Source of the DNA: an uncultured Opitutales bacterium
Lineage (GTDB): Bacteria > Verrucomicrobiota > Verrucomicrobiia > Opitutales > Intestinicryptomonadaceae
Length of the DNA: 64,000 nucleotides
Reading direction: 5' to 3'
NCBI GenBank assembly: GCA_944389195.1
Contig: CALXLM010000023.1
Location: 1-64,000 of the forward strand
The position numbers and the translations under genes are program-made. Under the pieces are notes generated by a model. The model worked only from the letters and a program-made list of their open reading frames with translations, was not told where the DNA came from and did no database searches. Positions 1 to 64,000 of this stretch are shown here, piece by piece. Position 1 is the stretch's first letter. Each line of letters opens with the position of its first letter.

Positions 1-1
1 A

Positions 2-145
2 AGCGACAGAAAGGGAACTAAAATTTGCGTTGAACGAGATCAACTCTCGACCGCGAAAGAGTTTAAATTGGAAGAGTCCAAGCGATTATCTTCACGAGTT
101 AAAGTGCGCCGCCCCCTAGGGGGCAATGAGAAAATGAATCAATAA
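2..145 (+). CDS. 3' end of an unidentified ORF running in from the left edge
   Basis: Frame 2 is open from the window edge to a TAA at 143-145, giving 47 residues rich in Lys, Arg, Glu and Ser and ending in RRPLGGNEKMNQ. A perfect 14-bp palindrome (GCCCCCTAGGGGGC, 111-124) lies inside it. A terminator-like hairpin follows about 50 bases after the stop, which fits a real gene end. The open stretch is short enough to occur by chance, and no family was recognised. Confidence 0.3.
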   Translation, partial: SDRKGTKICVERDQLSTAKEFKLEESKRLSSRVKVRRPLGGNEKMNQ

Positions 146-194
146 CTTAAACTTTAATCTTTACAAACAATCAACAATATCTAAAAGCATCTAT

Positions 195-217
195 TGCCAG
201 TTATGCACTGGCGTTTT
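195..217 (+). terminator. Putative intrinsic terminator
   Basis: A stem GCCAGT (196-201) pairs with ACTGGC (207-212) across a 5-base loop and is followed by G and four T. The stem is short and the T-run weak. It sits between the left-edge ORF and the enolase-superfamily gene, where an end of transcription would be expected. Confidence 0.4.
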
Positions 218-277
218 GAAAAAAGGTAGCACTACGCTAAAAATCAATCCTCCAGATAAATTATTTTACAATTTTAC

Positions 278-1510
278 ATGATTCAAAATATTCGAAATAA
301 ATTGAAACTGCAAAAAAAAATAGCAATCGGTATCACTATAATACTTTCATTCTTCATCTCCGTTATTTCATTGGCAAGCGAACCGAAAATTGATGATATA
401 GAGCTTTACCTTATAAATGTCGATGTTCAACGGCATTTTAGTTACGGGGTTTGGAGTTCCCGCCAACATTTAATGTTGCGGGTAAAAGCCGGAGAATTTG
501 ACGGTTGGGGCGAAGCAATTTTGACTACCAACAAACCGAATATCGATTTGAAGAAAACTGCAAATGATATAAAAAAGGCTATCGGTAAAACGCCATCTGA
601 AATACTGGAAGAGATGAAATCTAACCGTAAATATCTGCCATGGCATCCGTTTGAAGCTCTAAATATGGCGCTATGGGATATTAAGGGCAAATACGAAAAA
701 AAGCCTTCTGTCGAGCTTATAGGGCTTTCCAAAAAAGACCCGGTCAACGGAATGTTCTGTATTTTAGAAAACGACCCATTAGAAGTCGCCAAGCAGGCAA
801 ATATCGCAAAAAAAGAAAAACTTACAAATGTTATTAAGTTGAAAGTTTTTGGAGATATAGAGCTAGACTGCAAACTCGTATCCGTATTGCGAAAATCAAT
901 GGGCGACAAATGCTTTATAGTTGCCGACGCAAACCATGGGTACAAGAATTTTACCGACTTGCAGGATTTGGCCAATACTTTAAAACGCCTCTCTGAGGCA
1001 GGCCTAAACGCCTTAGAAGATCCCGCAAATCTATCTGACGAAGAACTTATAACCCTTCAAAAAAAATGCCGCTCTTTCGGACTTTCCCTGATACCCGACG
1101 TAAACTTGCGTCCGGCATGGAGGGCTCTGGCCGAGGCTCCTAAAGGAATGGGAGATTTTTACAATCTCCATCCGGGATGCATGGTCGATCTTCTCGAAAT
1201 GGCAAAACTTGCCAATAAAATAAACTCTTGGAACACGCGAATAATGATTGGCGACGACAGCCTCATCGGAGCGGCCTGTACAATCTACCAGCAAATCGCA
1301 GTCGCGTGTGGCGCAGCCTGGGTTGAAGCTTTGGAGAAGCCTCAAGAATCTGCCGTATTTACCGATTGCATAATCGAGAAAGCCACTTACAGGCAACCCA
1401 ATGGAATGTATGCGGTAAAGCCCAATATAGTCGGATGGGGGTTAAAGGTTGATTCTGACAAATTAAAAAACAAAGCTTCGCGTTGGATTTCTTGCAAAAA
1501 ACAGAATTAG
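278..1510 (+). CDS. Exported enolase-superfamily enzyme (mandelate racemase/muconate lactonizing type)
   Basis: A 410-residue protein. Residues 15-34 form a hydrophobic segment after a basic N-terminus, like a signal peptide or anchor, so it probably acts outside the cytoplasm. The rest has the layout of the mandelate racemase/muconate lactonizing enzymes: an N-terminal capping domain (about 38-150), then a TIM barrel with the Lys-X-Lys pair K187/K189 and the metal ligands D217 (in VADAN), E247 (in LEDP) and D274 (in IPDVN). In the family these abstract a proton alpha to a carboxylate with Mg2+; the substrate cannot be read from the sequence. Export is unusual for this family. No Shine-Dalgarno site is seen before the ATG. 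The gene stands alone in AT-rich sequence. Family assignment is good; reaction (acid-sugar dehydratase, racemase or epimerase) is open. Confidence 0.8.
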   Translation: MIQNIRNKLKLQKKIAIGITIILSFFISVISLASEPKIDDIELYLINVDVQRHFSYGVWSSRQHLMLRVKAGEFDGWGEAILTTNKPNIDLKKTANDIKKAIGKTPSEILEEMKSNRKYLPWHPFEALNMALWDIKGKYEKKPSVELIGLSKKDPVNGMFCILENDPLEVAKQANIAKKEKLTNVIKLKVFGDIELDCKLVSVLRKSMGDKCFIVADANHGYKNFTDLQDLANTLKRLSEAGLNALEDPANLSDEELITLQKKCRSFGLSLIPDVNLRPAWRALAEAPKGMGDFYNLHPGCMVDLLEMAKLANKINSWNTRIMIGDDSLIGAACTIYQQIAVACGAAWVEALEKPQESAVFTDCIIEKATYRQPNGMYAVKPNIVGWGLKVDSDKLKNKASRWISCKKQN

Positions 1511-1982
1511 AACGTAAATTTGTTTAGTTAGTTTTATTTGACGCAAAACCCCGCCAAATTGAACTATACCTAATAGAATAGTTCATATAAGGCTTTATTT
1601 CTCAATATCTCACTTATAAGATTCCATATTAAGGTAGATAATTTGCGAGGTTGCAAAGTTTGTCCAATTTATCTCGCTTTGTTTAAAATTTCGCCTAACA
1701 AGTTAATCTTCATTAAGTTCCGAATATAGACTTATTCATAACTATTCTACCCTTTTATATTATTAAAATTTCTCAAAGCCCCTATCCAACAGATGCGCGA
1801 CCAAACTGCGACCGCCATTCCATACCATAACTTGGCAACAATATTGATCTCTACTCACGGTGAAAATCATCCTTTGGGTACGTTTTTTTATATCGCGATT
1901 TTTTCTACAAATTACATGCGTTTTTTGTTGTCTTTTTAATACGTTTATTGACCATTTAGACTTAATCACAAATTTGTAGGCA
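1511..1982. other. AT-rich intergenic stretch, no gene seen
   Basis: No convincing reading frame. The open minus-strand frame at the right end overlaps the TetR gene antisense. A TTGACC near 1947-1952, about 35 bases before the TetR start, could be a -35 box, but no clear -10 partner is seen. Confidence 0.5.
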
Positions 1983-2579
1983 TTGAAAATAAAACAAAAA
2001 GAGAATAAAAACGGAAAGAAAACTCGTTCACGTCTTCTAAACGCGGCGGGAAGCGTATTTGCGAAAAAAGGATACGAAGCGGCCTCCGTAAGAGATATTG
2101 CAGAAGCCGCCGGATTACCGTTTGCTTTGATTACATTCCATTTCAAGACGAAGAAAAACCTCTTTCAGCAGACAATCGAGCATTTTATATTAAATAATGC
2201 CAAGCTTGAAGCTTTATTCGCTCCCTTTGAAAAAGTCGACGTTACTTGTCCGAAAAGCATTTCTGCCGCAATGTATGAGAGCGTAAAAAATATTGTTTAT
2301 ATCTGCCATAAGCCGAAAGTCAGAATAAAGCAGATAAACGGATTGATGATGACTCTCTTAAAAGATGGAGGTAAAGAGGCGAACAAAATGGTTCAGCTTC
2401 TCGGAGACAATACAATGGCTGATGTGTACCGGATTCTATGCGAGACAAATCCGCGCCTAACGCGTACCGATATATATTGGTGGAGCCATATGTTCTGGGC
2501 ATTGATATTCTATCCGATGTACGGAGAGCTAAATCCGTTATTTTGCAATGATATGTGTTTCCAAGTATGCATGTGTTAA
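1983..2579 (+). CDS. TetR/AcrR-family transcriptional regulator
   Basis: A 198-residue protein. Residues 15-62 make a typical TetR DNA-binding domain: helix 1 (RLLNAAGSVFAKKG), then the helix-turn-helix SVRDIAEAAGLPFALITFHFKTK, where the family usually has a Tyr-containing recognition helix and this protein has ITFHF. The C-terminal part (about 80-190) is helical and should bind a small ligand. The start is TTG; no in-frame ATG lies near the domain. The last residues (NDMCFQVCMC) are an odd cysteine-rich end and the family usually continues somewhat further, so a late frameshift is possible. No regulated operon is obvious; the flanking DNA is non-coding on both sides. Confidence 0.75.
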   Translation: MKIKQKENKNGKKTRSRLLNAAGSVFAKKGYEAASVRDIAEAAGLPFALITFHFKTKKNLFQQTIEHFILNNAKLEALFAPFEKVDVTCPKSISAAMYESVKNIVYICHKPKVRIKQINGLMMTLLKDGGKEANKMVQLLGDNTMADVYRILCETNPRLTRTDIYWWSHMFWALIFYPMYGELNPLFCNDMCFQVCMC

Positions 2580-2641
2580 GACGTATCGCCTAAGTATTTA
2601 CTATAAAAATTATACCAGGCAAGATTTTGTCTGCAGAAATC

Positions 2642-3075
2642 CTATTTCTTAAGATTGTATGCTATGGCACGATTCCAGACAGGTTTTTCTTTTATAACTT
2701 TTAGCAGTACCATATTGCCGTTTAGTATGGGCCATTCAGATGTGTTATCGCCAAAATAACATACATATATCATAGTTTTATAATATAGAAATTTGTAAGC
2801 TATTAGCTGCTTAATTCAGCATTATAAAAGCCTTATCGGCTAAAATTTCGACCGTTTTAGGCGTTGGACAATCTTGCGTTTTTTAAACAATATTTTTTAT
2901 AATTTACAGGCATGACTTTGCCAGCATTTGTATCGGGAAAATCTATTTCCGCAATCGCCATATTCGCTAACACTGTATCTGTAAGTATTTGCGAACTGCC
3001 CTTAGAGATTGTCGATTTTTTATTCAAAATACAGAAGTAAAGGTACCGAATGGCGCATAGTAAACATGGAGGGAT
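2642..3075 (-). pseudogene. Probable remnant of a gene downstream of lacI (unidentified)
   Basis: This gap holds two adjoining open stretches on the minus strand in different frames. One (2857-3075, about 72 codons) contains SSQILTDTVLANMAIAEIDF. The other (2642-2815, about 57 codons) contains CYFGDNTSEWPILNGNMVLL and ends in NLKK before a TAG. Their composition looks protein-like and neither has a proper start, which suggests a decayed gene that once followed the LacI regulator. The phrase ILTDT...AIAEIDF recalls the C-terminal part of nitrilase-family amidohydrolases, but that is only a resemblance by eye. It could also be chance in AT-rich DNA. Confidence 0.35.
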
Positions 3076-3115
3076 TCAAAACGCGTATCCCCGTTTACCG
3101 CCTATATAATCACGG

Positions 3116-4141
3116 TCAATGATACGGCCTCCATTCCGGGTTTAACGATATTTCCAAAGACTTTGACATACTACATTCATAGCAGGTGTCGCAAAGCAAT
3201 TCCGAAAGCATTTTTACAGCCTCCCTGCCGACCTCTCTTTGGTTGCTGATGTATGGGATGCGCTTATCGGCGAATCTTTCGTCATAATGGAATATTTTCA
3301 TTTCAGGACATGGAATTCTCGAAAGAATCTCCGATATGTCCGTCGAATATGAAAAAAGCGCGTCAAGACCATATTTTTGACGGTATTGTGATAATTCGAG
3401 GATATTTCTTTCGTTGGATTTTCCCCAATAAAAAGGCGGTATAATATTATTTTTTCCGGACTCAAATTGCGCCGAAAAAAAACCTCCGGAAAACTTCCCT
3501 CCTTCATATTTGTCTGAAAATTTTTCTATGACAAAACCTATGTTATCATATCCGAGCTTAAAAATCCTTTTTACATATCCCTTAACAATAAGAAATCTGT
3601 CCATAAATACGGACCCGCACACCGGAGCATTAGACTTCACTCCCAGTGAGACAAATTTTAATTTTTTCATCCCTGCGCAAAATTCTTCCGGAATGCTATC
3701 CTTGTAGTAATGTCCGAACACTATACCTCCGCGTATTCCCCGGGCTGACAGCAACCTTTCAAATTTGGCAACCGTAAAGTTTTTCTCATATAACCAAACA
3801 TCGCATATGGCATATCCGCGCTTTTCAGCGGCTTTCCTTACCGCGTGAACATATTGGGATATGGCAGAATATAGTTTTGAAAAATCGCGCACCGGTTTTG
3901 CGTTTACCAAAGCGATTGTTTCGCATTCCATGATTCCTCCGCCCCTTATGTATGACATTGCCTTAGAAAGTGGTATATTCCTCACATAACCGAATTTTTT
4001 TGCGGCACAACGTATTTTCTTTGCAGTTTGTTTAGAAACTCCAGATTTGCCAGAAAGGCTCCTTGAAACCGAACTTTTCGAAACGTCGGCGTAGATTGCC
4101 AGAGTTTCGATTGATATTTTTCTATCTCTTTTACGCGCCAT
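3116..4141 (-). CDS. LacI-family transcriptional regulator
   Basis: A 341-residue protein with an N-terminal LacI helix-turn-helix (about 9-53: SIETLAIYADVSKSSVSRSLSGKSGVS, then the hinge helix region) and a periplasmic-binding-protein-like sensor domain (about 75-335). It is divergent from the secreted GH5 gene at 4287. The 145-base spacer holds a perfect inverted repeat (4216-4230) that is the likely operator, so it probably represses the GH5 gene, and perhaps itself, until a sugar binds. The sensor sequence is divergent from characterised members, so the effector is unknown. A probable gene remnant lies just downstream on the same strand. Its base composition is AT-rich, like its neighbours. 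Confidence 0.85.
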   Translation of the reverse strand: MARKRDRKISIETLAIYADVSKSSVSRSLSGKSGVSKQTAKKIRCAAKKFGYVRNIPLSKAMSYIRGGGIMECETIALVNAKPVRDFSKLYSAISQYVHAVRKAAEKRGYAICDVWLYEKNFTVAKFERLLSARGIRGGIVFGHYYKDSIPEEFCAGMKKLKFVSLGVKSNAPVCGSVFMDRFLIVKGYVKRIFKLGYDNIGFVIEKFSDKYEGGKFSGGFFSAQFESGKNNIIPPFYWGKSNERNILELSQYRQKYGLDALFSYSTDISEILSRIPCPEMKIFHYDERFADKRIPYISNQREVGREAVKMLSELLCDTCYECSMSKSLEISLNPEWRPYH

Positions 4142-4215
4142 TGAAGCTATAAAAAATATATATATAAAATATTCAAATAATTTGTTAAGTATATTAAAAA
4201 TAAACTACATGATTC

Positions 4216-4230
4216 ACGCAACAGTTGCGT
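4216..4230. promoter_or_regulatory. Perfect palindrome, probable LacI-family operator
   Basis: ACGCAAC-A-GTTGCGT is a perfect 7-1-7 inverted repeat, with further TT...AA symmetry one base outside. It lies between the divergent lacI-type and GH5 genes, upstream of a TTGACC (4251-4256) that could be the -35 box of the GH5 gene. LacI-family operators are short palindromes with a similar GCAA/TTGC core; assigning it to the adjacent regulator is an inference from position. Confidence 0.6.
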
Positions 4231-4286
4231 AAAATTTATATTCGGCGCTGTTGACCAAGAATAAAAAAACTTTAAGTTAAAAAGGC

Positions 4287-5462
4287 ATGAAAATAACGGG
4301 ACTATTATTTAAGAAATTTTTTTTGGCAATCTTGATTCTTTTCTGGGGATTCCATGTAAATTGCGCCGAGCGGATTGTCTTTGAGGGGTTTGAGCGTGGA
4401 ATGGGAATAGGCGGATGGCTCACAAACTATAAAAGGTTCAACGTTCTTCCCGACGAATGGAAAATGAAAATAACGGTCGGCGACATGGAACACTTCCGCT
4501 CATACATAACGGAGGAGGATGTTAAAAATATCGCCGGCATGGGGCTCGACCATATAAGGCTTGGCTTCGATCAAATTGTAATAGAGGAGTCTCCGTATAA
4601 ATACCGAGATGAAATATTCGACATAATAAAACGCTTCGCCTTATGGTGCAAAAAAAACAACCTCAACCTCGTTTTAAATCTCCATAAATCCATAGGCAAC
4701 TATTGCGACATTAAAGAGGAGGTCTCACTTTTGGAAAGCCCCGAACTGAAGGAAAGATTCGTAGCCTTATGGAAAGAATTTGAAAGGCGTTTTTCAGATT
4801 TGGACTATGTGGCTTTCGAACTCCTAAACGAGGTGCGAGACGTAAACCCAAACGATTGGAACGCCCTCGCTGAACGTACGGTGACAGAAATACGGAAAAC
4901 CAACCCGAACAGAATAATCATTATCGGTGGAACTCATTGGAATTCCCCCTATTCTTTAAAAAACATCAAACTATTCAACGATCCGAGCATAGCATATACC
5001 TTTCACTTTTATGAACCATTTGAGTTTACCCACCAACGCGGCGTCCTGCAATCGCGACCGCTTTTTTACAACAGGGTAATGCACTATCCGTCGGACATCG
5101 CTCCGTATAGGGAATATCGCGAATGTATCGGTGCGGACAAGGCTTTGTACAAAAACTTTTCAAGGATGGATAAAGAGGCTTTAAGGAGGATGTTGAAGCC
5201 GGCTTTCGATTTTGCAAAAAAACATCCGAATAAAATCGTTTGGTGCGGCGAATTTGGCACGATAAGGCACGCGCCGAAACGCTCTCGCGAAAACTATATG
5301 CGCGACGTTATTTCATTGTTAAAAGAAAACGGCATACAATACTGCGTATGGAACTATTTAAGCACTCCTAATGACGGAAATCGTTTTAGCTTAGTTGACG
5401 ATGACAGTAGAAAAATTCTTTCTCCGGAATTATTGAAAATCATACGGGGCGAAGTTGATTAA
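4287..5462 (+). CDS. Secreted glycoside hydrolase family 5 (cellulase/mannanase-like)
   Basis: A 391-residue protein with a signal peptide (about 1-26, cleavage near NCA|ERI) and a GH5-type TIM barrel. Signature features are the GGWLTNY entry (about 42-48), HIRLGF (89-94), the acid/base Glu in LLNE (E182), HFYEPF (240-245), and the nucleophile Glu in WCGEFG (E322). It should cleave beta-glycosidic bonds in a beta-glucan or mannan in the periplasm or outside the cell. Length fits a single-domain GH5 without a carbohydrate-binding module. It faces the LacI-type gene across a shared control region with an operator-like palindrome, which suggests sugar induction. Subfamily and exact substrate are not assignable by eye. 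Confidence 0.88.
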   Translation: MKITGLLFKKFFLAILILFWGFHVNCAERIVFEGFERGMGIGGWLTNYKRFNVLPDEWKMKITVGDMEHFRSYITEEDVKNIAGMGLDHIRLGFDQIVIEESPYKYRDEIFDIIKRFALWCKKNNLNLVLNLHKSIGNYCDIKEEVSLLESPELKERFVALWKEFERRFSDLDYVAFELLNEVRDVNPNDWNALAERTVTEIRKTNPNRIIIIGGTHWNSPYSLKNIKLFNDPSIAYTFHFYEPFEFTHQRGVLQSRPLFYNRVMHYPSDIAPYREYRECIGADKALYKNFSRMDKEALRRMLKPAFDFAKKHPNKIVWCGEFGTIRHAPKRSRENYMRDVISLLKENGIQYCVWNYLSTPNDGNRFSLVDDDSRKILSPELLKIIRGEVD

Positions 5463-6606
5463 GCCGCCACATTTTAACCGCGACAAGCGATTATGCAATT
5501 GGCTGCAATGTTTGCTCCAAGCTTTGTTTTTGCGATCTGACGTCTTGCCTGCGTTATAAAAATATGCTATCCCCCCCGCTGTTTTAGATTCTTTGCCTGC
5601 ATCAACATGTCCATCCGCGAACTGACCGAATCAGATACGGTTTTCCAAAGCATGCGCATCGAGCGTTATTTGAATTAAACTCGACTAAAAGGGCCTACCG
5701 CAAACATTTGGCAACGCTTATATTTCGAGCGCTTCTCGAATTGGAAGGTTTATTTCAACCGATTTTATATTGCGGCGATTGAAGAAAACTTTATTAAAAA
5801 GTTATAATTGCGCTTGCAACACCCACATTCCTTCGTAATTCGTTCGATGTAATTATAGTTTTTTAAAAACATTTCAAATCGCATTCTGAATGTAGCCAAC
5901 CCGCCTTAAAGCGCGTAAATTTTTGTAAGGTGCTTTATACGGGCACATCCCAAGCAATTTTAGTTTTTTTGACTCTTGCCATAAAAATTGCCCCAATCGC
6001 CCAAAAACTTTGCCCATACGCATGCCTGATCGCATAAATCGGGCATGCGCTTTCCCGTTCATATTTACTCGCGCTGATTCCGTTTCTCAAACCATACTCC
6101 ATTAAAAACAAATTTTGAACGCATTCTCCGGGAGATATTATCGATGATAAGGCAAAAGCCGAAAGAATCTGTTTTGGTCATAGATCACTTTGCAATCGTA
6201 AAAAAAAGCACATAGACATTCATGAGATTCCCTCTTTTGTCCGCGATAAATGGGCACTCTTAACTTATCGGCAGGTTTATACTGCGCACGATTTACACAA
6301 TCCGCGCGCGACACGCTTGTTCGCAGCATATTTACCAAAATTCCACAAGCAATACCATCAATTCTAATTGCAGTGCTTTTGAAAATATTAAGAGGAGTAA
6401 ATCAAGCGCAAAACGCCCGCATGCGACAAACCGCATAGAGTTTACTTCCGATTAGGATCCGCCAGTATCATGCGAGTTAGCAACGACAAAATGTATCATT
6501 TTGCCAGCTCCTCGCTTTTATTTTCCTTTAAACTCATTTTTGTTTGTAAAAAGAAACTTCTATTGGCAAAACGCTTATATGCCGTTATTCACTTCCGGCC
6601 TTATTT
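5463..6606. other. 1.1 kb gap with no intact gene
   Basis: Both strands were read and no convincing gene was found. Short open frames (for example minus 5874-6062 and 6138-6338) lack family features. On the minus strand, two frames meet at a run of seven C (5572-5578 on plus), as in a frameshifted relic, but the peptides are unrecognised. A strong hairpin at 6019-6049 is listed separately. Confidence 0.5.
6019..6049. other. Strong isolated hairpin
   Basis: CGCATGCCTGAT (6019-6030) pairs with ATCGGGCATGCG (6038-6049) over 12 positions with one G-U pair and a 7-base loop. No T-run follows on either strand, so it is not a standard intrinsic terminator. It may be part of a small RNA or an old mobile-element end. 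Confidence 0.4.
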
Positions 6607-7570
6607 TTAATTAAGACCAAGCAACATGGCGGGATTTCTGCGAACAAGTAAATTTACATCGCCTTCGGAGACGCCATTTTCCAGCATCGATTCGATACAA
6701 TTGCGCATTCCCACAAGCGGATTCGGAAATCTCGATTGCCCCAAATCCGTACTTACGAAACTTCTTTCTGGAACTATTTTTACAAAAGATGCGAATTCCG
6801 CCCCCGCCATTCTCTCAAATCCGTAAAGTTTTGTCCCCGGCCCCCACAGGCATGGAAGGTAGCTATACTCGATAAATGCTCCCAACTCTACGAGCTTTTC
6901 TATTTCGCCCAGAGACAGTTTCCATATTAGAGAATTGGCATGCGTGACGACAAATTTCGCCACTCCTATTTCTTTTGCTTTTCTTGCCATTATAAGGCTC
7001 TCGTGCGGAGAGCTGTGACCTGTTGTAAAAATTATGCCGGCTTGTGCCCATATCTCCATCACCCGCACAACTTCTGGCAACACGCCGCCGTCCTTATCTA
7101 ATACAGGAATGCCTCTCCTTTTCTGCCCTTGCATTCGTTTTGGTACACTGAATCAAACGTAGGCATCCATACGCACTTGCATAGATTTCCCGCGGTATTG
7201 ACCGCAAGTTCGGCGGCTCGAACGTTTTTACCCTGTCTCCGACGTATGCGTTCATGCAAAGGCTGCCGAAACATTCAAACTCTGACATGGCGTAGCGCAC
7301 CAAAAACGCCCTATCGTGACAACTCCACGCATTGGATTTGTACATGACAGCGCGGTATCCGGCGTTTTTGGCGTCGAGGGCAAAATCTATTTCATCTATA
7401 GAACGCTCTTTTGTATCGGGTGCTGCATGTACATGAATATCGCAAACGTTTTTCAGCAACCCGTCTTCATCGTCTGCCAATGAGCTTTCAAACGAACCGT
7501 GCGCTTTAATAAGCGGGCTTTCCGTCTCCGCCGCCGATGTATCGGCAAAATTTCTATGGTTATATCCCAT
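6607..7570 (-). pseudogene. DUF6282-like metal-dependent hydrolase gene broken by two frameshifts
   Basis: Three consecutive minus-strand frames together make one amidohydrolase-like protein. Frame 1 starts with ATG at 7570 and carries the metal-site motif DIHVHAAPD and a barrel strand GYRAVMYKSN. Near 7223-7240, at an A-run, the sense passes to a second frame with AAELAVNTAG and CVWMPTFDSVYQNE. Near 7110-7135 it passes to a third frame beginning GIPVLDKDGGVLPEV and holding TTGHSSPHE and VVTHAN, ending at 6607. The order and content match a single ~320-residue DUF6282-type TIM-barrel hydrolase. It is the last gene of the SDR/cupin/aldo-keto reductase operon. The breaks are either real decay or assembly errors at short homopolymers. 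Confidence 0.75.
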
Positions 7571-7615
7571 TGAAAAATCTATTAAAGCCTTTCCTTTTTG
7601 CCATGAAACGCTCTG

Positions 7616-8767
7616 TCATATCAAATTATGCACGCTGCGCGCCATATCGCTACCCGGCACATAGCGTTCTCCGGCCGGAGCCATTCGGGAAAGCCGTTCG
7701 TTTATCTCTAAAACCTCCTCATGGGTAAAATTCAAAGAGGACGATCGGACATTTTCCAAAAGATGCGCCCGTTTCGTCGTTTCCGGAATCGGAACTATCC
7801 ATGGCCTTTGCGCGAGTATCCAAGCGAGCGCAACCTGAGCGCAGCTTGCGCGTTTTTGTCTGCCTATTTCATCGAGCAAATCTATAAAAATTCTGTTTTT
7901 AGACATGGCCTCCGGACTCATGCGCGGAAAATTAGCGCGCATGTCAGTCTTAGGATCAAAACGGGTATCCGCATTCATTTCCCCGCCCAAATATCCCCTG
8001 TCAAGCGGGCTGTAAGCAACGAGTCCTATGCCAAGTTCCTCCAAAACAGGAAAAGTTTCCCTTTCATGGAGGCGAAACGTCAGTGCATACTGGTCTTCGA
8101 CGGCGGTTAGAGGAAATTCCTTGTGCGCGCGGCGGATAGTCTCCGCCTTAGGTTCGCTCATGCCCCAATGCCTGATTTTTCCTTCGCCGGCGAGTTCCCC
8201 CATGGTTCCGGCAACTTCCTCTATGGGCACTTTGTCGTCTATGCGGTGTTGATAATAAATATCTATGCGATCCGTCTTCAGGCGTTTTAAAGAGGATTCA
8301 AGCGCCGCCCGTATGCGCTCCGGGCGGGCGTCCTCCAGCTGCTTGCCGCCCGGATAATACAGGCCGAATTTGCTTCCTATTAGCACGCGGTCGCGGTAAG
8401 GTTTGAGAGCTTCCCCGAGCAATTCTTCGTTCGTATGCGGACCGTATATTTCCGCAGTATCAAAAAAGTTTACTCCCAAATCTACTGCTTCGGCGATCAG
8501 GTTTACCATTGCCTTCTTATCGCGCGCCGGGCCGTGGCCATGTGTCATTCCCATGCAGCCGATCCCCAAAGCGGAAACTTCCATGGCAGCCTCGCCGCTG
8601 CCAAGTATTCTGCGTCCCGTCAGCAGCGCGGCATTTCCTGAATTGTCGAAATTTTCCCTTTGGGAGTTATCCTTAGGTTCTCCGAAAATTGCGGGCGCAG
8701 TTCCCAATGTCGCGCCTAAAAAGGCTGATTTTTTCAAAAATTTCCTTCTATTTAATTTGCTTGGCAT
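7616..8767 (-). CDS. Tat-exported aldo/keto reductase
   Basis: A 383-residue protein. The N-terminus MPSKLNRRKFLKK followed by a hydrophobic stretch is a twin-arginine signal, so it should be exported folded. The rest is a full aldo/keto reductase barrel with the catalytic tetrad D103, Y108 (in FFDTAEIYGPHTNEELLGEAL), K133 (IGSKFG) and H174 (YYQHRID), plus the C-terminal NADPH-binding segment PIPETTKRAHLLENV. The family reduces aldehydes, ketones or sugars, or runs in reverse, with NAD(P)H. It lies 26 bases after the CMD-cupin gene and 45 before the broken hydrolase gene, in one operon. A Tat-exported member implies a cofactor acquired before export. Substrate is unknown. Confidence 0.87.
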   Translation of the reverse strand: MPSKLNRRKFLKKSAFLGATLGTAPAIFGEPKDNSQRENFDNSGNAALLTGRRILGSGEAAMEVSALGIGCMGMTHGHGPARDKKAMVNLIAEAVDLGVNFFDTAEIYGPHTNEELLGEALKPYRDRVLIGSKFGLYYPGGKQLEDARPERIRAALESSLKRLKTDRIDIYYQHRIDDKVPIEEVAGTMGELAGEGKIRHWGMSEPKAETIRRAHKEFPLTAVEDQYALTFRLHERETFPVLEELGIGLVAYSPLDRGYLGGEMNADTRFDPKTDMRANFPRMSPEAMSKNRIFIDLLDEIGRQKRASCAQVALAWILAQRPWIVPIPETTKRAHLLENVRSSSLNFTHEEVLEINERLSRMAPAGERYVPGSDMARSVHNLI

Positions 8768-8793
8768 GTTTTTATCCTTTCGGACATGTAAAA

Positions 8794-9633
8794 TTATTTT
8801 TCCAAAGAGTTGTAATCGTTGTCATTTACGGCTTCCAGCCAATCGTTTGAAGAGTTTTGGCCTGGTATTTCAAATGCCAAATGGGCAAACCAACTGTCCT
8901 TTGCGGCCCCGTGCCAATGCTTTACATTTGCGGGTATGTTTACAATATCTCCGGGAAGCAGTTTCCTTGCGGGTTTCCCCCATTCCTGATACCAACCTCT
9001 ACCCGCCACACATACGAGCATCTGTCCGCCGCCATTTGTTGCGCGGTGTATGTGCCAGTTGTTTCTGCAGCGCGGTTCAAAAGTGACGTTTGAAAAAGGG
9101 ATTTGCCCTGTGGATATGCGCGCTAAATAACTCTTGCCTACAAAGTACTTCGCATAAGCGTCATTCGGTTCCCCTATGGGAAAAATCATTTCACGCTGGA
9201 ACGCCGCCTTGCCGCCGTCGTTTTTTTCGTCGTCCGCCCAAACGTCTTTTGCAAGGCGGAAAGCTCCCCATGCATTTGGCCAGCCCGCATAAAAAGCGAT
9301 ATGCGTAAGCATCTCGGATATCTCCGTACGCGTCAGTCCATTCTTCTTTGCAAACTGGAGGTGGTGCGAAAGCGAGGAATCTATAATCCCCTTCCCAATC
9401 AATGCCGCTACAGTGACCATGCTGCGGTCTCGAGGGCAAAGCCCCTTCCGATTCCAAATATCCCCGAAAAGAATGTCATCGTTTATTTCCGCAAACTTTG
9501 GGGCAAACCCACCCAACTGTATACGGCCAGCATCTTGTGTGATTTTTTCGTGTGCCATAATGTTTTGATTGCTTAAGGTTAATATAAAAAGTCCGGGAAC
9601 AACGACTGTTAACGCAATATTGCCAATTTTCAT
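8794..9633 (-). CDS. Exported carboxymuconolactone decarboxylase-like/cupin fusion protein
   Basis: A 279-residue protein with an N-terminal hydrophobic segment (about 5-23) that looks like a signal peptide. Residues about 45-135 are a CMD/AhpD-like helical domain (LCPRDRSMVTVAALIG, MLTHIAFYAGWPNAW) without the CXXC redox pair. Residues about 175-258 are a cupin barrel with metal ligands H194, H196, Q204 (WHIHRATNGGGQ) and H239 (PGDIVNIPANVKHWHG). Such fusions are common in bacterial gene sets with aldo/keto reductases and SDRs, where the reaction is unsettled. A good AGGAG site precedes the ATG at 9633. It is co-directional with the SDR upstream and the reductase downstream. Confidence 0.82.
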   Translation of the reverse strand: MKIGNIALTVVVPGLFILTLSNQNIMAHEKITQDAGRIQLGGFAPKFAEINDDILFGDIWNRKGLCPRDRSMVTVAALIGKGIIDSSLSHHLQFAKKNGLTRTEISEMLTHIAFYAGWPNAWGAFRLAKDVWADDEKNDGGKAAFQREMIFPIGEPNDAYAKYFVGKSYLARISTGQIPFSNVTFEPRCRNNWHIHRATNGGGQMLVCVAGRGWYQEWGKPARKLLPGDIVNIPANVKHWHGAAKDSWFAHLAFEIPGQNSSNDWLEAVNDNDYNSLEK

Positions 9634-9713
9634 AAGTAGTTCTCCTGTTTTATCGTTTTATAGAAACAATACTGAACGCGCCGCCGACAATGGCGTCTTC
9701 CATCGCTTGGACA

Positions 9714-10007
9714 TCAACGCAATTTATCCCGGGTAAAATCCCAGGAAATGGGCGCGCAGCGGATAACAAAGCACTTGCCTGGTATAAAAAAGCCGCCCGG
9801 AGTCGTCTCAGTTTGCGTGCCGTTTCTAAGCAAATCGCCTTGCAAAACGCCGCTTTCCCCATGTTTGAGCAATCCCTCATTTGAATTGAAATCTCCCTTT
9901 TGCGAAGGAGTCTCTTTGATGCGTTTGATATGAAATTGTTTTTCAATCTGGCTATGAACACCGCGGATTTCCCAACGCTTAGCGCAATGCGGATAAGCGC
10001 AAATATT
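9714..10007 (-). pseudogene. Possible gene remnant between SDR and CMD-cupin
   Basis: A minus-strand frame is open for 97 codons between stops and lacks any ATG, GTG or TTG start in a useful place. It contains GDFNSNEGLLKHGESGVLQG and a Gly-rich TETTPGGFFIPGKC, protein-like in composition. A second open frame (9650-10030) with an ATG gives an Arg/Ala-rich peptide that looks less like a protein. Related operons often carry one more small enzyme or flavodoxin here, so a decayed operon gene is plausible. No family was recognised. Confidence 0.33.
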
Positions 10008-10056
10008 TTACAACCGCCATGCGTAAGCAACTCCTACCGAATTAAATTAAAAATAG

Positions 10057-10800
10057 CTATTGAATAGTGTAGCCGCCATCGACAGGTATAGACTGGCCCG
10101 TTATAAAACTCGCGCCCGGGCCGCACAGCCACAGCACGGTTTCGCCGACTTCTTCGGGGCGTCCCATTCTGCCGATTGGCTCTACTATATTTGTTATCGC
10201 GCCCGATGCCATCATCTTCTCCACCATAGGAGTCTTTATCGTAGCCGGACATACAGCGTTTATCCTGATATTGCGTGTCGCATATTCAAGGGCCGCGCAT
10301 TTCGTAAGCCCTATGACCCCATGTTTCGACGCGTGGTACGCGGCGCGTCCCGGAACGCCGATTATGCCACCGATGGAAGAATTGTTTACAATTGCGCCTC
10401 CCGAACTTCCGTTTTTTAAAATTTGCGCAAGCTCGTATTTCATGCACATAAAAACGCTGCGCAAATTTGCGTTTATCACCTTGTCGAATTCCACGGTCGG
10501 AAGCTCGGCCGTTTCTATGTCGTCCGGCATAATTCCCGCGTTATTGAATGCGTAATCCAGCCTTCCGAATTTTTCCACAGTTTTTTCCACCATAGACCGC
10601 ACCTGAGATTCGACAGTGACATCGCAAACAGAATAATCCGCCTTTAAACCGTCGGACAGAAGGGAATCCGCAAGTTCCTTAAGCAGATTTTCTCGCCTTG
10701 CCGCCAGCATTACAGACATTCCTGCTTTTGCGAATATCCGCGCAGTGGCTCTGCCTATTCCGCTTGTGGCTCCAGTTATTATAGCAACTTTGTCTTTCAT
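10057..10800 (-). CDS. Short-chain dehydrogenase/reductase
   Basis: A 247-residue classical SDR. Visible features are the nucleotide site TGATSGIG (9-16), NNAG (86-89), the catalytic Asn near N110, Ser (S141/S142), Y155-X-X-X-K159 (YHASK), and the C-terminal PVDGGYT typical of FabG-like members. A basic pair (ARR, 34-36) at the end of beta-2 suggests NADP(H). It should oxidise or reduce a hydroxyl/keto group in a small molecule, cytoplasmically. It is the promoter-proximal gene of the minus-strand operon and is divergent from the LysR gene, whose palindrome lies between them. Substrate unknown. Confidence 0.88.
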   Translation of the reverse strand: MKDKVAIITGATSGIGRATARIFAKAGMSVMLAARRENLLKELADSLLSDGLKADYSVCDVTVESQVRSMVEKTVEKFGRLDYAFNNAGIMPDDIETAELPTVEFDKVINANLRSVFMCMKYELAQILKNGSSGGAIVNNSSIGGIIGVPGRAAYHASKHGVIGLTKCAALEYATRNIRINAVCPATIKTPMVEKMMASGAITNIVEPIGRMGRPEEVGETVLWLCGPGASFITGQSIPVDGGYTIQ

Positions 10801-10897
10801 ATTTTTCCTTTCGTAAAATCAACCGCGCCCCCACCTTTTGCGCCTTGATTATCGCACAATTTTATGAAATAGCAAATATTTATAATTTATATCATCA

Positions 10898-10932
10898 TAT
10901 TCTTGACAAGAATAACACATGCGCAAATTATA
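10898..10932 (+). promoter_or_regulatory. LysR-type operator overlapping the lysR promoter
   Basis: TATTCTTG-A-CAAGAATA (10898-10914) is a perfect 8-1-8 palindrome and contains the T-N11-A pattern of LysR-type sites. Its centre coincides with a -35 box TTGACA (10903-10908), followed 18 bases later by ATTATA (10927-10932). The arrangement suggests that the LysR protein occludes its own promoter while controlling the divergent SDR operon from the same site. Confidence 0.65.
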
Positions 10933-10951
10933 GCGCGTGAAAGGAAGATTT

Positions 10952-11845
10952 ATGGAGTTGAGGGTATTGCGCTATTTTCTGGTTATTGCCAGAGACCTAA
11001 GTTTTACCAAAGCGGCAAATTCGCTGCACGTTTCACAACCCGCGCTTTCAAAACAGATCATGGCCCTTGAAGACGAGTTAAATTGCAAGCTATTCAAGCG
11101 CCAAAGCCACAGCGTAAGCCTTACCGACGACGGCATCCTCCTCAAGAGGCGCGCTGAAGAAATACTTGAAATGTCTGAGCGTACGCTCTGCGAATTCTCG
11201 CGCAATAAAGACGAAATTGCCGGAGAAGTTTATATAGGCGCGGGCGAAACTAACGGGATAAAAAGCATAGCAGACGTCGCATGCGAATTACAAAAAAAAT
11301 ATCCCGATATATCTTTCAATCTCCACAGCGGCAATGCGGAAGACATTATGGAAAAGCTGGACAAGGGGCTTTTGGATTTTGGATTGATAATCCAGCCAGC
11401 CGACATTTCGAAATACGACAGCATAACGCTTCCGAATAAAGACATATGGGGCATTATAATGAGAAAAACCAGTCCGCTCGCATCAAAAAAGGCGATTAAA
11501 AGGGAAGATTTGTTCGAACAGCCTTTGATAATGCCCAAACAAATAGCCAGACGCATATCTGCCAAAGGCGGATTAGCGAAATGGCTCGGCCCCAACCTCG
11601 ACAAATATAATATTGTTGCAAGATATAACCTGCTATTCAACGCCTCCGTAATGGTTTCAAAAGGCATGGGATATGTAATCGGCCTTGACGGAATTGTTGA
11701 TACTTCAGCAAAAAGCACTTTATGTTTCAGGCCGCTAATGCCAAAACTCGAATCCGAAATGGGAATAATATGGAAAAAGGGGCGCCTTTTTTCCGCTCCT
11801 GCGAATTTATTTTTAATGAAAATTAGGGAATATTGCAGCAGATAA
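10952..11845 (+). CDS. LysR-family transcriptional regulator
   Basis: A 297-residue LysR protein. The ATG at 10952 is preferred over an in-frame GTG at 10937 because AAGGA precedes it and the protein then begins MELRVLRYFLVIARDLSFT, the usual LysR start. The winged helix-turn-helix (about 1-60) includes FTKAANSLHVSQPALSKQIMALEDEL. Residues about 90-290 are the two-lobed effector-binding domain. It is divergent from the SDR/CMD-cupin/aldo-keto reductase operon and probably activates it in response to a pathway compound. The 17-bp palindrome between them fits autorepression. Effector unknown. Confidence 0.88.
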   Translation: MELRVLRYFLVIARDLSFTKAANSLHVSQPALSKQIMALEDELNCKLFKRQSHSVSLTDDGILLKRRAEEILEMSERTLCEFSRNKDEIAGEVYIGAGETNGIKSIADVACELQKKYPDISFNLHSGNAEDIMEKLDKGLLDFGLIIQPADISKYDSITLPNKDIWGIIMRKTSPLASKKAIKREDLFEQPLIMPKQIARRISAKGGLAKWLGPNLDKYNIVARYNLLFNASVMVSKGMGYVIGLDGIVDTSAKSTLCFRPLMPKLESEMGIIWKKGRLFSAPANLFLMKIREYCSR

Positions 11846-12326
11846 TTTTTTTGCGGTCATTCAGAAGCTAATATGGCCAATATTAACCAGCCTGGGGGTT
11901 CAATGAAAAACCGCTTGCGCCTTTGGACGCACGATGTATCCTCCCGCCATAAAAAGACGTGGAAACGCTATGATAAAGCGATGTGAAAAGTATGTGGATA
12001 TTTACATATTCGTAAATTTTTGGAGTTTCAGGCAGAAACACCGCTTCAAGATTTTAGAGTCCAGGGCCTTATGCGAAACGTTCTACACGAGCACAAAAAG
12101 GCGCGCTTTTAATAAATCGCTCCGCGCAAAAAAGTTATAGTATAAACTTACTCCATTTCATAACCTTGCAAAAAATAAAAATTTGCAAAATGGTGCTTTG
12201 TTTGCGCTTGTCATTACGATTAAATTTCCGCGATAAAAGCTCCTTCTTTTCTCTTTTTTAATAATGGCTTATAAGGAAATTTTAAGTTGACATTCGTATT
12301 TCTAAATACGATAGCTTGCCCATGTA
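11846..12326. other. Intergenic stretch without a gene, upstream of the sugar operon
   Basis: AT-rich, with no supported reading frame. The only frame of note (plus 11934-12140) has no family features. The right end holds the promoter and palindrome listed next. Confidence 0.5.
12287..12312 (+). promoter_or_regulatory. Promoter with internal palindrome before the nucleotide-sugar operon
   Basis: A consensus -35 TTGACA (12287-12292) is followed by TACGAT (12307-12312) as a possible -10 with a short 14-base spacer. Between and over them lies the inverted repeat TCGTATTT-CT-AAATACGA (12294-12311), 8-base arms. The ATG of the first gene is at 12327. A repressor site is the simplest reading; the -10 assignment is uncertain. 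Confidence 0.45.
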
Positions 12327-13274
12327 ATGGAAAAGAGCGACAAAATATTCATTGCGGGAGCCAACGGAATGGTTGGATCCGCATTGGCAAGAAAGTTTGC
12401 ATCTGAAGGATACACAAATCTATTGCTTCCTTCGCATTCAACTTTAGATTTGACAAGACAGGAGGAAACCGAGCGTTTTTTTGCTCAAGAGCGCCCCGAT
12501 GTCGCGGTAATAGCTGCCGCGAAAGTCGGTGGAATATATGCGAATGATACTTATCCGGCCGATTTCATATCGATTAATATGCAAATCGCGGTCAATTCTA
12601 TTGTTTCCGCATATAAATCTGGGGTGAAACGCCTACTGTACCTCGGAAGCACGTGCATTTATCCGAAATACGCTTCGCAACCGATAAAAGAAAGCGAACT
12701 GCTCACAGGCGCCCTTGAAAAGACAAACGAGGCATACGCCATTGCGAAAATATCCGGCCTTAAGCTGTGCGAATACTATAGAAAACAATACGGCGTACTT
12801 TACCACTCGGCTATGCCAACAAACCTGTACGGGCCGAATGACAACTACGAAAGCATGAACTCCCATGTTATGCCCGCTCTAATAAGAAAATTCCACGAAG
12901 CGAAAATTAACAACGAGCCTGAAGTTATTTTGTGGGGCACCGGCAATCCGCTTCGGGAATTTCTCCATGTGGACGATCTGGCGTCGGCCTGCCTATGTTT
13001 GCTTAAAATCGACAACCCGCCAAACATCGTGAATCTCGGAAGCGGAGAGGAAGTTTCCATTAAGCAATTAGCGTCAATAATAGCGGATGTGGTGGGATAT
13101 AAGGGAAAAATAAAACACGATTTGTCAAAACCGGACGGTACGCCTAGAAAACTTTGCGATACGACTTTACTGCGTTCGACCGGTTGGACGCCGGAATATA
13201 CGATAAGAAGCGGTATAGAAGCCGCTTACAAGTCTTTTCTTTCCGAAATTGCCTCTCGTAAAATTCGCATTTGA
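12327..13274 (+). CDS. fcl: GDP-L-fucose synthase-like NAD-dependent epimerase/reductase
   Basis: A 315-residue extended SDR. It has the Rossmann motif GANGMVG (11-17), AAAKVGGI (63-70), and the GDP-fucose synthase active-site set: S108 and C110 (LGSTCIYP), Y137-X-X-X-K141 (YAIAK) and H180 (NSHVMP), each one position from the E. coli enzyme. It should convert GDP-4-keto-6-deoxymannose to GDP-L-fucose with NADPH for cell-surface polysaccharide. The partner GMD dehydratase is not in this window. It is the first of three overlapping or close nucleotide-sugar genes. Related GDP-sugars as true substrate cannot be excluded. Confidence 0.82.
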
Positions 13275-13296
13275 ATCCAATAAACAAAATAACGAC

Positions 13297-14628
13297 ATGG
13301 AAAAGGAACCTTTAAAAATAGCCATAGTTGGATTGGGATACGTCGGACTTACATTAGCGGTCTCTTTTGCCAGAAACGGCCTAAAAGTATTCGGCATTGA
13401 AAAACGCAAAGAGGTTGTGGATTTGACGAACAATGGAATCCCGCACTTCTCGGAAGCAGGCTTGGACGCAGCTCTAAAATCCGTTGTGGAAAACGGCACG
13501 CTGCACGCCTACAATGAAATGGAGGAAAAAATCCCCCCATGCGACTTTTATGTGATAACAGTGGGAACCCCATTGCTAAAAGGCACCCACACGCCGCGGC
13601 TTGACATGATACGCCAAGCTACGGAACAAGTAGCTTCACATATGCAGGACGGTGCAACCGTAATTTTGCGCTCGACAGTGCAGATAGGAACGACAAGGAA
13701 TATTGTAAAACCCGTGCTCGACGCCACCGGAAAGCAATATTATTTGGCGATGTGCCCCGAGCGCACATTGGAGGGACGTGCGCTCAGGGAGCTTTCGGAG
13801 TTGCCGCAGATCATAGGTGGCATAGACGGCAAATCTTCAACGGCGGCAAATTCGCTGTTCAGCCTTTCCACAAAGACAACCATTATTGTCTCGTCTCCGG
13901 AAACGGCCGAGATGATAAAGCTTGTCGATAACACTTCAAGGGACGTGCGGTTCGGATTCGCCAACGAAATAGCCAGAGCGTGCGTGGCGCTGGGAATAGA
14001 CGCCTATGAGGTTATCCGCTGCGGTAAAATTGATTATCCCCGAACAAACGTCGCCCTTCCCGGACTCGTAGGAGGCCCCTGTTTGGAAAAAGACCCGCAT
14101 ATTCTTATGTACTCTTTGAAACCGACGGGAATTGAATTGGAAATTACCAAGGCTTCACGGCTTGTAAACGAACGCCAACCCTCCGAAACCGTGGACGAAA
14201 TTGCCAAAATAGCCGCCCAAAAAAACATAAGAAAACCATATACTGTGGCTTTGCTCGGACTGGCATTCAAGGGCGTTCCGGCGACAAACGACCTTCGCGG
14301 CTCCATGTCTTTAAAAATATATGAAGAAATAGAGCGAAGACAAGATTTTGGAAGTGTCAACGGATTCGATCCGGTAATTGGGGCAGACCACCCGCCGGAG
14401 CTGCCTCCAGCCATAAAAATGTTCGACAACATTAAAGATGCAATAAAAGGCGCGGATATCGCAATAATCGCCAACAACCACCCCTTCTTTTCAAAGTTTA
14501 ACATAGACTTTTACAGGGAAAATCTGTCGCCAAACGGTTTTGTTTACGATTATTGGAACAATCTTAATTTCGAAACTTTATCGCATCGAAATCAATTTTA
14601 TTATTCGGTGGGGAACGTATGGGAATAG
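13297..14628 (+). CDS. Nucleotide-sugar dehydrogenase (UDP-ManNAc dehydrogenase-like)
   Basis: A 443-residue UDP-glucose/GDP-mannose dehydrogenase family protein. The ATG at 13297, 22 bases after the previous stop, puts the Rossmann motif VGLGYVG at 11-17. A catalytic Lys in MIKLVDN (K208), and the catalytic Cys in GGPCLEKDPH (C262) are present. The CPER motif (153-156) is characteristic of the UDP-N-acetylmannosamine dehydrogenase branch. It should oxidise C6 of a UDP-sugar to the uronic acid in two NAD+ steps. The C-terminal domain (about 315-443) is complete. It probably supplies a uronic acid for the same polysaccharide as its neighbours. Confidence 0.85.
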   Translation: MEKEPLKIAIVGLGYVGLTLAVSFARNGLKVFGIEKRKEVVDLTNNGIPHFSEAGLDAALKSVVENGTLHAYNEMEEKIPPCDFYVITVGTPLLKGTHTPRLDMIRQATEQVASHMQDGATVILRSTVQIGTTRNIVKPVLDATGKQYYLAMCPERTLEGRALRELSELPQIIGGIDGKSSTAANSLFSLSTKTTIIVSSPETAEMIKLVDNTSRDVRFGFANEIARACVALGIDAYEVIRCGKIDYPRTNVALPGLVGGPCLEKDPHILMYSLKPTGIELEITKASRLVNERQPSETVDEIAKIAAQKNIRKPYTVALLGLAFKGVPATNDLRGSMSLKIYEEIERRQDFGSVNGFDPVIGADHPPELPPAIKMFDNIKDAIKGADIAIIANNHPFFSKFNIDFYRENLSPNGFVYDYWNNLNFETLSHRNQFYYSVGNVWE

Positions 14629-15623
14629 TCGAAAAAAGCGCTGACATGGAAACTGTTGCTATAACCGGGGCTGGCGGCTTTATAGGCGCCTATCTTGTAA
14701 GAAAATTGCTGGAATTAAACTACGGCGTCCGCGCCATAGACAATTTTTCGAGGGGAGATCCTGAACGCCTCAAGTCTATAAAAAATCCCAATTTGACCAT
14801 ATACAAAGCCGACGTAAGGGAGGAAAAAGAATTAATCCCTATTTTTGAGGGTTGTACCGCAGTTTTTCATCTTGCGGCAATAAACGGCACGGAAAACTTT
14901 TACAAACATCCGGACTTGGTTTTGGACGTTGGAGTGCGTGGTATGCTCGCGGTGGCAAACGCCTCATTAAAAACAAAGATAGCCAGCCTTATTGTCGCAT
15001 CGTCTGCCGAAGTTTATCAGACTCCGGCTAAAATTCCCACTGACGAAAATATTGCGCTTACAATTCCCGATTCGTTAAATCCGAGATATTCGTATGGCGG
15101 ATCAAAATTGATTTCAGAATTGATAGCGTTCAATTACTGCGGCAAGGCATTAAAAAAAGTCCAAGTGTTTAGGCCGCACAATGTTTACGGCCCCGACATG
15201 GGGTGGAAACATGTTATACCCCAGCTCATTGAAAAAATTGAACAGTCAGGCGACGGCGAAGAAAGAACAATTTCAATACAGGGTGACGGAACCCAAACCC
15301 GCGCTTTCTGTTATGTTGACGACATTGTTGGCGGAATTATTACAATGTGGCTTAAGGGCGATTCGATGAACGTTTACCACATCGGCGCAATGCGAGAGAT
15401 TTCAATAAAGGAACTCGCCGAAGAAATCGCTAAAATTTACGAAGTTCGGCTGACAATAAATCCCGGTACTCCAAATAAAGGCGAAACGCCGAGGCGCTGC
15501 CCGGATATTTCCAAGATGGCCGCCCTTGGCTATTCGCCAAAAGTTTCTTTAAATGAGGGTCTTAAACGGACAATAGAATGGTATAGACGCCATGCCAAAA
15601 CAAAAGAAAACAGCCTATTGTAA
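14619..15623 (+). CDS. NAD-dependent nucleotide-sugar epimerase/dehydratase
   Basis: A 334-residue extended SDR. The ATG at 14619 overlaps the end of the dehydrogenase gene by 10 bases and has a GGTGGGG site just upstream; an ATG at 14646 is the alternative. It has GAGGFIG, HLAAINGTENF, VASSAEVY, the YSYGGSK active site (Tyr-X-X-X-Lys), RPHNVYGPDM and a C-terminal sugar-binding part. The family epimerises or dehydrates UDP-, CDP- or TDP-sugars. Translational overlap with the UDP-ManNAc dehydrogenase-like gene suggests the two act on linked substrates. Exact reaction unknown. Confidence 0.82.
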   Translation: MGIVEKSADMETVAITGAGGFIGAYLVRKLLELNYGVRAIDNFSRGDPERLKSIKNPNLTIYKADVREEKELIPIFEGCTAVFHLAAINGTENFYKHPDLVLDVGVRGMLAVANASLKTKIASLIVASSAEVYQTPAKIPTDENIALTIPDSLNPRYSYGGSKLISELIAFNYCGKALKKVQVFRPHNVYGPDMGWKHVIPQLIEKIEQSGDGEERTISIQGDGTQTRAFCYVDDIVGGIITMWLKGDSMNVYHIGAMREISIKELAEEIAKIYEVRLTINPGTPNKGETPRRCPDISKMAALGYSPKVSLNEGLKRTIEWYRRHAKTKENSLL

Positions 15624-16640
15624 TAGGTGGCACAGCGCTCATTCTGCAAGCGATAGCGATTCGAAAGCAATACATTAGAGGTCTTTACTTATTCTGTTTT
15701 ATGCATGACGCCTGGACAATTCTGTTTTGCACATATATACGGACATAGAGACTCATAGCATAACAACCAGTAGCTTCACCGTAAGCCGTCTGCCAAATTA
15801 AGCCCGCAGATTGCGGCAATATTGTATTGCAGCAGTAAATGTTAAAGCATGGTTCTACACGCCGTTAATAAACGCAAAAACGTTTTTGCACAAGTTTTGC
15901 ATCGGCGCTGCGGACCCGTTCTTGTTCGCAAGTGTTTCATCATCAGAATTAAAAATAAAAAGCTAGCGATACACGCAAGTGCGATGGCAATAAATAGATA
16001 TATCGACAGGTTAAAGATGGTTCGCCGCCCTTTTTAAATGCACATAAAAGCGCGGTATCCATGTCTATATATGTTCATGACAAAACGAATATGCGTAATA
16101 TGGATAATATTAAAATTTAGGCAACCTTTTATTATTATATTATAATAATAAAATATTAATTATAATGTTATAAATTCATTTAATATATAAAGCATGAAAA
16201 ACAAAAATACGTATGCATATAAAATTATCCTCCCATGATATCTTTTATTTGCCGATTGCAAATATTGAACGCGTCAAAATCCGATGGCTATTTCGCCGTA
16301 GATATGCGAAATTGGAACGCGGAACATCACCGTAAATTTTAATCAACAACCGGCATTTTAACCGTTTAGCGTATGACGTTTCCCTGTATCGTAAACATGT
16401 ATAAACGCTAACCCCCAAACCGCCCCGCGGGAGAAACGCCTGCACAGGTGAAATTTCAAAATAGGAACATCAAAATAATATTGCGTTCTATGCACCCCCA
16501 AATACCAAATTTCCCCTTCCGGTTATCAAAACCCGCCTTTAACTTTCTAAAAAACGCTCCCGAAGCAGGAAAGTGCGGATTGCACTCTTGTCTGCGAAAG
16601 CCAATAGCTTAAGCCTTTTATAAATGCTGCGAGCTTATCG
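15624..16640. other. 1 kb AT-rich gap, no gene seen
   Basis: No tRNA, no conserved protein and no mobile-element end was recognised. Short frames (plus 15849-16037, minus 16245-16445) have no family features. An AT-only perfect palindrome at 16127-16153 is listed separately. The stretch separates the accessory region from the dense housekeeping block. Confidence 0.5.
16127..16153. repeat. 27-bp AT-only perfect palindrome
   Basis: TTTTATTATTATA, a central T, then its exact reverse complement. Arms of 13 bases are longer than expected by chance even in AT-rich DNA. No flanking gene explains it. Smaller AT-only palindromes lie at 29652-29670 and 48713-48733. Confidence 0.5.
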
Positions 16641-17957
16641 CTACCCTATTTTCGAGAAAGCCGACCCAATTCTGGATAATACCCTTTCCCTACCCAATAT
16701 TTCGAGCATTGGGAACAAATCAGGCCCGCCTGCCTGTCCCGTCACGGCAAAACGCACTATTTGAAAATACTCGCTCGACTTTCTTCCGGCATTTTCCGCA
16801 AGAGAACATATCGCCGCATAAATCGAATCCTTATCAAAGGATTCAAGATTTTTTAATACTTCGAAAGCCTCGGCGAGCCTGGCGAGAGGATCGCCCTTTT
16901 TAAATATCTTTTCGCGCCCGGCAGAATCGAACGGATAATCGTCGGAAAAAAAGTAGCGCACCATAGACGGCAAAGACTCCATATTTGCCGCTTTAGGCTG
17001 GCACAAATCGAAGACTTTTCCGATATATGCCTCGTCTTTCCCCAAATCTATATCGCTTTCGGACTCGACCGCGCGGCGGGCTATCGCCCTGAACTTATCG
17101 CGGGGAAGCGCGCGCAAGTGTTCGGTATTAAAATGCGCCATTTTACGCTCGTCAAAGCGCGCGTTGCTTTTTACTATGCCGCTAAAGTCGAAAAGGGAAA
17201 TTATCTCCTCTATCGGCATAATTTCCTTGCCGTTTTTCGGATTCCACCCGAGCATGCAAAGGTAGTTGCGCACCGCTTCAGGCATAAAATTTTTAACCTG
17301 ATACTCTTCTATGAGGGCGCCGCGGTCGCGCTTGCTCATCTTCCCCTGCCCTTCGCTCTTAAGTATGAGAGGTATATGCGCAAACTGGGGCATCGGGGCG
17401 CCGAAAGCCTTAAACAACTCTATGTGTTTGTTCGTATTAGTAAGGTGGTCCTGCCCGCGTATGACGTTTGTTATGCCCATGCAAATATCGTCCACGACGT
17501 TTACGAAATGGAATACGGGAGTGCCGTTTGAGCGGAATATCGGGAAGTCTTTTTCCTCCACGCGTTCGACGTCACCGTACACGGCGTCGTGCAAAACCTG
17601 CGGTTCGCCGGAAACCTTGAAAAAAACTGCGCCGTCCTTGTCGTATGCCCTGCCTTTTGAACGCAAGATTTCGAGATACTCCCGGTATATTCCGTCGCGC
17701 TTGCTCTGAAAATACGGGCCGAAATTCCCGCCCACGTCCGGGCCTTCGTCCCAATCAAGCCCGAGCCATTTCATTCCGTCCTTGATAACGTTCAAATATT
17801 CTTCGGAATTCCTTTCGCTGTCTGTATCCTCTATGCGCAGCACAAAAGTCCCCCCCGTGTGCCTTGCGTACAGCCAGTTAAACAGCGCGGTGCGCGCGCT
17901 TCCGATATGGAAAAACCCAGTCGGACTGGGTGCGAATCTCACTCTTACATTGCTCAT
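16641..17957 (-). CDS. gltX: Glutamyl-tRNA synthetase
   Basis: A 438-residue class I aminoacyl-tRNA synthetase, starting at the ATG at 17957 ([14 protein letters not shown]); a longer frame upstream overlaps the NUDIX gene and is not conserved. It has HIGS (17-20), RIEDTD (41-46) and KMSKR (206-210). Here it charges tRNA-Glu with glutamate. The usual zinc-binding cysteines in the insertion near residue 100 are missing (RAYDKDG), as in many bacteria. It is somewhat shorter than the usual 460-500 residues. It follows the NUDIX gene by 19 bases in a minus-strand operon. Whether it also misacylates tRNA-Gln cannot be told here. Confidence 0.95.
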
Positions 17958-17976
17958 TTTGCCATCAATAAAAAAA

Positions 17977-18516
17977 TTAAACTCCGCCAAATGCTTTCGA
18001 CAAATAAAATCTGTAAACGCAAAGAAACGAAGGCGTAAATTCAGCGGGATTTTCCGACGCCGCCTTTTCAAAATCGGAAACCTTCACCCATTCGAGCGAC
18101 GCGACTTCATCGGGAGGGGGCGAAAAAATTTCCGACCCGTCGCATTCCATAGCGTAAACGCATGTAAATTCGTTCCCCGTTTCGGAGCACGCGCCGACTT
18201 TGCCGATTTTTGAAAGCCTAGAGGCATCTACGCGCAAACCGGTTTCCTCCGCCATTTCGCGCACTGCGGCCTCAGAATACGATTCTCCGCTATCGACGTG
18301 CCCCGAACAGGAAGTGGTATATATTCCGGGATATGAATCCTTTGTTTCAGAGCGGCGCTGAAGAAGAATACTGCGCGCCCCCCCCCTACCCTTAAACATT
18401 AAAACATGGGAGGCGCGATGCAAAAGCCCCTTTGAGTGAACCTCCGAACGCGGAGCCCGCCCCACGACGCGGTCGGAGGAATCGACTATGTCAAAAATAT
18501 CCTCTCTATCTGGCAT
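17977..18516 (-). CDS. NUDIX hydrolase (YfcD-like)
   Basis: A 179-residue protein with a complete Nudix box at 72-94 (G-X5-E-X7-REMAEETGL), preceded by HRASHVLMF, as in the YfcD group. The family hydrolyses nucleoside-diphosphate-linked compounds with Mg2+. It shares overall shape with type I isopentenyl-diphosphate isomerase, but the catalytic Cys motif of that enzyme is not present in its usual form (SCSGHVDSG is the Nudix box start). It lies 2 bases after the DUF362-like gene and 19 before gltX. Confidence 0.8.
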
Positions 18517-18518
18517 GG

Positions 18519-19592
18519 CTATCTGTCTTTGGAAACGTACGGCACGCTAACACGCCTTATCTTGCGCAAATCGTAATCGCCGAGCTTCAGTTCCCTACAA
18601 TAGTTTAAAAGCGGCGGAATCGGATCTATCGGGGCAAATCCGAACGAACGGCGATATTTGTTTATCAGATTCCACGCCAGATAGTCTATAACCACCGGAT
18701 TGGCGCTCAAATAAAGCGTATTTTCTGAAAACGAGCAGCGGGAATTAAACACCGCCCCGCCTACAAACTGGCCGCGTTCCAACGTAAGAATCGTCATCAG
18801 ATTGGACCCCCTAAGCTCTGGTATGGACGCAACCTCGGCGGCGGCCATTGACGCGTTGGCCGGCTGTTTTAAGAATCTCTCGTTGTTCGACATATTCCAT
18901 ATGCTTGCATTGCCTATCGCCGCGCATACTCCGAGACCCTCCATATCTGTAATCACTGGCAGGTTTATCCAGAAATCGACCGTCAGAAAGAGTGGCACCG
19001 GAAGATAGCTTTTACGCAGTTCCGGATTGTACAGGCTTGAAGTAGCGTCTATGTTTTTCATCGACTTTGGCATAAGTGCGTTGTCGTAATACCAGCGCTT
19101 GTCGAAAAATTGCCCGCTTTCGATATCAGCCACCGGACAACCGTTGTAGTTGTCGGGAGTTCCTTTTTGGAGAGCGGAAACGCGCGGAAGGAATCCGCAA
19201 TCGCGCATTCTGCGCCTGCTCATATCCACTAGCGTAATATTTTCGCGCTTATAGCCGCGCTTTTCAAGCTGCGCTACGACAGCGTCGACAAGCGGACGCG
19301 GGGTGCACATTCCCGGTCCGGAATTAGTGTAGATTTTCAATCCGACCCTACCCTTTGTCGCGGGAGATATTTTTGAGCCATATTCCTTTTCAAACGCCGA
19401 CATGAGGGCTGATACGGCTCTATTGTAGTTCGAATCAGAAAAATCCGGGAGGTTGCACTCGAAAATCACGCCCCTCATTCTGTCCGACTCCGAAGGGGTT
19501 GGGGAACCGGCCGCGCCCGGCGCCGCGAAAACGGAAGCCGCCAATACCGTTAGCGCTTGAAAAAACGCGAGTTTTTTGATGGAATTTTTCAT
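18519..19592 (-). CDS. Exported DUF362-like protein
   Basis: A 357-residue protein when started at the ATG at 19592; a longer frame to 19646 is less likely because it would place 18 residues before a clean signal peptide (MKNSIKKLAFFQALTVLAASVFAAPGAAG). The body resembles DUF362 proteins: NSGPGMCTPRPLVDAVV, an internal WINLPVITDMEGLGVCAAIGN and the DPVVIDYLA-like stretch ANPVVIDYLA. DUF362 proteins are often linked to Fe-S ferredoxin domains, which are absent here. Function is unknown. It heads an operon with NUDIX and gltX and is divergent from the TPR lipoprotein gene across 75 bases. Confidence 0.65.
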   Translation of the reverse strand: MKNSIKKLAFFQALTVLAASVFAAPGAAGSPTPSESDRMRGVIFECNLPDFSDSNYNRAVSALMSAFEKEYGSKISPATKGRVGLKIYTNSGPGMCTPRPLVDAVVAQLEKRGYKRENITLVDMSRRRMRDCGFLPRVSALQKGTPDNYNGCPVADIESGQFFDKRWYYDNALMPKSMKNIDATSSLYNPELRKSYLPVPLFLTVDFWINLPVITDMEGLGVCAAIGNASIWNMSNNERFLKQPANASMAAAEVASIPELRGSNLMTILTLERGQFVGGAVFNSRCSFSENTLYLSANPVVIDYLAWNLINKYRRSFGFAPIDPIPPLLNYCRELKLGDYDLRKIRRVSVPYVSKDR

Positions 19593-19667
19593 AATTATAT
19601 TGCCCCGCCAATAAAAATCTGGCTGAATAAAAGATAATCGGGTCAATAAAAGCGAATTTTAAAATTT

Positions 19668-21350
19668 ATGCAAGCATCGAAGTATATTTTAATGCGCGCA
19701 TTTTTTTGCGGCATTGCACTGTTGTCAACACTGCTGTCGGGATGCGGGGAGAAAACGCCCGAACAAATAGCGGCCGAAAACAAAAAGCAAACCGAAATGT
19801 CGGTGCGCCGCGCTCAAGTTTTGATGTTTGAGGAAAAGTCTCCCGAGGCGATAAAGCTTCTGGAGGAAACCTACCAGAAATGCGGAAGCAGCGCTGAGCT
19901 TTGCGAAGCGCTCGCATACGCCTACATGCAAAACGGCCAGCTCGCAAGCGCGGCGATGTTTTTCGAAAATGCCGCCTCCCAAAAAGGCGGCGACGCCGAA
20001 CTGCAAATTAGCGCGGCAAAGGCATACGAACAGTCTAACGCATTCGATTCCGCTTCAAGGGCGTATGAAAAATACTTAAAGCTCAAGCCGTCAGACGCCG
20101 TCGCATGGCGGGCGCTGTCTGAATGTTTTTCAAAACAGGAAAAATACCAGGACGCGTTGACCGCCATGTTAAGCGGCCTCAAGGCTGCCGGGCGCAACCC
20201 CAACACCGCGGAAGCCGCAAGAATAGGAAACCTTTTTGTAAAAATCGGCAACGCCGTACAGGGCCGAAAATGGCTCGAGGCTGCCTTCAAAGCTACCCTG
20301 CCCGAAAATACTGAAACCAGAAAGGAAATCCTGCTGGGCCTTGTGACGATATATCTTTCTCAAAAAGAAACGGCCCTCCTTGAGGAAGCCGTCGCAGAGC
20401 TCGATAAAATATCGCCGAAGCTGGTGGACGAAAAATATCCCGCCCTGCGCTCTCAAATCAAGGATTTCAGGGCCGCCCTTAGCGCCGTCAACGAAGCCAT
20501 TAAAGCCGAAAAAAGCGCGCCCCCAGAAAGCCAGTCCGCAAAATCCGTCGGGCAGGCGGCGTCCTCCGATACCGGGGAAAGCGCAGCCGGCGCAAGCACG
20601 CCAGACAAAAATTCGAAAAGTGAAAGTTCCCCGGTCAAACCGTCCGAAAATTCCGCCGCAAAAAACGGCGATGGGGAAAAAGGCGGTTCCGCCATTCCCA
20701 CTTCGGAAGGGGAAGCATCAAAAACCGCTTCTGCGAGCGAATCGCAAAAAACCTCCGACGCTGCCGATGAAAAGCCAGATATGACCGAAAAAGAGGCTGT
20801 GGACGCCGTGAAAACCGAAGACGCTCCCGTAGAAAATTCTGCCGGCGTAAAGGACGAAACCAGCACTCCCGCAAAACCCTCAGAATACGACGCCCTCGTG
20901 CAGAAGTGCTACGATGCCATCGCAAAAAACGACGCCCGCGAGGCCGAAAAGTCGGCCCACATGGCGATAGCAAAAAATCCGGAACCGGAAGCCGCATGGA
21001 GGGCGCTTGCAAAAGCCTACGAACTCTCAAAAAGGGACAACGACTCATACATGGCGGCCGCCGAAGCCTACAAGCGCAACCCCGACGATATCGACGCTAC
21101 GCTTTTCTATCTCCGCAACGCAAGCAGAGTTTTAAACAACGAGAAATTCTTAAATAAAGTTTACCGTGCATATGAAAAATTCCCCAATAATCCGGAGATA
21201 TGGGTCGATTTGGCGCGGACCTACAAACTTATAGGAAACAAGCGTAACGCCGTGTTTTTCTACAACTATTTTTTGGCGAACACGCCTAAGGAACACGTTC
21301 TGTACGACGAAATGGCCGAGGAATACAAGGAGCTTTCGGCGCAGAAATAA
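19668..21350 (+). CDS. TPR-repeat lipoprotein with disordered linker
   Basis: A 560-residue protein. The signal peptide ends in a lipobox LLSGC (Cys26), so it should be a lipoprotein. Residues about 40-280 hold tetratricopeptide-like helical repeats (AYAYMQNGQLASAAMFFENA, AAKAYEQSNAFDSASRAYEKYLKL). Residues about 285-405 are a low-complexity Ser/Ala/Glu/Lys/Pro linker, and about 408-555 form a second TPR block. Such proteins scaffold envelope complexes. It overlaps dnaG by one base (TAATG), an unusual partner for a lipoprotein, so co-transcription with dnaG-rpoD is likely. Partner unknown. Confidence 0.8.
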   Translation: MQASKYILMRAFFCGIALLSTLLSGCGEKTPEQIAAENKKQTEMSVRRAQVLMFEEKSPEAIKLLEETYQKCGSSAELCEALAYAYMQNGQLASAAMFFENAASQKGGDAELQISAAKAYEQSNAFDSASRAYEKYLKLKPSDAVAWRALSECFSKQEKYQDALTAMLSGLKAAGRNPNTAEAARIGNLFVKIGNAVQGRKWLEAAFKATLPENTETRKEILLGLVTIYLSQKETALLEEAVAELDKISPKLVDEKYPALRSQIKDFRAALSAVNEAIKAEKSAPPESQSAKSVGQAASSDTGESAAGASTPDKNSKSESSPVKPSENSAAKNGDGEKGGSAIPTSEGEASKTASASESQKTSDAADEKPDMTEKEAVDAVKTEDAPVENSAGVKDETSTPAKPSEYDALVQKCYDAIAKNDAREAEKSAHMAIAKNPEPEAAWRALAKAYELSKRDNDSYMAAAEAYKRNPDDIDATLFYLRNASRVLNNEKFLNKVYRAYEKFPNNPEIWVDLARTYKLIGNKRNAVFFYNYFLANTPKEHVLYDEMAEEYKELSAQK

Positions 21351-23188
21351 TGGGGCGCATAAAACAATCATCTATCGAGGAGGTGCGTTCGCGCGTCGGG
21401 CTTGCCGATTTGATTTCAAACTACGTAAGCCTAAAAAAGAGCGGTTCGGCATACCGCGGGCTTAGCCCATTTTCCCACGAAAAAACGCCGTCGTTTTTCG
21501 TATATCCAGACAAGGGCTTCTACTATTGTTTCAGCACGTCGCAAGGGGGCGACATTTTTAAGTTCGTAATGGCTAAGGAAAACCTGAATTTCCCCGAAGC
21601 CGTCGAGTTCATAGCAAAAAAGTACGCCATAACCCTTGAGTACGAATCCGACGGCGGAAGCGGAACGGCATCGCAGCGAAAGCAGCTTTTTGACATGCAC
21701 GAAGACGCCGCCGACTGGTATTCAAAACAGTTCTTTTCCGACAGCGAAGAAGCCGGACAGATGCGGGAATATTGGACCCGCGAGCGCGGATTCACCCTCG
21801 AAGACGCAAAAGAGCTGCGCATAGGTTTCGCCCCGGCCGACCCGTCGGGTCTAAGGCGCCTTTTTGCCTCGAAAAAATACGATCCTGCGGCCATAGCCGC
21901 ATCCGGAATATTCTCTGCGCGCGACGGCGAAAAAAATTTGCGCAACTTCTATCCGCGTTTCCGCGGAAGGCTCATGATACCCATATGCGACATACAGGGG
22001 CGCGTGATCGCCTTCACGGCAAGAAAGACAAAATTCACCCCCGACGCCCCGTCTGAGGAGGGAAAATACGTAAATTCCAGGGATACCGAAATATTCAAAA
22101 AGAACCTTGTCGTTTTCAACATGGACAAGGCTAAAAATTTCGCCAAGGAAAAGAACACATGTATAGTCGTCGAGGGGCAGCTCGACGCCGTGCGAATGTT
22201 TTGCGCCGGCTTTAAAAACACCGTGGCCACGCAGGGAACCGCCGCCGGAGCGGAACATTTCGGATTAATCAAGCGTTATGCCGACAAGGTGGTCCTCCTT
22301 TTCGACGGCGACTCCGCAGGCCAGCGCGCCACCCTTAGGGTGATACCAATATGCTTCAGGGCCGAACTCGAACCCTTTGTGGCGGTGATACCCGGCGGGG
22401 ACGACCCCGACTCATTCATAAAAAAGTTCGGCGCCGATGCCATGCGCGAGCTCGTCGAAAACGGAAAAAAGACCGCCCTAAGCTTTGCGGCAAAACATAT
22501 TCTTTCCGACATTCCCTCCCCCACTCCGCAGGACAGGCGCAGCGCAATGCTTTCGCTTTTCGAGATGGTGTCCGCGTGCAAATCAAACGTCTTGCGCGAC
22601 GACCACCTGAGGGAAATATCCTATGCGACGATGACCGACCTTACGTCGGTTTCAAAGGACTATTCGGAATGGGAAAAACGCCGAATTTCCGCCGGGCGCG
22701 GGGACGGCGGCGACCAGGGCGCAAATCCGGCGCAAGGAATGTTGACAAATTCGATTTACGACGCTTTACTTGTATGCCTTCATTACGATAATGTCGCAAA
22801 GGCGCTTTCGGAGGTTCTTGACGACGTTTGGATTAGAGGGAATTCTACGGAAGCCAGAACGCTAAAAAAAATTCTGGCGCTCTACCGCGAGGGACTCGGA
22901 TTTTCTCTTTCCGAGATTGACGCGTTTTTTGACAGCGACGACGAAAAAAACCTAATATACAAAATATGCTGCACAGAAAAGTCATCCATTGAAAATCCGA
23001 TAAAATACGCCAACGAATGCATAAAAAAAATCTACAAAAACTTTTACGCCGACGAACTGGAGGCATTAAACAAAAAGCTTCTGGAGGTCTCGCGGTCTGA
23101 CCAGGACGAGTCCATTGAAATTCTCAAGAAGATATCGCGCATAAGGAGGGAGTCTAAAAATCCTCCGGCGCGCATAGAGGAAGAATAA
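21350..23188 (+). CDS. dnaG: DNA primase with degenerate zinc ribbon
   Basis: A 612-residue primase that makes RNA primers for replication. The N-terminal zinc-binding domain keeps its shape (RGLSPFSHEKTPSFFVYPDKGFYYCFSTS) but three of four ligands are changed: the usual Cys is S39, the usual His is S42 (a His follows at 43), C60 is kept, and the last Cys is T63. The RNA polymerase domain has the basic motif FRGRLMIP (204-211), and the Toprim fold has E275/D279 (VVEGQLD) and D319/D321 (FDGDSAG). The C-terminal helicase-interaction region (about 460-600) is divergent. It starts one base inside the TPR lipoprotein stop codon and precedes rpoD by 28 bases, as in macromolecular-synthesis operons. 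Confidence 0.93.
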   Translation: MGRIKQSSIEEVRSRVGLADLISNYVSLKKSGSAYRGLSPFSHEKTPSFFVYPDKGFYYCFSTSQGGDIFKFVMAKENLNFPEAVEFIAKKYAITLEYESDGGSGTASQRKQLFDMHEDAADWYSKQFFSDSEEAGQMREYWTRERGFTLEDAKELRIGFAPADPSGLRRLFASKKYDPAAIAASGIFSARDGEKNLRNFYPRFRGRLMIPICDIQGRVIAFTARKTKFTPDAPSEEGKYVNSRDTEIFKKNLVVFNMDKAKNFAKEKNTCIVVEGQLDAVRMFCAGFKNTVATQGTAAGAEHFGLIKRYADKVVLLFDGDSAGQRATLRVIPICFRAELEPFVAVIPGGDDPDSFIKKFGADAMRELVENGKKTALSFAAKHILSDIPSPTPQDRRSAMLSLFEMVSACKSNVLRDDHLREISYATMTDLTSVSKDYSEWEKRRISAGRGDGGDQGANPAQGMLTNSIYDALLVCLHYDNVAKALSEVLDDVWIRGNSTEARTLKKILALYREGLGFSLSEIDAFFDSDDEKNLIYKICCTEKSSIENPIKYANECIKKIYKNFYADELEALNKKLLEVSRSDQDESIEILKKISRIRRESKNPPARIEEE

Positions 23189-23216
23189 GTATTTTTAAAC
23201 AATAAAAAAACAGAGT

Positions 23217-25199
23217 ATGTCTACAAAGAAGAACCAGAGGAACGCCGAATCAAAAAAATCGGCTCCGAAAAAAGCGGCGCCTCAAAAGGCGTCCAAGGCA
23301 GCCGCGCCGAAATCGGCTCAAAAAAAGGCGTCCAAGCCCGCCCCGAAAAAGCCCGCCGAAAAAGCGCCGGAAAAGGAAAACCGCAAAAAAACCGCTCCAA
23401 AGGCAGCCCCCAAGACAGCGCCGCAAAAAGCCGCGCAAGTTCCGGCTCCCAAGCGCTCCGCTGCGACCCCTCCTGAAAAGCCGGTTCAAAATACGCAAAA
23501 AAAGGCGAAAAACCCGGCGGCCGAACATAAAAGAAAGCTTAACGATAAAATTAGGCAGCTCATACATCTCTCCAAGGAAAAGGGCTTTCTGACCAACCAG
23601 GACATCAACAAGTACCTGACCGAAACGCTTAGCGATCCCGGCGAATTCGACAACGTAATAAACATACTCGAAAACCTCGAGGTCGAAATTCTCGACAACG
23701 ACGAGGAGATAGAAAATTACAAGACGCGCAAGGAGGAATCCGAAGAGCGCCAAACAAGAGCACTGCAGTCCGACACATTGGACGATCCGGTAAGGATGTA
23801 TCTCAAGCAAATGGGGCAGGTTCCCCTGCTTACCCGCGAGGAGGAGGTCTCCATATCCAAACGCATAGAAGCGGCGGAAAACAAAGCCATAAAGGCGCTG
23901 TTTTCGGTATCGCTCACAAACAAGTTTCAAATCGACATAGCAAAAAAGCTTTCAGCAAAAGAAGAGCGTTTCGACAAAATCGTGCTCGACAAAAAGGTTG
24001 ACGTGCGAGAAAACTATTTTGCGGAACTTCCCGAATACATAAAAAAAGCTGAGGACATTCAGGCAAAGCTCGACAAGTCATGGGAAAACGCCGAAGCAGC
24101 GGAAAATCCGGCACTGAAAAAGCGGCATTTGACGCTTTTTAAAAACCTCGAGGGAAAGCTGAAAGACATATATATTAAGGGATTTAAATTCAAGCTCAAG
24201 GTCTTTGAGGAATTTCTCGACTCCCTCGCCCCCACGCTGCGGGAAATCGAGGATTGCCTATACAAGCTGCGGGCAATAGAAAAAATCGGCAAAAAAACGA
24301 AAATCGGCGACAGCAACGCCATCAACGCGCGTCTCAACGAAATACGCTGCATGTATTGCATCGATCCTTCGGAGCTCGTCGATTTGGTTAAGTCGGTGCG
24401 CCAGGCAATGCGCGAGGCGCACAAGGCGAAAACCGAAATGGTGCGCGCAAATTTGCGCCTCGTAATTTCCATAGCAAAAAAATACACCAACCGCGGCCTC
24501 AATTTTCTCGACCTGATTCAGGAGGGGAACATGGGGCTGATGAAGGCCGTCGAAAAGTTCGAATATAAGCGCGGATACAAATTTTCCACATACGCCACGT
24601 GGTGGATACGCCAAGCCATAACGAGGTCCATTGCCGACCAGGCACGCACGATACGCATACCCGTGCACATGATTGAAACCCTGAACAAGGTTATGCAGGT
24701 GCAAAAGCAGCTGCTGCAGGAGCTCGGGCATGAACCGACTCCCGAAGAGGTCGCAAACGAGATGCAGTTTCCGGTCGAGCGCGTTCAGTCAATCATGAAA
24801 ATGGCGCAGCAGCCTATTTCCCTGCAAAGCCCGGTGGGCGATTCGGACGATACAAATTTCGGGGATTTCATCGAAGACAAAGGCGCCGAAAACCCCTACG
24901 ACATGACCGCCTATTCGCTTTTGCGCGAAAAGCTCATGGACGTTCTCGACTCTCTCACTCCGCGCGAACGCAAAGTTTTAACGCTGCGCTTCGGCCTTCA
25001 GGACGGATATTCTCGCACCCTTGAGGAGGTCGGCAAACAGTTCAACGTGACGCGCGAGCGCATACGCCAAATAGAGGCAAAAGCTTTGCGTAAAATGAGG
25101 CACCCGACAAGAATCCGCCAGCTTCACGGCTTCTTTGAAGCGGAAGGAAACTCGAGCGGGCCGGGATTCGACCATTTTAGAAAAACAAGGGATTCGTAG
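23217..25199 (+). CDS. rpoD: Housekeeping sigma factor sigma-70 with Lys/Ala/Pro-rich tail
   Basis: A 660-residue primary sigma factor that directs RNA polymerase to -35/-10 promoters. Residues 1-105 are an Ala/Lys/Pro-rich, basic, low-complexity tail, like histone H1 tails. Region 1.1-like sequence follows (about 106-165), region 1.2 near 187-220 ([22 protein letters not shown]), a non-conserved part to about 405, region 2 from about 408 ([17 protein letters not shown], then [15 protein letters not shown]), region 3, and region 4.2 ([26 protein letters not shown], about 600-628). It follows dnaG and precedes a small exported-protein gene by 3 bases. Confidence 0.95.
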
Positions 25200-25202
25200 G
25201 GC

Positions 25203-25640
25203 GTGGAAACGCGCTTTGCATCTTTATCGGCATTATTCCGAAGCGTGGCTGTTTTTTATGTTGCGCTTATGGTTGCCGCGCCTGCGGAGGTTTTCGGACA
25301 ATCCGCAAGGCGCAAGCTGACAGGGCGCGTGGCGCCCTCACCGTCAATGCGGCAATATTTGGCTAACCTGCCGCATAAAGACATTGACCTTTATGTAGGA
25401 AGAATTGTCAGAAAAGACGGCGAATTCGTAATAGTAAGCGTAAGCTCTCCGAACGCAGTCAGGGGAAGAACCCCGATGTATTACGCTTGCGACGCAAAAA
25501 TGAATCCGACTGCCATACTCCAAAACATGAAGGTTTCCCACCGGTCGTGCTCCACTTTTAAAACGCTTAGCGGAACGGCGCTTGTCGGAGACGTGGTAAT
25601 GGTTAAATATCTATCACCCGAATCGCAGCCGGACAAATAA
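25203..25640 (+). CDS. Small exported protein of unknown function
   Basis: A 145-residue protein from a GTG at 25203, three bases after the rpoD stop. The N-terminal hydrophobic run VAVFYVALMVAAPAEVFGQ looks like a signal peptide. The rest (about 40-140) is predicted beta-rich (IDLYVGRIVRKDGEFVIVSV, GTALVGDVVMVKYLSP), which could be a small barrel. No family was recognised. Tight spacing suggests it is transcribed with dnaG-rpoD. The start is uncertain, since no ATG precedes the signal peptide. Confidence 0.6.
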   Translation: METRFASLSALFRSVAVFYVALMVAAPAEVFGQSARRKLTGRVAPSPSMRQYLANLPHKDIDLYVGRIVRKDGEFVIVSVSSPNAVRGRTPMYYACDAKMNPTAILQNMKVSHRSCSTFKTLSGTALVGDVVMVKYLSPESQPDK

Positions 25641-25947
25641 TGCCCCGGCAAGCTCCGCGTTTTCTGGCAAGACTCCCTTTTATTTTACGGGCAAAGTCCG
25701 GATATTTGCGCGATATTTAATCCCAAAGGCCGTTAAAAAAGCGGCCGATTCCTTCCGCAGCGAGGCATAATTTTGGCACTTCCCGTCGCAGGGCAAAAGC
25801 CCTCCGCATGCACGCGCTTGGGCAAGCTGACTCCCGCGGCGCCAAATCTCCGAATGTTAATGGAAAACGCGCAAATCCGAAAAATTCCTCCTCCGGAATT
25901 TTTCGGAAACAAAATGCGCCGGCCGGCAATTCCCAGATTTTAAGTGG
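25641..25947. other. Convergent intergenic stretch
   Basis: Lies between the 3' ends of the rpoD group (plus) and nrdJ (minus). No gene is supported; a minus frame at 25717-25929 has no family features. It contains the terminator-like hairpin at 25876-25907. Confidence 0.5.
25876..25907. terminator. 13-bp perfect hairpin between convergent genes, likely bidirectional terminator
   Basis: TCCGAAAAATTCC (25876-25888), loop TCCTCC, then its exact complement (25895-25907). The A5/T5 tracts lie inside the stem, not after it. Placement 41 bases past the nrdJ stop on minus, between convergent units, supports a role in ending both transcripts. Confidence 0.55.
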
Positions 25948-28900
25948 TTAAGCGCCGCAACCGCCGTCCTTATATCCGCAATCGCGGCACGAACGGCATT
26001 TGCCGTCGAACACATAAGCCAGGGAGTGGCATTTGGGACAAGTCAGCGCCGTGCCCATTCCCTTGTCGCGCTTCTTTAACTCAGAAGCGGGCCTCGAAGT
26101 GGTCAACGGCAATTCCGTCTGCATCGGCTGCTCGATAGACTTTATCTTGAGCGCATGCACGCCGTTGGAGAACATTTCGCTTATGTAATTCTGGTCGAGC
26201 GAACGCAGCCTGCGCTCGTTTTCAGCCGGGAACATCCAGTCGAGAAGCTGCATGAGAAGATCGACTATGCTCTTGCAAGTGTGGATTTCCGGCTTGTCCT
26301 CGTCCTGATACTCGCCTATCTTGACCCAACCCGAGGGGTCGAACGACATATACCTGAAAGACGATATAAAGCTGTCAAAGGGAACTCCGTATTGCAGCGC
26401 GATGGAGAATGCTTTGCAGAATGCGTCGAACATTCCGTTGATAAACGAGCCGCCCTGTCCCAAATGTCCGAAAATCTCGGCGCACGTGCCGGTTTCGGAT
26501 ATGCCGACCGTCATGAAACCGTTGATATCGTTGCCAATTGTAAACTTGACTGTCTGGCCCCAACGGCGGTACGGAAGCCGCTTGCGTATCGGATTAGCAT
26601 GCTCCTGGATTCTTATTTGTGTCGCGGTCTTAAGAAGCTGCTGCCACGCCTCCTGAACCTCGGTGGAATCGAGGCGCGTGCTGTAAACGGCGTTCGCCTT
26701 TGAGCCGTCCCTATATATGGCGATGCACTTGACGCCGAGTTCGTGGCTCTCTATAAGGCTGTTCACGATGTCGTCTTCAGTAGCGGAAGCCGGCATGTTA
26801 ATGGTTTTTGAAGAAGCGCCGGATATAAACGGCTGCAAGGCTCCAAGCATCTTGACATGCCCCTCAGTGGCGATGCAGCGCGTACCTCCGTAGGCCGTAT
26901 TTGCGCAATCGAACACTTTAAGGGTGTCCTGGTTTACCCACGGAATGTTTTCCATGTGGCCGCACCCGAAATAAATAGACATGTCGCCTATAGAAAGTTT
27001 GCCCTTTTCCGACTGCGAGGCCAACTGCTTTATGAAAGCGAAATACTCGTCGTCGTCCCTAAACATGGAAATGCGCGAACATATTTCCCTGCAAATTTCC
27101 CCGCCGTCGCACAGGTTTCTGAGTATGTCCAAACGCTCCTTCACATGCTTTGACTGCAGGAAGTTTTCGACGCCCGCAAGCCCCGACACTTCCGCCACGA
27201 TTGTGGCTATCTGCTCGAAAGAATAGCCCAATTTTGCAAGTCCCAACGGCACCAAGCCGTTTATGAGCGTCATCGTACCGCCGCCGCTGAGCTGCTTGTG
27301 CTTGACGAGCGAATATTCAGGCTCCGCAGAAGTCGTACCCTCTTCATATATTCCGAGAGGCGCGCTTATTGTGCCTGTAGGCGCAATGCACGTCACAAAG
27401 CTGTTGCGGAAAGATTTTGCCGAACGAACGCCTGACCACAGTTCGCCAGCCTCCGCAATTACCGCCCTCCATTCGTCGCCCACGTTAAGCTCCGAGGCTC
27501 CTATGCTCTTCTTAAATCCCTCCACTGCATCTTCAGGCGTAAACGACTCCTCAGAGGGCAAATCGAGATTGCGCATCGGTGAAACCTTCATGCCGGCTAT
27601 CTTCTTAAGCTCGTCGTTCATCAGCGAATGCATGTTGATAACGCGCCTCATGCTATTTTTAATCAGCGAATACTTTGCAAAATCGCCGAGAATGCCGGCA
27701 AGCTGGGCACTTACAGAATAACACGCGGAAGTCAGCAGAGACGCCAACGAAGCGGCTACAGCCCTGCCGCTCGGAGAATCGTATGGAATTCCCAAAGACA
27801 TCAAAAGCCCACCCACGTTTGCGAATCCTATGCCGGTGGTTCTGTAATTTACTGTATTTATCGCTATGTCCGGAATCGGGAATCCACCCCTTGAAACATT
27901 CATATCGGCGGCAAGCATCGCTATTTGAACCGCCTTTTTGAACCTCTCTATATCGAAAGAACAGTTTTTGTAAAAACGCAATATGTTAAACGAACTCAAA
28001 TTGCACGAACTAAATACGGGGCCGAGATATTCCGAACAAGGGTTGCTTGTCTCTATCATAACCTCGTCGCGGAATGTACTCCAGAAGTTTATTATATCGT
28101 TGTTGTGGAGACCCGGCTCGGCGTTGTTCCAAATTGCGTTCGCCATCAAGTTGAGCAATTCAAGAGGCTCGTATTGGCGGACTATATGGCCGGGATCCTT
28201 AACCCAGCGCGTGGCGTATTTCTCGCCGTTTTTAAACGCGAGCCAAAAGCCGCTCTTCATCGAAACTGTGTGGTTTGCGTTCTGGTTTGAGAGAGTCTGG
28301 CCGTAAATGAGATCGTCCATCGCGGGGCTGAACGACTTATCGACAACAAAAGGCGTTGACAAAAGCATTCTCGCGGCGATGTGTTCCTCCGGCGTTCCGT
28401 CTTTAAGTTTTTGTTCGGCAAGCTTGCGGAGGCCGTACTGCACATTGTGCTCCTGCAATATGACCTTTGCGACCTCCTCCTGCTTAAATTTGGTGTTTAC
28501 AAATTCAAACACATCGGGATGGTCGGAGTACATTACGACCATTCTCGCCGCGCGGCGCGTTTTGCCGCCAGACTTTATGGCTCCCGCCATCTTGTCCCAT
28601 CCCCTGTCGAACGAAAGCGGGCCCGACGCGGACCCTTTCCCCGCTATCGGCTCCCCCTCGCTCCTTATCGACGAAATGTTTATTCCAACACCGGAACCGC
28701 TCGAAAAAATGCACCCCTCCGTATATTGATGCTTCAGAATGGCCTCCATGGAATCTTTGACCCCGAGAATAAAACACGCGCTCGCCTGCGGATTTGCGTA
28801 TGCGTTGACGGCTTTTTTCGCCTCCACAGCGCCCTTCTTGTTTTCAACGCCGTAATACGCCGTATTTCCCTTATTCCCCAAAATATCCCGCAAGTCGGGG

Positions 28901-29373
28901 CGCCCCCATCTCCACTGCTCCCATTGGCCTATGTTGAACCACACCGGGCTGTTGGGCGCCCATATCTGATGAAGGAGCATATATTTCATCTCCTGATTGA
29001 ATATCAAAGCCGATTTCTCATCGGCGAAATACCCCATTTGGTATCCCCATACGGTATATGTATTGGCGATCCTGTCGAAAATATTTTTTACCGAATCCTC
29101 GTATTCCGGCGACCCCGGCTCCTTGCCGAATATATACTTGCTAACGGTTATCTTAAGCGCGTTTTCGCCCCAATGCGCGGGAACTTCCACATTCCTGCGT
29201 TCAAAAACGGTTTCACCCGCCGCAAACATCTTAATATCGTGGCGAACCCATTTTGCCGTATCGTACGCAAAAACGCCGTCCTTTGTAAAAAATCTCTGAA
29301 TTTTCAAACCTCCAGAAGGGCCCTTTTTACCCAAATCGAGAATTTGATTTCCGTCCACTGTAATCTTTGCCAT
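25948..29373 (-). CDS. nrdJ: Class II (adenosylcobalamin-dependent) ribonucleotide reductase
   Basis: A 1141-residue enzyme that reduces ribonucleotides to deoxyribonucleotides using adenosylcobalamin to make the thiyl radical. Visible features are ASACFILGV (first redox Cys), EGCIFSSGSGVG, NPCSEYLGP (catalytic Cys C446 with Glu), FSSCNLSS, a phosphate-binding CIAPTGTIS, and AYGGTRCIATEGHVKMLGALQPFISG. The C-terminus carries the cysteine-rich tail CPKC...C-X2-C-X2-CGYKDGGCGA, typical of the long NrdJ group. No separate NrdB or NrdG is needed or seen. A cobalamin riboswitch was looked for upstream and not recognised. It stands alone, convergent with the rpoD group. Confidence 0.93.
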   Translation of the reverse strand: MAKITVDGNQILDLGKKGPSGGLKIQRFFTKDGVFAYDTAKWVRHDIKMFAAGETVFERRNVEVPAHWGENALKITVSKYIFGKEPGSPEYEDSVKNIFDRIANTYTVWGYQMGYFADEKSALIFNQEMKYMLLHQIWAPNSPVWFNIGQWEQWRWGRPDLRDILGNKGNTAYYGVENKKGAVEAKKAVNAYANPQASACFILGVKDSMEAILKHQYTEGCIFSSGSGVGINISSIRSEGEPIAGKGSASGPLSFDRGWDKMAGAIKSGGKTRRAARMVVMYSDHPDVFEFVNTKFKQEEVAKVILQEHNVQYGLRKLAEQKLKDGTPEEHIAARMLLSTPFVVDKSFSPAMDDLIYGQTLSNQNANHTVSMKSGFWLAFKNGEKYATRWVKDPGHIVRQYEPLELLNLMANAIWNNAEPGLHNNDIINFWSTFRDEVMIETSNPCSEYLGPVFSSCNLSSFNILRFYKNCSFDIERFKKAVQIAMLAADMNVSRGGFPIPDIAINTVNYRTTGIGFANVGGLLMSLGIPYDSPSGRAVAASLASLLTSACYSVSAQLAGILGDFAKYSLIKNSMRRVINMHSLMNDELKKIAGMKVSPMRNLDLPSEESFTPEDAVEGFKKSIGASELNVGDEWRAVIAEAGELWSGVRSAKSFRNSFVTCIAPTGTISAPLGIYEEGTTSAEPEYSLVKHKQLSGGGTMTLINGLVPLGLAKLGYSFEQIATIVAEVSGLAGVENFLQSKHVKERLDILRNLCDGGEICREICSRISMFRDDDEYFAFIKQLASQSEKGKLSIGDMSIYFGCGHMENIPWVNQDTLKVFDCANTAYGGTRCIATEGHVKMLGALQPFISGASSKTINMPASATEDDIVNSLIESHELGVKCIAIYRDGSKANAVYSTRLDSTEVQEAWQQLLKTATQIRIQEHANPIRKRLPYRRWGQTVKFTIGNDINGFMTVGISETGTCAEIFGHLGQGGSFINGMFDAFCKAFSIALQYGVPFDSFISSFRYMSFDPSGWVKIGEYQDEDKPEIHTCKSIVDLLMQLLDWMFPAENERRLRSLDQNYISEMFSNGVHALKIKSIEQPMQTELPLTTSRPASELKKRDKGMGTALTCPKCHSLAYVFDGKCRSCRDCGYKDGGCGA

Positions 29374-29447
29374 TGTAGTTGCTTTATTTTATAATTATAA
29401 AAATTTTTACGCGGCGCGGAACGGTAAAACCAAAACCTCAAACATAA

Positions 29448-29469
29448 CGGCGCCGATACTTCGGCGCCG
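29448..29469. other. GC-rich hairpin in the nrdJ leader
   Basis: CGGCGCCGA, loop TACT, then TCGGCGCCG: a perfect 9-bp stem in the 5' leader of nrdJ (about 75 bases before its start). No T-run follows, so it may be a leader structure that affects expression, or a remnant terminator. Confidence 0.4.
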
Positions 29470-29651
29470 ACCCGTTTTCAGTATGCCAGAGTAAACCTTT
29501 CCGCCTTTCCGAATCCTACACAAGCCTCAATTAGCCGCCTTGTCAAACGTTAATTTCAATTTTAATATATTTTTCGCAATATATTAATAATACGTTAATT
29601 ACAATCAAATAATCCGCGCAAACCAAGCTCTTTCGCGGCCCGCATAAAAAT

Positions 29652-29670
29652 TTTTTATATTATATAAAAA
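29652..29670. repeat. AT-only perfect palindrome
   Basis: TTTTTATAT-T-ATATAAAAA, 9-1-9, in the gap between the methyltransferase 3' end and nrdJ. It shares the odd-centred, A/T-only style of the 16127-16153 palindrome. No function is evident. Confidence 0.35.
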
Positions 29671-29750
29671 CATAATATAACCAACAAGCGCCATGCTTAA
29701 ACGAGGCACGCAAAAAAACGACGCCCCAAGGCGGTTTCGCCCCGCATGGG

Positions 29751-30629
29751 TCAGACCGGAAAAACCGTTTTTGCGTATATTGAAAGCGGCAAATCAAAGC
29801 CATACACTGAGGGAAGCACGAGTTCGCCGCACCCGGTTTCCGCCCCCGCTATTCCCCCGAAAAACTCATCGAGCATATTTGCGGCCATAATTGGCGAAGC
29901 GTCGATTGAATACAGCGTCATCAAAACAAATAGAGGCCTCTTGGAAAGTACGCCGGCACACGCGCCGAGAAGCTCCGGCAGCATTCTTTCAAGTTTCCAC
30001 AACTCATTTTTAGGCCCCCTTCCAAAAGCTGGAGGATCCAAAACCAAAGCGTCGTAGCGCCCCCCCCTGCGGAGCTCCCGCCTGACAAATTTCAGCGCGT
30101 CGTCAACTATCCAGCGCACGGGAGCGCCGCCGAGCCCGCTTTCGGCCTGGTTTTTTCTGGCCCATTCGACGGACGGTCTTGAAGCGTCCACATGTGTGAC
30201 CGCAAAACCGGCTTTTGCCGCGGCGAGAGTGGCCGCCCCCGTGTAGCCGAAAAGGTTCAAAAGTTTGGGAGCTCCTTCCGCCGAAAATTTCTTTGCCGAT
30301 TCGAATATAAACTGCCAGTGGGGCGACTGCTCGGGGAAAACCCCGATGTGTTTTGTACCGTCGGCAAATTTTGTCCGAAATTTAACGCCGTTCCAATCGA
30401 GAACCGGAGGATTGACCTTTTTGTCGAAAACCCAACGGGGCGCGCAGTTTCCGCCCTCTACATAGCGGGCATCGGCGTTTCGCCAAATTTCCGGATTTGA
30501 AGGCCTCCACCAAGCCTTTGGTTCGCTTCTTACGACCGTCGTATCGCCGAAACGCTCAAGTTTCAACCTGTCGCCGCTGTCGAGAAGGGCGTATTGCCCC
30601 CAGTCGGACTTTAACACATCTATATTCAT
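29751..30629 (-). CDS. SAM-dependent methyltransferase (RlmI-like class I)
   Basis: A 292-residue class I methyltransferase of the PF10672/RlmI-like group. The SAM-binding motif is LNLFGYTGAATLAAAKAGF followed by VTHVDASRPSVEWARKN, and the catalytic-type motif is LVLDPPAFGRGP. These proteins methylate cytosines in large-subunit rRNA, or related RNA. Residues 1-95 form a small N-terminal domain without an obvious PUA domain, so it is shorter than RlmI. It lies 7 bases after hisA in a three-gene minus-strand operon. RNA target is inferred only from the family. Confidence 0.82.
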   Translation of the reverse strand: MNIDVLKSDWGQYALLDSGDRLKLERFGDTTVVRSEPKAWWRPSNPEIWRNADARYVEGGNCAPRWVFDKKVNPPVLDWNGVKFRTKFADGTKHIGVFPEQSPHWQFIFESAKKFSAEGAPKLLNLFGYTGAATLAAAKAGFAVTHVDASRPSVEWARKNQAESGLGGAPVRWIVDDALKFVRRELRRGGRYDALVLDPPAFGRGPKNELWKLERMLPELLGACAGVLSKRPLFVLMTLYSIDASPIMAANMLDEFFGGIAGAETGCGELVLPSVYGFDLPLSIYAKTVFPV

Positions 30630-30636
30630 GACCTTT

Positions 30637-31374
30637 TTAAGCGCCGGCCATTTTTATAATATCTTTGAGGTTGACGCGTTTCTCGTAAATAGCCTTGCCG
30701 ACTATAACACCGTCCAAATTCGGATATTTTAACGACAAATTTTTGAGGGCCGCAATGTCATCGGCGCCCGACACTCCGCCCGAAGCCACAAGGCGCGCCC
30801 CATTTGCGGCGAGAGTTTCAAGCATTTTTTCCTGCGCCGGCAAATTTACCCCGGACAGCATTCCGTCGGTGTCTATGTCGGTGTAAACAAAGGTTTTCAC
30901 ACCTTTCCTCGAAAGCTCCGACGCAAGCGACAGCGCGGAAATTCCGGCTATTTCCACCCACCCCTTTATTGCCACCATGCCGCCCTTTGCGTCGATGCCA
31001 ACCGCTATTGCGTCTCCGTACTTCTGCGCCAGCGACGCAGCAAAATCGGGATTGGTGCAGGCTTTTGTCCCTATTATCGCGCGCGACACGCCCGCGTCGA
31101 AAACGGCGCGAACCGAACGCTCGTCGCGCAGCCCACCCCCGAGCTCCACAAACATTCCCAAAGCGGCGATTTCCGATATCGCCTTAAGGTTTCTGGTGCC
31201 GCCTCCGAAAGCGCCGTCGAGATCTACAACGTGTATAACCTTAGAACCCGCGTCGAGAAAAGATTTTGCCGCATCGAGCGGGTTTTGGTAATACACCGTG
31301 CTGTCCTCGGCCACGCCCTTTCTTAGGCGCACGCATTTTCCGTCCTTTATATCGACGGCCGGATATATTTTCAT
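30637..31374 (-). CDS. hisA: Phosphoribosylformimino-5-aminoimidazole carboxamide ribotide isomerase
   Basis: A 245-residue TIM-barrel isomerase for step 4 of histidine synthesis. Catalytic Asp is D8 (AVDIKDG), the second Asp lies in GIDAKGG, and phosphate-binding loops are present (ELGGGLR, ASGGVSG). The DTDGM motif fits HisA and separates it from HisF. Its ATG overlaps the TGA of the FGE-like gene by 4 bases. No other his gene is in this window, so histidine genes are dispersed. Confidence 0.93.
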   Translation of the reverse strand: MKIYPAVDIKDGKCVRLRKGVAEDSTVYYQNPLDAAKSFLDAGSKVIHVVDLDGAFGGGTRNLKAISEIAALGMFVELGGGLRDERSVRAVFDAGVSRAIIGTKACTNPDFAASLAQKYGDAIAVGIDAKGGMVAIKGWVEIAGISALSLASELSRKGVKTFVYTDIDTDGMLSGVNLPAQEKMLETLAANGARLVASGGVSGADDIAALKNLSLKYPNLDGVIVGKAIYEKRVNLKDIIKMAGA

Positions 31375-33092
31375 TTGTCTCCCCTCCCGGATCCTTCCGA
31401 AAAATCGACAACTATGCGAAAACCGACCATTCGGTTGCGCTGTTTGGGGTCAAATTTCGATACGGGAACATCGAGCAACGAATCCGACGACGTTTGGGCG
31501 CCTCCGCCTATGATTTCCACGAAACCAAAATCAGCCGATGAATCGGGTCTCAAATACTCCGCAACGTTTCCGAGAAGGTCGTAAAAACCCCTGTCGTTCG
31601 GTTTTTTAGAGGCCGCAGGATGCGTTGTTCCGCCGCTATTCATGTTATTCCAAGAAATTTCGCCAATGTCGGCGTACCTTAACGAACCTACCGCTTTGCG
31701 ATAGATTTTCTTATCCGGGAGTTGCACGTCGCGGCCGATAAGCCACGAAAGCCTATTGCAAAATCTATTCACGTCCTCGAGAGTCACCGAATCAACGGGC
31801 CTTTTTTTATCGTCCACGAATCGGCTTGGATTTTCCTGCATGACAAGGGAATACAATTCCTGGGTCACTTCGGTGCGCAACATTTTCAAATTACGCTCGC
31901 CTTCGATTTCGCCGAGATTTGAAAATATCAGGGAGCGTATTTTTGCAATGTTTCCCGACATAAAGTTTATATAGCGCATGCGCATGAGAATTTCATCGTC
32001 AAGAATCCTGCTCTGGGGAAAGTTTTGCATGAAATGTTCCGCTTTTCTGAGCAGGTTCGACGATGTCTCCGATACCCCCTCCAAATTGCCCGACCTGAGG
32101 CTTTTAAGCAGCGCCGCGTCCTGGTCTTTTATTTCCTTGGCAAATTTCCAGCTGTACGCCTCTATTTTTTTTCTTTCAAATTCCCTCGCGTTTTCCTCCG
32201 AAACATGGCGGCTCTTGGGATAGAGTTTGTTCAGGTTTTTCTGGTTTTCCACGGCGTCGGAATACGCCTCGGACGCCGCAAGATAATCGCCTTTTGATTC
32301 GGCGTTTTTCGCCTTTTCGAGAGATTCGGCTATTTTCTCGGCGAGGCCTCCCGACTGCAGCGAAGAAAGCTCAGACTCAAGCCTCATAAGGCGCGCAAAG
32401 TCGGTATAGACGGAAGACGGATGGTTCGCATGCAGCTGCGATATCGTCTCTATCGTTTTTTCAAACATGTTTTTGGCACCTATCAGATCGTTCTTTTCCA
32501 ACGCCTGGCGCGCCTTATTTTCAAAGTCCACAGATTTTAAATATAGCGGACGCGACTCAAGCATCTTTATCTGCCTGTCGAAAGACACCCGCCTGCTGAT
32601 GTCCTTGTACTTCGACAGAGGATAGTCGGTATTGATTTTCGACTGAAGGTCGTAGGCGTGGCGGTATAAATCTATGGCGGTATCGTACTGTCCGGCCTCC
32701 TCCGCGGCGGCGGCTTTTTTCTCGAGTGAAGCCACGCTTTCGGCGAGCGGAGCCGACTCGACATTATGCAGGCGAGTCCTAAGCATCATCAAACGCTCCG
32801 CTGGCGCGCGGTTCATCGTTTTTGCCTTATCTATATAACGCTCCTGGCATATTATTGCCTTATTTAAATAATCTATCGCTTCGTCCGATAGCGCGTTCAC
32901 CGCCGCCAAGCGTTCGAACTCTTTTTCGTATTTTTCAGACTCCTTTAAAAGCTGCTCTCCCTCTATTGTGGGATCTACATAGTTCTCAACAACTTCTTCA
33001 ACCCTTCCCGGCCCCATAAGCGCCATGAGATAGAAAGCTCCCAAAACGAGAAGCGCCAAGAGGGTAAATGAAATAAATTTTATCACGCTCAT
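31371..33092 (-). CDS. Membrane-anchored FGE/SUMF1-like protein without catalytic cysteines
   Basis: A 573-residue protein from the ATG at 33092; an in-frame TTG at 33134 is the alternative. Residues about 3-27 are a membrane segment. About 30-400 is helical, with Lys/Glu-rich repeats resembling coiled coil or TPR (AAAAEEAGQYDTAIDLYRHAYDL; AESKGDYLAASEAYSDAVENQ). About 405-573 has the C-type-lectin-like FGE-sulfatase shape: VTQELYSLVMQENPSRF, PVDSVTLEDVNRFCNRLS, GFYDLLGNVAEYL and a GFRIVVD end. The two copper-binding Cys of formylglycine-generating enzymes near the C-terminus are absent (RNRMVGFRI), so it is probably a binding or scaffold protein. It overlaps hisA by 4 bases. Confidence 0.7.
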   Translation of the reverse strand: MSVIKFISFTLLALLVLGAFYLMALMGPGRVEEVVENYVDPTIEGEQLLKESEKYEKEFERLAAVNALSDEAIDYLNKAIICQERYIDKAKTMNRAPAERLMMLRTRLHNVESAPLAESVASLEKKAAAAEEAGQYDTAIDLYRHAYDLQSKINTDYPLSKYKDISRRVSFDRQIKMLESRPLYLKSVDFENKARQALEKNDLIGAKNMFEKTIETISQLHANHPSSVYTDFARLMRLESELSSLQSGGLAEKIAESLEKAKNAESKGDYLAASEAYSDAVENQKNLNKLYPKSRHVSEENAREFERKKIEAYSWKFAKEIKDQDAALLKSLRSGNLEGVSETSSNLLRKAEHFMQNFPQSRILDDEILMRMRYINFMSGNIAKIRSLIFSNLGEIEGERNLKMLRTEVTQELYSLVMQENPSRFVDDKKRPVDSVTLEDVNRFCNRLSWLIGRDVQLPDKKIYRKAVGSLRYADIGEISWNNMNSGGTTHPAASKKPNDRGFYDLLGNVAEYLRPDSSADFGFVEIIGGGAQTSSDSLLDVPVSKFDPKQRNRMVGFRIVVDFSEGSGRGDK

Positions 33093-33134
33093 AAAATATC
33101 CGGCATATTTTTGCAAAAAGCCCCTGAATGTCAA

Positions 33135-34350
33135 ATTATATAATTATTTGAATGCTAAATTCGCCGTGAAACGCCGGTAAAGGCAACGTTCCGGCTCGAC
33201 GAATCCTAAACCCGCCAAGACAGCGGCGGCAAATATCGCAGCTAAAATGCCGCCCAGCTCTATTGTGCCGAAAATATAATGAACTCCGGGCGTTTCCGAA
33301 TTTGCAAATATCGGCGGATTGTCCCCCCTGTCACGGTGAATGCCGGACATAAAACTGGCGAGAGCATCGGGCTAAACGATAAAATAAGACACGGTATCTT
33401 AAGAGGTGCATTATCCCCAAAAACAATCACGCAATATTTTGAAAGCCCTCCAGAAAAACGATTCGGCAATGCGCCGAGAGTACCCCCCACCCCCGCAGCG
33501 GCTCTCGCCAAAATGAAGAATGGACAAGTGCCTGTCCGTATAACGGATTTTAACTCTCCTCGCTATTGCGACATGTTTAGAACAAACTTTTTTCAGGCAT
33601 GCAAAAATCTATATAATGTTTTATAATACCATGTTATATTTAATAATAAATGGAACGTACCGTCTTCCTAATAATTATAAAACAGAATTTCTTACGGCGA
33701 CATTGTGGCGATTTTTGCTAAGAACGAAGAATTTTATGGAAATTTCTTTTGAGACAAAAAAATATTCCGCGATACATCTTTCATGAACCCAAAGCAAAAA
33801 CACGAAATAAACATGGGCGAAAGTATTCTTTAAAAATAAAAATTTAGGTGCCAAAAATCCTAAAGCCAAAGTGCTTGCCATAAACACGTCGGCATTGCGT
33901 GTCCATACTCAAAAGCAGCCTCACCTTCTACGGTGTTTATGTCGCACAGCCGATTTTTTAATAACGGAATTGGTTTTAATTATAAATGCAACTTTGGCGG
34001 CGGAGCGTCTGTGAATACAAGCCGCATAATGCAACTGCATCGATAGACTGATGAAAAAAACATAACCCCTTAAATTGCGCGCTTATTTTTCCAAGCCCCG
34101 GACGCCAAAATGAATGCGCCTTCAATCCGGCTGTCAAGCGTGCGCATACCAACCGCCGCGCAGAGCCAAAAGGTAAACCCCGCACATAAAATTTCCGCAA
34201 GATTCCACGCGCTATCCCGAAAAAGTCTAAAAAACAGCTCCTAAAAACATGCGGCGCATATACCGATTCGCCCAGAACGCGCGGTTGCACAATACCAAGT
34301 TTGCCTCGAAACACAAAATAACGCGCTAAAAGGCAACGCCGACTTCCATG
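33135..34350. other. 1.2 kb gap with no supported gene
   Basis: Several frames are open but none has recognisable family features. On the minus strand, frames at 33144-33350 (with a hydrophobic run GGILAAIFAAAVLAGLGF) and 33260-33511 overlap and could be a frameshifted membrane-protein remnant. A plus frame at 33279-33626 runs antisense to both and is not convincing. 33520-34350 is AT-rich with nothing identified. Confidence 0.4.
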
Positions 34351-35637
34351 TCAACCTATCGCCCATTTAGAATATGAGTCGCATATTTTCAGTGGAACGC
34401 GCGCAAAGACTTCCACGCCTCCGTCCGTATCGCGCCTCGACCTGATTGCGCCTGCATTGTGGAGCTCGGCTACCGCCCTGTATTCTGAATGGGGAATCAA
34501 AAGCCTCATCGGCCGAACGGCATGTGAAATAACGTCCTCGATTTTCATCAAAAGCCGTTCAAGCCCCTCCCCGGTATGCGCGCTTACCCAAAGCGCGTCG
34601 GGATATCTTTGCTTTAATTCGAAAATGAGGGCACCGTCGCTGGCGGCGTCCAGCTTGTTCATAACCGTTATTATTTTTTTGCCGTCCGCGCCGAGTTCCG
34701 AAAGAACTTTAAAAGTCGTCTTTATATGTTCCAGCGCGTCCGGACTTGAACAATCTACAACGTGCATGAGAAATTCCGACATTACCGCCTCCTCAAGCGT
34801 GGCTTTAAAAGCTTCTACAAACCTGTGCGGCAGCTTTCTGACAAACCCCACGGTATCCGTCAAAAGAACGTCCGATCCGTTGGGCAAAGTCAGCCTACGG
34901 GTAGTAGGGTCTAATGTGGCGAAAAGTTTGTCCTGCGCCAAAAGCCCGACATTTGCAAGGGCGTTTATCAGCGACGATTTTCCCGCGTTTGTGTACCCGA
35001 CGACAGCCGCCGTCGGCATGGGAACCCGCATACGCCTCTTGCGCTGAACGTCGCGCGCCACCCTAACCTGTTTCAGCTCCGACTTGAGCTTTGCTATGCG
35101 CTCGCAAATAAAGCGCCTGTCAAGTTCCAGCTGGCTTTCGCCGCCGCCGCGCTGAGTCACTCCGCCTCCCCTTTGCCTGTCAAGGTGCGACCACGCCTTT
35201 CTGAGGCGAGGCAACGCATATTCGAGGCGCGCAAGCTCCACTTGAAGGCGGGCCTCCTTCGTGCGCGCCCTTGAGGCGAATATGTCCAATATTACCTCCT
35301 GCCTGTTTACTACCGTTAAGAGCGACTCCCTCTCCCAATTGCGCTGTTGCGCCGCGCTGAGTTCGTCGTCAAAAATCACGCAATCCGCGTTTAATTCGCG
35401 AGCGGTTTCGGTTATGCGCGCAAACTTCCCCCTCCCGACAAGAAAATGCGCCGACGGTTCACGCAACAGCACAATCTCCCTGCCGACTACCTCGATGCTC
35501 AAATTTTTAGCGAGTTCGGCGAGTTCGTCAAGCAGTCCCGAAACCTGGCTTTCGGGTTCGTCGGGGCGGCGTATCCCGACAAGCAGAGCCTTTCGTTTTT
35601 CGGCGGCCTCGTCCGCAAGGTTTATCAGCGCCGCCAT
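34351..35637 (-). CDS. hflX: GTPase HflX
   Basis: A 428-residue ribosome-associated GTPase. The N-terminal HflX domain (about 18-200) includes the glycine-rich RQRGGGVTQRGGGE loop (155-167). The G domain has G1 GYTNAGKS (214-221), G3 DTVGF (261-265) and G4 NKLD (327-330). It splits or rescues stalled ribosomes in stress. It is divergent from the secreted GH5 gene at 35824. Nothing follows it downstream for 1.2 kb. Confidence 0.92.
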   Translation of the reverse strand: MAALINLADEAAEKRKALLVGIRRPDEPESQVSGLLDELAELAKNLSIEVVGREIVLLREPSAHFLVGRGKFARITETARELNADCVIFDDELSAAQQRNWERESLLTVVNRQEVILDIFASRARTKEARLQVELARLEYALPRLRKAWSHLDRQRGGGVTQRGGGESQLELDRRFICERIAKLKSELKQVRVARDVQRKRRMRVPMPTAAVVGYTNAGKSSLINALANVGLLAQDKLFATLDPTTRRLTLPNGSDVLLTDTVGFVRKLPHRFVEAFKATLEEAVMSEFLMHVVDCSSPDALEHIKTTFKVLSELGADGKKIITVMNKLDAASDGALIFELKQRYPDALWVSAHTGEGLERLLMKIEDVISHAVRPMRLLIPHSEYRAVAELHNAGAIRSRRDTDGGVEVFARVPLKICDSYSKWAIG

Positions 35638-35765
35638 GACAGATTAAAAAGAAAACTTCTATCAAACATCGATCCAATATTAGCCCATTAAAAATATTCT
35701 CGGCAAGCTTAAATTTCAAAACATTTGGAACGTATCTGAATGAAGTTTCCAAAAACAGTTTTTAC

Positions 35766-35817
35766 TTGATGCGGCGGTTTTTTTAAGTATAACCCTTCGA
35801 AAAACCAATTAAGGAGG
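35766..35817 (+). promoter_or_regulatory. Promoter and strong ribosome-binding site of the GH5 gene
   Basis: A -35-like TTGATG (35766-35771), 16 bases, then TATAAC (35788-35793). A consensus AAGGAGG (35811-35817) stands 6 bases before the ATG at 35824. This is one of the clearest Shine-Dalgarno sites in the window, suggesting high translation. Confidence 0.6.
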
Positions 35818-35823
35818 AAACGT

Positions 35824-37407
35824 ATGCTAAAGAAATTTATCGCATTAACCGCTATATGTTTTTGTTCGTTCACACAAACGATCGCAAAAATATACGACAT
35901 CGATATATCTCCGGAGGCCTTTAAGAATTTTAAAGCCACAAAATACGCCTCTCCGGATACCCATGACGGACAAAACTCAATAAAATTCCAAGCCGACGAA
36001 TATCTCAAAGACGGCGCATATCAGATTGTAAAGATACCGATCGACCTTTCGAAGGGCAAAGGGAAATACATGATGATTACTATGGACGTCGTATCCGACA
36101 GCGGTCTTGAAAGAACTCCCGGCAAGGGAATGTTCGACGGCGGCACAAAGATATTCTTCACTTATGTAAAAGACGCGCAGCCCATACACTTCAGCACCCG
36201 TCCAGAAGTCGGAAAGCTCAAAAACGAATTCGGCATAATGCTCGACATCATACCCGAAGACATTTTGCAGGGCGAGCTTTCAATAGGGTTTTTCAACGTC
36301 AAAGGCACGGTACACTTTAAAAACATACGCCTGCACGTCGGCAAAAGCGCATCGTATTGGACGCCCAAACTTCCTCCGGACTTCAAATGCGAATACTCCG
36401 ACAGGCTGAAAAACTGCCCCCTCATGAGGGGCGCCATGTTCGCCACAAAATACAATGAAAAAGACCTTGAAGACTTCCGCAAATGGAACGGAAACCTCAT
36501 AAGGGTCTCGGTGGGCGGCTCTCCCGGCGACAACAGGTTTACCTACGGGGAAAAAGAAGAGGCCATCATAAACGCGCCCGACTATTTCGAGCGATACGAC
36601 GAGTGGCTCGACAGGCAAATTGAAACATGGAAGCTCTTTCTCGACAAGTGCCAAAAACTCGGGATAAAAGTCGTAGTCGGCCTTCACAGTACCCCGGGGT
36701 TCCGCTATAAAAACAAAGACATGCGGATATTCTTCGAGGACAGGTACGCCGACAAATTTATCAAGGTATGGAAGAAAATAGCGCAGGAGCTTAACGGGCA
36801 TCCCGCAATATGGTGCTACGACCTTTGCAACGAGCCGATACAGTCGCGCCCGTCAAAGCGCGACTACCTAAAACTGCAATACCAGGCCGCCCGCGCCATA
36901 AGGACCATAGATCCCGACACTCCTATTTCCGTGGAAGCCGTCAACTGGGACAATCCCGAAGCGTTTAAATATCTCGCTCCCCTTCCGCTCAAAGACATAA
37001 TTTACCAGGTGCATATGTACTATCCGGGGCATCTTACACACCAAGGCGTATTTGGAGGCATGCCTCCGAAAGTGGTATTTTATCCGAACCCGAAAAGCAA
37101 AACCCTCATGAAACAGTCCCTTATAGACTGCCTGCAGCCGGTGAGGGATTTTCAACAAAAATGGGGCGCCAGAATCTATGTGGGCGAATTCTCCTGCATA
37201 AGATGGTCTCCCGGAAACGAGAACTACTTTAAGGATTGCATAGACATATTTGAATCCTACGGGTGGGACTGGACCTACCACGCCTTCCGCGAATGGAACG
37301 GCTGGAGCGTGGAACACGGGCCGGATAGAAACGACAACAAGCCTACCGCAGAACCGACGCCTGCGAAAAAGGTCATACTCGAGGCGTTTAAGCGCAATAA
37401 GCCGTAA
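35824..37407 (+). CDS. Secreted GH5-family glycoside hydrolase with N-terminal beta domain
   Basis: A 527-residue protein with a signal peptide (about 1-21). Residues about 22-175 form a beta-rich domain, like a carbohydrate-binding or jelly-roll module (HFKNIRLHVGK at its end). The barrel follows, with NLIRVSVGG, VVVGLHSTPG, the acid/base Glu in LCNEP (E337) and the nucleophile Glu in VGEFSC (E455), and HMYYPG. It should hydrolyse a beta-linked polysaccharide outside the cytoplasm. It has a strong ribosome-binding site and a strong terminator at 37431, so it is probably monocistronic. It is convergent with the GH78 rhamnosidase. Subfamily is not assigned. Confidence 0.85.
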   Translation: MLKKFIALTAICFCSFTQTIAKIYDIDISPEAFKNFKATKYASPDTHDGQNSIKFQADEYLKDGAYQIVKIPIDLSKGKGKYMMITMDVVSDSGLERTPGKGMFDGGTKIFFTYVKDAQPIHFSTRPEVGKLKNEFGIMLDIIPEDILQGELSIGFFNVKGTVHFKNIRLHVGKSASYWTPKLPPDFKCEYSDRLKNCPLMRGAMFATKYNEKDLEDFRKWNGNLIRVSVGGSPGDNRFTYGEKEEAIINAPDYFERYDEWLDRQIETWKLFLDKCQKLGIKVVVGLHSTPGFRYKNKDMRIFFEDRYADKFIKVWKKIAQELNGHPAIWCYDLCNEPIQSRPSKRDYLKLQYQAARAIRTIDPDTPISVEAVNWDNPEAFKYLAPLPLKDIIYQVHMYYPGHLTHQGVFGGMPPKVVFYPNPKSKTLMKQSLIDCLQPVRDFQQKWGARIYVGEFSCIRWSPGNENYFKDCIDIFESYGWDWTYHAFREWNGWSVEHGPDRNDNKPTAEPTPAKKVILEAFKRNKP

Positions 37408-37430
37408 AAAAACCGGAGTTCTAAAAAGCT

Positions 37431-37486
37431 AAAAAACGCACGGATTAAACGACCGGCACACCGTTGAAAATCCGTGCGTTTTTTTT
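37431..37486 (+). terminator. Strong intrinsic terminator of the GH5 gene
   Basis: A 14-bp or longer perfect stem: AACGCACGGATT and its complement AATCCGTGCGTT, around a 22-base loop, flanked by an A-run before and eight or more T after. It lies 24 bases past the GH5 stop. Confidence 0.85.
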
Positions 37487-37724
37487 GCCGAAACGGCGTA
37501 TCAGAAATAAGGCTTCAATATTCCACGGCAAAACCAGTTGCCAATATGTCAACTTGCGCTCGCGTTCAAACACAACAAGGCCGCAAATAAACTTTAAATT
37601 TCAAACATATCGCAGGCTGAACCGCCCCACCTGCCTGCCGGCAAATACGGCGGTTCCGAGGTGGAATAAAAAAACGCCGCGCGGGATAAATTACGCGCGC
37701 GGCATCAAGACAAAAACACGCCTT
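37487..37724. other. Convergent intergenic stretch
   Basis: Lies between the GH5 terminator and the GH78 stop. No gene is seen. Its right part holds the minus-strand terminator at 37667-37703. Confidence 0.5.
37667..37703 (-). terminator. Intrinsic terminator of the GH78 gene
   Basis: Read on minus, an 8-bp GC-only stem GCCGCGCG/CGCGCGGC around a 12-base loop is followed by G and seven T. It lies about 20 bases past the rhamnosidase stop codon. Confidence 0.75.
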
Positions 37725-40478
37725 TTAAAGGGTGTATGTAATGAAATATTCCCCGCTTGGCAAAATTGCAAAAGGATACCCGTCTTCGGTTTTCCCGGAA
37801 ATCGGCGCAGCCTTGCCGCCGACGCGCACGCTCGAGGCGTCTCCCGTTCTAAACACCACCCTTCCTTCGGAGTTTGAAGGAATAAGTATAGACCAATTCA
37901 TCCTGCCGTTTGAAATTGTCCATCTCGACGACGCCCTGCCGTAGGGCGTATCGTGCCAAACAGAAACATAGGAAAACCTTTTGTCCGGATGCGGATCAAA
38001 CAATATGCGTTTGTATCCCGGCTCGTCGTACCATAATCCGCCGATATCCTTATACAGCCACTGCCCTATCGCGCCGTACGCATAGTGGTTAAATGAATTC
38101 ATGTCGACGTTCCCGAAACCGTCTTTGTGCGAGTAGCTATTCCAACGCTCCCACATAGTTGTCGCGCCCTGCATTATGGGATACAACCACGACGGATATG
38201 TGCGGTTAAACAAAAGTCGGCAAGCCAAATCATTGCGGCCGAATTTTGTAAGCACCGGATTCAAATGCGGCGTGCCTACAAAGCCAGTATTCAAATGAAA
38301 GCCGTCCTTTTCTATCCTTTCCAAAAGTTTTGCGAAAACCTTGCCGCGCATTTCTCCAGACGGAATTATGTCGAATCTGAGCGGAAGCAGATATGCGGTT
38401 TGCGTATCGCTCTCAACGCTTCCGTCGGATTTGACAAACCTCTTGTTAAAGGCGCTTTTCACGTCATCCGAAAGCGATGCGTATTTTTTTGCGTCCGCCC
38501 GGTTTCCGAGAACCCGCGCCGCCTTTGAAAGCAGATCGGCTGTATGGGCGAAGTACGCGGTTGCAATAAGAGAAACCGGCGTGTCCCCCCTTGTGAGTTT
38601 GGCGTGCGGCTGAAGCCAATCTCCGAAACCGACGTCCGAACGTATGAAGTTCTTGGCGTCGCGCCTCTGCCACTCGACCCACTTTTTCATGCCTTCGTAA
38701 TTGTTTTCGAGAATTTTTTTGTCGCCGTACGCCATATAAACCTCCCATGGAATTATGACTCCGGCGTCTCCCCACACCGGGGCGCCGTTTGCGCAATTTA
38801 AAACGTCGGGGGCAATCCACGGATAACGCCCGTCGGCCAATTGAGCGTCGAGCAAATCGCGCGTCCACTTGGCGTAAAATGAATTTACGTCCATATTAAA
38901 CGCGGCCGTGGGCGCAAAAACGGCGGCGTCGCCCGTCCAGCCGAGCCTTTCGTCGCGCTGGGGGCAGTCGGTCGGAACGGAGAAGAAATTGGATTTCTGC
39001 CCCCATATTATGCACGAATGCAACTTGTTGATCAATTCGTCGGAACATTCAAACCCCGAAGTATGCGCCATATCGGTGTGCAAAACCACGCCTTTTACGT
39101 CTTCGGGTTCCGGCTGGTAGTCTATTCCCGAAACCTCAACATACCTGAAGCCGTGAAAGGTAAATGAAGGCGACCATTTAAGGCGCCCGCCTTTGCCGAT
39201 TATTTCGTCGCGCGAAGTTGCCGCGCGATAATTTTCAGTGTACAAAGTGCCGTCCTTATTCAGCATTTCGGCATATCTAATCGTTATCTTTTTGCCTTTC
39301 GGAATGTCCAGGTCCACGCTTATCCAGCCGACCATATTTTGCCCCATGTCGAATATGTAGGCGTCTTCCCCGATTTTTTTCACGCTTTTAGGCGTCAATG
39401 CGCCGACAGCACGCACCGGAGGGTCGCGGCGCGGATCGATTATCGGGGAAGTTGCCGGGGTAAATATCTTGGCGGAAAGCCAACCAGAGTCGTCAAATCC
39501 AACGTCGTTCCAACCGTCCATCTCGAGCCTGGCATCGTAAACCTCGCCCATGTAAATGTCGGAATATTGAATGGGGCCGTAAGACCAACGCCAAGACTCG
39601 GAAGTGACCACATTCATGCGCATGCCGTCGGCATATTCTATTTCAAGAAGCATTTTTAAGGCTGGAACGTCCCCGTAAATAGTTACATGCCGCCAAGCTA
39701 TCGTGCCGGAATACCAGCCGTCCCCGAGTGTTGCGGCCAAAACATTGTTTCCGCACCTAAGCATTTCAGTGACATCGTAGGTATCGCATTGGAGGCGCTT
39801 GCGATAATCTGTCCAACCGGTACCCCAAAATTCGTTCCCCACCTTTTTCCCGTTGACATACGCCTGATATATGCCGAGCGAGGCAACATACAGGCGGGCT
39901 TTTTTTATCTCTTTTGCGGTGTCAAATTCTTTTCGGAAATAGAGCGGCTTGACTTCGTTGCGCTTTACTTTGTTTACATATTTGTTTTTGGCCACTTTAA
40001 GCATATAATTTTTATCCTTGGGAAAGCCTCCAGTTATGTAGTTGCCGTAAAAGTGTCCCGGCAATTTTCCGTATTCGAAAAAATTTATATCTGACCATTC
40101 CGACTCGCCGCCGGAATTGTCCCAATACTTTACGCGCCAAAACAGGCGGTCGCCCGAAAACGGCTCATAGTTTTTTATTCCGAACGGAACCTTCACGGAT
40201 TGCCCGCTCTCGACTTTCCCAGAATCCCACAGGCGTATTCTGTCCAAATCCACGTCGTTAAGCCTAAAATGATTCGGATCTGACACCACCTGTATTCGGT
40301 AGGCGGTCTGCCTTATGCCGTCGCCTTGCGGTAGCATCCACGAAAAAGACAAGTTTTCAAGCGAATATCCTACAGGATTTTTAAAACCCTCCGCAACCGA
40401 AAGATTTACCGGTTTTTTCCCCTCTCCGTATAGCGCAAGCCAAAAAACGGACATTATTATAATAATAAGCCTTTTCAT
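37725..40478 (-). CDS. Secreted alpha-L-rhamnosidase (GH78)
   Basis: A 917-residue protein with a signal peptide (about 1-19). An N-terminal fibronectin-like domain (about 30-135) is followed by the rhamnosidase beta domain (about 180-360, with YVASLGIYQAYVNGKKVG) and a second beta domain. The (alpha/alpha)6 catalytic domain carries PTDCPQRDERLGWTGDA (D504 onwards, acidic residues D509 and E510) and MWERW with E777, matching catalytic residues of GH78. It should release terminal alpha-L-rhamnose from pectin-type or other plant or host glycans outside the cytoplasm. It ends with its own terminator and is divergent from the EamA transporter gene at 40580. Confidence 0.9.
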   Translation of the reverse strand: MKRLIIIIMSVFWLALYGEGKKPVNLSVAEGFKNPVGYSLENLSFSWMLPQGDGIRQTAYRIQVVSDPNHFRLNDVDLDRIRLWDSGKVESGQSVKVPFGIKNYEPFSGDRLFWRVKYWDNSGGESEWSDINFFEYGKLPGHFYGNYITGGFPKDKNYMLKVAKNKYVNKVKRNEVKPLYFRKEFDTAKEIKKARLYVASLGIYQAYVNGKKVGNEFWGTGWTDYRKRLQCDTYDVTEMLRCGNNVLAATLGDGWYSGTIAWRHVTIYGDVPALKMLLEIEYADGMRMNVVTSESWRWSYGPIQYSDIYMGEVYDARLEMDGWNDVGFDDSGWLSAKIFTPATSPIIDPRRDPPVRAVGALTPKSVKKIGEDAYIFDMGQNMVGWISVDLDIPKGKKITIRYAEMLNKDGTLYTENYRAATSRDEIIGKGGRLKWSPSFTFHGFRYVEVSGIDYQPEPEDVKGVVLHTDMAHTSGFECSDELINKLHSCIIWGQKSNFFSVPTDCPQRDERLGWTGDAAVFAPTAAFNMDVNSFYAKWTRDLLDAQLADGRYPWIAPDVLNCANGAPVWGDAGVIIPWEVYMAYGDKKILENNYEGMKKWVEWQRRDAKNFIRSDVGFGDWLQPHAKLTRGDTPVSLIATAYFAHTADLLSKAARVLGNRADAKKYASLSDDVKSAFNKRFVKSDGSVESDTQTAYLLPLRFDIIPSGEMRGKVFAKLLERIEKDGFHLNTGFVGTPHLNPVLTKFGRNDLACRLLFNRTYPSWLYPIMQGATTMWERWNSYSHKDGFGNVDMNSFNHYAYGAIGQWLYKDIGGLWYDEPGYKRILFDPHPDKRFSYVSVWHDTPYGRASSRWTISNGRMNWSILIPSNSEGRVVFRTGDASSVRVGGKAAPISGKTEDGYPFAILPSGEYFITYTL

Positions 40479-40579
40479 AAGCTGAAATTAAAACACACAA
40501 AAATACGGTCAATTCAAAAATAATCAAAGTTTCGAAATTACTTTTCAAGTTTGGACAAAAATGTACTATCAGCGCTTTC

Positions 40580-41458
40580 ATGAACATTGAATTGACATAT
40601 CCCGTCATAGCGGCGGCGCTTTACAGCGTGAGCGTAATATTTGTAAAACTGGCCACCGCCGAAGAAAAAATATCGCCCAATTCCATACTTGTAATCAACA
40701 ACGTCGCAATGTGGCTGATATTTTTGCCGTCTCTGTTTTTGGAAGGCGGGATAAGGGACGCATCTTTAATTTGGCAGCCGGTGCTTGTGGGAATATTTTT
40801 TGCAATGGGGAATATCGCAACTTTTCTGTGCGCCCACAAAGGCGAGGTAAGCCTGATGACCCCGATTATGGGGGTGAAAATTCTGATTGTGCTTGTCCTT
40901 GCGAAACTAATACTGGACATGGAACTCCCCAAAACCATGATCGCCGCCGCTTTCATTTGCTGCGCCGCGGTATTTATAATGGGTTATTCAAAGGGAAGGA
41001 TATCTTCAAAAAAGGAATGGATTACGTTCGGACTGGCAATCTGGGCATGTTCTTCGTACGCCATGTGCGACGTTCTCATACAAAAATTTTCCTCAAATTT
41101 TTCCGCATTTTCAATGCTGTGCATAAGCAATTTCGTCCTTCTGCTGTCATCGCTGCCCTATTTCGGCACGCTGCGCGCGGACGTGCGACGCGCCGATAAA
41201 AAGGCAATTTTATTGGGAACCGTTGCCGCCGCACTCATGGTTGCCGAGTCGATATTTATGTTCACCGCCCTCACCGGAAACGTGAGCGCACCTCTTTGCA
41301 ATATATTATATAATACAAGGGGAATAATGTCGGTAGTTCTCGTCTTTGCCATCGGAAAATTTGCCTCGGGCCTCGACAATCTGTCGCAAGGATCGGCGCT
41401 AAGGCGCGCCGCAGGTTCGATAATGATTCTTGCTGCTGTGGCGATGGTGGTGTTTTAA
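40580..41458 (+). CDS. EamA/DMT-family transporter
   Basis: A 292-residue inner-membrane protein with about ten hydrophobic segments in two repeats of five, the layout of the EamA (drug/metabolite transporter) family. Repeat 1 covers about 1-140, with LILDMELPKTMIAAAFICCAAVFIM at its end, and repeat 2 about 148-292. The substrate cannot be read. It is divergent from the GH78 gene across 101 bases and convergent with recJ. A possible role in uptake or efflux of the released sugars is only suggested by neighbourhood. Confidence 0.8.
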   Translation: MNIELTYPVIAAALYSVSVIFVKLATAEEKISPNSILVINNVAMWLIFLPSLFLEGGIRDASLIWQPVLVGIFFAMGNIATFLCAHKGEVSLMTPIMGVKILIVLVLAKLILDMELPKTMIAAAFICCAAVFIMGYSKGRISSKKEWITFGLAIWACSSYAMCDVLIQKFSSNFSAFSMLCISNFVLLLSSLPYFGTLRADVRRADKKAILLGTVAAALMVAESIFMFTALTGNVSAPLCNILYNTRGIMSVVLVFAIGKFASGLDNLSQGSALRRAAGSIMILAAVAMVVF

Positions 41459-41540
41459 TGCTGACGGATTCGCACGCCTTCCCGAGAACAAGGCAGGCGC
41501 ACTGAACAGGCAAACTAAAGCGGCACACTGAGAGTGCGAA

Positions 41541-43265
41541 CTACTTTGATTCGCGCCAGTCAACGAGCGTCGCCTGTGGGGTTTTTCTCCTGTTCCACCT
41601 GTTCCAACCAAGCTTTACAGCCAAATCGATGCGCTTCCCGACAGGCGGAAGCTTGTCGGCGCATTTCCATGCAACCGCGTTAATCCATCCGTTGTCCCCC
41701 AGAGGAATTTGAAAACGGTAATTCTGCGCCGAACCAAACACTTCCACGGGCTTCGGCAAAACGACGTTTTTGAGCGCAAAAACCGGCTCCCTATTCCCTT
41801 CGCCATAGGGGTGCAAAAGCTCAAGTTCGTCGAGAAGCTCTATGCCGACGTCGGAAACGTCAAGCGTAAGATTTACGGTGACGCTGCGCGAAAAATCGAT
41901 ATCCGTACCGTACTTTTTTACGATTGTGTCGGATATTTTTTCCCTAAACAAACCAACCTTATCCTCCATTACTGAAACTCCGACTGCCATGGGATGCCCT
42001 CCCCAGCTTCCCAATATTTCGCCGCACTGAGACAGGCACTCAACAAGATCTATGCCCTGAATGCTTCTGCCCGAACCCTTCGTAAATCCGGAGTCCACCT
42101 CGCCGAAAACTATGACCGGCTTGTGGTATTCCCTGCTGAGTTTTCCGGCGATTATGCCCACGACTCCCGGATGCCATTTGGGATCGAAAACCACTATGCA
42201 CGGATATTTGCCAAGATTGTTGTCCTCAACCTGCCTCACCGCGTCTTCAAGAACGCCCCGCTCTATTTCCTGGCGCTCCTTGTTTATGTCGTTGAGCTCG
42301 CAGGCAGCGCGATAACACGTCGTAAAATCGTCGCCCAAAAGCATTTCGAGCGGCAGAGACGCGTCGGCCAAACGGCCGCTCGCGTTTATGCGGGGACCGA
42401 GTTTAAAAGATATGTCTATGGGCGTAATGTCGTCGCCAAGCGCTATCCCGCTGGCCTGTATGAGAGCCTGAATACCGGTCCGCCGCGTGGATTTTAGCCT
42501 TTTTATTCCGTAGCGCGCCATTATGCGGTTCTCGTCAACAAGCGGAACGAGATCCGCCACCGTGCCCAACGCGACCAAATCAAGATAATCCTTCAAATTT
42601 ATCTCCCACGAACGCCTGTCGTTGCGCAGGCGCATTTCCTTTATGAGCCCGTGCGCCAATTTAAACACGAGTCCGACAGTGCAAAGTTGGCTCCACGGAG
42701 TGGCCCCCAAGTTATGGACATGCGGATTTATAAGAATGTGGTCCGATGCCGGCACGTCCTTGGCCTGGTGGTGATCGACAATTATTAGGTCGATGTTTTT
42801 ACCGCGTATGTATTTTGCAGCCTCAAGGGCGTTTGTGCCGCAATCCAGCGCTATCAGCAGCGAGGGCAAACCGCTGGAAAGGGCCCGTTCGAGCGCGGCT
42901 TGGCTGAGGCCGTAGCCCTCCTCCATTCTTCGGGGGACAAAATAAGTCGGCGATATTCCAAAATGCCGAAATATGCTCACCAACAGTGTTGTGCTCGTTA
43001 TGCCGTCAACATCGTAGTCGCCAAACACGAGAACGTTTTCTTTTTTTTCTATGGCCTCTATTATCCTGAGGACGGCGCGCCGCAGGTTTTTAACCCTGAA
43101 AGGATCGTCCAAATCCGCAAGTTTCGGACGCATAAACATTTTTGCGCGCAATAAATCGCTGTATCCCCTTTGGAGAATCAATGCTCCCAAGATGGGGCTA
43201 ACCCCCAAGTACGCGCCTAAATCTTCGGCCGATTTCTTGTCGAACTCTACTTCCTTCCATTTCAT
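41541..43265 (-). CDS. recJ: Single-stranded-DNA-specific exonuclease RecJ
   Basis: A 574-residue DHH-family nuclease that degrades 5' single-stranded DNA in recombination and mismatch repair. Motif I is FGDYDVDG (D83, D85, D87), motif II ALDCGTN, motif III VDHHQ, motif IV LGTVADLVPL. The DHHA1 domain has GSGRSIQGIDLV and GGHPMAVGVSV, followed by a C-terminal OB-like domain (about 455-565). Length is normal. It lies between the EamA gene (convergent) and the PHP gene (upstream on the same strand). Confidence 0.93.
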   Translation of the reverse strand: MKWKEVEFDKKSAEDLGAYLGVSPILGALILQRGYSDLLRAKMFMRPKLADLDDPFRVKNLRRAVLRIIEAIEKKENVLVFGDYDVDGITSTTLLVSIFRHFGISPTYFVPRRMEEGYGLSQAALERALSSGLPSLLIALDCGTNALEAAKYIRGKNIDLIIVDHHQAKDVPASDHILINPHVHNLGATPWSQLCTVGLVFKLAHGLIKEMRLRNDRRSWEINLKDYLDLVALGTVADLVPLVDENRIMARYGIKRLKSTRRTGIQALIQASGIALGDDITPIDISFKLGPRINASGRLADASLPLEMLLGDDFTTCYRAACELNDINKERQEIERGVLEDAVRQVEDNNLGKYPCIVVFDPKWHPGVVGIIAGKLSREYHKPVIVFGEVDSGFTKGSGRSIQGIDLVECLSQCGEILGSWGGHPMAVGVSVMEDKVGLFREKISDTIVKKYGTDIDFSRSVTVNLTLDVSDVGIELLDELELLHPYGEGNREPVFALKNVVLPKPVEVFGSAQNYRFQIPLGDNGWINAVAWKCADKLPPVGKRIDLAVKLGWNRWNRRKTPQATLVDWRESK

Positions 43266-43365
43266 TTTCCATTAAAATACACTTTGCCAAATCTAAAATC
43301 CACAAAAATTTTGCGCCGCAAAAAAAATTGCGCGCAAAATTTGCGCGCCCGAAAAATCTTATTTT

Positions 43366-44784
43366 CTATCCCCAAACTTTTTTTTCGAGATCCGCGAGCT
43401 TTCCGGCCTCTTCGGCTACTCTTTCCCGCAATTCCCGGGTTTTCCCGCCTTCAAAATATTCACGCAATGCAGCCGCCTGCCCCAAACATATTTCATCGTG
43501 CAGCGGAAAGAAATTTTTCCATAAAAACGAAGCGTATTTTAGCATGCGCATTTTGCCGTACATTTTAGGCCTTTCAAAGCTTCCAAAAGTATCGACCGCT
43601 ACCGTGCTGCGCGACATTATCGCCGATTTTACGCCGTTTAAATCGCACGATGCGGCAAATGCCAATGTCACCCCGCATCCGAGCTCTCCGGAATTGTGCG
43701 CGTCGGAACACCCGACAATCGGCATATAGTTTCCCGATTGGGCGGCCTCGGCGTGGCGCGCGGCCGACAAATCGCTGGAATCGTAGTTTATGGAGCCGTT
43801 TACTATTTCGTAGGCGTCGAATTTTCCGCGAGAAATAAGCGCGTCCCTAAGCCCGTCCGAAACGCACAGCTGTTCTCCGTTTCTGCGCCAATATGGGTGG
43901 TTGAAAATCGAAATCCCCCCCATTTCCCCGATTTTCTCGAAAACGGCCTCGGACTGTGCGAGTGTCAAAGCGTCCAAATCTGAAAGTTTTAAGGACGGCG
44001 GAATGCTGCCCAATATTCTATTTGTGTGCGCGTCGAAGTCGGCGCGCTCGCGGCGCGACCACTCCTCTATGCTACCTGTGCTGCCGAAATTGTTTATGTG
44101 GAGCAGCGACGCATGCGCCTCCTCGGCTGGAAAAACCTTTAAAGACGACGGAACGCCCTCAAATTTCCGGATTAAATCTATCGATCCCTCCCTGCGCCTG
44201 TGGTCAGAAGGCGAAATAAAATCGCATCCGACAGAAAGCGCAGACAAAGCCATTTCAAGATTAGTATCCCTGCCGTCTGAAAAAGTCGTGTGCATGTGTA
44301 TGTCGCCGCGGTATGGGCGCAGTGAGAACAGATCGCTTTCGAGCGCGTAAACCCAAACCCTTCCTATTACCTTCCCCCCGGAACGCATTGAAAACACATA
44401 TCGGCCCTCCCGCGGAAAGACCACCTTTAAAACGATTCCCTCCGAAGTTCTTTCATACGGCAAATGCGGCATTTTTAACCTGTCCGACGGGCTTTGCTTT
44501 TTATATCCGGAAACGGAATCGTCGCTAAAGACGGTGGCGTATTCCGGAAAATAATTGTTTCCGTCGAGGTCGAAGCCGTCTTCGGAAGCGCAGAAAATCC
44601 AAGCCGTATCCGGCAAGCCGCGCGCGCGTATGTGCACCTCCGAAATTTTTCCAACCTCGAAAACTTTCGGGAATACATCGTCCGGACTCGCGCTTTCGTA
44701 AAACAAATCCCGCGAAACTGCCCTGTATTTTTGAATTTTTTCGGGTTTTCTGCCATTATATCCGCCAAACGCCGCAAGCGGCAA
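43366..44784 (-). CDS. PHP-domain metal-dependent phosphoesterase-like protein
   Basis: A 472-residue protein. An N-terminal beta-rich part (about 20-155) is followed by a PHP domain (about 157-395): GDIHMHTTFSDGRD (metal His-X-His), FISPSDHRRREG, PAEEAH, NHPYW and CSDAHNSGELGCG. These are the metal ligands of polymerase-and-histidinol-phosphatase fold phosphoesterases. The start is a TTG at 44784; no ATG precedes the first domain, so the true start could be elsewhere. No clear signal peptide. The substrate is unknown; similar two-domain proteins occur in polysaccharide-degrading bacteria. Confidence 0.75.
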   Translation of the reverse strand: MPLAAFGGYNGRKPEKIQKYRAVSRDLFYESASPDDVFPKVFEVGKISEVHIRARGLPDTAWIFCASEDGFDLDGNNYFPEYATVFSDDSVSGYKKQSPSDRLKMPHLPYERTSEGIVLKVVFPREGRYVFSMRSGGKVIGRVWVYALESDLFSLRPYRGDIHMHTTFSDGRDTNLEMALSALSVGCDFISPSDHRRREGSIDLIRKFEGVPSSLKVFPAEEAHASLLHINNFGSTGSIEEWSRRERADFDAHTNRILGSIPPSLKLSDLDALTLAQSEAVFEKIGEMGGISIFNHPYWRRNGEQLCVSDGLRDALISRGKFDAYEIVNGSINYDSSDLSAARHAEAAQSGNYMPIVGCSDAHNSGELGCGVTLAFAASCDLNGVKSAIMSRSTVAVDTFGSFERPKMYGKMRMLKYASFLWKNFFPLHDEICLGQAAALREYFEGGKTRELRERVAEEAGKLADLEKKVWG

Positions 44785-44861
44785 TGCGCAGCAAACACTT
44801 TAAAAATGCTCCGCCTTTTCATAAAATTCAATCTATTGGCGCAAAAACCCCTTTTCAACAA

Positions 44862-44892
44862 AAAAGGCGGACTTTGAAAACGTCCGCCTTTT
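44862..44892 (-). terminator. Intrinsic terminator after secDF (probably bidirectional)
   Basis: AAAAGGCGGAC (44862-44872), a 9-base loop, and the exact complement GTCCGCCTTTT (44882-44892). With A's before and T's after it can work on both strands. It follows the secDF stop by about 80 bases on minus and precedes the PHP gene. Confidence 0.75.
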
Positions 44893-44971
44893 ATAAATTA
44901 ACGCCGCCGCAGCCAAAAGCCCTCCGCGTTAGAACAAAGCCGGGCTTTTGCAACAATAAGCCAAATAAGGC

Positions 44972-47584
44972 CTATCCGACCTCCCACTCTTTGGGTTTAG
45001 ACTCGCTCTCCTTGCGCTCCTTTTCCACGCGCGCCCTGTTGCCTTTATTCCACCAATAAAACACGGGGCTTGCAATGAATATCGACGAAAACGTGCCGAC
45101 CAAAATGCCGAGCATGAATACGAGCGAAAAGTCTACTATGATGCCAGTTCCAAACAGGAAAAGCGCAAGCGAAGCCAAAAAGGTCGTTATGCTCGTAAGC
45201 AGCGTCCTTGAGAGGGTACGGTTGATTGAAAGGTTTATTACGTCTCGCAAAGAGAGGGTGGGCTTCATGACGAGCTCTTCGCGTATGCGGTCGAACACGA
45301 TAATCTTGTCGTTGATGGAATATCCCATAACCATAAGAATCGCCGCGACCATCGGCGCTGAAAATTGCCCCGATCCGACGCCGAGGAGCCCCAATATGAC
45401 GTAAAGGCCTATCGTCATTACGACGTCGTGCGAGGTGGCGACAATCGCGCCGACGCCGTAGCTGAATTCAAACCTGAGCGCTATATATAATAGTATGGCA
45501 ATCAGCGAAAGCGCCACCGCTATCGCCGCGTCGCGGGTTATTTCGCTGCTGACCGACGCCCCCACGCTCTGTTGAGCCACAAGCTTCAAATCGGCCTGCG
45601 GAAATTTTTTGGAAAGCATGTCGAACACGCGCTGCCCCTTCTCTCTCTCCACCTGAAGCACGAGGCGCTCGGTCTTAGACGCCAAGTCGGTCTGGTAGGA
45701 GGCCTGTATCTCGCCGATTCCTGTATCCGATGTCGATTCGCTCAAGGCTGTGATTTTGCCGACGGGAATCTTATGGTCGGCGTTAAATCCGATAGTGACG
45801 ATATCGCCGCCGGTAAAGTCGATGCTGAGGGATTTCTCGCCGCGCGCTATGATTGCGGCTACACCCAAAACCACTATCAGCCAGGATGTGGCAAACGCCT
45901 TTTTTGCATAATTGAGAAATTTTATATTGCAATTGCTTGAAATGAACGAACGCATGAGCGCCTTGCGGATAACGCCGTATTTTACCGCCAGCTCCAAAAG
46001 CGCACGGCTGAATACCAAAGCCGCAAAAAGCGTTGTCAATATGCCCACCGCCAGTGTCACGCCGAAACCCTTAACGGGGCCGGTCCCAAATTTCCAAAGT
46101 ATTATCGCCGAAATAAGGGTGGTTATGTTGGCGTCCACAATCGTGGAAAAAGCCTTGTCATAGCCCATTTGCAGCGCGGTCCACAAACTCTTGCCCTGGT
46201 GTGTTTCCTCTCGCATTCGCTCGAAAACCAATATGTTGGAGTCCACGGCCATACCTATCGTCAAAACGAGGGCTGCTATGCCAGGCAGCGTCATTGTGGC
46301 GCCGAAACTCGCAAGCACACCCACAAGAATCAGAATGTTTGCCACCACCGAAATCAGCGCTATTATTCCCATTCCGTAATAGACGGCCACCATGAAAACC
46401 ACAACCGACACAGTGCCTATTACAGCCGCGATAAGGGAGCTGTCGCGTGCCTCCGACGCTAAAGACGGACCGACCTCGTTCAGCGACGTCCTCTTCAAGC
46501 CGACGGCAAGCGGATTATTCAGCGCATTCGCCAATTCTATGGCTTCGCGGCGCGAAAAATTGCCTGTTATGGAGCCGCGATCGCTTATCACGCTCTGAAT
46601 GTGCGGAGCGCTCATCAATCTGCCGTCGAGAACTATCGCAAGCGGCTGCTTTGTCCCTGTGTTGCGGTCGCCCTCCAGAATCTCCCTGGTTATACGTTCA
46701 AAAACCTTTGCGCCTTCGGGGGTAAACTCCATGCTTACGCTAAAGCGGTTTGCATCCTCCATAGCGGGATATGCGTGCTTTATAATATCCCCCTTCGCCT
46801 CGGCGCGCCGCTTCACAAACATCGGCTCCTCGACAATTTTTCCCCCGCGCTCAGTCTCCATAACGAGCACTTCGTATCCCGGGGGAATTTCAGAAGGCAA
46901 AGGCTTTGCCGACGACGGCCTCAAATCGCGGTGGACGAGCCTAAACTCCAGCTTGGCCGGCCTCGAAAGCTCCTCAATCGCCTCCGGATTGTCTTTCAGG
47001 GAAACGCCCGGCATCTGAACCTCGATGGCGTTGCCGCCGATTATGCGGATTGTAGACTCCGTAACCCCGAGACCGTTTATGCGGTTGTTCATGACGGTTA
47101 AAACGTCGTCGAGCTGCCCCTTGCGGGTCATGTCGTCAGAATTTAAATTTTTATCGTCAATCTCGAGCGTGAAAGAAACTCCTCCCTGAAGGTCCAACCC
47201 CTTTTTGAGGGCGCCCTTGCTCTGGCGGTACAGCTCCTTCAAGAGGATGTCATTTCTCTTCTTCAAAATTTTAATATCCGACACGTTCACGTCCGGAAAA
47301 TATTTCGACAAATCTATCTCCTTCTCGTTGGAATAGTCGCGCAATGCTATGTAGAGCGTTGGCGATTTCGTCTTGTCCGTTTTATATCCGTTGGGGTCCA
47401 CCCTCGCTCCGGCATCTTTCAAGACCTGCGCAAATTCGGCCTGATTTGCCGTGGCGCGAGTCTTAATATAGTCTTCAAAAGGCGTGTCCCCGAACGGAAC
47501 CATTGACGATATCGCCCATACCACCACGAGCGCCGTGACGACAAGTTTCCAAACTATTGCGCTGTTCGAGCTGTTTCCCGACAT
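44972..47584 (-). CDS. secDF: Fused protein-translocase subunit SecD-SecF
   Basis: An 870-residue inner-membrane protein from the ATG at 47584, which has GAGGAAAG upstream; an in-frame start at 47644 is less likely. SecD covers about 1-540: TM1 near 10-32, a large periplasmic domain with GLDLQGGVSFTLE and MNNRINGLGVTES, then TM2-6 with GMAVDSNILVFERMRE. SecF starts near 544, with DFTGGDIV and a second TM set with MGYSINDKIIVFDRIREE. It uses the proton gradient to pull exported proteins out of SecYEG. It is fused in one chain, unlike E. coli. It follows yajC by 79 bases. Confidence 0.95.
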   Translation of the reverse strand: MSGNSSNSAIVWKLVVTALVVVWAISSMVPFGDTPFEDYIKTRATANQAEFAQVLKDAGARVDPNGYKTDKTKSPTLYIALRDYSNEKEIDLSKYFPDVNVSDIKILKKRNDILLKELYRQSKGALKKGLDLQGGVSFTLEIDDKNLNSDDMTRKGQLDDVLTVMNNRINGLGVTESTIRIIGGNAIEVQMPGVSLKDNPEAIEELSRPAKLEFRLVHRDLRPSSAKPLPSEIPPGYEVLVMETERGGKIVEEPMFVKRRAEAKGDIIKHAYPAMEDANRFSVSMEFTPEGAKVFERITREILEGDRNTGTKQPLAIVLDGRLMSAPHIQSVISDRGSITGNFSRREAIELANALNNPLAVGLKRTSLNEVGPSLASEARDSSLIAAVIGTVSVVVFMVAVYYGMGIIALISVVANILILVGVLASFGATMTLPGIAALVLTIGMAVDSNILVFERMREETHQGKSLWTALQMGYDKAFSTIVDANITTLISAIILWKFGTGPVKGFGVTLAVGILTTLFAALVFSRALLELAVKYGVIRKALMRSFISSNCNIKFLNYAKKAFATSWLIVVLGVAAIIARGEKSLSIDFTGGDIVTIGFNADHKIPVGKITALSESTSDTGIGEIQASYQTDLASKTERLVLQVEREKGQRVFDMLSKKFPQADLKLVAQQSVGASVSSEITRDAAIAVALSLIAILLYIALRFEFSYGVGAIVATSHDVVMTIGLYVILGLLGVGSGQFSAPMVAAILMVMGYSINDKIIVFDRIREELVMKPTLSLRDVINLSINRTLSRTLLTSITTFLASLALFLFGTGIIVDFSLVFMLGILVGTFSSIFIASPVFYWWNKGNRARVEKERKESESKPKEWEVG

Positions 47585-47625
47585 AATTGATTTCTTTCCT
47601 CTATTCTTTGTATATGTGTAAACAT

Positions 47626-47659
47626 AAATAACGCGCCTATGCACAGGGCGCGCTTATTT
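47626..47659 (-). other. Hairpin between yajC and secDF
   Basis: AAATAA-CGCGCC (47626-47637) pairs with GGCGCG-C-TTATTT (47647-47659) with one bulged C and a 9-base loop. It resembles a bidirectional terminator and may lower read-through from yajC into secDF, changing their ratio. Confidence 0.45.
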
Positions 47660-47663
47660 TAAA

Positions 47664-48011
47664 TTACTTTTGTTCCGACGGCATATCGTCGGGAGACTCC
47701 GCCTTGCTCTGAATCGCCGACTTTACAAACTCCACCTTATTGTTGTCCCCAAGGCGGATTATAAAAGTCTTTTCCTTGACATTGGCTATCGTGCCGAGCA
47801 TTCCCCCTATGGTAAGCACCCTGTCTCCGGTCTTTAACTCCGATATCATCTTCTGATGCGCTTTCTGGCGTTTCCGCTGGGGCGCTATCATTAAGAAATA
47901 CATCGCTGCAAACATCAAAACGATGAAAATTAACATCGACGACCCTCCGCCTTGTGGAGCATTCTCCGCGGGCGCAGCGGCCTGCGCAAAAAACGAAACA
48001 ATGTTATGCAT
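47664..48011 (-). CDS. yajC: Preprotein translocase subunit YajC
   Basis: A 115-residue protein with one membrane segment (about 26-43: LIFIVLMFAAMYFLMIAPQ), then the YajC signature RKRQKAHQKMISELKTGDRVLTIGGMLGTI. It is an accessory subunit of the SecDF complex. It lies just upstream of secDF, the usual order. Length is normal. Confidence 0.93.
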   Translation of the reverse strand: MHNIVSFFAQAAAPAENAPQGGGSSMLIFIVLMFAAMYFLMIAPQRKRQKAHQKMISELKTGDRVLTIGGMLGTIANVKEKTFIIRLGDNNKVEFVKSAIQSKAESPDDMPSEQK

Positions 48012-48131
48012 ATTTAAAGACTTTCAAATTTTGATAATACTAAAAGTGCGATTAAACCCGCATCGCCCCGCCCTTGCAAGAAAAAAAAGCTCGAAAATTT
48101 CCCGTAAACCTTCCCCTCTTGGCATAAATTA

Positions 48132-48163
48132 AAAACGCCGGAAATATGGAATTCCGGCGTTTT
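48132..48163 (-). terminator. Intrinsic terminator of the ribbon-helix-helix gene
   Basis: AAAACGCCGGAA (48132-48143) and its exact complement TTCCGGCGTTTT (48152-48163) around an 8-base loop. It lies about 25 bases past the stop of the gene at 48188. The symmetric A/T tracts allow use on both strands. Confidence 0.8.
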
Positions 48164-48187
48164 AAACAAAAAAATACAAATTAAATA

Positions 48188-48385
48188 CTACTTGATTTTC
48201 TTTCTATTTTCAGCGACAGACAATTGCTCTCTGGCCAAATTCTGAAGTGTATTGGCTATAAAGTTCGACCTGTTGCGATTGTCCATTTTCGCAAGTTCGT
48301 CGATTTGCTGTACGAGACTTTCAGGAAGACTTATAGAGATTTGAGTCATGCCTACCATCTTTCCGGAACCTTTTTTACGTGCCAT
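48188..48385 (-). CDS. Orphan ribbon-helix-helix (CopG-like) DNA-binding protein
   Basis: A 65-residue protein. Residues about 14-56 form a ribbon-helix-helix: the strand TQISISLP, helix 1 ESLVQQIDELAKM, turn DNRNRSNFI, and helix 2 ANTLQNLAREQL. The N-terminus (ARKKGSGK) and C-terminus are basic. Such proteins bind palindromic DNA as dimers and serve as repressors or antitoxins. No toxin gene is adjacent. A promoter at 48538-48566 contains an inverted repeat that could be its own operator. Confidence 0.85.
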   Translation of the reverse strand: MARKKGSGKMVGMTQISISLPESLVQQIDELAKMDNRNRSNFIANTLQNLAREQLSVAENRKKIK

Positions 48386-48537
48386 AAGTATTTATTTCTC
48401 CTTTATCTATATGTGAATTTAAACATCATTTTATATATGCATTACCTCCGCCACCAAACCGCATTTCTCTAAAAGAATGCGATAGAAGCATTGGAAACCA
48501 TGGATAGATAAAAGCCATATTTATCCAAGATTAAACA

Positions 48538-48581
48538 TATATTTGATTAACTTTATTTTTTGTCAACTTTTTTCTGACAAA
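48538..48581 (-). promoter_or_regulatory. Promoter and possible operator of the ribbon-helix-helix gene
   Basis: On minus, -35 TTGACA (plus 48561-48566), a 17-base spacer, and -10 AATATA (plus 48538-48543). An inverted repeat TTTGTCA (48559-48565) and TGACAAA (48575-48581) overlaps the -35. The leader of about 145 bases is long. Confidence 0.6.
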
Positions 48582-48712
48582 GTTCCATTATTCAAAAATT
48601 CCGGGCTTTAATAATGTTGCTTTCGCCATGAATATTGCGATAAGCACATTTTTTTCATGCCTCTTAAAAAACATGCCGTCCATACTGCAAAATTCGGCTT
48701 AAAACTTAATAA

Positions 48713-48733
48713 GTATTATTATTGAAATAATAC
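48713..48733. repeat. AT-rich inverted repeat
   Basis: GTATTATT, 5-base loop ATTGA, AATAATAC. It lies in the gap between the ribbon-helix-helix gene and the exported protein gene. It is smaller than the 16127 palindrome but similar in style. Confidence 0.35.
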
Positions 48734-48857
48734 ATAATCATGCCGGACGGATTTTTGGTAAAAAACGGCAAAAGCGCGGTTATTTCCCCGATTGAAATAC
48801 CACGGCTATTAAGAAAACACAATGCCCAGCATATTAAAAAAGGAGAGGGAGAAATTT

Positions 48858-49715
48858 TTATCTGGGCATCAGATATCGGAAGAATATTTTACAATATTTC
48901 TCCTTGCCTATAGTGGCGAAAAGAAAGTCGTAAGGAATAACGCCCATTTCTGTCGCGTTTTTCGTGCTGCTGTTTGCGCTCTTCCAATCGGCGAGTTTCT
49001 GGACATTTTTCACGCGCATTGCAGCGCGGCCCATGGCGTCGTAATAAGCGCGCTCCATACTTTTGCCGAAACCCGTCACCATTTCTGTTTCGAGACACCA
49101 TGTTTCCGGCATCTCGTCAGTATAGTTAAAGCGAACCATACATATATATTTGGGACTGTCTGAAACGAACAGCGAATCTTTCACCTTGAAATTGGCCTTT
49201 TTACCGACAAATTTGCGTATTGCCTCCGACGCGTACATTTCCGCGTCCTCAGCTGTGCGCCCCCACACGCAAACCTTTCCGTCGATTACCTGCTTGCGCA
49301 TTTTAACCGTTTTCTTCTTGTTGGGCTTCTTAGACTTTTCAAGCTCCTTGAGCTGTTCTGAGAACGACTTTGCAGCCGACACCGACTTGTTTTTATCGGG
49401 CGCGCGCAAAAGCTTGGTATTGGGCGCGACTATGTTTTGAACCCCCACCATCGCCGGCGCCTTCAACACGGTCGGCCCCGTGGGTTTAGGCGCTGCTTTT
49501 ACAGCAGTCTTGGCTGCCGGAGCGGGAGCGGCGGCCTTATTAACGGTTTTTGCGCCTACGGCGCTGGCCGGAGCGGCCTTTGCTGCAACGGTTTTAGAAG
49601 CTACCTTATCGGGAGCACCATAAACAAACGAAACCGAAAAAACAGCTCCTCCCAACAAAACAGCAAGCAAATATCCTCGCAAAAATTTGCAATAATACTT
49701 ATCCCCCATACCCAT
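48858..49715 (-). CDS. Exported protein with Ala/Lys/Pro-rich linker, unknown function
   Basis: A 285-residue protein. The ATG at 49715 is supported by GGAGG 7-8 bases upstream. A signal peptide (about 1-34) is followed by a low-complexity Ala/Lys/Pro/Thr stretch (about 35-80) that looks disordered or wall-spanning. Residues about 120-285 form a compact domain with Lys-rich start (SKKPNKKKTVKMRKQ), CVWGRTAEDAEMYASEAIRKF, YICMVRFNYTDE and WCLETEMVTG, containing several Cys that could pair outside the cytoplasm. No family was recognised. It is divergent from leuS across 182 bases with its own promoter. Confidence 0.65.
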   Translation of the reverse strand: MGMGDKYYCKFLRGYLLAVLLGGAVFSVSFVYGAPDKVASKTVAAKAAPASAVGAKTVNKAAAPAPAAKTAVKAAPKPTGPTVLKAPAMVGVQNIVAPNTKLLRAPDKNKSVSAAKSFSEQLKELEKSKKPNKKKTVKMRKQVIDGKVCVWGRTAEDAEMYASEAIRKFVGKKANFKVKDSLFVSDSPKYICMVRFNYTDEMPETWCLETEMVTGFGKSMERAYYDAMGRAAMRVKNVQKLADWKSANSSTKNATEMGVIPYDFLFATIGKEKYCKIFFRYLMPR

Positions 49716-49735
49716 ATTTCTTCCTCCAATTATAT

Positions 49736-49764
49736 ATAAGAGTAAAATATGCTGAATTTGTCAA
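49736..49764 (-). promoter_or_regulatory. Promoter of the Ala/Lys-rich exported protein gene
   Basis: On minus, -35 TTGACA (plus 49759-49764), exactly 17 bases, -10 TCTTAT (plus 49736-49741), then GGAGG and ATG. A good consensus promoter. Confidence 0.6.
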
Positions 49765-49897
49765 CATTTTTTTTAGATTTTTGATTTTTTTTGTTTTTGC
49801 TTTTTACGCTTAAAAAAGCGGCAATTTTCGTATTGCCTTGACGAATATAAAAAAAAAGCGCAACTATTTACGGTTTTTATAAGATACTTGAAATTTT

Positions 49898-52648
49898 ATG
49901 ACCGACAAAACCGCAGATTACAATTTTACCGAAATAGAAAAATTCTGGCAGAAGAAATGGGACGACGACCGCACATTTCATGCCGAAACCTCTTCGCCTT
50001 CCCCCAAATACTATATTTTAGATATGTTTCCCTATCCGTCGGGAGCCGGCCTGCACATAGGACATCCGGAAGGATACACCGCTTCCGACATATTGGCACG
50101 GTACAAATGGGCGAACGGCTTCAATGTGCTCCACCCAATGGGTTGGGACGCCTTCGGCCTGCCGGCCGAGCAATACGCCGTAAAAACCGGGACGCACCCC
50201 GCCGCAACCACGTCCGCAAATATAGAAAATTTCAGAAAGCAGATAAAATCGGTGGGCTTTGCCATCGACTGGCAGAGGGAAATAAACACCACGGATCCGT
50301 CGTACTTTAAATGGACGCAGTGGATTTTTCTACAACTTTTCAAAATGGGCTTGGCATACGTTGACGAAAAACCCGTTTGGTGGTGCCCGAAGTTGGGCAC
50401 AGTGCTTGCAAACGAGGAGGTAATCGACGGCAAAAGCGAAGTCGGCAAATTCCCGGTGGAGCGCCGAAAGCTGCGCCAATGGGTTCTGAGAATCACAGCC
50501 TACGCCGACAGGCTCATAAAGGGGCTCGGCTCGCTCGACTGGCCCGACTCCACAAAGAGATTGCAGACAAACTGGATCGGGCGCTCCGAAGGCGCGGAGG
50601 TGGATTTTGAAGTTGCCGATTCCTGGGCCAAAGGGCAAAAACTGCGCGTGTTTACGACGCGCCCCGACACGCTCTACGGCGCGACATACATGGTGGTTGC
50701 CCCGGAACATCCGATAGTTGACAAGCTCGTTTCAGACCGGCAAAAGGACGCGGTGGCCGCATATCGGAAAGAGATAGCCTCCAAAAGCGATTTGGACCGC
50801 ACCGACTTGGCCAAAGAAAAAACCGGCGTGTTCACGGGTGCCCATGCGATAAACCCCGTCAACGGCAAGCTGATACCGATATGGGTCGCCGATTACGTCC
50901 TGATGAGCTACGGAACCGGCGCCATTATGGCTGTTCCGGCGCATGACGACCGCGACTACGAATTCGCAAAACGCTTCGATTTGCCGGTCATACCCGTAAT
51001 AGAGAAAAAGGACTCCGAGGGCAATCCCCTCCCCCTGCCCTTCTGTTCGCAGGGGACAATGATAAACTCGGAAAAGTTTTCCGGAATGGACTCGGGCGAC
51101 GCGAAGCGAGCCATTGTAAAGATGCTTGAGGATAAAAAAATCGGGAAAAGCTCCGTAAACTACAAATTGCGCGACTGGCTTTTCTCGCGCCAGCGCTACT
51201 GGGGCGAGCCCTTTCCGATTTTATGGGTTTCGGAGGACGCCTACAAGGCGGCTTCAAAAAGCGCCGTGTGGAATGGCAAACTTCCCGCCGAACCAGTATC
51301 TTACAAGGACGAATCGGGAAAAATTCTCTTCGCACTGCCTCTGCCGGAAAACCAGCTTCCGTTAAAGCTTCCGGAAATCGAGAATTACAGGCCCTCCGGA
51401 ACGGGGGAAAGCCCCCTCGCGCGGGCGTCGGGCTGGCTCAACGTAAAAATAAACGTCTCCACCGGGGAGGTCTTGGAATCGGCGGACAGCCGCGCCTGCG
51501 GCGCCGATTGGGTTGAGGCGCGAAGGGAGACAAACACCATGCCGCAATGGGCGGGCTCGTGCTGGTACTATCTGCGCTACTGCGACCCGTCGAACGACTC
51601 CGCGCCCATCGGCGCCGAGGCGGAAGCGTATTGGGGCTATCCCGACTTTTACATCGGCGGCGCCGAACACGCCGTACTGCATCTGCTTTACGCCCGCTTT
51701 TGGCACAAAGTGCTGCACGACTGCGGCGTTTTAAGCGGGGACGAGCCTTTCAAAAGGCTTTTCCACCAAGGCATAATTCTCGGCGAATTGGAATTTACGG
51801 GTTATAAAAAGGACGGCAAATGGATAGGGGCCGACAAATCGTCCGAAGCCGGCGCCGAGGCGGTCAAGCTCTCGGAAAGCGAGGTCGAAAAATCCGGCGC
51901 CGCCTACGTGCTGAAATGCGACAAAACGGTGACGGTCGAGGCGCGCAGCTACAAGATGAGCAAAAGCCGCGGCAATGTGGTCAATCCCGACGACATAATA
52001 AGCAAGTACGGTGCAGACTCGCTCAGGCTTTACGAAATGTTCCTCGGCCCCCTTGAAGACCAAAAGCCGTGGAACACAAACGGAATCGAGGGCGTATATA
52101 GGTTTTTAAAAAAGATATGGCGCGAATACGTCGGCAAAGACGGAAATCTTTCGGAAAAAATCTCCGACGGCGTTTCCGACGATCCCTCACTTCTGAAAGC
52201 GCTGAACGAAACCGTAAAAAAAGTCACATCCGACATTGAGACGCTGCGTTTCAACACCGCCATATCGCAAATGATGATATTCCTTTCCGCATTGCAAAAA
52301 GCCGAAAGGGTTTCGAAAGCAAGCGCCGAAAAATTCATAAAGCTTCTTGCGCCCTTCGCCCCGCATATCGCCGAAGAATTATGGGCGAGGCTCGGGAACG
52401 TATCGAGCGTCTCCAAGGCTCCCTGGCCCAAACCCGAGGAGTCTAACGCGGACGACGAGCCCGTGAAAATGGCAGTGCAGGTAAACGGCAAGCTGCGCGG
52501 GGAGCTGACGGCGGCAAAGTCGGCTACAAAAGACGAAATTCTCGAGGCGGCAAAATCGCTGAAAAATGTCGCAGCCTTCATAGGCGGCAAAACCGTCGTA
52601 AGGGAGATATGCGTACCCGGCAAAATCGTAAACATCGTTGTAAAATGA
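49898..52648 (+). CDS. leuS: Leucyl-tRNA synthetase
   Basis: A 916-residue class I synthetase that charges tRNA-Leu. The HIGH motif lies in PYPSGAGLHIGHPEGY (about 47-62), the editing (CP1) domain includes TTRPDTLYGATYMV and GTGAIMAVPAHDDRD, and KMSKS lies in YKMSKSRGNVVNP (about 684-696). The anticodon-binding and C-terminal domain (KMAVQVNGKLRGEL) is present. Size is normal to slightly long. The downstream gene starts inside its stop codon (ATGA). Confidence 0.96.
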   Translation: MTDKTADYNFTEIEKFWQKKWDDDRTFHAETSSPSPKYYILDMFPYPSGAGLHIGHPEGYTASDILARYKWANGFNVLHPMGWDAFGLPAEQYAVKTGTHPAATTSANIENFRKQIKSVGFAIDWQREINTTDPSYFKWTQWIFLQLFKMGLAYVDEKPVWWCPKLGTVLANEEVIDGKSEVGKFPVERRKLRQWVLRITAYADRLIKGLGSLDWPDSTKRLQTNWIGRSEGAEVDFEVADSWAKGQKLRVFTTRPDTLYGATYMVVAPEHPIVDKLVSDRQKDAVAAYRKEIASKSDLDRTDLAKEKTGVFTGAHAINPVNGKLIPIWVADYVLMSYGTGAIMAVPAHDDRDYEFAKRFDLPVIPVIEKKDSEGNPLPLPFCSQGTMINSEKFSGMDSGDAKRAIVKMLEDKKIGKSSVNYKLRDWLFSRQRYWGEPFPILWVSEDAYKAASKSAVWNGKLPAEPVSYKDESGKILFALPLPENQLPLKLPEIENYRPSGTGESPLARASGWLNVKINVSTGEVLESADSRACGADWVEARRETNTMPQWAGSCWYYLRYCDPSNDSAPIGAEAEAYWGYPDFYIGGAEHAVLHLLYARFWHKVLHDCGVLSGDEPFKRLFHQGIILGELEFTGYKKDGKWIGADKSSEAGAEAVKLSESEVEKSGAAYVLKCDKTVTVEARSYKMSKSRGNVVNPDDIISKYGADSLRLYEMFLGPLEDQKPWNTNGIEGVYRFLKKIWREYVGKDGNLSEKISDGVSDDPSLLKALNETVKKVTSDIETLRFNTAISQMMIFLSALQKAERVSKASAEKFIKLLAPFAPHIAEELWARLGNVSSVSKAPWPKPEESNADDEPVKMAVQVNGKLRGELTAAKSATKDEILEAAKSLKNVAAFIGGKTVVREICVPGKIVNIVVK

Positions 52649-53424
52649 AAAAGGCGGCAAAGGCACTGGTTGTATTTTTCGTTTGCATTCCGACGGCGTT
52701 CGCCAAAGCCGCGGACATGCCCGAAGGCACCGTTTACGTCCACACGGCGAGGAACTCCCCGGAGATAGCGGCAGACGGCGTGAAGGTCGAAGCCGCATCG
52801 GGAATCGAGCTGCCCGCAAGAAATCTCGAGTTCAAATGCGGCAAGGGCCAAAGTGTCTTTTTGGTCCTTTCGAATAAAACCGTCGTTTTCGCTGGGGAAA
52901 ACTCGGAAATAAAAATCGATTATTTTAGGCAGGCTCCGCCGCTGCTTGAAGATTCCGACGGGGAAATCGAATCGTCGCACTCGGAATGCTCCATGGAAAT
53001 ATCGAAAGGAACATTCTATGTGATTGCCCCCAGGCTGCGCCCCAAAAGCGCCATGAAATTGAAAACGCCTTTCGGAAATTTCGACCTTCAAAGCGCAAAA
53101 TTTTTCTTAAAAATTTCCGATAACGGCGCAAAGATATCCCTCGTTGAGGGGCAGTCGTCTTATAAATCACTCGAAGGAAAGACCGATTTTCTAAAGTCCA
53201 AACAGAACGGAACAGTGGTCAAAACCGACGCGAAGTCGCTTTATCCCCTAAAGATAAGCTATATGACAACCATCGAGGAGGATATCATGAAAAACAGCTT
53301 TGCACTATGCAAAAATGTATCAGACTCGGTGGTGTTTAAATTCGGCGGTGGCAAGCCGCAGGCCGAACGCATCGTAAGAAAGGAATTTCTAATGAGGCGC
53401 TCCGAATCGGACTACCGGAAATAA
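52645..53424 (+). CDS. Exported FecR-like protein
   Basis: A 259-residue protein from the ATG at 52645, which overlaps the leuS stop by 4 bases. Residues 1-24 are a signal peptide (MKKAAKALVVFFVCIPTAFAKA). The rest is beta-rich with two repeats of the FecR type: AASGIELPARNLEFKCGKG followed by VVFAGENSEIKID, and FYVIAPRL...MKLKTPFGNFDLQSAKFFLKI. FecR domains often sense or carry signals in the envelope, but no sigma factor or TonB receptor is near. Operon with leuS, lpxI and sufE by tight spacing. Confidence 0.65.
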   Translation: MKKAAKALVVFFVCIPTAFAKAADMPEGTVYVHTARNSPEIAADGVKVEAASGIELPARNLEFKCGKGQSVFLVLSNKTVVFAGENSEIKIDYFRQAPPLLEDSDGEIESSHSECSMEISKGTFYVIAPRLRPKSAMKLKTPFGNFDLQSAKFFLKISDNGAKISLVEGQSSYKSLEGKTDFLKSKQNGTVVKTDAKSLYPLKISYMTTIEEDIMKNSFALCKNVSDSVVFKFGGGKPQAERIVRKEFLMRRSESDYRK

Positions 53425-53432
53425 CCCGAAAT

Positions 53433-54275
53433 ATGCTTTCAAAATTTCTGCCAGAAGACTTTGACGCATCGGCGAAAATAGCCATTCTTGCCGGCAGGGG
53501 CGTATATCCCTCCATATTGAAGGGGAAGCTGGACTCGCTCGGGATTGCGAACGTTTTGATGGCCTTCGACGGCGAGACCTCCCAAGAGCTCTGGGACAGT
53601 TATCCTCAGTCGGAAAGGTTCAGCGCCGGCGTGGGGCAACTCGGAAAACTTCTTAAAAATTTAAAGACAGCCGGGGCGCGATACGCCATAATGGCGGGGC
53701 AAATAACGCCAAAGAAACTTTTCAAAGGCATGAATCCCGATTTGAAGGCGATTCTTGTGCTCGCCACCCTAAAGCGTAAAAACGCCGAAACTATATTCGG
53801 CGCCGTGGCCGCCCAGCTTGAAAAAATAGGCGTACGTATGCTCGACGCCCGTTCGTTTCTCGACGACAGCCTCGCCCCGCTGGGCTTTTTTAGCGGAAGC
53901 GGGCTTAAAGGAGCGTCGGATTCGCAGGTCGAGCACGCAATGAACATCGCCCGCGAATGCGCGCGCCTCGACATCGGGCAAAGTTGCGTGACTTCCCGCG
54001 GAACAGTATTGGCAGTCGAGGCCTTTGAGGGGACCGACGCCATGATAGAGCGGGCTGGAACGTTTGGGGCAAAAAACTGCGTGTTTGCAAAAACAGTAAA
54101 GCCCAACCAGGACTACCGTTTCGACGTTCCCGTAATCGGCGAGCGCACAATAAGGAAGCTCGCGAATGCGGGGATAAGGAATGTGGTTGTCGAATCCGGA
54201 AAGGTTATAATTCTCGACGCTGAGGCCGTCAGAAAATCCGCCAACGATAACGGCATAAGCATTGTCGGCATTTAA
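53433..54275 (+). CDS. lpxI: UDP-2,3-diacylglucosamine pyrophosphatase LpxI
   Basis: A 280-residue DUF1009/LpxI protein, the alternative to LpxH in lipid A synthesis. It hydrolyses UDP-2,3-diacylglucosamine to lipid X and UMP. Visible features are ILAGRGVYP near the start, MAGQITPKKLF (88-98), VTSRGTVLAVEAFEGTDAMIERAG with the conserved Asp D202 (matching the essential Asp of the Caulobacter enzyme), FAKTVKPNQDYRFDVPVIG, and an end like GISIVGI. Its presence shows that the organism makes lipid A. It starts 9 bases after the FecR-like stop and ends 2 bases before sufE. Confidence 0.92.
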   Translation: MLSKFLPEDFDASAKIAILAGRGVYPSILKGKLDSLGIANVLMAFDGETSQELWDSYPQSERFSAGVGQLGKLLKNLKTAGARYAIMAGQITPKKLFKGMNPDLKAILVLATLKRKNAETIFGAVAAQLEKIGVRMLDARSFLDDSLAPLGFFSGSGLKGASDSQVEHAMNIARECARLDIGQSCVTSRGTVLAVEAFEGTDAMIERAGTFGAKNCVFAKTVKPNQDYRFDVPVIGERTIRKLANAGIRNVVVESGKVIILDAEAVRKSANDNGISIVGI

Positions 54276-54277
54276 AA

Positions 54278-54691
54278 ATGGCTACCATCGACGACAGAAA
54301 GAACGCGGTTCGTGAGGAGTACGGATATTTTGGAACCCCCCAAGAACTGTTTGAATACATAATTGCAAAGAACAAAGCCGCCCCGCCGCTCGAAAAGGAA
54401 TTTAAATCGGACGACTACCTTGTGAGGGGTTGCGTTTCGAGCCTTTGGCTCGTCCCCTCGTTTTCCGAAGGGAAGTGCCGCTTTAAATCAGACGCCGACT
54501 CCGTAATAACCCGGGGGATAGCGTCCCTTGTCTGTTCTGTGTACGACGGCCTGACTCCGGCCGAAGTGCTCTCTTTGGATCCGGCATTTTTCGACGAAAT
54601 AGGCATAAGTCCGCACCTTACGCCGAACAGAAGAAACGGCTTGAGCCAGCTTTGCAAAAGGATATCGGATTTCGCATCGGAACACAAATAA
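54278..54691 (+). CDS. sufE: SufE-family sulfur acceptor
   Basis: A 137-residue SufE protein that takes persulfide sulfur from a cysteine desulfurase for Fe-S cluster assembly. The acceptor Cys is C52 in VRGCVSSLWL, as C51 in E. coli. SPHLTPNRRNGL fits the family C-terminus. Length is normal. It is the last gene of the leuS-FecR-lpxI group. No SufS or SufBCD is in this window. Confidence 0.92.
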   Translation: MATIDDRKNAVREEYGYFGTPQELFEYIIAKNKAAPPLEKEFKSDDYLVRGCVSSLWLVPSFSEGKCRFKSDADSVITRGIASLVCSVYDGLTPAEVLSLDPAFFDEIGISPHLTPNRRNGLSQLCKRISDFASEHK

Positions 54692-54842
54692 CGGCGCATT
54701 TTGCTCCCGCAAAAAAAAATCGATAAAATGCTTGAATATTGGCGCGGATAAAGACAATATGGTTCACAGATAAGGCGTGATATTCGCATCGCGCTTGATG
54801 GATTTTACACAAAAAATACAACACCCTAAAATTAAAACATAG

Positions 54843-55691
54843 ATGAAAAGAAAAGCACTCTCCGTAATGTCAATTGCAGCCTTTCTGCTCGCAGGAGCAG
54901 GAGTATCGTTCGCCCAAACCGACGCCCCCGCGGCAGACGCGCCTGCAAAGCCCGACGAGCCAAAGGTTGTTGAAAAGTCGTTTGCCGACATGTGGAGAGC
55001 AGGCGGCGTGACGATGTATCCTCTCGGGTTCTTCGCAATTTTCGGGACAACCCTCGTCATTTACAACGCCATCGTCATACGCAAGAAGAAGTTCCTTAAT
55101 CCCGAAGGCGTAAAGAAGGTGGAAGAGCTTGTAAACCAGCTCAAGATATCTGAAGCCATAGAATTTTGCGAAAAGAACCCCTCCCCCATCACGAACATAA
55201 TCGGCTGCGGCCTCGCGCGCGCCGACGAACGCGACATCGATGTATCCTCGGTGGAATCTGCGATGGAAGAAGCCTCAATAGAGGAGTTCGCAACCCCCTA
55301 TGTTCTGATAAACTATCTGTCGGTGACGGCTTCTTTGGCGCCGATGTTGGGTCTGTACGGTACTGTGTCCGGTATGGTTAAGGCGTTCAATACGATAGCC
55401 GCCGAAGGCGCGGGCAGCGCGTCGAAGCTTGCCGACAACATCGCGGAAGCCCTAATAACGACGGCTGCGGGAATGATAGTGGGTATCCCGGCAATGTTCT
55501 TCTTCTTTATCTTTAAGAATAAATACGGAGCCATCATATCGAGCGCTTCGCGCATTATAGGCGACCTCATCTACACGATGAAAATTTCGCTCAAATACGG
55601 TCCGCAAGACATATCTGAAGTTATCGCCGACAGCACCGGAACGCCTGCTGAAGCCGTTGCCGAAGCCGCAAAAGAAGAGGAAAACAAGTAA
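54843..55691 (+). CDS. exbB: ExbB/TolQ/MotA-type proton channel with signal peptide
   Basis: A 282-residue protein. Residues 1-24 are a signal peptide followed by an Ala/Asp/Pro-rich stretch, then the MotA/TolQ/ExbB channel domain with TM segments near 57-78, 152-180 and 205-235 (TPYVLINYLSVTASLAPMLGLYGTVSGMVKAF; EALITTAAGMIVGIPAMFFFF). It forms a proton-driven motor with ExbD, energising outer-membrane transport or a related process. The C-terminus ends in Ala/Glu repeats. It is followed by two exbD genes. Confidence 0.88.
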   Translation: MKRKALSVMSIAAFLLAGAGVSFAQTDAPAADAPAKPDEPKVVEKSFADMWRAGGVTMYPLGFFAIFGTTLVIYNAIVIRKKKFLNPEGVKKVEELVNQLKISEAIEFCEKNPSPITNIIGCGLARADERDIDVSSVESAMEEASIEEFATPYVLINYLSVTASLAPMLGLYGTVSGMVKAFNTIAAEGAGSASKLADNIAEALITTAAGMIVGIPAMFFFFIFKNKYGAIISSASRIIGDLIYTMKISLKYGPQDISEVIADSTGTPAEAVAEAAKEEENK

Positions 55692-55715
55692 AATTCCACC
55701 GCGGAAAAACTTTTT

Positions 55716-56120
55716 ATGAAAGTTTGGAAACCATCTGAAGATGACGGGAAGTTTGAATTGACGCCGATGATAGACGTCGTATTCCTTCTCATCACCTTCT
55801 TCATGACAGTCACCAGCTACGCGTCTGCGGAGCTGATCCAGGTTGTCATGCCGATAGCGCCGAAGGCGGTTGTTCCTGAAGACGTAGGAGACAGGCAATT
55901 TTTGTCGATATCCGAAAACGGCACATATTTTCTTGGGGCGTTCAAGTCTGATCTCGACGCGATAAAGAAAGCGCTGATTGCGCGCAACCAGCGCGCAGGC
56001 TTTAAGGGGGCCTATATAAGGGCCGACGCCAAAACGCCTCACAAATATGTAAACGACTTGATGAAGACGTGCGCCGAAGCCGGCGTATATAACATTCTCT
56101 TTGGCACTTTAAAGGACTAG
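55716..56120 (+). CDS. exbD: ExbD/TolR-family protein 1
   Basis: A 134-residue protein with one N-terminal membrane segment (about 18-38) holding the proton-carrying Asp D20 in LTPMIDVVFLLITFFM. The periplasmic part (about 60-134) is the ExbD domain. It partners with the ExbB upstream (24 bases apart) and a second ExbD downstream (1 base apart). No TonB is seen. Confidence 0.9.
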   Translation: MKVWKPSEDDGKFELTPMIDVVFLLITFFMTVTSYASAELIQVVMPIAPKAVVPEDVGDRQFLSISENGTYFLGAFKSDLDAIKKALIARNQRAGFKGAYIRADAKTPHKYVNDLMKTCAEAGVYNILFGTLKD

Positions 56121-56121
56121 C

Positions 56122-56553
56122 ATGGCAAAAAATTTAGATGTCCTTACATCAGAAGACTCGTTCGATTTGACGTCGATGATCGACGTTGTATTTCTTCTTC
56201 TGATATATTTCATGTATCTTCCGATACAGCAGGAGGCGGATCTTATGTTCACGCTTCCCGCCGAATCGGCGCCCCAGGAAAACGTCGCCCTTCCCAGCGA
56301 GCAAGTCGTTGAAATTGCGCCCGACGGCAGCATATTTCTGAACGGATCTCCGATAGACAAGCCCGGCGATATCGAATTTAAGGAATTGTCCTCCACATTG
56401 CGCAGATTGCGCTTAAGTTCGGAGCGCAGCGGAATATCCACCATAGTGACGATATATCCCGACGCCGACTCGCCACACCAGGCGGCAATATCCGTGCTGA
56501 ACGCATGCGCCGATTCGGGGATAAGGCAGGTATCGTTTGCCGAGGCGGATTAA
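56122..56553 (+). CDS. exbD: ExbD/TolR-family protein 2
   Basis: A 143-residue protein with D21 in LTSMIDVVFLLLIYFM and a periplasmic ExbD domain (QVVEIAPDGSIFLNGSPI, YPDADSPHQAAISVLNACADSG). Two ExbD copies in tandem are common outside Proteobacteria and may form mixed dimers. It closes the operon at a strong terminator. Confidence 0.9.
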   Translation: MAKNLDVLTSEDSFDLTSMIDVVFLLLIYFMYLPIQQEADLMFTLPAESAPQENVALPSEQVVEIAPDGSIFLNGSPIDKPGDIEFKELSSTLRRLRLSSERSGISTIVTIYPDADSPHQAAISVLNACADSGIRQVSFAEAD

Positions 56554-56567
56554 AGGCAAAAGTTTTG

Positions 56568-56598
56568 AAAAAACGCACCTTTCGGGGTGCGTTTTTTT
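56568..56598 (+). terminator. Intrinsic terminator of the exbB-exbD-exbD operon
   Basis: AAAAAACGCACC, a 6-base loop, GGTGCGTTTTTT with further T: a perfect 12-bp paired stem including the A/T tracts, 15 bases past the last stop. Confidence 0.85.
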
Positions 56599-56671
56599 CG
56601 TTTAAAGCCATAAATAACAAGTAAAATTTTATTGTCAACCGGGCCCGAATGGGCATCATAAAAAAACAAAA

Positions 56672-57361
56672 ATGAAAGCCAGCGACCTTTTTGATTTACC
56701 CGCGTCACTCGAAAGATTTTCCGAGTTTTTCACTCCCGACATGGCTCCGTGGGAATGGGTAAAGAACATAAAAAACGCCCTATCAAGCGTAGATTTCTCC
56801 TCTCTTGAATCAAAAAAAGACATACCTTCGGGAGTTGAAGTGGAAGAAAACGTCTTCATACACCCCACTGTCTCCCTTCCGCCCTACGCGCACATAAAGG
56901 GGCCCGCATGGATAGGCGCGCACACCGAAATCCGCATAGGCTGTTTCGTCAGGGGCAACGTAATCGTCGGGGAAGGATGCGTAATGGGCAACTCGTGCGA
57001 ATACAAAAACAGCATGCTTATGGACAAGGTTGAAACGCCCCACTATAATTATGTAGGAGACTCTGTTTTGGGGACGCGCTCCCACCTTGGAGCCGGTGTC
57101 ATATGCGCCAATTTGAGGCTCGACCGCAACAACGTTCTGCTCACGCTGCCCGAGGGCCGCATAGATTCCAACATGAGAAAGCTCGGCGCAATGGTTGCAG
57201 AATATGCCGAAGCGGGCTGCAACTCGGTGCTTCAGCCGGGTTCAATATTGATGAAGAGGTCGATAGTGCTCTCTTGCGTAGCATTTAAGGGGTATCTCGA
57301 GGAAAACACAATAACCGGTCCGAAGCTGCAGATGCGGAATCTGCCGCGATTCGGATTCTGA
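56672..57361 (+). CDS. Left-handed beta-helix (hexapeptide) transferase-like protein
   Basis: A 229-residue protein. Residues about 50-205 carry hexapeptide repeats (VEENVFIHPTVSLPPYAHIKGPAWIGAHTEIRIGCFVRGNVIVGEGCVMGN), the left-handed beta-helix of acyltransferases and GlmU-like enzymes. It resembles the C-terminal half of GlmU-like N-acetyltransferases, without the nucleotidyltransferase half. Substrate may be a sugar phosphate or nucleotide sugar. It lies 26 bases upstream of an ArnC-like gene, so a joint role in sugar modification is plausible. Confidence 0.75.
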   Translation: MKASDLFDLPASLERFSEFFTPDMAPWEWVKNIKNALSSVDFSSLESKKDIPSGVEVEENVFIHPTVSLPPYAHIKGPAWIGAHTEIRIGCFVRGNVIVGEGCVMGNSCEYKNSMLMDKVETPHYNYVGDSVLGTRSHLGAGVICANLRLDRNNVLLTLPEGRIDSNMRKLGAMVAEYAEAGCNSVLQPGSILMKRSIVLSCVAFKGYLEENTITGPKLQMRNLPRFGF

Positions 57362-57387
57362 CAATCAAATCAACACCTATAAACGCC

Positions 57388-58332
57388 ATGGACGTATCTG
57401 TCGTAATCCCCGTTTACAACGAAGAGGAAAATCTTCAAAGTCTTTTTGAGAGGCTGTGCCGCACAATGGATTCCATTGGGAAGCCGTGGGAGGTTATATT
57501 TGTAAACGACGGCAGCAAAGACCGATCAGGGGAAATTTTGAGGAGATTCTGCAAAGAGCGCCCCGGAACCGTAAAGCTTATAGATTTCAACGGCAATTAC
57601 GGGCAGCACACGGCAATAATTGCGGCTTTCGAGCGCGCGGCGGGTGAGGTTGTTGTCACGCTCGACGCCGACCTGCAAAATCCCCCGGAGGAAATAGTAA
57701 AGCTTCTGGAAAAAATTGACGAAGGCTGTGACAGCGTGGGGGGCTATCGCAAGCAGCGCGAGGATACCGCATTGCGGCGCTATTGCTCAAAAATCGTCAA
57801 CATAGCCCGGGATAAAATGACGAATATCCGCATGAAAGACCAGGGCTGCATGCTCCGTGCCTACAAGCGCAACGTTATAAAGGCCATTCTCGGAACAAAC
57901 GAGCGTTCCCTTTTCATACCGGCGCTCGCGTACACGTTTTCGTCCAACCCCGCCGAGATAGAGGTCGAGCACGCCGCGCGCGCGGCGGGTGAGTCGAAAT
58001 ACAGCATGTACAGGCTTATCCGCCTGAACTTCGACCTCATCACCGGATTTACGCTTATGCCGCTGCAGCTGTTTACGCTGTTCGGATTCCTTTCCAGTTT
58101 GGGTTCTTTTGCGCTTGTCGCAATACTCCTGTTCAGAAGGTTTTTTATAATCGGCGAAGGCGAGGCGGAGGGGGTATTCACGCTTTTTGCAATACTGTTT
58201 TTCCTGATAAGCGTGGCGATTGTCGGCATAGGTTTGATAGGGGAATATATAGGAAGAATATACCAAGTTGTGCAGTCGCGCCCGAAATATGTTTTAAAAG
58301 AGACTGTTGGATTCGGCGAAGATGGAAAATAA
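57388..58332 (+). CDS. ArnC/GtrB-like polyprenyl-phosphate glycosyltransferase (GT2)
   Basis: A 314-residue membrane GT2. The GT-A domain has VVIPVYNEEENL (5-16), VNDGSKD (39-45) and the metal motif LDADLQNPPEE (D93/D95). Two C-terminal membrane segments (about 230-255 and 265-290) match ArnC, DPM1 and GtrB-type enzymes that load a sugar onto undecaprenyl phosphate at the inner face of the membrane. The downstream gene overlaps its end by 11 bases and encodes an ArnA-like formyltransferase, which points to a 4-formamido-sugar (such as Ara4FN). Other sugars are possible. Confidence 0.85.
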   Translation: MDVSVVIPVYNEEENLQSLFERLCRTMDSIGKPWEVIFVNDGSKDRSGEILRRFCKERPGTVKLIDFNGNYGQHTAIIAAFERAAGEVVVTLDADLQNPPEEIVKLLEKIDEGCDSVGGYRKQREDTALRRYCSKIVNIARDKMTNIRMKDQGCMLRAYKRNVIKAILGTNERSLFIPALAYTFSSNPAEIEVEHAARAAGESKYSMYRLIRLNFDLITGFTLMPLQLFTLFGFLSSLGSFALVAILLFRRFFIIGEGEAEGVFTLFAILFFLISVAIVGIGLIGEYIGRIYQVVQSRPKYVLKETVGFGEDGK

Positions 58333-59188
58333 AGACAAGAAAATCCTTTTTTTCGGGTTTAGCGACGTCGGATACAAATGCCTGAAATACATGGTCGATT
58401 CCGGGTACAATGTGATAGGCGTATTCACCCACGACACCGATCCCCACGAGTCTAAATGGTTTGAATCTCCGGAGTCGCTCGCAAGGGAAAACCTCATACC
58501 CGTATTCAAGCCCGACACGCTAAAAACCGAAAAGTGGTTTCGCAAAGTCAGATACATGAAGCCCGATCTGATACTGTCGCTCTACTACCGCAATATGATA
58601 CCAGAGGAGATTTTCTCGCAGGCCAAATACGGCGCCTACAACATGCACGGCTCCTACCTTCCTTATTACCGCGGAAGGGCGCCGTTAAACTGGGCCATAA
58701 TAAACGGCGAAAAATTCGGGGGGGTTTCCCTTCACGTCATGGAAAAAAAATTCGACACCGGCGCGGTTGTCGACCAGGAAAAAGTCGAATTTGCCGACGA
58801 CGAATACGTTGGGCAGATACAGCCGAGAATCGCCGAAGCCGCCCTTAACGTGTTTAAGCGCTCGCTCGACTCCCTTCTTGACGGAAATCCGAAGACGGTT
58901 CCGCAAGACGCGACAAAAGCGTCGTATTTCGGCAAACGCACCCCTGAAGACGGCAAGATAGACTTCTCCAAAACCGCGCGCGAAGTATTCAATCTCATAC
59001 GCGGAGTAAGCAAGCCGTTCCCCGGGGCATTTGCCGATATCGGAGGAACGGAGACGATTATATGGAGGGCGAAAATAGGCGAAGACTCCCGCGGCATAAG
59101 TGCCGGGACGGTAGTCTCGCTCGATCCCCTGACCGTGGCTTGCGCCGACAAATTTATTGTAGCTGAAGAAACTCAGCCGCGCCGGTAG
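58322..59188 (+). CDS. ArnA-type formyltransferase (aminosugar N-formyltransferase)
   Basis: A 288-residue protein from the ATG at 58322. It resembles the N-terminal formyltransferase of ArnA and methionyl-tRNA formyltransferase. Catalytic residues are N107 and H109 (NMHGSYLPYYRGRAPLNWAI) and D145 (FDTGAVVDQE). A C-terminal OB-like part (about 205-288) follows. It uses N10-formyl-tetrahydrofolate to formylate an aminosugar, a step in Ara4N transfer to lipid A. The second, dehydrogenase half of ArnA is absent. Translation is coupled to the ArnC-like gene. The adjacent tRNA formyltransferase role is unlikely, given the context and GSYLPYYRG. Confidence 0.8.
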   Translation: MENKDKKILFFGFSDVGYKCLKYMVDSGYNVIGVFTHDTDPHESKWFESPESLARENLIPVFKPDTLKTEKWFRKVRYMKPDLILSLYYRNMIPEEIFSQAKYGAYNMHGSYLPYYRGRAPLNWAIINGEKFGGVSLHVMEKKFDTGAVVDQEKVEFADDEYVGQIQPRIAEAALNVFKRSLDSLLDGNPKTVPQDATKASYFGKRTPEDGKIDFSKTAREVFNLIRGVSKPFPGAFADIGGTETIIWRAKIGEDSRGISAGTVVSLDPLTVACADKFIVAEETQPRR

Positions 59189-59245
59189 GCGTATGCCCGA
59201 CAGATTGCCTCATGCCGGATATTTGTGGATTTTGAAAAAAAATTT

Positions 59246-59890
59246 TTAACGCACTTTGCGCATGACCTCCACTCCCATTTTTTCAAATCCGCCCAATATA
59301 TATTCAAAATAAATGCCCCTAAGCGGAATAAATTTAATCATTCTGCAAAATCCGTTTTTCGGATAAATTTTGATATAATTGCCAAATATGCCCCTTTTGG
59401 ACTCTACGCGCAAAATATCGGAAACTCCAAAGATTTGTGACCGGCTGAATGAAAATATCCTCCACCCTATTTCAACTTTTTCGTTTCTAAAATCCAAAAA
59501 TCCCATCGGAAAACTTGCCCCTAAATAATATGGGCCAATCACGCCGGGCAATTCTCTGTAATACGCTCCGACGTAATGCGAGTCGACTCCGGAAGCATTA
59601 AAGCGGAGCAGCAGCCTGAAAAGCGCATAGAAAGCCAGAACCGGCGCCGACGCCGACACGAGCGAAAAAGCCGCCGGAATTAAAGCCACGTTATCGGGCA
59701 AATAGCCGAATTGAACCGCCGCAGCTACCGCGCAGAAAGAATAGGCGCACACTGACAAAAAATAAGTGCCCGCCCACGCGAAATTCGCCAAGACTCCGCC
59801 CGAAAATAATTTCCAATGCGCGGCGCAAAAGAGCGCGGGAAAAACAACTCCCGCAAGAATTACTACTGCAAAAAAATACGCGCTCTCCAT
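59246..59890 (-). CDS. Small membrane protein of unknown function
   Basis: A 214-residue protein from the ATG at 59890; an upstream in-frame start at 60007 is less likely, since it adds a non-hydrophobic tail before the first membrane segment. Segments about 4-24, 32-60 and 70-95 are hydrophobic. Residues about 110-210 are a soluble domain with aromatic/Gly strands (YYRELPGVIGPYYLG, FIPLRGIYFEYILGG), somewhat like a PH-type fold. No family was recognised. It lies between the formyltransferase (convergent) and purL. Confidence 0.55.
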   Translation of the reverse strand: MESAYFFAVVILAGVVFPALFCAAHWKLFSGGVLANFAWAGTYFLSVCAYSFCAVAAAVQFGYLPDNVALIPAAFSLVSASAPVLAFYALFRLLLRFNASGVDSHYVGAYYRELPGVIGPYYLGASFPMGFLDFRNEKVEIGWRIFSFSRSQIFGVSDILRVESKRGIFGNYIKIYPKNGFCRMIKFIPLRGIYFEYILGGFEKMGVEVMRKVR

Positions 59891-60053
59891 ATTGGCATTC
59901 CCAAAGATAAATTGAAAGTCAAAATGCCGTCCGCATTGCACGCCAGAACCTTTTGCCCAAGGTTTTCCTCCCCTATTGAAAAGCGAATGAGGTCTTCCGC
60001 CATTCACGCGCCCGGACCCGCAAAAAATCCGGAACGCGCGCGAACGCGAAAGC

Positions 60054-63000
60054 CTACCTGAAATAATTTACACCCGACTCGAATATCGGCTGTATTTTGT
60101 TTCCGGGAATGTTTTTTCCCACATTTTCCCCGAAGCGCTCCGTATGCCCCATTTTTCCGAACACGAGGCCGTCGGGACTCGTTATGCCCTCCACGGCTTC
60201 AAGCGACCCGTTAGGATTGTAGTCGATGGACGCGCTCGGATTTCCGTTTTCGTCAACATACTGAGTGGCAATCTGCCCGTTTCTCAAAAGCGACTCCATA
60301 ACGCGCGGAGAAGCGATAAATTTGCCTTCGCCGTGCGACACGGGAATAACATGTTCGTCGCCGACATTGCACAGAGACAACCACGGGGAAAGCGTGCTCG
60401 TCACGCGCGTGCGCACATACCTGCTGACATGCCGCCCTATATTGTTGTAAGTAAGCGTTGGGCTGTCCGAGGTCAACTCGCACACCTTTCCAAAGGGAAC
60501 GAGTCCCAGCTTTATAAGCGCCTGAAACCCGTTGCATATTCCCAAGACCAAGCCCTTGCGGTTTTTAATTAGATCCATGACCGCGTCGGTCAACTCCGGA
60601 TTTCTGAATACCGCCGCTATGAACTTGCCCGATCCCGCAGGTTCGTCCCCCGCGCTGAAGCCACCCGGCAAAGCTAAAATCTGCGATTGTCCGACAAGCT
60701 TCCCCATTTCGGATATGGAGAAATCTATATCCGCCCCGTTCATATTTCTAAACACGAAGGTCTTGACGACAGCCCCCGCGCGTTCGAAAGCGCGCGCCGT
60801 ATCGTACTCGCAATTTGTGCCGGGGAACACGGGAATAAATACCTGCGGCTTAGCATATTTCGACGGCGAAACTGCTATGTTTTTATTTTCAAAAACGGGT
60901 TTTGACAAAGACCCGTTCTGAGAATCCGCAGCTTCGGTCGGAAAAATCTTTTCAAGCGGGGAATTCCAAGCCGATTTAAGCTCGGAAATCGGGATCGAAA
61001 GCGAACCGAAGCTTACGGTTTTTTCGCCCGTTGTCGCGCCTACGATTTCCGCAAAATCTACATCCGCCCCTTCCGCAAGCTCTACCAAAACCGCCCCATA
61101 GTCGAGGGCAAAGGCGTCGCCTGAAAACGACGGCAAGAACTCAAATCCTATTTCGTTTCCGAAAGACATTTTCGAAACAGCCTCGGCAAGCCCGCCGAAC
61201 CTCAGAGAATGGGCCGAAATTATTTTGCCTTCCTTTATCGCATTAAACAAAAGTCCGTATTTTTTCTTCGCGTCAGACCAGTCCGGAGTCAAATCCGCGC
61301 GTTTTTCCACCTTCACGAGGGCTACGCGCGAGCCCTTCCTTTTAAACTCCGGAGTGATGGCGTTCCGCACGTCGCCTGCGCATATCGCAAAACTTACGAG
61401 CGTGGGAGGCACGTCGATGTCCTTAAACGAACCCGACATGGAATCCTTTCCGCCAATCGAGGCGCAATCCAACGAAAGCTGCGCGTCCAACGCACCCAAC
61501 AGCGCAGCGAGCGGCTTACCCCAGCGGCGCGGATCGCCGCGCAATTTTTCAAAATACTCCTGAAAGGTAAAGCGCACCCTTGAAACGTCCCCGCCCGAAG
61601 CCGCAATTTTTGCGACGCTTTCAAGAACCGCGTATTGCGCGCCGTGGTATGGGCTCCATTTGGAAATGTCCGGGTTGAACCCAAACGAAAATATCGTGCC
61701 CGTATTCGTATCGCCTTCAAGCAAAGGCAACTTCGAACACATTGCCTCTGGCGGGGTTGAAAGCGTCGCCCCGCCGTACGGGTGGAACACTGCGCACGCG
61801 CCTATGGACGAATCGAAACGCTCCACCAACCCGCGCTGCGAACAACAGTTGAGCGAAGAAATCATGCACAGCCAAGATGCTTTGTCCCCGGCCTGCATTC
61901 CCGACGGCCCGAACGGCAAAGACGTTTCCGACGGAGCAACAACTTCCGCCTTAGCCGAGGCTGTTGTCCCGTTTGTGTCGAGAAAATCGCGGCGCAAATC
62001 GACTATCGTATCTCCCTTCCATTTCATGACCAATCTTCCAGTATCGGTCACTTCCGCAACTTTTGTGCACTCCAAATTTTCAGAGGCAGCAAAATCCGCA
62101 AATTTGCCGGCGTCGCCAGACGAAACCACAACGGCCATGCGCTCCTGCGATTCCGATATTGCCAGCTCGGTCCCGTCCAATCCCCTGTATTTTTTCGGCA
62201 CGGCGTCGAGATCTATTTCAAGGGACGGCGCCAACTCGCCTATTGCCACAGAAACGCCTCCCGCACCGAAATCGTTGCAGCGCTTTATTAAAATGCTCGC
62301 CTGCGGATTTCTAAAAAGCCTTTGAAGCTTGCGCTCCATGGGGGCGTCGCCCTTTTGAACTTCGGCGGAATTTTCAAGCGCTTTTTCGGTGTGCCCCTTC
62401 GACGAACCTGTCGCCCCGCCTATGCCGTCACGCCCCGTCCGGTCGCCCACAAGAAGAATCGCGTCGCCCTTTTCCGGGGTGCCTCGCCGCACCGAAGTGC
62501 GGGGAGCTGCCGCAACAACCGCGCCTATCTCCATGCGTTTCGCCACATAACCGGGATCGTATATTTCCACCACCTGCCCGGTTGCCAAGCCTATTTGGTT
62601 GCCGTAGCTGCTGTATCCGTTCGCGGCCCCGACCACGATTTTTCTCTGCGGAAGCTTTCCCGGAAGCGTCTTTTCAAAAGGCGTGCGCGGATCGCCCGCC
62701 CCGCTAACGCGCATGGCCTGGTAAACATAGCTTCTTCCTGAAAGCGGATCGCGTATGGCCCCGCCGAGGCATGTCGCCGCCCCGCCGAAAGGCTCTATTT
62801 CCGTGGGGTGGTTGTGCGTCTCGTTTTTAAACATCACAAGCCACTGCTGCATCTCGCCGCCGACATCGACGTCCACAACTATGCTCGCAGCGTTTATCTC
62901 TTCGCTCTCCTCAAGATCCGCAAGCTTACCGTCGAGCCGCAATGCCCTCATTCCCGCCAAAGCCACGTCCATAAGGCACACGTGCTTCCCTCGCGCGTCC

Positions 63001-63779
63001 GAATCGAGTTTTTTTCTTATTGCCAGATACTTTTTCCACGATTCTTCGACGGGTTTTGAGTATTTACCGCTGTCTATTTTTACGCTCTCAAGATGCGTCA
63101 AAAACGTCGTGTGCCTGCAATGGTCGCTCCAGTAGGTGTCCAGAACCCTTATTTCGGTTATTGTGGGGTCCCTGCCTTCCGTACCGGCAAAGTAGTCTCT
63201 GCAAAACGCGAGGTCTTTTACCGACATTGCAAGCGACATTTTTGCGTGGAGATCCCCTATCTCGGCGTCCGACATGGCTATAAAACCATGTATGCGCTTT
63301 ACCGGAGGGGGTGGTGGGGCAGCGCGCAAAAGCGTGTCGGGCTTTTCAAGCGAGGCCTCCCTGCTGTCGACCGAATTTATAAGATAGCGCTTTATCTTGG
63401 CCATATCCGGCCCAGAGAGCCCACCGCAAAAAACATATACGCGCGCGCACGCCACAACGGGGCGCGTATGCGCCACAATCTGCACGCACTGTTCGGCGGA
63501 ATCGGCGCGCTGGTCGAACTGTCCGGGAAGATACTCCACCGCAAACACGGCGTCGCCCTCCTCAGAAGGAAAAGACTCCTCATAAACGTTTTCGACGGGA
63601 GCCTCGCAGAAAATCAAATTTTTTGCGGCCTCGAATTGCGAATCGTCGAGGCCCTCTACGTCGTAGCGCTGCAAAATGCGAACCCCCGGAATTTCTATGT
63701 TCAGATTCTCCCTCAAATCGTCAAGGAGAGCCTTTGACGAATGCCCGTTTTTTTCCTCTACAAATAGTCTGCGAATCAT
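60054..63779 (-). CDS. purL: Phosphoribosylformylglycinamidine synthase (single-chain PurL)
   Basis: A 1241-residue enzyme for step 4 of purine synthesis, making FGAM from FGAR, ATP and glutamine. The ATG at 63779 (MIRRLFVEEKNG) is preferred over a frame start at 63866, which lacks family similarity. It has the N-terminal linker, two AIRS-like halves (DTYWSDHCRHTTF; FKNETHNHPTEIEPFGGAATCLGG; GGVSVAIGELAPSL) and a C-terminal glutaminase domain with nucleophile C1082 (LGICNGFQ), PGGFSAGDE and SHGEGKF. The long single chain is of the type that needs no PurS or PurQ. Divergent from the partial gene at 63892. Confidence 0.95.
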   Translation of the reverse strand: MIRRLFVEEKNGHSSKALLDDLRENLNIEIPGVRILQRYDVEGLDDSQFEAAKNLIFCEAPVENVYEESFPSEEGDAVFAVEYLPGQFDQRADSAEQCVQIVAHTRPVVACARVYVFCGGLSGPDMAKIKRYLINSVDSREASLEKPDTLLRAAPPPPPVKRIHGFIAMSDAEIGDLHAKMSLAMSVKDLAFCRDYFAGTEGRDPTITEIRVLDTYWSDHCRHTTFLTHLESVKIDSGKYSKPVEESWKKYLAIRKKLDSDARGKHVCLMDVALAGMRALRLDGKLADLEESEEINAASIVVDVDVGGEMQQWLVMFKNETHNHPTEIEPFGGAATCLGGAIRDPLSGRSYVYQAMRVSGAGDPRTPFEKTLPGKLPQRKIVVGAANGYSSYGNQIGLATGQVVEIYDPGYVAKRMEIGAVVAAAPRTSVRRGTPEKGDAILLVGDRTGRDGIGGATGSSKGHTEKALENSAEVQKGDAPMERKLQRLFRNPQASILIKRCNDFGAGGVSVAIGELAPSLEIDLDAVPKKYRGLDGTELAISESQERMAVVVSSGDAGKFADFAASENLECTKVAEVTDTGRLVMKWKGDTIVDLRRDFLDTNGTTASAKAEVVAPSETSLPFGPSGMQAGDKASWLCMISSLNCCSQRGLVERFDSSIGACAVFHPYGGATLSTPPEAMCSKLPLLEGDTNTGTIFSFGFNPDISKWSPYHGAQYAVLESVAKIAASGGDVSRVRFTFQEYFEKLRGDPRRWGKPLAALLGALDAQLSLDCASIGGKDSMSGSFKDIDVPPTLVSFAICAGDVRNAITPEFKRKGSRVALVKVEKRADLTPDWSDAKKKYGLLFNAIKEGKIISAHSLRFGGLAEAVSKMSFGNEIGFEFLPSFSGDAFALDYGAVLVELAEGADVDFAEIVGATTGEKTVSFGSLSIPISELKSAWNSPLEKIFPTEAADSQNGSLSKPVFENKNIAVSPSKYAKPQVFIPVFPGTNCEYDTARAFERAGAVVKTFVFRNMNGADIDFSISEMGKLVGQSQILALPGGFSAGDEPAGSGKFIAAVFRNPELTDAVMDLIKNRKGLVLGICNGFQALIKLGLVPFGKVCELTSDSPTLTYNNIGRHVSRYVRTRVTSTLSPWLSLCNVGDEHVIPVSHGEGKFIASPRVMESLLRNGQIATQYVDENGNPSASIDYNPNGSLEAVEGITSPDGLVFGKMGHTERFGENVGKNIPGNKIQPIFESGVNYFR

Positions 63780-63891
63780 CACACCAGAATTTCCGAATAT
63801 TGTTTTTTCGCAATTCTTTTCTTGAAAAAATCGGCGTTTAAGTTTCGAAAATACTTTTACGGTCATTTAAAATATGCTATTTTAGGCAAAT

Positions 63892-64000
63892 ATGGTTAAG
63901 AAAACTTTATCTATATTGTGCGCTGCGCTCGCGTTGTGCGGCCTCCAAGCAAGAATAATGTCGTTTGGCGACCCTGCGGAATACGGGCTGGCGCCTTCCC
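63892..64000 (+). CDS. 5' end of an exported protein gene, cut by the window
   Basis: ATG at 63892, then 36 codons open to the window end. The first ~21 residues (MVKKTLSILCAALALCGLQA) are a clear signal peptide. Function cannot be told from the fragment. It is divergent from purL. Confidence 0.6.
   Translation, partial: MVKKTLSILCAALALCGLQARIMSFGDPAEYGLAPS

Follow-up and report, generated by a model that had tools for sequence, protein, structure and literature searches.

The question raised by this locus is whether a polyprenyl-phosphate glycosyltransferase and an ArnA-type formyltransferase (FT), lying together with none of the other usual Arn genes beside them, serve a reduced or different pathway for a formamido sugar, as the initial annotation proposed, or a pathway for 4-amino-4-deoxy-L-arabinose (L-Ara4N). 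In Proteobacteria, the addition of L-Ara4N makes lipid A less negatively charged and is a well-known route to tolerance of polymyxin and other cationic peptides. The window, meaning the whole 64,000-nucleotide stretch of DNA that was analyzed, comes from an uncultured Opitutales bacterium; its genome (G000) is an assembly of 2.37 Mb in 55 contigs and is 96% complete. Comparison with characterized proteins and with related genomes suggests, with good confidence, that the pair forms the central part of a dispersed pathway for L-Ara4N in which ArnA is split. The features of the window are listed in Table 1, and the three open reading frames of the locus have the limits originally given for them.

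Table 1. Features of the window relevant to the putative formamido-sugar genes.
Feature	Coordinates	Strand	Basis or remark
ArnC-type undecaprenyl-phosphate 4-deoxy-4-formamido-L-arabinose transferase (GT2), predicted	57388..58332	+	identity, bits, motifs
Free-standing ArnA-type FT, probable UDP-L-Ara4N formyltransferase	58322..59188	+	identity, motif, PRK06988 cut-off
GlmU-like left-handed beta-helix (hexapeptide) protein	56672..57361	+	neighbor of the pair
Intrinsic-terminator-like hairpin and T-run	56573..56598	+	3' of second exbD; by-eye reading
LpxI, UDP-2,3-diacylglucosamine diphosphatase (lipid A synthesis)	53433..54275	+	context only; Pfam, NCBIfam

By sequence, the glycosyltransferase is of the ArnC type rather than the GtrB or DPMS type. 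It is 46% identical to E. coli ArnC across 305 amino acids and scores 306.9 bits against the solved ArnC (9bhc), compared with 172 against sll0501 and 79 against DPMS. The score against NCBIfam PRK10714 (ArnC) is 339.6 bits, which leaves the strict equivalog cut-off of 529 unreached. The motifs PVY, YGQ, DAD, DxGC, and RxxGESKY are common to this protein and E. coli ArnC; in the portion of PMC9927302 that was available, sll0501 is the GtrB structure and motifs of this kind are given for both PmrF (= ArnC) and GtrB. The family assignments of the glycosyltransferase and of the formyltransferase are both far above chance.

The formyltransferase starts at an ATG inside the end of arnC, overlapping the arnC stop by 11 nt, so the overlapping pair described at the outset is present with an ArnC-type and an ArnA-type member. 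A TTG at 58307 is an alternative start. The protein scores 327.7 bits against the NCBIfam model PRK06988 “formyltransferase,” above the cut-off of 316, and is 36% identical to residues 2-271 of E. coli ArnA (220 bits) versus 28% to E. coli Fmt (132 bits). It ends after the formyltransferase part and is not a bifunctional fusion of the ArnA type; the dehydrogenase half is encoded separately, on contig 48. Nine named loci were matched with the formyltransferase: six are from Verrucomicrobiota at 69-84% identity (four Opitutales, one Puniceicoccaceae, and one named only as Verrucomicrobiota), while the remaining three, one Sulfurimicrobium and two Lachnospiraceae, are at most 43% identical. A paralogue of methionyl-tRNA formyltransferase would also give some score against the Fmt model, and this protein does (168.7 bits), but that value is under the Fmt cut-off of 201.5 and well below its profile score of 292 bits to ArnA. 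The stretch NMHGS...YRGRAPLNW is of the ArnA type (NLHGS...YRGRAPLNW in ArnA), with the N-x-H presumably being the catalytic motif, and a separate Fmt gene on contig 2 is over the cut-off (206.8 bits, whole open reading frame) and clusters with E. coli Fmt in the tree. Action on Met-tRNA, which had been named as one observation that would overturn the original reading, is therefore rejected as the identity of this gene and is highly improbable.

The beta-helix protein upstream had been included in the proposed modification system, but its distribution does not agree with this. Among the 54 genomes searched, including that of the window, it was found in 48 (E <= 1e-20). One genome, masked as N throughout, was excluded, so that 53 are readable; for these, co-occurrence is given here as genomes with both genes, with FT only, with the other gene only, and with neither. 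The hexapeptide protein has counts of 18, 1, 30, and 4, so that it is present in 18/19 FT-positive and 30/34 FT-negative genomes and has no association with FT (p = 0.64). Being equally common in FT-negative relatives, it is probably outside the Arn pathway. By eye, the terminator-like hairpin separates exbB-exbD-exbD from hexapeptide-arnC-FT; the pattern scan did not list this hairpin, and the promoter and terminator counts from that scan of the window were no different from shuffle level. A scan of the window with Rfam at gathering thresholds gave no matches. The LpxI assignment is based on Pfam LpxI_C (143.5 bits) and LpxI_N (83.6 bits), while the NCBIfam LpxI score of 151.6 bits is below the cut-off of 400.

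Reading the lists of open reading frames in the window by eye found no genes for ArnB, ArnD, ArnT, or the ArnA dehydrogenase near the pair, as first reported. The whole-genome search placed the matches on other contigs, save for a distant dehydrogenase-like open reading frame in the window (14619-15623, 48 bits). The dehydrogenase half of ArnA (DH) is a gene of its own on contig 48 and is followed directly by ArnD. DH scores 471 bits to ArnA positions 295-648 and 537.9 bits to the NCBIfam UDP-4-keto-pentose/UDP-xylose synthase model (cut-off 294, exceeded); its best solved match is PbgP3 (3slg, 435 bits), presumably from Burkholderia, and it has STSEVYG and GYQDVxxR, as does E. coli ArnA. The ArnD score of 235.8 bits to the NCBIfam model is below the cut-off of 382, though ArnD is the sole family matched at E <= 1e-10, and the protein scores 173.6 bits to the solved ArnD. 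A nucleotide-sugar dehydrogenase about 9 kb away on contig 48 is above the general cut-off and is nearest to UDP-glucose dehydrogenases, but under the cut-offs of those specific models. The weakest of the gene assignments is the ArnT-like protein on contig 20: it scores 169.5 bits to the ArnT model (cut-off 567, not reached) and 134 bits to the solved ArnT, shares 28% identity with E. coli ArnT across 355 amino acids, and at the YFEKP motif has Y where the proteins of E. coli, G031, G033, and G052 have E. An ArnB-clade transaminase was not found. The set of scattered genes amounts in substance to the full arn operon whose presence elsewhere the initial annotation had taken as counter-evidence to its own reading; it is not literally an operon, since the genes are scattered and that transaminase is lacking.

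Because the genes of G000 are unlinked except for two pairs, their membership in one pathway rests on homology and co-occurrence. ArnC (19, 0, 2, 32), ArnD (19, 0, 1, 33), DH (18, 1, 2, 32), and ArnT (18, 1, 4, 30) are all strongly associated with FT in the 53 readable genomes, with p-values that exaggerate independence because most of the FT-positive genomes belong to one genus. ArnT-like homologues of at least 150 bits also occur in four FT-negative genomes. Gene order in the relatives adds to this. The outgroup G052 has a single same-strand run, arnT-arnB-arnC-FT-DH-arnD, and the outgroup G031 has two runs on one contig, arnT-arnB-arnC and FT-DH-arnD. The family of the window (f1) has 18 readable genomes, 16 of them FT-positive; among these 16, ArnC adjoins FT in every one (matched places) and DH adjoins ArnD in 12, the exceptions being G014, G016, G018, and G005, the last without a DH match. 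Pairs kept in the family, together with the runs in G052 and G031, indicate that an ancestral operon has probably split into pairs.

These observations also bear on the reading in which the sugar loaded onto undecaprenyl phosphate by the pair is a formamido sugar other than L-Ara4N, or one that keeps its formyl group. Such a reduced or different pathway is consistent with a pair that stands alone in the window, with an ArnC score below the strict equivalog cut-off, and with the missing ArnB-clade transaminase. However, the genome also encodes DH, ArnD, and the ArnT-like protein, whose genes co-occur with the pair, ArnD would strip the formyl group, and the outgroup has the arn genes in one run. 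As the genes travel together in the 53 relatives and form a single run in G052, a dispersed rather than a reduced pathway is preferred, and the reduced or different one is improbable. The formamido-sugar step originally suggested for the pair is retained, but not the reduction of the pathway, given the DH, ArnD, Ugd-like, and ArnT-like proteins of the genome.

The activities predicted for these proteins would form a dispersed L-Ara4N pathway as follows. The Ugd-like dehydrogenase would make UDP-glucuronate, which the free-standing DH on contig 48 would convert to UDP-4-keto-pentose; a transaminase, in this family most likely an enzyme of the WecE clade encoded on contig 53, would then give UDP-L-Ara4N. 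The formyltransferase of the window would produce UDP-L-Ara4FN, and the ArnC of the window would transfer Ara4FN onto undecaprenyl phosphate. ArnD, encoded next to DH, would take off the formyl group, and the ArnT-like protein of contig 20 would attach L-Ara4N to the final acceptor, most likely lipid A but perhaps another molecule.

The third step needs separate consideration. Three DegT-type transaminases of G000 align with the ArnB model across most of the model, with one further partial match (54 bits), but neither these nor any other transaminase of the family reached the ArnB cut-off in searches with this model. In a tree of 70 rows that included every match from the family at E <= 1e-30, the ArnB clade (97/91) comprises E. 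coli ArnB, the linked ArnB proteins encoded in G031, G033, and G052, and another two rows, from G031 and G043; none of its rows is from f1. The WecE clade (100/100) unites the contig 53 enzyme and its relatives from the family (16 rows, 15 genomes) with the WecE proteins of E. coli, G033, and G052. The contig 53 enzyme is thus like E. coli WecE, the dTDP-4-dehydro-6-deoxy-D-glucose transaminase: it is in the same clade, 49% identical, and above the NCBIfam WecE cut-off. RmlB makes the usual substrate of WecE, and here the likeness ends: RmlB is over its cut-off in 20/54 genomes, but among the 17 WecE-positive ones only in G052, and in none of the 15 from f1 (G000 and 14 others). It is, however, over the cut-off in just 1/18 readable genomes of the family, whether the pathway is present or not, and its lack in WecE-positive genomes may therefore be a trait of the clade and not of the enzyme.

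All 17 of the 54 genomes with WecE over the cut-off are FT-positive, including 15 of the 16 FT-positive genomes of the family; the counts with FT are 17, 2, 0, and 34 for genomes, and 4, 2, 0, and 30 for genera (p = 2.5e-4). The two FT-positive genomes without a WecE-type gene are G018, which is 79% complete, and G031, which has ArnB-clade enzymes. Directly downstream of DH, the WecE-type gene begins at a distance of 84 nt in G014 and 80 nt in G016. Between the WecE-type proteins of the family and the remaining three WecE proteins, only four alignment columns differ consistently, and these reveal no clear switch in specificity. Since no ArnB-clade enzyme was found, the WecE-clade enzyme is the likeliest for this step. 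Its placement in the tree, its occurrence with FT only, the absence of RmlB, its adjacency to DH, and the presence of the competing transaminase types in arn-negative genomes together make it somewhat favored as the enzyme that would aminate UDP-4-keto-pentose in place of ArnB.

Transaminases of other types were also considered. Those of G004 and G013 score 276-290 bits against the ArnB model but are rejected as ArnB, being over the PseC cut-off and adjoining PseB in both genomes; PseF is over its cut-off in G004. A competing reading is a dispersed Arn pathway in which the transaminase of contig 7 or that of contig 26 adds the amino group, with the WecE-type enzyme acting elsewhere, for example at the missing LegC step of a legionaminic-acid-type cluster on contig 48. 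This cluster has LegB (502.1 bits, cut-off 475), NeuB (477.3, cut-off 399.65), and NeuC (434.9, cut-off 235.9), and no transaminase gene among its open reading frames, making the cluster a possible place of action for the WecE-type enzyme. As LegB and GDP-mannose dehydratase exceed their cut-offs in G000, which also has a PseB-like dehydratase scoring below its own, the genome probably makes other 4-keto sugars too; a function in a pathway of the legionaminic-acid type is a serious competitor for the WecE-type enzyme. In G003, DH is preceded on its own strand, at a distance of about 1.8 kb, by the gene for a contig 7-type transaminase. Nevertheless, both types are also present in the arn-negative G015 and G017, while the arn-positive G001 (96% complete) has only the WecE and contig 26 types among its ArnB-model matches at E <= 1e-30 and none of the contig 7 type; the WecE type, as noted, adjoins DH in two genomes and is confined to FT-positive ones. 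The contig 7 and contig 26 enzymes are therefore not favored as ArnB, and amination by one of them is a possibility of lesser probability, which concerns this step only. The preferred proposal is a non-orthologous replacement: on balance, the family appears to have lost ArnB, with a transaminase from the clade of WecE, an enzyme of enterobacterial common antigen, taking over the reaction while the ancestral operon, arnT-arnB-arnC-FT-DH-arnD, came apart into scattered pairs.

Both L-Ara4N modification and a split ArnA are already known. Compared with E. coli arnBCADTEF, G000 has homologues of ArnC, both halves of ArnA, and ArnD, a weak homologue of ArnT, and a Ugd-like protein, but its ArnA is two genes, the genes are at several loci, and the family has no ArnB-clade transaminase that could be found. 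According to the available part of PMC12650200, 39 species, all of them Pseudomonadota, have the two ArnA halves fused, out of 1299 that have both halves; since DH and FT are as a rule encoded separately and fusion is limited to that phylum, the split itself would be ordinary. G000 is like the split-ArnA species described there, with DH nearest PbgP3 and FT over the PRK06988 cut-off, while unlike them, as far as that part of the source goes, the two halves sit on different contigs. A literature search covering the lipid A sugars of Verrucomicrobia, Opitutales, and Akkermansia, a WecE/ArnB swap, split ArnA, and ArnC found nothing on a dispersed pathway with a WecE-clade enzyme in Opitutales, which is weak evidence of absence as subscription journals were mostly outside its scope.

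With genes that are scattered and an ArnB that is apparently replaced, such a pathway, if present, could be missed by operon-based searches. The proposed substitution of WecE for ArnB offers a concrete and quickly testable case of enzyme replacement. If a near-complete pathway is indeed present in Opitutales (Verrucomicrobiota), these bacteria may have built-in tolerance to cationic peptides.

The ArnT-like gene of locus L030 overlaps a VC0807-family gene that scores 141.7 bits against a cut-off of 65. On contig 48 of the window's own genome, a set of efflux-pump-like genes, named by eye as of the MacA-MacB-TolC type, is flanked by a UDP-glucose-dehydrogenase-like gene on one side and by the ArnD-dehydrogenase pair on the other. 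The same contig carries a cluster of legionaminic/sialic-acid type, in which LegB, NeuB, and NeuC each exceed their model cut-offs and a PseF-like cytidylyltransferase scores 160.2, below its own cut-off of 205.7; no transaminase gene was found among the ORFs of this cluster. Within the window there is a second sugar-nucleotide cluster of three consecutive ORFs. The window also encodes a 253-aa protein, to which a protein at the equivalent place in locus L010 is weakly related (30%, 59 bits).

Coordinates of the features discussed
Feature	Location	Strand	Remarks
ArnT-like and VC0807-family genes	L030:6589-9113		overlap of 4 nt
Efflux-pump-like genes	L019:3896-8724
Legionaminic/sialic-acid-type cluster	L130:11692-17156
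253-aa protein	window:59246-60007	minus	no Pfam match at E <= 0.01
GDP-fucose synthase	within window:12327-15623		450.5 bits, below cut-off of 500
Nucleotide-sugar-dehydrogenase-like ORF	within window:12327-15623		by eye
Epimerase/dehydratase-like ORF	within window:12327-15623
ArnC-like gene of G043	L108:3890-4849		293.8 bits

Among the relatives, genome G011 has a WecE-type transaminase fragment (L098) that shares a zero-length branch with the G012 gene (L076) in the tree, alongside a full WecE-type copy of its own; the fragment possibly stems from cross-contamination between the two bins. G043, a relative of 1.1 Mb, has an ArnC-like gene, an ArnT-like match (233.1 bits), and a transaminase (L102) placed in the ArnB clade on a long branch, and gave no match to either the ArnA-type formyltransferase or the ArnA-type dehydrogenase. 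If a truly reduced pathway is sought, G043 would be a stronger candidate than the window's genome.
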